Of a stretch of 22,233 bases of DNA, positions 1 to 22,233 are shown piece by piece. The DNA is from a virus. Each line of letters begins with the position of its first letter. The first letter of the stretch is position 1. The stretch covers positions 1 to 22,233 of IMG/VR virus record IMGVR_UViG_3300045282_000029, one strand, 5' to 3'. The position numbers were made by a program, and so were the translations under genes. The notes beneath the pieces are model-generated. The model ran no database searches, had not been told where the DNA came from, and worked only from the letters and a program-made list of their open reading frames with translations.

Positions 1-723
1 GTGCCGCTGCAGCACGGGCAACCGGTCAACCCCCAATTTGATTTCGAGCAGCATGTCCGCGCGGCCGAGTGGGATCGCAAGCGGATGCTGATCGTCGGCT
101 TTGACCAGGGGCTATTCGCCTCGGCGGTCGCGTCGCAGCGCACGGCCGAAGGGCATTTGCGCACGCTGCGCGAGGCGGTCGCCTTCCTCAAGCCCGGCGA
201 GGTGCTGCGCAAGATCGGCGCGACCGCGTTCGCGCAGCTGGTGCGCGCGATGCTCAACGAGCATTTTTTCGATCTGCATCCCGATCGGCTGCGCTTCGTC
301 GGCGATCCCGCGGCCTGGAAAGCCCGCGATAACGAGGACGAGGAGCGCGACTGGATCCGGCTGTTCGAGAAGGAGCTCGGCGCCCGCGCGCACCGCGCTA
401 AGACCAACCGGCAAACGCTACGCCACGAGGCCTTGTGGAAGGCGATGACGACGGTTGACGGCTATGCGGTCGATCCCGCGTGCAAACACCTGATCCGCGG
501 CCATTTGGGCGGATACCGCTACAACACCGCCGACATGCGCGACGGCGAGACGCGCGGGCACCTCGAGGTCGCCAATACGATCTACACGCATGTCTGCGAC
601 GCCGAGCAATATGCCGCGGTCGAGGGCGAGCATGTGATCTCGGATCTGCGCGGCCAGGCGCGCCGGCCGGCGGCGATCATCAACGACAGCGAATTCGACG
701 TATTTGGAGGCGCTTATGGCTAG
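1..723 (+). CDS. Terminase large subunit, C-terminal nuclease part (5' truncated)
   Basis: This is the C-terminal part of a phage DNA-packaging motor; the frame is open from the first base, so the GTG at position 1 is probably internal and the N-terminal ATPase part lies outside the window. The visible residues fit the RNase H-like nuclease domain that cuts concatemeric DNA. VGFDQG (residues 32-37) resembles the first beta strand with a catalytic Asp (D35), GDPAAW (101-106) gives a second candidate acidic residue (D102), and DPACKHLIRGHLGGYRY (158-174) matches the conserved tail of this family. A third metal ligand may lie near E210-D215 but I cannot assign it. The end overlaps the next gene by 8 bases. 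The family assignment is firm; the residue roles are inferred from the fold. Confidence 0.85.
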   Translation: MPLQHGQPVNPQFDFEQHVRAAEWDRKRMLIVGFDQGLFASAVASQRTAEGHLRTLREAVAFLKPGEVLRKIGATAFAQLVRAMLNEHFFDLHPDRLRFVGDPAAWKARDNEDEERDWIRLFEKELGARAHRAKTNRQTLRHEALWKAMTTVDGYAVDPACKHLIRGHLGGYRYNTADMRDGETRGHLEVANTIYTHVCDAEQYAAVEGEHVISDLRGQARRPAAIINDSEFDVFGGAYG

Positions 724-937
724 CTTGTTCAAGGGCATCGGGCATTTGCTGTTCGGCTCGCCGGTGGCGCCGCCGGTGCCGCCGCCCGTGGTCACGCGCG
801 ATGCCGCCGCGCTCGCCGCGCAGCAGCAGATCGACGAACTCGCGCGCCGCCGCGGCTCGGCCGCCGATATTCTGACCGGCAGCAGCGGCGCCGAGCCTGG
901 CGCCGGCCAGGTCGGCCGGCTGATCGTCGGCAACTAA
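716..937 (+). CDS. Small phage protein between terminase and portal, 73 aa
   Basis: The start is set by a strong GGAGG at 706-710, five bases before the ATG at 716; an in-frame TTG at 704 overlaps that Shine-Dalgarno and is unlikely. The protein begins with a short hydrophobic stretch (SLFKGIGHLLFG, residues 3-14), then a proline-rich stretch (PVAPPVPPPVV, 16-26), a helical Ala/Gln segment (about 29-44), and ends in a Gly-rich tail with RGSAADILTG at 46-55. Small proteins with a hydrophobic start, a proline run and a conserved RRGxxxxxLTG-like segment are common next to portal genes of podoviruses, but their role is unknown to me. It could be a minor head component. The gene is real by its ribosome site and position; the function is not assigned. 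Confidence 0.75.
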   Translation: MASLFKGIGHLLFGSPVAPPVPPPVVTRDAAALAAQQQIDELARRRGSAADILTGSSGAEPGAGQVGRLIVGN

Positions 938-975
938 CCCTCGACGCTACCCCCCAAGGCCAAGGAGAGGCCCCC

Positions 976-1554
976 ATGACCGAGAACGACAAGACCAGGC
1001 AGCAGAGCGAAACCGTCAACACCCAGGGTCGCGAGCAGGGCGAAGCGGCAAAGGCCAAGGAGCGCGAGCACGCCGAAGCGCAGAAGGAAAAGGACCGCGA
1101 GACGCGCGAGCGCCACGAGCGCGAAGCGCAGAACCGGCGCGATCACGCCGAGGCGCAGGGCATGAATACGGTGCTGGCGCGCGATTGCGTGCCGATGTTC
1201 GAGGGCGAGGGCGAGGAAAAGCCCGATCCCGCGGAATTGCTCGAGATGATGAAGGGCCAAGAAGGCCTGATCGAAGTCGTGCCGAGCGACGGCGAGAAGG
1301 AGATCCTCGGCGCCGCCTACCTCGTCCACGGCGATCATCCGTGGAACACGACGCTCGCCGGGCTCAAGCTCGAGACCGGCGGCGATTGGCTCGTGCATGG
1401 CCCGGGCTACGGCGATGTTGCCAAAATGGCCACTTCGGTGGTCGGCTACGGGCTGTTCATCAGCGGCGATCAGGTCGCGTGGAGCCGGCGGCCTGACGAG
1501 ATCCGGCTCGGGCCCGGCACGACGCTCAACCTCAAGGACGATGTGATTTTCTAA
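976..1554 (+). CDS. Hypothetical phage protein with charged helical N-terminus, 192 aa
   Basis: The ATG follows AAGGAGAGG (962-970) by five bases. Residues 1-62 are almost entirely charged and polar (Glu, Lys, Arg, Gln) with alternating acidic and basic residues, the pattern of a long single alpha helix or coiled coil. Residues 63-192 form a different, globular part with hydrophobic and glycine-rich stretches, for example AAYLVHGDHPW (113-123), GDWLVHGPGYGD (136-147) and VVGYGLFISGD (155-165), probably beta-rich. I do not recognise the family. Its place between terminase and portal and the terminator-like hairpin right after it suggest a minor virion or assembly protein, but this is inference from position only. 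Confidence 0.7.
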   Translation: MTENDKTRQQSETVNTQGREQGEAAKAKEREHAEAQKEKDRETRERHEREAQNRRDHAEAQGMNTVLARDCVPMFEGEGEEKPDPAELLEMMKGQEGLIEVVPSDGEKEILGAAYLVHGDHPWNTTLAGLKLETGGDWLVHGPGYGDVAKMATSVVGYGLFISGDQVAWSRRPDEIRLGPGTTLNLKDDVIF

Positions 1555-1587
1555 AATACCCTCTCCCGGTCGACCCCGGGAAACCTC

Positions 1588-1650
1588 CGCCTCGCCTGCC
1601 GGGCCAGCCCTATTACCCCCAAGAACGACCGGCAGGCGGGGTGCTTTTTT
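1588..1650 (+). terminator. Terminator-like hairpin with T tract before the portal gene
   Basis: CGCCTGCCGG (1593-1602) and CCGGCAGGCG (1629-1638) form a perfect 10-bp stem that can extend outward to 1588/1643 with G-T wobbles, around a 26-base loop. C plus six T residues follow at 1644-1650. This is the form of a rho-independent terminator, although the loop is long. It lies between the 192-aa gene and the portal and could reduce transcription into the head genes or act as a processing or attenuation site. The portal Shine-Dalgarno GAGAAGGA lies just downstream at 1653-1660. Confidence 0.6.
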
Positions 1651-1667
1651 CCGAGAAGGATGCCGCG

Positions 1668-3320
1668 ATGGACGACAAGATTCAGGACGACGAGCTCGCC
1701 AAGTGCGACGTCAAGGATCACGAGCGGCGCCTCGAGGAGCGGCGCCCCTGGGAGAGCACCTGGCGCGCGATCGACGAGCGGTTTCCCGATGGCGCCGGCG
1801 GGTTCCTGCAGACGACGCCCGGGCGGATCCGCGGCGAGGGCAATTTCGACACGACGCACATTACCGCCAACGAGCGCTTTGCCGCGGCCGGCGTGGCGAT
1901 CACGACGCCGGCGGAAAAGGATTACATTCATCCGCGGTTCTCGGCCGACCTGATGAAAGAGCGCGACGTCCAGCTGTGGTGCGAGGCTGCGGGCAAGCAA
2001 CTCTACGCGATCCGCTACGCCTGGCGCTCGGGCTTCGGCGTCGCCGCCAACGAGGATTGGGACCAGTTGGGGCGCTACGGCACGAGCCCGATGTGGGTCG
2101 ACGTTAACGACCAGGCCGGCGGCATGTTCTACCGCACGCTCCACCTCTCCGAGATCACGATCGACGTCGATTACACGGGGATGGTCGATACCGTCGACCG
2201 CAAGATTACGCGCACGCTGCGCCAGATCGTCCAGTTCTTCGGCGAGGACGCGCTGACGCCGAAAATGAAAAAGGCATTGGATGAGGACAAGATGGAGGAG
2301 CCGTTCGAGATCCTCCATGTCGTCGCGCCGAATAACAAATGGGACAAGGACAAGCTCGACTGGCGGCGATTGCCGATCGGCTCGCGCTATATGGCGCTCG
2401 ACGAAAAGCTCTACTTGCGGCGGAAAGGATATTTCACGTTTCCGATCGCGGTGTCGCGGCACATGACGTCGGCCGGTGAGAAATACGGCCGCAGCCCCGG
2501 GATCAAGATGTTGCCCACGATTAACGGCGTGAACGCCATGAAGCACACCACCTTGAGGGCGGGCCACAAGGCGGTCGATCCGGCGCTGCTGTTCGACAAC
2601 GAGGACGGGATCACGCGGCTTTCGACCAAGCCCGGCGGGCTCAACCCGGGGATGATGCGCGACGGGCAACCGCGGGTCGGGCGCATGCCCGGCGGCGAGC
2701 AGGGAATTCCTTATGCGGTCGAGATGATCCAAGACGAACGCAGCGAAATCAAGACCGCGTTTCTTGAGGAGTTCTACAAGATACTAACGGACCCAAATAG
2801 TCGTATGACGACTACTGAGGTTTTGGAAGTCATGTCCAAGCAAGGGATCTTGGTGCGGCCCTATGCGAGCCGCTACGAAACCGAAAAGCAGAACCCGGTG
2901 TCGCAGCGCGAGCTCGACTGCGCGATCCGCTGGCGGCAACTCGATCCGTTCCCGCCGCAGGTGCTCGAGGCCGGCGAGTGGCCGCGCGTCGACTACGACA
3001 ACATGCTCGCAGCGATGGCGAGGGCGGAATCGACCAGCAAAGGCCTGCGCTTCATCGAGGCGCTCACGCCGATGGCCCAGGTCGATCCGCAGATTTACGA
3101 CTATCTCGACACCGACGTCATGGTGCCGAGCCTCGCCGATGACATCGGCGTCGATGCCAGCTGGATCCGCGATCCCAAGGAGGTCAAGGCCAAGCGCGCG
3201 GCGCGCGAGCAGCAGCAGGCGGTGCCCGACCAGGCCGACGCGCTCAACCAGGGGAGCCAGGCCTTCCTCAACATCGCCAAGGCCAACCAGCTGCGCGGCG
3301 TGCCCGGCATGGTGCAGTGA
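1668..3320 (+). CDS. Portal / head-to-tail connecting protein
   Basis: This 550-residue protein forms the ring at the head vertex through which DNA is packaged and ejected, and to which the tail attaches. It resembles the T7 gp8-type 'head to tail connecting protein' family: an early segment TANERFAAAGVAITTPAEK, a GTSPMWVDV strand, VDTVDRKITRTLRQ after a loop, YGRSPGIKMLPTINGVN starting near residue 273, and the conserved MTTTEVLEVMSKQG starting at M380, which is normally followed by a Pro/Arg and acidic stretch as here. Length suits the family. The ATG at 1668 is preferred over an upstream GTG at 1641 because GAGAAGGA (1653-1660) sits seven bases before it and the longer form would begin in the terminator T tract. 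Its stop overlaps the next start by one base. Codons 2781-2843 have unusual usage. Confidence 0.92.
   Translation: MDDKIQDDELAKCDVKDHERRLEERRPWESTWRAIDERFPDGAGGFLQTTPGRIRGEGNFDTTHITANERFAAAGVAITTPAEKDYIHPRFSADLMKERDVQLWCEAAGKQLYAIRYAWRSGFGVAANEDWDQLGRYGTSPMWVDVNDQAGGMFYRTLHLSEITIDVDYTGMVDTVDRKITRTLRQIVQFFGEDALTPKMKKALDEDKMEEPFEILHVVAPNNKWDKDKLDWRRLPIGSRYMALDEKLYLRRKGYFTFPIAVSRHMTSAGEKYGRSPGIKMLPTINGVNAMKHTTLRAGHKAVDPALLFDNEDGITRLSTKPGGLNPGMMRDGQPRVGRMPGGEQGIPYAVEMIQDERSEIKTAFLEEFYKILTDPNSRMTTTEVLEVMSKQGILVRPYASRYETEKQNPVSQRELDCAIRWRQLDPFPPQVLEAGEWPRVDYDNMLAAMARAESTSKGLRFIEALTPMAQVDPQIYDYLDTDVMVPSLADDIGVDASWIRDPKEVKAKRAAREQQQAVPDQADALNQGSQAFLNIAKANQLRGVPGMVQ
2781..2843 (+). other. Patch of anomalous codons with a 17-base dyad inside the portal gene
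   Basis: In a gene that otherwise nearly always ends codons in G or C, this stretch has ATA, CTA, CCA, AAT, AGT, CGT, ACT, ACT, GTT, TTG, GAA and CAA in quick succession. In its middle is the perfect dyad TAGTCGTATGACGACTA (2798-2814), with 7-base arms around ATG. The encoded protein segment is one of the best conserved of the family, so the amino acids alone do not explain the codon choice. The dyad could be a protein-binding site or an RNA hairpin; no function is shown. Confidence 0.55.
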
Positions 3321-3604
3321 TGGGCGACTATTACCGCAACTGGCCGGGCTATTCGCCGAAACCGACACCCGAGCGGCCCAACCCGCCCGACAAGCCGACG
3401 CCCGAGGAGGAGGCCTTGCTCGTCCATTACTTTGTGCTGCGCGAGGAAATCAGCCGGCTCGAGAGGATCGTCGGCGACGACAAGGAGCTCGATAAGGCGG
3501 TGGTCCTGCTCAAAACCGGCTGCAAGCTCGTCAAGCGGCGACTGCGCCGGATCGGCTTTGTCGGGCCGCTGCGCGTGCGCGACCAGGTTTCGGAGCTCGG
3601 ATGA
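3320..3604 (+). CDS. Hypothetical small phage protein, 94 aa
   Basis: The ATG at 3320 shares one base with the portal stop TGA (3318-3320), so it is probably translated by coupling; a GTG immediately before it at 3317 is the alternative. Residues 1-30 are rich in Pro, Tyr and Asn (several P-x-P-T/N steps), which suggests a flexible N-terminus, and residues 31-80 look helical, with alternating charged and hydrophobic residues (EEALLVHYFVLREEISRLER) followed by a basic KLVKRRLRRIG stretch. Its end overlaps the next start. I do not recognise the family. Its place between portal and the Bbp19-like gene suggests a minor head or assembly role. Confidence 0.7.
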   Translation: MGDYYRNWPGYSPKPTPERPNPPDKPTPEEEALLVHYFVLREEISRLERIVGDDKELDKAVVLLKTGCKLVKRRLRRIGFVGPLRVRDQVSELG

Positions 3605-3951
3605 TGGATGCGGTCAGCGAGGTCAATCGCCAGCGCTACCGGGCGATCCTCATCAGCCGCGACGTCAAGCGCGTGCTGTGCATGGTGCCCGAGATCTTCG
3701 GCACCGAGCCCAGGCAGCTGTGGCGCTGGCTGTTTCTCGGGCATGACGGCAAGCCGCACCGCGCCGGCGAGATCATTCTCGCCGATTTGCGCCGCTACGC
3801 GCGGCTCGACACGGCTTCGATCTTCGATTCCGACCCGCAAGTGCTCGCCTACCGCGAGGGCAAGCGCGCGGCGGCGATGCGGATCTTCAACTATCTGAAC
3901 CTGGACGAGAAAGCCGTCCAAACCCTGATGGAGCTCGACGATGGCCTCTAA
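3601..3951 (+). CDS. Bbp19-like phage protein, 116 aa
   Basis: The family is named after an ORF of Bordetella phage BPP-1 and is commonly found between portal and capsid genes; its biochemical role is not known to me. The match rests on the core pattern of an ADLRRYARL helix, a short loop with Ser/Ile/Phe, and LAYREGKRAAAMRIFNYLNL, where the acidic-Gly-Lys/Arg-Arg turn is typical. A second helix-rich N-terminal part carries VLCMVPEIFG and WRWLFLG. Two tandem ATG codons (3601 and 3604) compete; GGAG at 3592-3595 is five bases from the first and eight from the second, so either is possible. The start overlaps the previous stop by four bases. Confidence 0.72.
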   Translation: MMDAVSEVNRQRYRAILISRDVKRVLCMVPEIFGTEPRQLWRWLFLGHDGKPHRAGEIILADLRRYARLDTASIFDSDPQVLAYREGKRAAAMRIFNYLNLDEKAVQTLMELDDGL

Positions 3952-4933
3952 TCCCAATGGCGCGGCAAATGGTGGCGGCGAGCCCGGCGTTTCGGCGGCC
4001 GAATTGTTTGGCGGCGCGGCGGCCGGCGGCGATGCCGGCGAGCAGCAAGGCGGCGATGGCGGCGAGCAGGACGGCGGCGAGCAGCAGGGCGGCGAGCAGG
4101 GCGGGATCGATCCCGCGTTCTACGCCGAGGTGCCGGCCGAGCTCGCCGAGGGCGAGAAAACCTCACTGCGCGACTGGCTCAAGGCCGCCGGCGTCAAGGA
4201 CATTGCCGGGCTCGCCAAGATCGCGCGCGACAATCAGCTGGCGCTCCGCGCGAGCGGCCAGGTCAAGGTGCCCGGGGAGGGCGCCAAGCCCGAGGAGATC
4301 GCCGCGTTCCACCGCGCGATCGGCGTGCCCGAAAAGCCCGAGGACTATGCGGTGCCCGTGCCCAAAGACGGCGACGGCAACGTGCTGACCGGCGCCGACG
4401 GCAAGCCGGTCAAGATGAACGAGCCGCTGCTCGGCCGGCTCGCGCAGGTCGCGCACAAGTTTGGCGTGCCGAAATCGGCCTATGACGCGCTCGTCGCCGA
4501 TTTCGTCGCCGCGCAAATGGAGGAAGCCGCGATCGAGGGCCACGCCGAGCAGACCGAGGCCCAGGCCAAGCTCAAAGAGTGGGCCCAGCACGGCAACGCC
4601 AAGATGGGGGCGATCAATGCCGCGCTCGAGGCGCTTGGCCTCAACCGCGCCGAGGCCTTGAAGCTGCGCGGTGCGCTCGGCGCCGGCCGCTCGATGGAAA
4701 TGCTCGCGAAATTGGGCGAAGGCGTCGCCGAGGACGCGATGCTCGCCGGCGGCACCCGCGGCCGCTTCGGCATCACCGGCGCGCAGGCGCAGGAGGAGAT
4801 CGACAAATTGCGCGCCGATCCGGCGACCAGGGACAAGATCTTCATCAAAGGCACGGCCGAGCGCGCGCGCTACGACCGATTGCAGAACATCGTCGGCCAG
4901 GAGGCCGACCGCCAGGCCGCGGCCGGTCTATAA
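3941..4933 (+). CDS. Capsid assembly scaffolding protein
   Basis: By position between portal and capsid, by length (330 aa) and by composition this is the scaffold that guides prohead assembly and is removed before DNA packaging. Residues 1-55 are disordered and made almost only of Gly, Ala, Glu and Gln. A conserved motif typical of this scaffold type then follows: a short acidic helix, LRDWLKAAGVKDIAGLAKIARDNQ in two pieces, and a VPGEGAKPEEIAAFHRAIGVP element leading to PEDYAVPVP. The second half is highly charged and alpha-helical, with repeated Ala and Glu, ending in a helix that normally contacts the capsid. GGAG (3930-3933) is seven bases before the ATG, and the gene overlaps the previous one by 11 bases. 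No protease domain is seen. Confidence 0.85.
   Translation: MASNPNGAANGGGEPGVSAAELFGGAAAGGDAGEQQGGDGGEQDGGEQQGGEQGGIDPAFYAEVPAELAEGEKTSLRDWLKAAGVKDIAGLAKIARDNQLALRASGQVKVPGEGAKPEEIAAFHRAIGVPEKPEDYAVPVPKDGDGNVLTGADGKPVKMNEPLLGRLAQVAHKFGVPKSAYDALVADFVAAQMEEAAIEGHAEQTEAQAKLKEWAQHGNAKMGAINAALEALGLNRAEALKLRGALGAGRSMEMLAKLGEGVAEDAMLAGGTRGRFGITGAQAQEEIDKLRADPATRDKIFIKGTAERARYDRLQNIVGQEADRQAAAGL
4025..4108 (+). repeat. Gly/Glu/Gln low-complexity repeats in the scaffold gene
   Basis: About 84 bases consist of loosely repeated GGCGGCGAG and CAGCAGGGC units that encode alternating Gly-Gly, Glu and Gln. The units are imperfect, so this looks like slippage-grown low complexity rather than a defined array. 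It forms the disordered N-terminal part of the scaffold. Confidence 0.7.
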
Positions 4934-4952
4934 ATGATAAGATCCCGCAGGC

Positions 4953-5009
4953 TTCGGCGTGAGTTGTTGCGGGGCGGGGCGCTAATTCGGGCGCTGCGCG
5001 CACGCCGAA
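4953..5009 (+). promoter_or_regulatory. Stem-loop in front of the repeat-protein Shine-Dalgarno
   Basis: TTCGGCGTG (4953-4961) pairs with CACGCCGAA (5001-5009) in a perfect 9-bp stem enclosing a 39-base GC-rich loop. The right arm ends one base before GAGGAGAG (5011-5018), the ribosome site of the gene at 5024. No T tract follows, so a classical terminator is unlikely. The rest of the gap 4934-5023 shows no coding signal; an ATG at 4934 has no ribosome site and opens an arginine-rich shadow. Confidence 0.5.
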
Positions 5010-5023
5010 AGAGGAGAGAGACA

Positions 5024-5428
5024 ATGGATGACAGAAAACGCGAAGATCGGCGCGAGGATCGGCGCGATCGGCGCGAGGATGAGCGCGAGGCCGAGCGCAA
5101 GCCCGTCGATCCCGGGTTCGGTCAGCCCGGCAGCGAACGGCCCGACCAGGGTTTGCCGGGCACGCCCGGGCACCCCGACCAGGGCCTCCCGGGCGATCAG
5201 CCGCATCCCGATCAGGGGCTCCCCGGTCAGCCAGGCCGCCCCGATCAGGGGCTTCCCGGCGATCCGCCGCATCCCGACCAGGGCTTGCCAGGTCAGCCGG
5301 GCCGCCCCGGCCACGATCTGCCGGGCGACGAAGGGCTCAACCCCGATCTCGACCCGAACCTCGACCCGAACCTGAAACCGGGGCGTCCCGACCAGGGCTT
5401 GCCGCCTACGGCCGAGCCCAAAGAATAG
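5024..5428 (+). CDS. Pro/Gly-rich 11-residue repeat protein, 134 aa
   Basis: I do not recognise this protein. Residues 1-26 are an extremely charged Arg/Asp/Glu stretch ([20 protein letters not shown] and on), followed by a Pro/Gly spacer. From residue 40 a unit beginning PDQGLPG recurs exactly every 11 residues (40, 51, 62, 73, 84), with a degenerate sixth unit PGHDLPG at 95, then a Asn-Pro-Asp-Leu stretch and a last isolated PDQGLPP at 122. The sequence should be extended or polyproline-like, without a hydrophobic core. The ATG is chosen because GAGGAGAG (5011-5018) is correctly spaced. It sits in the capsid block, between scaffold and a cysteine-rich gene, which suggests a virion or decoration role, but this is only inferred. 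Confidence 0.72.
5141..5338 (+). repeat. 33-base tandem repeat array, six units
   Basis: Six consecutive 33-base units start at 5141, 5174, 5207, 5240, 5273 and 5306; the first five begin CCCGA(C/T)CAGGG and the sixth is diverged. Odd and even units differ in their last bases: from the second unit on they alternate between endings coding for DQPH or DPPH and QPGR, so the higher-order period is 66 bases. Wobble positions differ among units while the protein motif is kept, which argues that the amino-acid repeat is under selection rather than freshly amplified. Confidence 0.85.
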
Positions 5429-5444
5429 AGCGCCGGCTCTATCG

Positions 5445-5481
5445 TTCCGCCCGCGGTTTCACCTCATGGCCGCGGGCGGAA
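5445..5481 (+). promoter_or_regulatory. Perfect 12-bp stem-loop before the cysteine-rich gene
   Basis: TTCCGCCCGCGG (5445-5456) and CCGCGGGCGGAA (5470-5481) form a perfect 12-bp stem with a 13-base loop. Only TT follows before G, so the U tract of an intrinsic terminator is missing. AAAGGAG (5488-5494) follows after six bases. It may end transcription inefficiently, protect an RNA end or be a processing site. Confidence 0.6.
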
Positions 5482-5500
5482 TTGTGCAAAGGAGATCTGC

Positions 5501-6154
5501 ATGGCTGAGTTTCCGCGATTCCGCGACGTACCGCGCAAAATGGCGCACCTGGCGATCGACGATCGCGGCTTTCCCGTGCCGTGGTTCGTCGCCTGGCAGG
5601 ACGGCAAGCCCGTGTTTCCCGCGCTCGATCCGCGCAAGTTGAAGCGCGCGATCGCGCGCAACCTCTGTTGGGTCTGCGGCGGCGAGCTCGGCCGGATCAA
5701 GGCCTTCGTCATCGGCCCGATGTGCGCGGTCAACCGCACGAGCGCCGAGCCGCCCTGCCACCTCGAATGCGCGCGCTTCTCGGCGCTCAACTGCCCCTTT
5801 CTGTCGAAGCCCAACATGGGCCGCGTGCCGATCGGGCACTACGGCGGCACCAGGGAGAACACCCCCGGCGTCATGCTCGAGCGCAACCCCGGCGTGACGC
5901 TGATCTGGCAGACGCGCCGCTACGAGCTATTCGATGACGGCGCCGGCGGCACGCTGTTCGATATCGGCAAGCCGCACGCGGTCGAATGGTACGCGCGCGG
6001 CCGCGCGGCGACGCGCGCCGAAGTCTGGGAAAGCATCGTGAGCGGCCTGCCGCACCTCGAGGCGCTCGTCGCAGCCGATCCAGACCGCGAAGGCGCGCGC
6101 GCCGAGCTCGACCAGCGGATAATCGCGACCGCGCCGCTCTTGCCGCAAGCCTGA
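5501..6154 (+). CDS. Cysteine-rich, probably metal-binding protein, 217 aa
   Basis: The ATG follows AAAGGAG (5488-5494) by six bases. The N-terminus FPRFRDVPRK (4-13), then FPVPWFVAWQDGKPVF (24-39) and DPRKLKRAI (43-51), leads into a cysteine cluster: C56 and C59 (CWVC), C75 in GPMCAVNR, C86, C90 and C98 in a CHLEC-to-NCPF segment. The spacing suggests one or two zinc sites. The second half (about 115-217) holds NPGVTLIW and a TLFDIGKPHAVEWYARGRAA stretch and ends helical. I recall similar proteins of unknown function in genomes and prophages of alphaproteobacteria, but cannot name a characterised homolog. It has none of the marks of a structural protein and looks like an accessory gene inserted between scaffold and capsid. 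Confidence 0.75.
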   Translation: MAEFPRFRDVPRKMAHLAIDDRGFPVPWFVAWQDGKPVFPALDPRKLKRAIARNLCWVCGGELGRIKAFVIGPMCAVNRTSAEPPCHLECARFSALNCPFLSKPNMGRVPIGHYGGTRENTPGVMLERNPGVTLIWQTRRYELFDDGAGGTLFDIGKPHAVEWYARGRAATRAEVWESIVSGLPHLEALVAADPDREGARAELDQRIIATAPLLPQA

Positions 6155-6280
6155 ATTTTCTGCCGCCACAAGCACCCTCAGCGCGAAACCGGCGCGCCGC
6201 CTCACCGAAGGTCGCGCGGCCAGCCAAAGCGCTCCACGGGGCTCTGAGGGCAAAATAGGCGCATCCCGCGCTTTGCCCGC

Positions 6281-6309
6281 TTGACAGGGCGGCCGCTCGG
6301 GGCGCATTT
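6281..6309 (+). promoter_or_regulatory. Weak candidate promoter upstream of the capsid gene
   Basis: A perfect TTGACA (6281-6286) is followed after 17 bases by GCATTT, which matches the -10 consensus at few positions. Its only support is the exact -35 hexamer and its place in the longest spacer, before the most strongly expressed gene. It may equally be chance or belong to another sigma or phage polymerase. Confidence 0.25.
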
Positions 6310-6497
6310 CTCGCGGCGGGCTGGTGGGAAACGGAATTTGGCATTTCCCCCTGGAACACCCATTCCCCGGCGACCATCAGCCCGACCGCAAAGCCCCCGC
6401 CTAGCGCGCGCTCCCAGAGCGGCGCCCGGGGCCTCGCTGCAGCTGCAGCCGCCGATCGCGGGCGCAAAACGATAGAGGGCCGGTCCTAGACCCCTAG

Positions 6498-6530
6498 CCT
6501 TTCGACCTTGGTTCACCTCAAGTCGAAAGG
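6498..6530 (+). promoter_or_regulatory. Stem-loop covering the capsid-gene Shine-Dalgarno
   Basis: CCTTTCGAC (6498-6506) and GTCGAAAGG (6522-6530) pair perfectly over 9 bp around a 15-base loop. The right arm contains GAAAGG, the only ribosome site for the ATG at 6539, so the folded RNA would hide it. This could make capsid translation depend on ribosome or protein opening of the stem, or it could be an RNA cleavage site that frees the site. Confidence 0.55.
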
Positions 6531-6538
6531 ATCAGGCC

Positions 6539-7474
6539 ATGTCGAGCCAGGTTCCCGCATCATTCCAATCCAAATATCAAAACAACGTCGAGAGCGTGCT
6601 GCAGCAGACGGTCTCGATGCTGCTCCCGGCCGTCGAAGTCACCGACGAAAACGGCGCCGACAAGATCAAGGTCACGGATCTGATCGGCAACGCCGATGGC
6701 CAGGAAGCGACCGAGCGCCACGGCGACACCAAGTACGCCGATACCCCGCATGACGGCATCTGGCTCCCGAAAAAGCCCGAGATCTACTACGCCGAGCTCG
6801 TCGACAACGACGACCAGCTATCGACGGGGATCAACCTCGAGGGATCCTACACCAAGGAGGGCGCCAACGTCGTCGCGCGCGCCCGCGATCGCCGGGTGCT
6901 CGAGGGGATCTACGGCAACGTCATTTCGGGCAAGGACGGGACGATCGTCACGCCATTCCCCGCCGCGATGACCGTGCCGGTCACGGTCGGCGGCGCCTCG
7001 GGCCCGCAGCGCTTCAATGTCGCCAAGCTGCGCGCCGCCAACATGCTGCTCGCCAAGAACTTCGTCGACACGGCCGAGCAGCGATACATGGCGATCACCG
7101 CCGAGCAGTCCGACGATCTGCTCTCGGAAATCACCGTCACAAACGAGGATTTCCAGAAGGCCTATGGCGGCCGCGTCGACGAGAACGGCCGCGTCATCGA
7201 GCTCTTGGGCTGGAAGTTTATCCCGCTCGAGCTCTCGAACCCCAAGCTCGGGCCCGTGCCCGTGCTCTCGGTCGACGCCAGCGGCTACCGCAAGAACCCG
7301 TTTTGGGTCCGCAGCGGCGTGCGCGTCAATTTCTGGGACCGCCTGCGCACCGACGTCTCGCCGGTGCCGACCAAGCAGCTGACCAAGCAGGTTTGGGCGG
7401 GCACCACGCTCGCCGCGACCCGCACGCAGGCCGGCAAGGTCGGCATCGTCCTCAACTCTGAGGTTCCGGCCTGA
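6539..7474 (+). CDS. Major capsid protein
   Basis: This 311-residue protein builds the icosahedral shell. It fits the phage capsid family (Phage_capsid_2 type, HK97-like fold) by the N-terminus with NNVESVLQQTVSMLLPAV (15-32), the RHGDTKYADTPHDGIWLPKK segment (60-79), the ELVDNDDQ turn (86-93), and an Asp-Arg-Arg helix before VISGKDGTIVTPFP. The C-terminal half has the NMLLAKNFVD helix and a GWKFIPLELS strand. It begins directly with ordered sequence, so there is no long cleaved leader. The ATG at 6539 follows GAAAGGA (6525-6531) by seven bases, and that site lies in a hairpin. A strongly expressed gene downstream of the longest spacer is expected for the main shell protein. Confidence 0.9.
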   Translation: MSSQVPASFQSKYQNNVESVLQQTVSMLLPAVEVTDENGADKIKVTDLIGNADGQEATERHGDTKYADTPHDGIWLPKKPEIYYAELVDNDDQLSTGINLEGSYTKEGANVVARARDRRVLEGIYGNVISGKDGTIVTPFPAAMTVPVTVGGASGPQRFNVAKLRAANMLLAKNFVDTAEQRYMAITAEQSDDLLSEITVTNEDFQKAYGGRVDENGRVIELLGWKFIPLELSNPKLGPVPVLSVDASGYRKNPFWVRSGVRVNFWDRLRTDVSPVPTKQLTKQVWAGTTLAATRTQAGKVGIVLNSEVPA

Positions 7475-7498
7475 TCGGCGCGGGGAAAGGAAGCTATT

Positions 7499-7933
7499 AT
7501 GACCACGCAATACGTCATGCAGCAGATCGGCGTCGCCGATGGCACAGTCCCGCAGCAGCGCGCCGATGGCCGGCAATGCCATGCCCGCAAGCGCACGTTC
7601 CTCGGCTCGAAAACGCCGGGCCAGGCCTGGGCCGCGGGGGACAAGATTTTCCTCTGCACCAAGCCCGGCAACGAGAAGGTCACGGAGATCAAGGTGACGA
7701 GCGATACCTCGCTCGGCACCACGACCGTCGATATCGGCACGCTGTCAAACCCGCAGCTGTATTGCGCCGCGGCGACGATGACCGCGGTCAACGTGCCCAC
7801 GGCGATCGGGCCCAAGGCGGCGACGCTCGATGACCCGCCGGGACCGTCCGAGGATCTCTATGCGACGCTGGCGGTCGGCGGGGTCGGCGCCGCGGTGCTC
7901 GCGACGTTCGAGATCGTCACCTCTGGCGAATGA
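7499..7933 (+). CDS. Probable capsid decoration (cement) protein, 144 aa
   Basis: The protein follows the capsid gene by 24 bases with the ribosome site AAAGGAA (7486-7492) six bases before the ATG. It is beta-rich and Gly/Thr-rich, with GQAWAAGDKIFLCTKPG (41-57), TSLGTTTVDIGTLSNPQLYC (70-89) and the final GGVGAAVLATFEIVTSG (127-143) resembling strands of a small beta sandwich. In related podoviruses such as Bordetella phage BPP-1 the gene after the capsid encodes a cement protein of similar size. The position and composition support that role; I do not have a motif that proves it, and a head-fibre or head-completion role is possible. Confidence 0.5.
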   Translation: MTTQYVMQQIGVADGTVPQQRADGRQCHARKRTFLGSKTPGQAWAAGDKIFLCTKPGNEKVTEIKVTSDTSLGTTTVDIGTLSNPQLYCAAATMTAVNVPTAIGPKAATLDDPPGPSEDLYATLAVGGVGAAVLATFEIVTSGE

Positions 7934-7941
7934 ATTCGGCA

Positions 7942-7976
7942 CCAGGCGGCGACTATGCACCCTGCATGCCGCCTGG
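7942..7976 (+). promoter_or_regulatory. First of two tandem stem-loops after the decoration gene
   Basis: CCAGGCGGC (7942-7950) pairs perfectly with GCCGCCTGG (7968-7976), and inside, after a 4-base bulge, ATGCA (7955-7959) pairs with TGCAT (7963-7967) around a CCC loop. No T tract follows. It begins eight bases after the upstream gene's stop, where an inefficient terminator or an RNA 3'-end protector would be expected. Confidence 0.55.
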
Positions 7977-7981
7977 ACCGA

Positions 7982-8018
7982 GGCCGGGGGAGTTTCGCGT
8001 CGAGGAGCTCTCCCGGCC
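7982..8018 (+). promoter_or_regulatory. Second tandem stem-loop, before the 66-aa gene
   Basis: GGCCGGGGGAG (7982-7992) pairs with CTCTCCCGGCC (8008-8018) over 11 bp with one G-T wobble and a 15-base loop. AAATTGTG then leads to AAGGAGG (8027-8033), the ribosome site of the gene at 8040. The layout hairpin, AATTGTG, Shine-Dalgarno also occurs at 5445-5494. Confidence 0.55.
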
Positions 8019-8039
8019 AAATTGTGAAGGAGGCCGGCA

Positions 8040-8240
8040 ATGGCATTTACCGCAAAGTTCACCGTTCCCCGCGGCAAGCATGCGCAGAAAAACGTGACGA
8101 TCACCGCCGGCAGCGCCGAGGCCCAAACCGACACGATCTCGCTCAACATCGATGCCACGCACATGACCAAGGGCGACGCGATCATTCTGCTCGAGGATCT
8201 CGTGCAGAAGATCCACACGAACAAATGGCCGCCGCTGTGA
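8040..8240 (+). CDS. Hypothetical small phage protein, 66 aa
   Basis: AAGGAGG (8027-8033) lies six bases before the ATG, one of the best ribosome sites in the window, so strong translation is expected. The N-terminus is beta-like (FTAKFTVPRG, KNVTITAGSAEAQTDTISLNID) and the C-terminus a short helix (GDAIILLEDLVQKIHTN). No hydrophobic membrane segment is present. I do not recognise the family. Between the decoration gene and the gp11-like gene a small head-completion or decoration protein would fit, but this is a guess from position. Confidence 0.65.
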   Translation: MAFTAKFTVPRGKHAQKNVTITAGSAEAQTDTISLNIDATHMTKGDAIILLEDLVQKIHTNKWPPL

Positions 8241-8253
8241 AAGGCGGCCGCAA

Positions 8254-8838
8254 ATGGCAAACTACGTCCAAATCGCCAACCTCGCCGCGACGCTGATCGG
8301 CAACCAGGCGCGGATCACCAGCCCCGATGACAACACCGTGCTCGCGCGCACGATCAAGGCGGTCTGGGATCTGCAGCGCAAGGCGACGCTGCGCGACGGC
8401 GAATGGAATTTTGCCTGCCAGCGCGCCGGCCTCCCCGCGCTCGCGGCCGCGACGCCCTATCCGTTCGGCTATGCCTACCAGCTGCCGGCCGAGGCGCTCA
8501 AGCTGGTCGAGCTGATCGACGATCCGCGCGACGAGTACCGGCTCGAGGGCCGGCAGATCCTCAGCAATAGCGCGCCGCCGCTCTATGTCCGGTTCTGCAT
8601 CGATGTGCCGGCGCCCGAGGCCTGGGATGACACCTTCGCCGACGCCTTCGGCAAGCGCATCGCCTGGACGATCGGCCGCCGCATCGCCGGCAGCGCTTAC
8701 GACCCGGCCGTGGGCGCGACGATCTACGCCCAGGCGATCGAGCAGGCCAAATCGATCGACGCGCGCGAGAACCCGCCGCTCGAGCAGGAAGAAAGCTCCT
8801 GGATCACCGCGCGGTTTGGCTGGCCGGGAATCGTCTGA
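8254..8838 (+). CDS. Tail tubular protein A (T7 gp11-like adaptor)
   Basis: This 194-residue protein is the adaptor ring that joins portal to tail tube. The helix-rich N-terminus, the WDLQRKATLRDGEWNFACQRAGLPAL segment (in pieces around 39-62, with conserved R-D-x-x-W-N-F), the YPFGYAYQLPAEALKLVEL stretch (68-86) and a C-terminal helical half ending in ARFGWPG are typical of T7 gp11-type proteins. Length is normal for the family. The ribosome site is weak (AAAGG at 8240-8244, nine bases before the ATG), and the gene starts 13 bases after the previous one. The stop shares one base with the next start. Confidence 0.85.
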   Translation: MANYVQIANLAATLIGNQARITSPDDNTVLARTIKAVWDLQRKATLRDGEWNFACQRAGLPALAAATPYPFGYAYQLPAEALKLVELIDDPRDEYRLEGRQILSNSAPPLYVRFCIDVPAPEAWDDTFADAFGKRIAWTIGRRIAGSAYDPAVGATIYAQAIEQAKSIDARENPPLEQEESSWITARFGWPGIV

Positions 8839-11120
8839 TGGTCACGCCGCGGCGAAGCTCGCCCGGGATCCGGCACCTGCTCTCAGGATTCCTCGCTGGC
8901 GAGCTCGACCCGATGATGGGCGGCCGCGTCGAAACCGATCAGTATCAATATGGCCTCGATACCTGCGAGAACTTCCTCGCGCTCGAGCTCGGGCCGCTCG
9001 TCAAGCGCATGGGCTTCCAGTACATTCGCGACGCCGATCCGAGCTCGACCTGGCTCTCGCCGTTCCGCTTCTCGACCACGCAGGAATATGTCCTCGAGTG
9101 GGGCAATGCCAAGCTGCGCTTCTTCACCAACGGCGGCCGCGTCGAGACGTCGCCCGGCGTGCCCTACGAGCTCGGCGTGCCCTACACGGCGGCCGAGGCG
9201 CCGGCCGTGTGGAGCCAGCAAAGCTACGACCGGCTCTATCTCGATCACCCGGCGCACCCGCCGGCGGCGATCGCGCGCCTATCGGCGGTCACGTTCAGCT
9301 ACAGCGTGATCGCCAACGAATTCGGGCCGTTCAAGGACGAGAACACCGACAAGACCGTGACCGTCACGGTCGATTACGTCATCACCGATGGCACGACGCC
9401 GACGACGATCCACGCGACCGCGCCGATCTTTCAGCCGGGCCATGTCGGCACGCTGTTCCGCGTGCGCGGCGCCAATATCGCGCTGCAGGCCTGGGAGCCT
9501 GGCCGGGTCGGCATCACTACGGGGATGGGCCTGGTCAATGAGGGCAAGGAGTACATTGCCCAAACCGCGGGCACTACGGGCACGATCGCGCCGACCCATA
9601 CCGAGGGCACGGCCTGGGACGGCGCGACGCTGCAGGACGTCGGCGCCAAGGGCCCCTACGGCGTCGAGTGGAAGTATCTTTGCGATCAGTTCGGCATCGC
9701 GCGGATCACCGCGGTTGCCGGCGATGGCCTCTCGGCCTCCGCGATCGTCATCCGGCAGATGCCCGAAGGCTCGATCCCGCCGACCTATCGCTGGTCGCAT
9801 AGCCTGTTTTCCGACGTCGAAGGCTATCCCTCGATCGTGCTGCTCTGGCAGGGCCGCATGGTTCACATCAAGGGCTTCGATATCGTTGCCAGCGTCGCCG
9901 GCGACTTCGGCGGCGGCCGCGCCAATTATCAGACTTACACGTCGGAAGGGATCATCGCCGCCGACATGGGCTTTCGCCGCACGCTGGCGACCGAGGATCC
10001 GCCGCTGTGGGGCGTCGCCGATCTCAAGAAATTGCTGCTCGGCACGGCGAGCAAGGAACTGGCGGTTGGCCCGACCAATAGCCAGGCCGTCGTCGCCGGC
10101 GACAACATCAGCATGGAACCGCAGTCGTTCTACGGGAGCCAGGCGCTGCCGCCGCTGCAGGTCGGCACCAAGACGCTGTTCGTCGAGCGCGGCGGGCGCC
10201 GGATCCGCGCGGCCGGCTACGACGTGCAGCCCGATCGCTACGGCGCCGACGATCTCACGGTATCGGCGCGCCAGATCACCAGCGGCGGGATCAAGCAACT
10301 CGCCTATCAGCGCTGGCCGTTCGCCTTCGTTCATGCCGTGCGCTCGGACGGGCAGATTGCCGTCCATTCGGACACCAAGCTCCAGGTCAAGGGATTCAGC
10401 CGGATCGTGCTCGGCGGGGCCGCGCAGGCGCTCTCGGCCGTGTCGGTGGTCGGCGCCGATGGCGTCACCGACGAGCTCTGGCTGCTCGTGTCGCGCAGCA
10501 CACCGGGCGGGACCAGGCGCGAGATCTGGAAGCAAGCGCCCTGGCGCGAGCTCGGCGAGCCGCAGGCGCAAGCGTTCTACGTCGATGCCGGCGTCTCGGC
10601 CTCTGCGGCGGCGAACCAAACCCATTTTTCGGGGCTCGCGCACCTCGCCAGTCAGCCGGTCGCGGTGCTCGCCGATGGCGCCGTGGTGCCGAATATGACC
10701 GTGGCGGCGGACGGCACGCTGACGCTGCCGAGCTCGGCGGCGCCGCCCTATGCCTATCAGATCGCGATCGGCCTCGCCTACACGGCAACCGCGATCACGC
10801 TGCCGCCCGAGATCGCCGCGGCGCGCGGGACGATCCAGGGGCTGTGGAAGCGCGCGCGCAAGGTCATGCTGCGCATGCTCGAGACGCTCGGGATCTCAGT
10901 CGGCGGCGCCGGGCCCAACGATCCGCTCGAGGAAGTGCTCGAGCGCTCGGCGCACGATTTCATGGATCAGCCGATTCCGCTGTTCACCGGCGACATGGAG
11001 GGCAACGTCGACGCCGAATATGACCGCGCCGGGCGCGTGCGCTTTGTCTCCGACAAGCCGCTGCCGGCGACGATCACGGCCGCGGCGCTCTCCCTCGAAA
11101 TGGACCAGGAAGGTGTTTGA
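8838..11120 (+). CDS. Tail tubular protein B / nozzle (T7 gp12-like)
   Basis: A 760-residue protein of the tail nozzle type that forms the distal short tail tube and gate. The N-terminus FLAGELDPMMGGRVETDQYQYGLD in two parts with CENF and GPLVKRMGFQY matches the conserved opening of the family (F-x-x-G-E-L/M-x-P). Further on come SYDRLYLDHPAHPP, RWSHSLFSDVEGYPSIV, LWQGRMVHIKG, a GDFGGG turn, LKKLLLGTASKELAVG and SFYGSQALPPLQVG followed by FVERGGRRIRAAGYD, which in known members mark the beta-propeller-like core. The ATG at 8838 overlaps the previous TGA by one base with no good ribosome site, so translation is probably coupled. The 3' end overlaps the next start by eight bases. Confidence 0.85.
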   Translation: MVTPRRSSPGIRHLLSGFLAGELDPMMGGRVETDQYQYGLDTCENFLALELGPLVKRMGFQYIRDADPSSTWLSPFRFSTTQEYVLEWGNAKLRFFTNGGRVETSPGVPYELGVPYTAAEAPAVWSQQSYDRLYLDHPAHPPAAIARLSAVTFSYSVIANEFGPFKDENTDKTVTVTVDYVITDGTTPTTIHATAPIFQPGHVGTLFRVRGANIALQAWEPGRVGITTGMGLVNEGKEYIAQTAGTTGTIAPTHTEGTAWDGATLQDVGAKGPYGVEWKYLCDQFGIARITAVAGDGLSASAIVIRQMPEGSIPPTYRWSHSLFSDVEGYPSIVLLWQGRMVHIKGFDIVASVAGDFGGGRANYQTYTSEGIIAADMGFRRTLATEDPPLWGVADLKKLLLGTASKELAVGPTNSQAVVAGDNISMEPQSFYGSQALPPLQVGTKTLFVERGGRRIRAAGYDVQPDRYGADDLTVSARQITSGGIKQLAYQRWPFAFVHAVRSDGQIAVHSDTKLQVKGFSRIVLGGAAQALSAVSVVGADGVTDELWLLVSRSTPGGTRREIWKQAPWRELGEPQAQAFYVDAGVSASAAANQTHFSGLAHLASQPVAVLADGAVVPNMTVAADGTLTLPSSAAPPYAYQIAIGLAYTATAITLPPEIAAARGTIQGLWKRARKVMLRMLETLGISVGGAGPNDPLEEVLERSAHDFMDQPIPLFTGDMEGNVDAEYDRAGRVRFVSDKPLPATITAAALSLEMDQEGV

Positions 11121-11685
11121 GCTCGCGTTTGCGCGCCTCGAGGCGGACGACATGCTGCGCCTGCAAGCGGGGCGCCGGCAGCGCGTCGTGTTCGGCATGC
11201 CTTCGGTGACGAGCCTCGCGGACGCCAAGGTGATCGCCGCCGAGCGCGTCGCCTGGTCGGCGCGCGCGCGCTACCGCAATGGCGGCGAGCAGCTGCTCGC
11301 CTGCTTCGGCATCGTCGAGCACTTCGCCGGCGTCCACGGGCTCGCCTGGGCGATGCTCGCCGATCGCCTCGGATCCGCGCATTTGCCGCTGACGCGCTTT
11401 GTCCGATCCGAGATCGCTGGTTGCGGCCTGCCGCGGCTCGAGCTCCTCGCGCGCGCGCCGAACCTCGAGCCCTGGTTCGCGCTGCACCCGGGGCTCGATA
11501 GCGGCCAGATCGTCGCGGTCGCTGGCGCGGTGCCGACCCCCGAAATGCGCTGGGCCAAGATGCTCGGGATGACGCCCGCGCATCTGCTCAGGCTCTACGG
11601 CGGCGGCGCCGAGTCTTTCATGCTCTACGAGCGGCTCGCCCCGGAATTGCTGCAGCCGCGCGCGCAAATGGGGGAGGCGGCCTGA
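11113..11685 (+). CDS. GNAT-fold-like virion protein in the gp13 position, 190 aa
   Basis: The protein sits where T7 has internal protein gp13, and it shows the pattern of a shrunken acetyltransferase-like fold found in phage internal proteins: an N-terminal DDMLRLQ segment, LLACFGIVEHFAGVHGLAWAML, a PLTRFVRSEI helix, RLELLARAP, and WAKMLGMTPAHLLRLYGGG followed by FMLYERL near the end. No catalytic residues can be assigned, so it is probably structural. The GTG at 11113 keeps the full fold and overlaps the gp12-like gene by eight bases, but its AGGAAG is directly adjacent, which is poor spacing; the ATG at 11152 is the alternative. I am fairly sure of the gene and less sure of the fold. Confidence 0.65.
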   Translation: MFELAFARLEADDMLRLQAGRRQRVVFGMPSVTSLADAKVIAAERVAWSARARYRNGGEQLLACFGIVEHFAGVHGLAWAMLADRLGSAHLPLTRFVRSEIAGCGLPRLELLARAPNLEPWFALHPGLDSGQIVAVAGAVPTPEMRWAKMLGMTPAHLLRLYGGGAESFMLYERLAPELLQPRAQMGEAA

Positions 11686-12122
11686 TGGATCCGGTGAGCG
11701 CAGGCTTCAAGGTCGCGGGCGGCCTCATCAAGGGCATCGGCGGGATCGCGGCCGGGCGCCAGCAGCAGCAGGCGCTCGTCGAGCAGGGGCGCCAGGAGAA
11801 CATCGCCGGCAACCTGCAGGCGACGCGGATCCGCGAGCAAGCGCGGCGCGCGCTCGGCGAGCAGGTTGGCGGGCAGTTCGCCAATGGCTTCCAGGGCGGC
11901 ACGGGCTCGGCGCTCGACGATCTCTCCGAAAGCCAGATCAATTCGACGCTCGACGCGCTGCAAACGCGGCGCGACGCCGCGACCAAGGCCGCGAGCCTCT
12001 ACACGCAGGGCAACATGGCGCGCCGCAGCGCCGGATGGGATGCCGTCGCCGGCCTCGTCGGCACGGGCAGCGATCTCTACGGCATGCACCAGGATTGGGC
12101 GCGTGCGCAGGCGCCTAGCTGA
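11685..12122 (+). CDS. Internal virion protein in the gp14 position, 145 aa
   Basis: ATG at 11685 shares a base with the preceding TGA; GGGGAGG (11671-11677) is seven bases upstream. The N-terminus is a Gly/Ala/Ile-rich, mildly hydrophobic segment (AGGLIKGIGGIAAG, residues 11-24), followed by a Gln/Arg/Glu-rich coiled-coil-like region and an amphipathic end. A hydrophobic Gly-rich start with a helical charged body is what T7 gp14-type ejection proteins show, and the position between the gp13-like and larger internal proteins supports this. T7 gp14 itself goes into the host outer membrane during ejection. Assignment rests on position and composition, not on a decisive motif. Confidence 0.6.
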   Translation: MDPVSAGFKVAGGLIKGIGGIAAGRQQQQALVEQGRQENIAGNLQATRIREQARRALGEQVGGQFANGFQGGTGSALDDLSESQINSTLDALQTRRDAATKAASLYTQGNMARRSAGWDAVAGLVGTGSDLYGMHQDWARAQAPS

Positions 12123-14146
12123 TGGCCGGCGAGGAGATCTATCAGCCGCGGGTGATGCCCGACGCGCCGGCGGCGATGCCACTCGCAAGGCCCGATGATT
12201 TTGGCGCGCAAGTCGGCGGTGCGCTCAGCCAGGCCGGCGATGTCGTCAACCGCGCCGCGATCCAAAGCTACACGCAGAACCGCGAGCTCGAGGCCGACCG
12301 TGAGCTCGCGCGCAAGCAGGCCGAACTCGGCCAGGTCAAGGATCGGCAAGAAGCGCTCGCGCAGCAGATGCGGCTCAACCCCGACAACGGCGATCCGTCC
12401 TATCCGGGGCACGAGGGGCTCTGGCGCGAGAGCACCGAAGCGAACCGCGGCCCGCTGCTCGACAACATCAAGGAAGGCCGCAATCGGCGGATGCTCGAGC
12501 AGCATTTCAACGATTACCTCTCGACCGGCTACCAGCGCGAAGCCGACTTCGCCGAAGCGCGCCGCGCCGGGCAATTCGTCGTCGACCAAAAGGCCGCGCA
12601 GGCCGGCGCGGCGAACCGGATCCGCACGACGCTCGACGATCCGCTGGTGGCCTGGCAGCAAGAGCTCAACCACTCGACCGACGCGCTCTACACGGGCAAC
12701 CCTCGCGCGACGACCGACGTTCTCGGCAGGGCCGAGCAGGAAAACCACGACGTCTATGCGGCGGCGCTGTTCGATCGCACGACCAACGGCGTTACCGGCG
12801 TCGACGGCAAGACCGGCGAGCCCGGCAATCCGCAGCGCACGATCGCGATGATCGACAGCGGCAAGTTCGGCGATGTCTCGCCGCCCGTGCTCGATGCCGC
12901 GCGCAGCTATGCGGAGGCGGCGCTCCGGCGGCAGCAGGCCGAGGCGCACCAGGCCGAGGCGGCGCAGCGGGCGGCCTACACCGACGCGATCGCGGCCGCG
13001 AAGATCCGCGACGAGCAGGGGCTCGATGTCGGCGATCTCAAGCCAATCGAGGCCGCCGCGGCCCAATTCAACGACAAGTCGGCGCTCGAGGACGTCCGCC
13101 GCCTCGGGCGCAATCGCGGTTTTCGGCAGAGCTCGCAAAACGCCACGCCCGAACAGGTGCAGGCGCGGATTTCGGCGCTCGAGGCGGTGCCCGAGGCCAA
13201 GCGCAGCGACGATGTAAAAGCCGAGATTACCTATCTCAAGGGCCACCAGGCCGCGCTCGCCGAGGGCTTCAACACCAATACCGCGCAGTGGGTGATCGAG
13301 CATGGCCCGCCGGGATCCAAGCCGCCGCCGCTTGACGGCCCCGGCGGGCTTGCCGCGCGCGAGGCCTGGGCGCGGCGCATGGCGATCGCCTACAAGCGCC
13401 CCGATTTTCCGCTATTCGGCGAGGACGAGCGCGCGCGCTATCGCTCCGAGGCCGCCCGCCCCGATGGCGAGGTGGCGGTCATGCGCGATCTCGCCGGATT
13501 CTCGCAGAGCGGGCGGATGCAGGCCGCGCGCGATATCGATCCCGAGAACGCGATGCTGCAACGCCTGGCCGTGGTGCCGAGCGAGTATCTGCCGCTGATC
13601 TCGGAAGGCGCCGCCGCGCGCAAGGCCAACCCGAAGCTGATCGACGGCGACAACGGCGCGATTGCGCAGGATGCGTTCGACCGCATCGTCGGCCCGGCTT
13701 TGCAGAATTACTCGGTGCGCGATCGTACGGCCGCCTTCGAGGTCGCGCGCAGCCTCTATGCGCAGTGGGCCTCGAAACACGCGATTTCCGCGTTCCGCGC
13801 CAGCGATTTCGAGCCGCTGATCCGCCACGCGCTCGGCGCCCAGGTCGGCAGTTGGGGCGGCAATCAAGTGATCTTGCCGTCCGGGTGGGACGACGCGCGA
13901 TTCCACCGCTGGCTCAACGGCTACAAGGCGAGCGGCAATCCCAATAGCGCGCCGTACAATGCCGATGGCACGCCGATGAGCGAGGCCGATCTGCGCCGCC
14001 AGTTTACGCCGGTGCTGCGCCCCGATGGCGGCTATCAGTTCCACGGCCCCGGCGGCTCGATCGTCAAGCGCCGCGATCGCGTGCAGCCGTTCATCCTCTA
14101 CCCGCGCGAGGCGCCGGCGCCGGTGCGGCCGAGGGCCGCGCCATGA
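12122..14146 (+). CDS. Large internal virion protein, gp15-like position, 674 aa
   Basis: This long, almost wholly helical protein is Ala, Arg, Glu and Gln rich, with Ala-rich coiled-coil segments such as QAEAHQAEAAQRAAYTD near 276-292 and many Arg/Gln heptad-like stretches. Near the N-terminus is a Pro/Asp/Ala linker, and near residues 573-590 the QVGSWGGNQVILPSGW motif with a following amphipathic helix looks like those of known internal or ejection proteins of podoviruses. No catalytic motif is visible. It starts one base over the preceding stop and ends overlapping the next gene by four bases. It probably forms part of the ejection channel with the neighbouring products. Confidence 0.6.
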   Translation: MAGEEIYQPRVMPDAPAAMPLARPDDFGAQVGGALSQAGDVVNRAAIQSYTQNRELEADRELARKQAELGQVKDRQEALAQQMRLNPDNGDPSYPGHEGLWRESTEANRGPLLDNIKEGRNRRMLEQHFNDYLSTGYQREADFAEARRAGQFVVDQKAAQAGAANRIRTTLDDPLVAWQQELNHSTDALYTGNPRATTDVLGRAEQENHDVYAAALFDRTTNGVTGVDGKTGEPGNPQRTIAMIDSGKFGDVSPPVLDAARSYAEAALRRQQAEAHQAEAAQRAAYTDAIAAAKIRDEQGLDVGDLKPIEAAAAQFNDKSALEDVRRLGRNRGFRQSSQNATPEQVQARISALEAVPEAKRSDDVKAEITYLKGHQAALAEGFNTNTAQWVIEHGPPGSKPPPLDGPGGLAAREAWARRMAIAYKRPDFPLFGEDERARYRSEAARPDGEVAVMRDLAGFSQSGRMQAARDIDPENAMLQRLAVVPSEYLPLISEGAAARKANPKLIDGDNGAIAQDAFDRIVGPALQNYSVRDRTAAFEVARSLYAQWASKHAISAFRASDFEPLIRHALGAQVGSWGGNQVILPSGWDDARFHRWLNGYKASGNPNSAPYNADGTPMSEADLRRQFTPVLRPDGGYQFHGPGGSIVKRRDRVQPFILYPREAPAPVRPRAAP

Positions 14147-17100
14147 GCGGGCGCGGTGTCCTGTCGGGCGAGCAAGCCATCGACGATCAGAGCCGGATGG
14201 CACCGGCCGCGCAGGCGACGCCGCCCTGGTATCATGTCGATTGGGACGCCCACCAGGCCGCGGCCGAGGAGTCGGCGAGCGATACGATGGCCTGGCAGAC
14301 CGCGCAGCGCAGCGCCGCGCTCGACGATGCCGCGCAGCGGCTCGCCAAGCTCCGCGGGCAACCGTTCGACAGCTACTATATCGGGCTCGGCGGCACGCCC
14401 GCGGGCTTTGCCCCGACCGTCGACACGAACCGGCTCTATGCCGATCTCGCGGCGCTGCCGCCCGAGCAGCGCAAGCAGTTCGATATCGGCAACAATCCGC
14501 AGGAATTCGAGGCGATGATGCGCGAGCGCGGGCGCGTCGCCGCGGCCGAGCGCGAGCGGCGGATGGCGAAGGGCGGTGCGCTCGGCAATTTCGGCGGCGG
14601 CATGGTCGGCGGCTTCGCCAATCCGATCACCGATGCGACCTTGCCGATCGGCGGCTTCGGCCGCGGCGTCGCGATGAAAATCGCCACCGAAGCGCTGACG
14701 CAAGCGGGGATCGCCGGGCTCGAGGCGCCCGAAACCTATGCCGCCCGGCAGATGCAGGGCCGCAAGCTGACGCCCGAGGAAGTGCTGCGCAACATGGAGC
14801 TCGCCGGCGCCGGCGGCGCCGCGGTCAAGAGCCTGCACCTGGCCGGCGGCGCCGCGGTCGACAAGGCGCTCGAAACGAGCCTGCCGTGGCGCATGGCGCA
14901 AGCGCTCAAGACGGCGACGCCCGAGGGCAAGATGCTGCCGGCCGATCAGCTATCCGCCGCGCATGTGATCGAGCGCGAGGCCGAGATCGACGCGACGAAC
15001 CCCTATCAGAACAGTTACCAGGGGATCGGCGCGCACCGCGAGCGGATCGATAGCGAGCTTCAGCGGATCGCCGCGGCGACGCCGCCGCCGACCATGACCG
15101 CGACCGCGGCGCCGCCGGCGGCCGGCATGGCGCCACGGCTCGCGCCGGTCGCCGCCGGCGCCGGCCGCGGTTTCCTCAATGACAGCATTGTCGAGGGGCT
15201 GCTGCGCCGCGGGCTGACCGAGACGCAGGCGCGCGGCGTCGCGGCCGGGATCCACGCCGAGAGCAAGAGCGATCCCGGCGCGCTTGGGCCGCTGCAGGCA
15301 ACCACCGGGCACCGCGCGCTCGGCCTCGGGCAATGGCTCGGCCCGCGCCTCGAGGCGATCACGGCGCGCTATGGGCCGCGCCCAACGCTCGATCAGCAAC
15401 TCGATTTTCTCGTCGAGGAATTGAAGGGCGGCCATCCGGCCGGCGCCAAGGTGCTCGGCCAGAAGGATCCGGCCGCGGTGCTCAGGAGCTACATCGAGGA
15501 TTTCATGGTGCCCGGCGCGCCCGGTTCGCCCGATGTGGTCAAGGATATCGGCCGCGGCATGGAAGCGCTTGGGCTCGGCGGGGAGGAAGCGCCGGCGACG
15601 GGCGCGCCCGGAGAGCCCGAACCGCTGCCGCCGGTGCCCGAGCTCGACGCGCCAGGCCCGAGCGCGGCCGCGGTTGCGGCGCGCGAGGAGCCAGGCGCGG
15701 CGCCGGCCCCGGCGCCGCCGACCACGCCCGACGAGCCGCTGCAAGTCCGCCCCGAAGTCACGCACGAGGGGCTCGTGCCCGTGGTGCGCCAGATCATCGC
15801 CGATCGCGGCCAACGGCTCGACGTCGAAAAAATCGCGGCCGCGCTCGAGGTCGAGCCGCACCAGGTGCGCCGCGCGCTCGACGAGCTCGTGCAGAACGGC
15901 GAGCTCCATTCCAACCGCGAGGATCTGCGGCTCAAGGCCGAGCGCGTGCGGCGCGCGGCGAACGCGGCATCGGGCGCCGCGCGCAAGGGCACCGACAAGA
16001 TCAAGCTGACAGCGGCGGCGCCGATCGACGAGGCCGCTGTCACCTATCGGCGCCGCGCGCAGCCGGCGGCCAACCGCGGCGGCGACAACCTGTTGCAGTT
16101 CATTTCGCGGCACGGCGGGATCTCCGAGGACGGGCTCAACGACGCCGGCCGCGTGCTCGGCACCAAGGGCCACGATCTCAAGGAAACGCATCAGAAATGG
16201 GTGCCCGGGCATGGCCCGCTGATCCGCAAGACCGGCCTATCGATCGACGACATGGGCGAACGGCTATGGGGCGAAGGCTATTTCGGGCCGCCCGAAGTGA
16301 CGCCGCGGCCGAGCGAGGCCGAGGTGCTCGGCGCGATCGAGCGTTCGATCAAAGGCGAGAAGATCCATTCGTTCTATGAGGACGGGCCGCCGCCCGCGGC
16401 CAAGGCCAGCGATTTCGCGCCGCCCGATCCCGATAAGGTGACGAGCGACGAGGCGCTCGTGCAGACCTATCAGACCTGGGATGCGGTCGCCGCGCACGTC
16501 GGCCTCGCCGATCGGTTCAGCCTCGCCGAGATCGACCATGCGCGCGAGATCATGGCGCGCGGCACCGACAGCTTGCCGCCGCTCGACAAGCCCGAGGGCG
16601 AAGCATCCCCCGAAGAACTCGCGCCCTATTTGCTCGAGGCGGTCAATCGCGATATTCCGACCGGCGAAACCGAGCTCGACGGCGATTTGCAGGGTGCGGC
16701 GGTCGATTCCGAGGAGCCAACCTATGAACACTATGCCGCTGCCGCCGCTCAAGTCGACGCCGCCGCCGACCGCGGAGGATCTCGACCGGCTGCGCCAGAA
16801 GCTGGCCCTGGCCGAGAAGGCGCTGCAGGATCCCAAGGTGACGCAGGAGACAAAGGAGCGGCTCAAGGTGTCGAGCGCCCGGGTCAAGCGGGTGCTGTTC
16901 CTGGCGGAGAGCGTTTACCCGCAGCTGAAAGCGCCGCCGGCCGAGGCGGCGAACCTGTCACCGGGGCAACTCCCGATCTCACCGGCGCCGAGCGCGACGC
17001 CGCCAACGCCGCCGGAAATCTCGGGCCGGTAATTCTCGATAGCGAGGGCCTCAAGGCCTTCGACGATCCCACCGGCGCGCCCGCGGACAAGGCCGCCGAC

Positions 17101-18036
17101 GATGCCTGGCATGATATCCAGGCCGCGGCCGAGGCGAAAAAGCCGCCGGCGGCAAAGCGCAAGAAGGGCGACGAGAACCCGCTCGTGCGCCGCGGCGATA
17201 CCGTGACGCTGACCCAGGACGTCGACTATCTGAGGGCCGGCGAAACCTACACGATCGAGCGCGGCAACAAGAAGGAGGCCTATTTCCGCAACGCCGAAAC
17301 CGGCGGCGGCACGTTCCTGCAAAACTGGACGTTGAAGCGGGCGCTCAACCAGGGCCACATGAAGATCGAGCCGCACGAGGCGCCGGCAGAGATTCCCGCG
17401 GCAGGACATGCCGCATCCCCCGAGGGGGCGGCCAGGCCGCCCGAGGCAGGAGCGCCGCCGGCCGAGGCGCCGGCGGCGCTAGCAGCCAGGCAAGGCGAGG
17501 TAAGGCCAAGCGATCCGGCGACGGTGGATATCCTGAAACTCATGGCCGGGGCTGAGGACGACGGCAAATATGCGCCGGTCGATGGCAGCACGCAGCGCGT
17601 TAGGATGCTGCTCGACGAAGGGCTCGCGGCGGTTGATCCGCAATCTGGCCGTGTCGTTACGACGGCCAAAGGCCGCGCGCTGATCGATGCAGCCGAAGCG
17701 CCGCCGGCGGCGCCGAGCCTCGATCTCGGCGAGCAAGTCGATCCCAACCTCGCGGCCAAGCAGCGCCAGGAGCTCGACCTCGCCGCGCAGCAGCCGCTTC
17801 GCGGCGCGCGCAAGACCGGCGCGGCGCAAGAGGAGGTGATGCCCGAGGGCCTGTTCGGCGGCAAGATCGAGCCGCGCATGCTTGCCGAGCTCGAGGCCAA
17901 GGGGCTGGCGGTCGATCTCGGCGACGGCAAGGGCCTGCGCCCCGTCGAGGAGATCCACGCCGAGCTCGAGGACGACGCCAAGGCGATTGACACGATCGCC
18001 AGCTGCATCCTGCCCGGCAAGGGAGGCACGCCATGA
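14143..18036 (+). CDS. Very large multidomain virion protein with tail-lysozyme domain, 1297 aa
   Basis: A giant internal virion protein of mosaic build. Residues 1-260 carry a helical part with GNFGGGMVGGFANPITDATL, as in internal or ejection proteins. About 343-475 is a phage tail-lysozyme (Phage_lysozyme2-type) domain, with GIHAESKSDPGAL (candidate catalytic Glu E373) and GLGQWLGPR; it should cut peptidoglycan during entry. About 537-590 looks like a winged-helix-like unit ending VRRALDELVQNGEL; 650-740 is a module with ISRHGGISEDGLN; about 1018-1073 (GDTVTLTQ and on) is SH3-like; about 1121-1185 looks like another small winged-helix unit; the C-terminus carries an LRGARKTGAAQEE segment recalling modules of large polyvalent phage proteins. 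Residues about 860-945 form a Gly/Ala/Arg/Pro-rich linker encoded by the region that overlaps another gene. GAGGG (14129-14133) precedes the ATG; overlap with the previous gene is four bases. Confidence 0.8.
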   Translation: MSGRGVLSGEQAIDDQSRMAPAAQATPPWYHVDWDAHQAAAEESASDTMAWQTAQRSAALDDAAQRLAKLRGQPFDSYYIGLGGTPAGFAPTVDTNRLYADLAALPPEQRKQFDIGNNPQEFEAMMRERGRVAAAERERRMAKGGALGNFGGGMVGGFANPITDATLPIGGFGRGVAMKIATEALTQAGIAGLEAPETYAARQMQGRKLTPEEVLRNMELAGAGGAAVKSLHLAGGAAVDKALETSLPWRMAQALKTATPEGKMLPADQLSAAHVIEREAEIDATNPYQNSYQGIGAHRERIDSELQRIAAATPPPTMTATAAPPAAGMAPRLAPVAAGAGRGFLNDSIVEGLLRRGLTETQARGVAAGIHAESKSDPGALGPLQATTGHRALGLGQWLGPRLEAITARYGPRPTLDQQLDFLVEELKGGHPAGAKVLGQKDPAAVLRSYIEDFMVPGAPGSPDVVKDIGRGMEALGLGGEEAPATGAPGEPEPLPPVPELDAPGPSAAAVAAREEPGAAPAPAPPTTPDEPLQVRPEVTHEGLVPVVRQIIADRGQRLDVEKIAAALEVEPHQVRRALDELVQNGELHSNREDLRLKAERVRRAANAASGAARKGTDKIKLTAAAPIDEAAVTYRRRAQPAANRGGDNLLQFISRHGGISEDGLNDAGRVLGTKGHDLKETHQKWVPGHGPLIRKTGLSIDDMGERLWGEGYFGPPEVTPRPSEAEVLGAIERSIKGEKIHSFYEDGPPPAAKASDFAPPDPDKVTSDEALVQTYQTWDAVAAHVGLADRFSLAEIDHAREIMARGTDSLPPLDKPEGEASPEELAPYLLEAVNRDIPTGETELDGDLQGAAVDSEEPTYEHYAAAAAQVDAAADRGGSRPAAPEAGPGREGAAGSQGDAGDKGAAQGVERPGQAGAVPGGERLPAAESAAGRGGEPVTGATPDLTGAERDAANAAGNLGPVILDSEGLKAFDDPTGAPADKAADDAWHDIQAAAEAKKPPAAKRKKGDENPLVRRGDTVTLTQDVDYLRAGETYTIERGNKKEAYFRNAETGGGTFLQNWTLKRALNQGHMKIEPHEAPAEIPAAGHAASPEGAARPPEAGAPPAEAPAALAARQGEVRPSDPATVDILKLMAGAEDDGKYAPVDGSTQRVRMLLDEGLAAVDPQSGRVVTTAKGRALIDAAEAPPAAPSLDLGEQVDPNLAAKQRQELDLAAQQPLRGARKTGAAQEEVMPEGLFGGKIEPRMLAELEAKGLAVDLGDGKGLRPVEEIHAELEDDAKAIDTIASCILPGKGGTP
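16711..16716 (+). promoter_or_regulatory. Ribosome binding site of the embedded gene
   Basis: GAGGAG lies seven bases before the ATG at 16724, in the middle of a long ORF where no internal start would be expected. It is as strong as the sites of accepted genes in this window and is the main argument that the embedded frame is translated. Confidence 0.6.
16724..17032 (+). CDS. Embedded overlapping gene inside the lysozyme ORF, 102 aa
   Basis: This frame lies wholly within the 1297-aa ORF, shifted by one base. It has its own GAGGAG at 16711-16716 and ATG at 16724. By my hand count only 11 of its 102 codons end in A or T, while in the host frame 46 of 84 codons do so at 16726-16977, against a strong G/C preference elsewhere. 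The product has a Pro-rich start, a helical middle (about 17-63, a coiled-coil-like Asp/Glu/Lys/Arg pattern with RLRQKLALAEKAL and RVKRVLFLAESV), and a Pro/Ala-rich disordered end. No transmembrane segment, signal peptide or lipobox is seen, so it is not an obvious holin or spanin. I do not recognise the family. The host frame reads through this region without a stop. Confidence 0.7.
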   Translation: MNTMPLPPLKSTPPPTAEDLDRLRQKLALAEKALQDPKVTQETKERLKVSSARVKRVLFLAESVYPQLKAPPAEAANLSPGQLPISPAPSATPPTPPEISGR

Positions 18037-20507
18037 GCATTTCGGTGTGCGTGCAGGGCCTCGTCGACGAGGGCAAGATCAACAAGGGCCAGGCCGAGGA
18101 CGCCGAGCGCATCTACAACCAGCATTTCCACGCGCTCAAAGACCAGATGGGGATGAGCGCGGCGGCCGGCGTCGCGAGCGAGCGCGCGATCGCGGCGATG
18201 AAAGCCGAGCTGATCCGCAAGAAGCTGCTCGCCGCGCGCACGGTCCAGGTGCGCCAGCGCATCGCCGGCGAGCTCGACAGCTACAACGGCGGGCAAGCGG
18301 CTGCGCGCGGCGGCCCGATCGATCCGCGCGCCGGCGCGGCGCTGATCGGCGGCGACGATCGCGCGACCTATTCCAACCTCGAGGGGCGCCGCCGCGCGAT
18401 CGAGCGCCGCGCGTTCGCCGGCATGCACGCGATCCTCGAGAAGTTCTCGAATTCGACGCTCGGCTTTGCGCGCAACCCGGCCGAGCTCGACAATCTCGGG
18501 CGCGAGGCGTTCGGCCAGCATACCGGCGACAAGTCGGCGGCCGAGCTCAACCAGGCCTGGCAGCAAACCGCCGAATATCTGCGCCAGCGCGCCAACGCCG
18601 CCGGCATGGATATCGGCAAGATCGAGAATTGGGGGCTGCCGATCGCGCACAAGAGCCGCGCCGTGCGCAGTGTCGACTTCGCCACCTGGGCCAAGGATAT
18701 GAACGATAACGTCGATCGCGCCAGGATGATCGACAATCGCACCGGCCAGCCTTTCACCGATCCCGCCTGGGACGCGGTGCTGCGCGAGGAATTTGCCAAG
18801 ATTCGCTCGGACGGCGCCTCGCACCGCGAGCCCGGCAGTCCGACCGGCTCGAGCCTGGCGAACCAGCGCGGCGAGGAGCGGTTTTTCCATTGGAAATCTT
18901 ACGATCACTGGAAGGCCTACAACGACCGCTACGGCGAGGGCACCGCCTACAATCTGATGATGAGCCATATCCGCGGCATGGCGCGCGATATCGCGCAACT
19001 CGAGATCCTCGGGCCCAATCCCGACGCGACGCTCACCTGGGTCAAGGACACGATCCACAAGAGCGCGGCAATGGATCCCGCGGCCAATAGCAAGGCGCCC
19101 GACCGCGCCAACGCGGCGATTGCCAAGATCGATCGGATGATGGCCGAGTACACGGGCGAATCGCGGCGCGTGGCAAACCGCAAGCTCGCGCTCGTCGGCT
19201 CGGGCATCCGCTCCTGGCAGACCGCGGCGAAGCTCGGCGGCGCCGTGCTCTCGACGCCGAGCGACCTTGCCTACCAGTTCTCGACGCGCAAATTCAACGG
19301 GCTCCCCGCGGCCAACATGATCCCGCAATATATCAAGCTGATGGCCTCTAGGGGCTCGCAGCAGGAGGCCGTGCGCGCCGGGCTGATCGCCGAGCGCTGG
19401 CTCAGTCATACCGGCGGTTCGTCACGCCAGCTGGCCGGCGAGGAGCTCACCGGCGAAGTTGCCAAGCGCCTGGCCGAAGGCACGATCCGCGCCTCGGGGC
19501 TCGCGCGCGTCACCGACGCCGGGCGCCAGGCCTTCGGACAATCGTTCCTCGGCGCGATCACCGACAATTCGGTGCATACCTGGGACAAGCTCGATCCCGC
19601 GTTCCGCCGCCTGTTCGAGCGCTACGGCATCGGCGAGGCCGAATGGGACAAGATCCGCAAGACCCCGCTCGAGATGAACGGCGGGGTTCCGTGGATCCTG
19701 CCTACCCATGTCGAGGATCACGCGCTCGGCGATCGCCTGCTCGAGATGATCGACCGCGAAACCAATTTCGCCGTGCCCGAGCCAGACCTCGCGACCAAGG
19801 CGGCGATGAGCGCGGTTGGCCGGCCTGGCACCGTCGCCGGCGAACTGTTCAAGAGCTCGGCCTTGTTCAAATCGTTCGGGATCGGCGCCGGCGCGATGCA
19901 GGCGCACCGCATCGCCGTGCGCGCGGCGAGCTCAAAATCCGGCGCGGCCAAGTATGCGGTCGGCCTGGCGATCGGCACGGGGCTGATGGGCGCGCTCTCG
20001 CTGCTCCTCCGAGACGTCATTCTCAGCGGCCAGGATCCGCGCGACGCAATGCGTCAGCCGTTCACCGATCCCAAGACCGGCGAGCTCACGTTGAACCCGG
20101 GGTTTTGGGGCGCCGCGATGGCGCAGGGCGGCGGCACTGGTCCGCTTGGCGATCTCCTGCAAAGCGCCGAAGGGCGCGCGGGCAATTTTTCCGAAACCTT
20201 GGCCGGGCCCGTCGCCGGCGACGTCGGCCGGGCGCTCGCACTGCTCGGCTCCAAGAACCGTGCGGGCGACGCTTTGAAGCTCGCGCGCTCCGAGATCCCC
20301 GGCGGCACGAATTGGTACACGCGGCTCGCCTTCGACCGCATGGTGGCCGACCAGATCCAACAGGAAATCGACCCCAATTATGCGCAGTCGTGGCGGCGGA
20401 TGGAGAAGAACGCCGACGACAAAGGCACGCAATACTTCTGGCGCCCGGGCGACATGGAACCCGAGCGCGCGCCCGATTTCCGCAACATCACCAAGGGAGG
20501 CCACTAA
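18033..20507 (+). CDS. Internal virion / ejection protein, gp16-like C-terminal part, 824 aa
   Basis: AAGGGAGG (18019-18026) lies six bases before the ATG, which overlaps the previous stop in ATGA. The protein is mostly helical, with amphipathic and Ala-rich stretches. Features in line with large internal virion proteins are NWGLPIAHKSRAV near 208-220, TAAKLGGAVLSTPSDLAYQF near 398-417, and a strongly hydrophobic KYAVGLAIGTGLMGALSLLL near 640-659 that could insert in a membrane. The C-terminus ends in a Pro-rich tail. Together with the upstream lysozyme-bearing protein it could replace the single T7 gp16 (lytic enzyme plus ejection parts) by two proteins. No enzymatic motif was found in it. 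Confidence 0.65.
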   Translation: MSISVCVQGLVDEGKINKGQAEDAERIYNQHFHALKDQMGMSAAAGVASERAIAAMKAELIRKKLLAARTVQVRQRIAGELDSYNGGQAAARGGPIDPRAGAALIGGDDRATYSNLEGRRRAIERRAFAGMHAILEKFSNSTLGFARNPAELDNLGREAFGQHTGDKSAAELNQAWQQTAEYLRQRANAAGMDIGKIENWGLPIAHKSRAVRSVDFATWAKDMNDNVDRARMIDNRTGQPFTDPAWDAVLREEFAKIRSDGASHREPGSPTGSSLANQRGEERFFHWKSYDHWKAYNDRYGEGTAYNLMMSHIRGMARDIAQLEILGPNPDATLTWVKDTIHKSAAMDPAANSKAPDRANAAIAKIDRMMAEYTGESRRVANRKLALVGSGIRSWQTAAKLGGAVLSTPSDLAYQFSTRKFNGLPAANMIPQYIKLMASRGSQQEAVRAGLIAERWLSHTGGSSRQLAGEELTGEVAKRLAEGTIRASGLARVTDAGRQAFGQSFLGAITDNSVHTWDKLDPAFRRLFERYGIGEAEWDKIRKTPLEMNGGVPWILPTHVEDHALGDRLLEMIDRETNFAVPEPDLATKAAMSAVGRPGTVAGELFKSSALFKSFGIGAGAMQAHRIAVRAASSKSGAAKYAVGLAIGTGLMGALSLLLRDVILSGQDPRDAMRQPFTDPKTGELTLNPGFWGAAMAQGGGTGPLGDLLQSAEGRAGNFSETLAGPVAGDVGRALALLGSKNRAGDALKLARSEIPGGTNWYTRLAFDRMVADQIQQEIDPNYAQSWRRMEKNADDKGTQYFWRPGDMEPERAPDFRNITKGGH

Positions 20508-22233
20508 TGACCGTCGCCGCCATTGCGCCCACGATCGAATATCTCGAGGACGGCGTGACACTTTCGTTCCCCGTGCCGTTTCGGTTCCTGGCGCCGCAGA
20601 ACCTGCTCGCCGAGCGCACCGATCCCGCGGGTATCGTCTCGCAGCTGACCTATGGCACCGACTACACGGCGACCGGCGGCGGCACCGATGCCGGCGGCAC
20701 GCTGACGCTCGCGGCAAGTCTGGCCGGCGCGAAGCTCGTAATCCGGCGCGGCACGCCGCGCGCGCAGACGATCGACTATCAGACCAACGATCGCTTCCCC
20801 GCGGAAACCCACGAGCTCGGGCTCGATCGCGACATGATGATCGAGCAGGAACAGGATGCGGGGTTCAAGGATCTCGAGGATCGCGCGCTGACGGTGCCCC
20901 CCGGCGAGACGATCGACGACTTGCCGCCGGCCGCCGAGCGCGCGCAGGGCATCCTCGGGTTCGATGCCGATGGCAATCCGGTCATCCTGCCGAGCGAAGA
21001 ATTGGGCTCGGTCGCGGTCGTCGCGCAGCGCCGCGAGATCGTCGCCGCCGCCGGGCAGACGACGTTCCAGACCAACGCGCAATATACGGTCGGCTATGTC
21101 TCGGTCTTTGTGAACGGGGTTTGCCTGTCGCAGCAGGAATTTACCGCGAGCGATGGCGTTAACGTCGTGCTCGACGAGCCCTGCCTCGCGGGCGATATCG
21201 TGCTGCTTGAGGGGTTCCTTGGCTCGGCCGTGATGACCGATGCGGCGGCCATGACCTTCATCCAGGCCGGCACGGGGGCGCTCACCCGCAACGCGCAGGA
21301 CAAGATGCGCGAGCGCGTGAGCGTTGCGGATTATGGCGCGATTGGCGACGGCATAGCGGACGACTATCCGGCATTTCGCCGGGCGGCCGATTATCTCATA
21401 GCGCGCGGCGGCGGCGTGATAAGCGTCGACGTCGGCTCCTATCTGCTCAATTCGTCGCTGGTCATTCTCGGCAACAACATCACGATAGAAGGCCAAACAT
21501 CCGGCAGTTCGTGGATCGTGAACGGCCAGGCCAACAAAGGCGCGATCGTGTGGGGCGACAACGCGGCCGTCTGGTCGCGCAATGGCGCGCGAAATCTGTT
21601 CTTCGGGCAAAAGGCTGGCGTTGTCGCAGTCAACGGCAACATGGGTATGCAGCTTAACAAGCAGTCGAATTTTGTCCTGGAGAACATACAGGTCGCGCCC
21701 TACCCGGCGGCGCTCTGGGATGGCCTGCACTACAACGGCGTCACGCAATCTTACACCAGCACGTTCGGCGTTCAGGGGTGCCTCGGCTGCGGGTTCAAGA
21801 TCTACAATGACAGCGGCGATCTCTATATCGTCAACGGCCGCTGCGATGTGAACGGTGACGCCGGCATGTCGATTACCGACAGCCAGGGGCTCTATTTTGC
21901 CAATGTCTCTTGCTACCATAACACTGGCGACGGGTGGCAAATCGGCACGACCGGCTTCGGCACCAGCGGCAACAAGTATCATTTCTATACGCAGTGCGTC
22001 GGCGACACCAACGGCAACAACAATTGGGAAGTCACCAACCTCAAGAATGGCCTGTGGTCGAACTGTTGGGGTTGCACGCAAATCGACCCGGCGACCAACC
22101 CAAGCGCCAACGGCATCAACTTGTTCGGCGGCAACGTGTTCAATATCTCGCTGGTCAATTTCATCGCGATCGCGAACAACGGCCACGGGATAAACATTGC
22201 CGGCGCGAAAATCGTCAGTGTCACGGCGGCAAC
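20507..22233 (+). CDS. Tailspike/tail fibre: T7 gp17-type anchor plus pectate-lyase-like beta helix (3' truncated)
   Basis: The frame is open from ATG 20507 to the end of the window (575 codons and two bases), so the gene continues outside. AAGGGAGG (20493-20500) is six bases before the ATG, which overlaps the previous TAA by one base. Residues 1-120 form the T7 tail-fibre anchor type, with YLEDGVTLSFPVPFRFL, a LTYGTDYTATGGG segment and NDRFPAETHELGLDRDMMIEQE, which attaches to the tail. A beta-type second adaptor follows (about 178-237, with FVNGVCLSQQEFTASDG). At 271 onward VSVADYGAIGDGIADDYPAF opens a pectate-lyase-3 type right-handed beta helix, typical of tailspikes that bind or cleave polysaccharide. 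Cysteines recur along the helix (425, 428, 446, 469, 497, 520, 523). Catalytic residues are not identifiable. Confidence 0.85.
   Translation, partial: MTVAAIAPTIEYLEDGVTLSFPVPFRFLAPQNLLAERTDPAGIVSQLTYGTDYTATGGGTDAGGTLTLAASLAGAKLVIRRGTPRAQTIDYQTNDRFPAETHELGLDRDMMIEQEQDAGFKDLEDRALTVPPGETIDDLPPAAERAQGILGFDADGNPVILPSEELGSVAVVAQRREIVAAAGQTTFQTNAQYTVGYVSVFVNGVCLSQQEFTASDGVNVVLDEPCLAGDIVLLEGFLGSAVMTDAAAMTFIQAGTGALTRNAQDKMRERVSVADYGAIGDGIADDYPAFRRAADYLIARGGGVISVDVGSYLLNSSLVILGNNITIEGQTSGSSWIVNGQANKGAIVWGDNAAVWSRNGARNLFFGQKAGVVAVNGNMGMQLNKQSNFVLENIQVAPYPAALWDGLHYNGVTQSYTSTFGVQGCLGCGFKIYNDSGDLYIVNGRCDVNGDAGMSITDSQGLYFANVSCYHNTGDGWQIGTTGFGTSGNKYHFYTQCVGDTNGNNNWEVTNLKNGLWSNCWGCTQIDPATNPSANGINLFGGNVFNISLVNFIAIANNGHGINIAGAKIVSVTAA

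Follow-up and report, generated by a model that had tools for sequence, protein, structure and literature searches.

The segment 16724-17032 of the window, as we call the whole stretch of DNA analysed, a virus record of 22,233 bases (IMGVR_UViG_3300045282_000029), is very probably a true protein-coding gene that lies out of frame (+1) inside the gene encoding the lysozyme-bearing ejection protein of an epsilon15-like podophage. The comparison of loci shows, at the level of sequence, coding codon usage in the inner frame, inner conservation beyond that of the outer frame, one family over distant clades, a recurrent position and an enrichment of Shine-Dalgarno sites. A real gene embedded in another frame had been proposed in the first-pass annotation of this DNA, and the comparative evidence across loci strongly supports that proposal. 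The inner protein would be made from the same operon mRNA, with initiation at a Shine-Dalgarno site and ATG that belong to it alone and no dependence on the enclosing frame. The site appears to be a flexible linker that precedes the motif FDDPxG...WHDI in the enclosing protein, and a second frame could have arisen and persisted there because such a linker would tolerate many amino-acid sequences. After its gain, the inner gene would have diverged, been lost and been swapped among alphaproteobacterial phages.

The enclosing gene is the longest frame of the window (Table 1), and the remaining window genes match podovirus connector, capsid, tail and internal-virion families. The window phrog_684 protein shares 27-29% identity with its phiV10 and epsilon15 homologues. 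Residues 556-590 of the outer protein gave a sub-threshold match to a GntR-like winged helix (PF00392, E=0.0013); a DNA-binding domain within an ejected lysozyme protein would be unusual, were this match real. Elsewhere in the window, an ordinary 66-aa gene at 8040-8240 (+) lies beneath a longer frame (7955-8296) that has non-coding codon usage.

Table 1. Coordinates of the putative embedded gene, its enclosing gene and their neighbours in the window.
Feature	Position	Strand	Description
Upstream gene	12122..14146	+	674 aa; 4-nt overlap with the start of the enclosing gene; same operon
Enclosing (outer) gene	14143..18036	+	1297 aa; Phage_lysozyme2-bearing internal virion/ejection protein; occupies the place of phiV10 gp19 / epsilon15 gp16
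Phage_lysozyme2 domain	15187..15519	+	Outer residues 349-459; PF18013, E=1.6e-10
Shine-Dalgarno-like GAGGAG	16711..16716	+	7 nt upstream of the inner ATG (16724)
Embedded (inner) gene, putative	16724..17032	+	102 aa, ATG...TAA, +1 relative to the enclosing frame; helical hairpin predicted, with a disordered Pro-rich C-terminal tail
Outer linker, Gly/Ala/Arg-rich	16726..16977	+	Overlaps the inner gene; codon-ending pattern lost there
Conserved outer motif FDDPxG...WHDI	17059..17118	+	Outer residues 973-992; directly downstream of the embedded gene; landmark common to relatives
Downstream virion structural gene	18033..20507	+	824 aa; phrog_684; epsilon15 gp17 / phiV10 gp20 homologue; bait for related loci

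Codons ending in A or T, recounted by script, make up 11/102 of the inner frame (16724-17029) and 46/84 of the outer frame at 16726-16977, the outer frame having 113/860 before 16722 and 56/334 after 17032. The counts for the two overlapping frames are exactly those of the first-pass annotation, and the GAGGAG site and ATG that it had assigned to the inner frame were also located (Table 1). When all frames of the main window genes were scanned, the +1 anomaly score reached 79 at this site vs about 4-8 in the other long genes, and no second strong +1 signal occurred within any properly framed long gene of the window. The segment scored z=28 vs synonymous-codon shuffles of the outer gene, far beyond what chance would give. 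The coding signal peaks at 16772-16978. The last 18 inner codons (16976-17029), which form a Pro/Ser/Ala tail, show little coding signal, and it is toward this C-terminal end that the length of the inner protein varies among relatives (88, 98, 102 and 130 aa). An antisense gene at the overlap was ruled out, since none of the minus-strand open reading frames of the window spans it.

Homology searches with the inner or the outer protein alone retrieved only two relatives and no annotated phage carrying the inner gene. Both frames are open at the locus in the metagenomic contigs L003 and L004, whose inner proteins are 96% and 66% identical to that of the window, with whole-outer identities of 70% and 54%, respectively; in a third close relative, L076, the inner protein is 45% identical. 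A wider set of loci was gathered by means of the neighbouring phrog_684 protein, comprising 60 loci from bacterial genomes, 80 from viral contigs and, in addition, phage records. The bacterial genomes are mostly of alphaproteobacteria (Sphingomonadales, Rhizobiales, Rhodobacterales and others). Prophages with the locus occur, for instance, in Sphingomonas parapaucimobilis NBRC 15100, Sphingomonas sanguinis NBRC 13937 and Mesorhizobium jarvisii LMG 28313. For 141 loci, the codon-usage score of the best +1 segment within the final 1.7 kb of the outer gene was compared with 200 synonymous shuffles; the results come from this C-terminal part, an initial scan on stop-to-stop frames having been disturbed by the overlap with the upstream gene. 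A z above 4 was obtained in the +1 frame of 59/141 loci and in the +2 frame of 6/141. The 59 positives include near-duplicates, and 42 loci were left after dropping duplicates and doubtful cases. Wherever the outer proteins could be aligned, the +1 segments occupy the variable outer linker, upstream of FDDPxG...WHDI. The sole annotated phage record among the clear positives is Dunaliella viridis virus SI2 (L012), in which the inner gene carries no annotation. The operons of epsilon15 (gp16-gp17) and phiV10 (gp19-gp20) share the gene order of the window and the homologous downstream gene (phrog_684), but the +1 frame of epsilon15 gp16 and phiV10 gp19 has no coding signal.

The inner gene occurs in 50/117 rows of the unrooted phrog_684 tree, and its distribution is patchy, requiring at least 24 changes. 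This patchiness, together with the absence of the gene from phiV10 and epsilon15, suggests that it is not essential to such phages in general, the pattern arising partly because low-GC loci give little codon signal and partly through exchange. Three loci that are sisters on this tree differ in the sequence type present at the site, L088 having type 1 and both L083 and L091 type 2, suggesting the exchange of modules.

Type-1 inner proteins share a core that reads roughly [AQ]xDxRLTxETRxxAxxA. Their profile was rebuilt with each clade omitted in turn and searched against 29,925 ORFs; in 11 of the 12 clades the embedded ORF of the omitted clade ranked 3-9 (E 1e-8 to 0.24), behind near-duplicates of the model rows, and the failure was L085 (E 5.3). 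In L085 (1678-8511), a single 2277-aa frame combines the outer and phrog_684 genes through fusion, and it still contains the embedded gene. When 399 Sphingomonadaceae genomes were searched, the best two new matches (L172 and L173; E 1e-9) were both +1-embedded inside an outer homologue that adjoins a phrog_684 gene. At the same site, type 2 inner proteins end in LMEQDAxAxLA, and type 3 proteins are found in Rhizobiales. Profile comparison did not join type 1 with type 2 (hhalign E 0.83) and gave no firm join with type 3 (E 0.012, probability 3.5%). No Pfam or PHROG family matched the inner protein above cut-off, the best Pfam matches lying under their gathering scores. Two Sphingomonadaceae genomes have small stand-alone ORFs similar to the inner motif (L175 and L176, shown with more of their surroundings in L180 and L181; e.g., LLEVGSNDPRAHPETRRKAESMLRTLRVV), a similarity that is not significant across the 399 genomes; these ORFs are a possible stand-alone source family for the inner gene.

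Substitution counts per codon position were not decisive for the window-L003/L004 comparison, and thus a simulation test was used. In the outer-only null, the second sequence of each pair was simulated with the outer protein fixed; its synonymous codons were drawn anew, with the retention rate and codon usage taken from the adjacent phrog_684 gene. In 17/20 pairs inner identity lay above this null at p<=0.004, and in the other three at p=0.026-0.06, the 20 pairs representing about ten clades and not being all independent. The same test applied to the +1 frame of control windows outside the overlap gave 0/192 at p<=0.05 with a mean z of about -2.5, suggesting that it is conservative.

The reverse null, in which the inner frame alone is constrained, fully accounts for the outer identity in L048/L050/L069 (Mesorhizobium), L026/L142, L012/L032 and L079/L083, where the outer sequence at the overlap behaves as a free linker needing only to stay open. 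For the pairs window-L003, window-L076 and L004-L076, outer identity exceeds the inner-only expectation (p=0.001 each), suggesting that both proteins are constrained in the clade of the window. Thus, the earlier claim that the overlap is maintained mainly for the inner protein stands for other clades, clearly in L048/L050 (Mesorhizobium) and L026/L142, but not for the window's own clade, where both frames are held at the amino-acid level. Three of the features by which overprinted genes are recognised are present, i.e., both frames are open and conserved in divergent relatives, the inner frame is under purifying selection beyond that of the outer frame, and it has its own start signals.

An in-frame ATG lies no more than 180 nt upstream of the segment start in 42/42 loci. 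A Shine-Dalgarno match of at least 5 nt was found at 17/109 ATGs near inner starts vs 5/416 elsewhere in the +1 frame (Fisher p=9e-9); L057 and L034 (the latter also with a +2 signal) were excluded from this test, as they look like frame errors or unusual composition. In L057 (5112-5819), a 177-codon +1 stretch runs beyond the end of the outer frame; it resembles a frameshift of the outer gene more than an embedded gene. In L032, L083 and L129, the inner frame is closed by a stop 1, 3 and 6 codons before the start, respectively. The Shine-Dalgarno enrichment and these stops argue for separate initiation rather than frameshifting, and we infer that the inner protein is translated in vivo. Programmed +1 frameshifting would dispense with a separate gene, ribosomes on the outer frame shifting to yield a short lysozyme protein with an alternative C-terminus. 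The inner frame is indeed open upstream of its ATG for 94 codons in the window and for 179 in L048 and L069, as such a mechanism would need; nevertheless, we regard it as very improbable, since the codon signal begins about at the ATG and not upstream, Shine-Dalgarno sites are enriched at inner starts, and the three loci closed 1-6 codons before the start leave almost no room for a shift.

Separate initiation of an embedded gene leaves the question of how the overlap arose. Relatives and outgroups in which the inner gene is missing (phiV10, epsilon15, L018, L019 and others) have an uninterrupted outer frame, and neither three separate genes nor a separate inner gene next to a split outer gene was found at any locus examined. 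The inner gene was thus most likely gained within an existing, older outer gene, which favours the history of a gene born inside the long one among those considered in the first-pass annotation. Its second history, three neighbouring genes of which the outer two were fused by the loss of a stop, leaving the middle one in another frame, could explain why the outer linker at the overlap resembles non-selected sequence in several clades, and operon genes do fuse, as seen in L085. The continuity of the outer gene where the inner one is missing speaks against it, as does the lack of any three-gene locus, and we consider it improbable. Of the checks that had been suggested, the search for a stand-alone inner gene gave no clear copy in the 12 genomes and records covered. 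In the third history, two compensating indels, whether genuine or sequencing errors, would put the outer frame out of phase for 100 codons and yield a frame-shifted codon pattern between two boundaries; this is practically eliminated by the recurrence of the same arrangement in dozens of independently assembled contigs and in genomes of cultured isolates, where the inner frame is bounded by an ATG, often with a Shine-Dalgarno site, and an in-frame stop.

AlphaFold2 predicts two helices in the inner protein (residues 17-34 and 41-64), pLDDT being >90 over most of each, and a Pro-rich tail that is disordered. A helical hairpin is likewise predicted for type 3, and the helices of both sequence types reach pLDDT >90. 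Fold searches with the predicted hairpin gave no match at E<=0.001 and nothing specific. Tentatively, and at rather less than an even chance, the inner product could serve the internal core/ejection complex as a small accessory with a helical-hairpin fold, either an assembly factor or a small core subunit, and be produced alongside the operon's large ejection proteins; this role is suggested by its embedding in the ejection-protein operon, its small size and analogy. Alternatively, the gene is real but just happens to lie in the late operon, its product serving away from the virion (in regulation, lysis, superinfection or anti-defence, for example); this is a serious possibility that falls only a little short of even. 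Its patchy spread and the swapping of types at one site resemble accessory rather than core virion genes, and it matches no known family, but wherever the inner gene was seen it lay inside the ejection-protein operon, and the search for stand-alone copies described above gave no clear one. The two roles are about equally open. A bolder extension of the accessory role, which we consider rather unlikely, would make the linker a place where new genes keep arising: at least three small +1 proteins (types 1, 2 and 3), unrelated to one another, would have been born or installed there independently, each assisting the ejection machine as a helical partner, and would be exchanged as modules.

Embedded +1 genes are already a known kind, the small Rz1 gene lying wholly within Rz in a shifted frame; such spanin genes are often missed by gene callers, and the overlapped outer part is free to vary (PMC6139136). 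The inner gene described here is likewise wholly nested in a shifted frame with a variable overlapped outer part, but its host is the gene of a large lysozyme-bearing virion protein and not a lysis gene, and it occupies the linker of a long protein, whereas Rz1 lies in the C-terminal half of a small membrane protein. The inner protein starts MNTMPLPPLKSTPPPTAEDL and shows no signal peptide or lipobox by inspection, and the outer protein carries Phage_lysozyme2; the pair was thus rejected as Rz/Rz1 spanins. By annotation, gp23/gp24 of BcepC6B have the lambda-type embedded spanin architecture, and this phage also has a homologous phrog_684 gene. The phiX174 E gene within D and other overprinted viral genes are cases of a de novo-type gene in the other frame of an older gene (PMC8227390); these are other genes of another phage type, and the overlap described here recurs over a broad clade at one linker. 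The T7 protein gp6.7 is an 88-residue core protein that joins the portal barrel, gp14 and gp15 (PMC11784390). With T7 gp6.7 and gp7.3, small ejected core/tail proteins, the inner protein shares the size class of gp6.7 and the proposed role as a partner of the ejection complex, by analogy and not by homology. The T7 gp6.7 and gp7.3 genes stand alone, unlike the embedded gene here.

No report of a conserved gene family in the linker of a virion lysozyme gene was found in the literature searched, which took in few subscription papers. To our knowledge, comparative proof of function exists for few long same-strand embedded genes of phages other than the spanins and those of the phiX group, and gene callers are prone to drop such genes. 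The inner gene forms a family with dozens of natural replicates, and thus rates of gain, loss and dual-frame constraint become measurable. With it, the DNA-ejection machinery of short-tailed alphaproteobacterial phages gains a candidate part that had gone unrecognised, and codon-phase reversals within the linkers of large virion proteins offer a search rule for more such genes. Among betaproteobacterial phages or prophages, weaker +1 signals were seen close to the end of the outer gene in BcepC6B gp16 (L154), L042 and L043, which possibly carry a shorter embedded gene.
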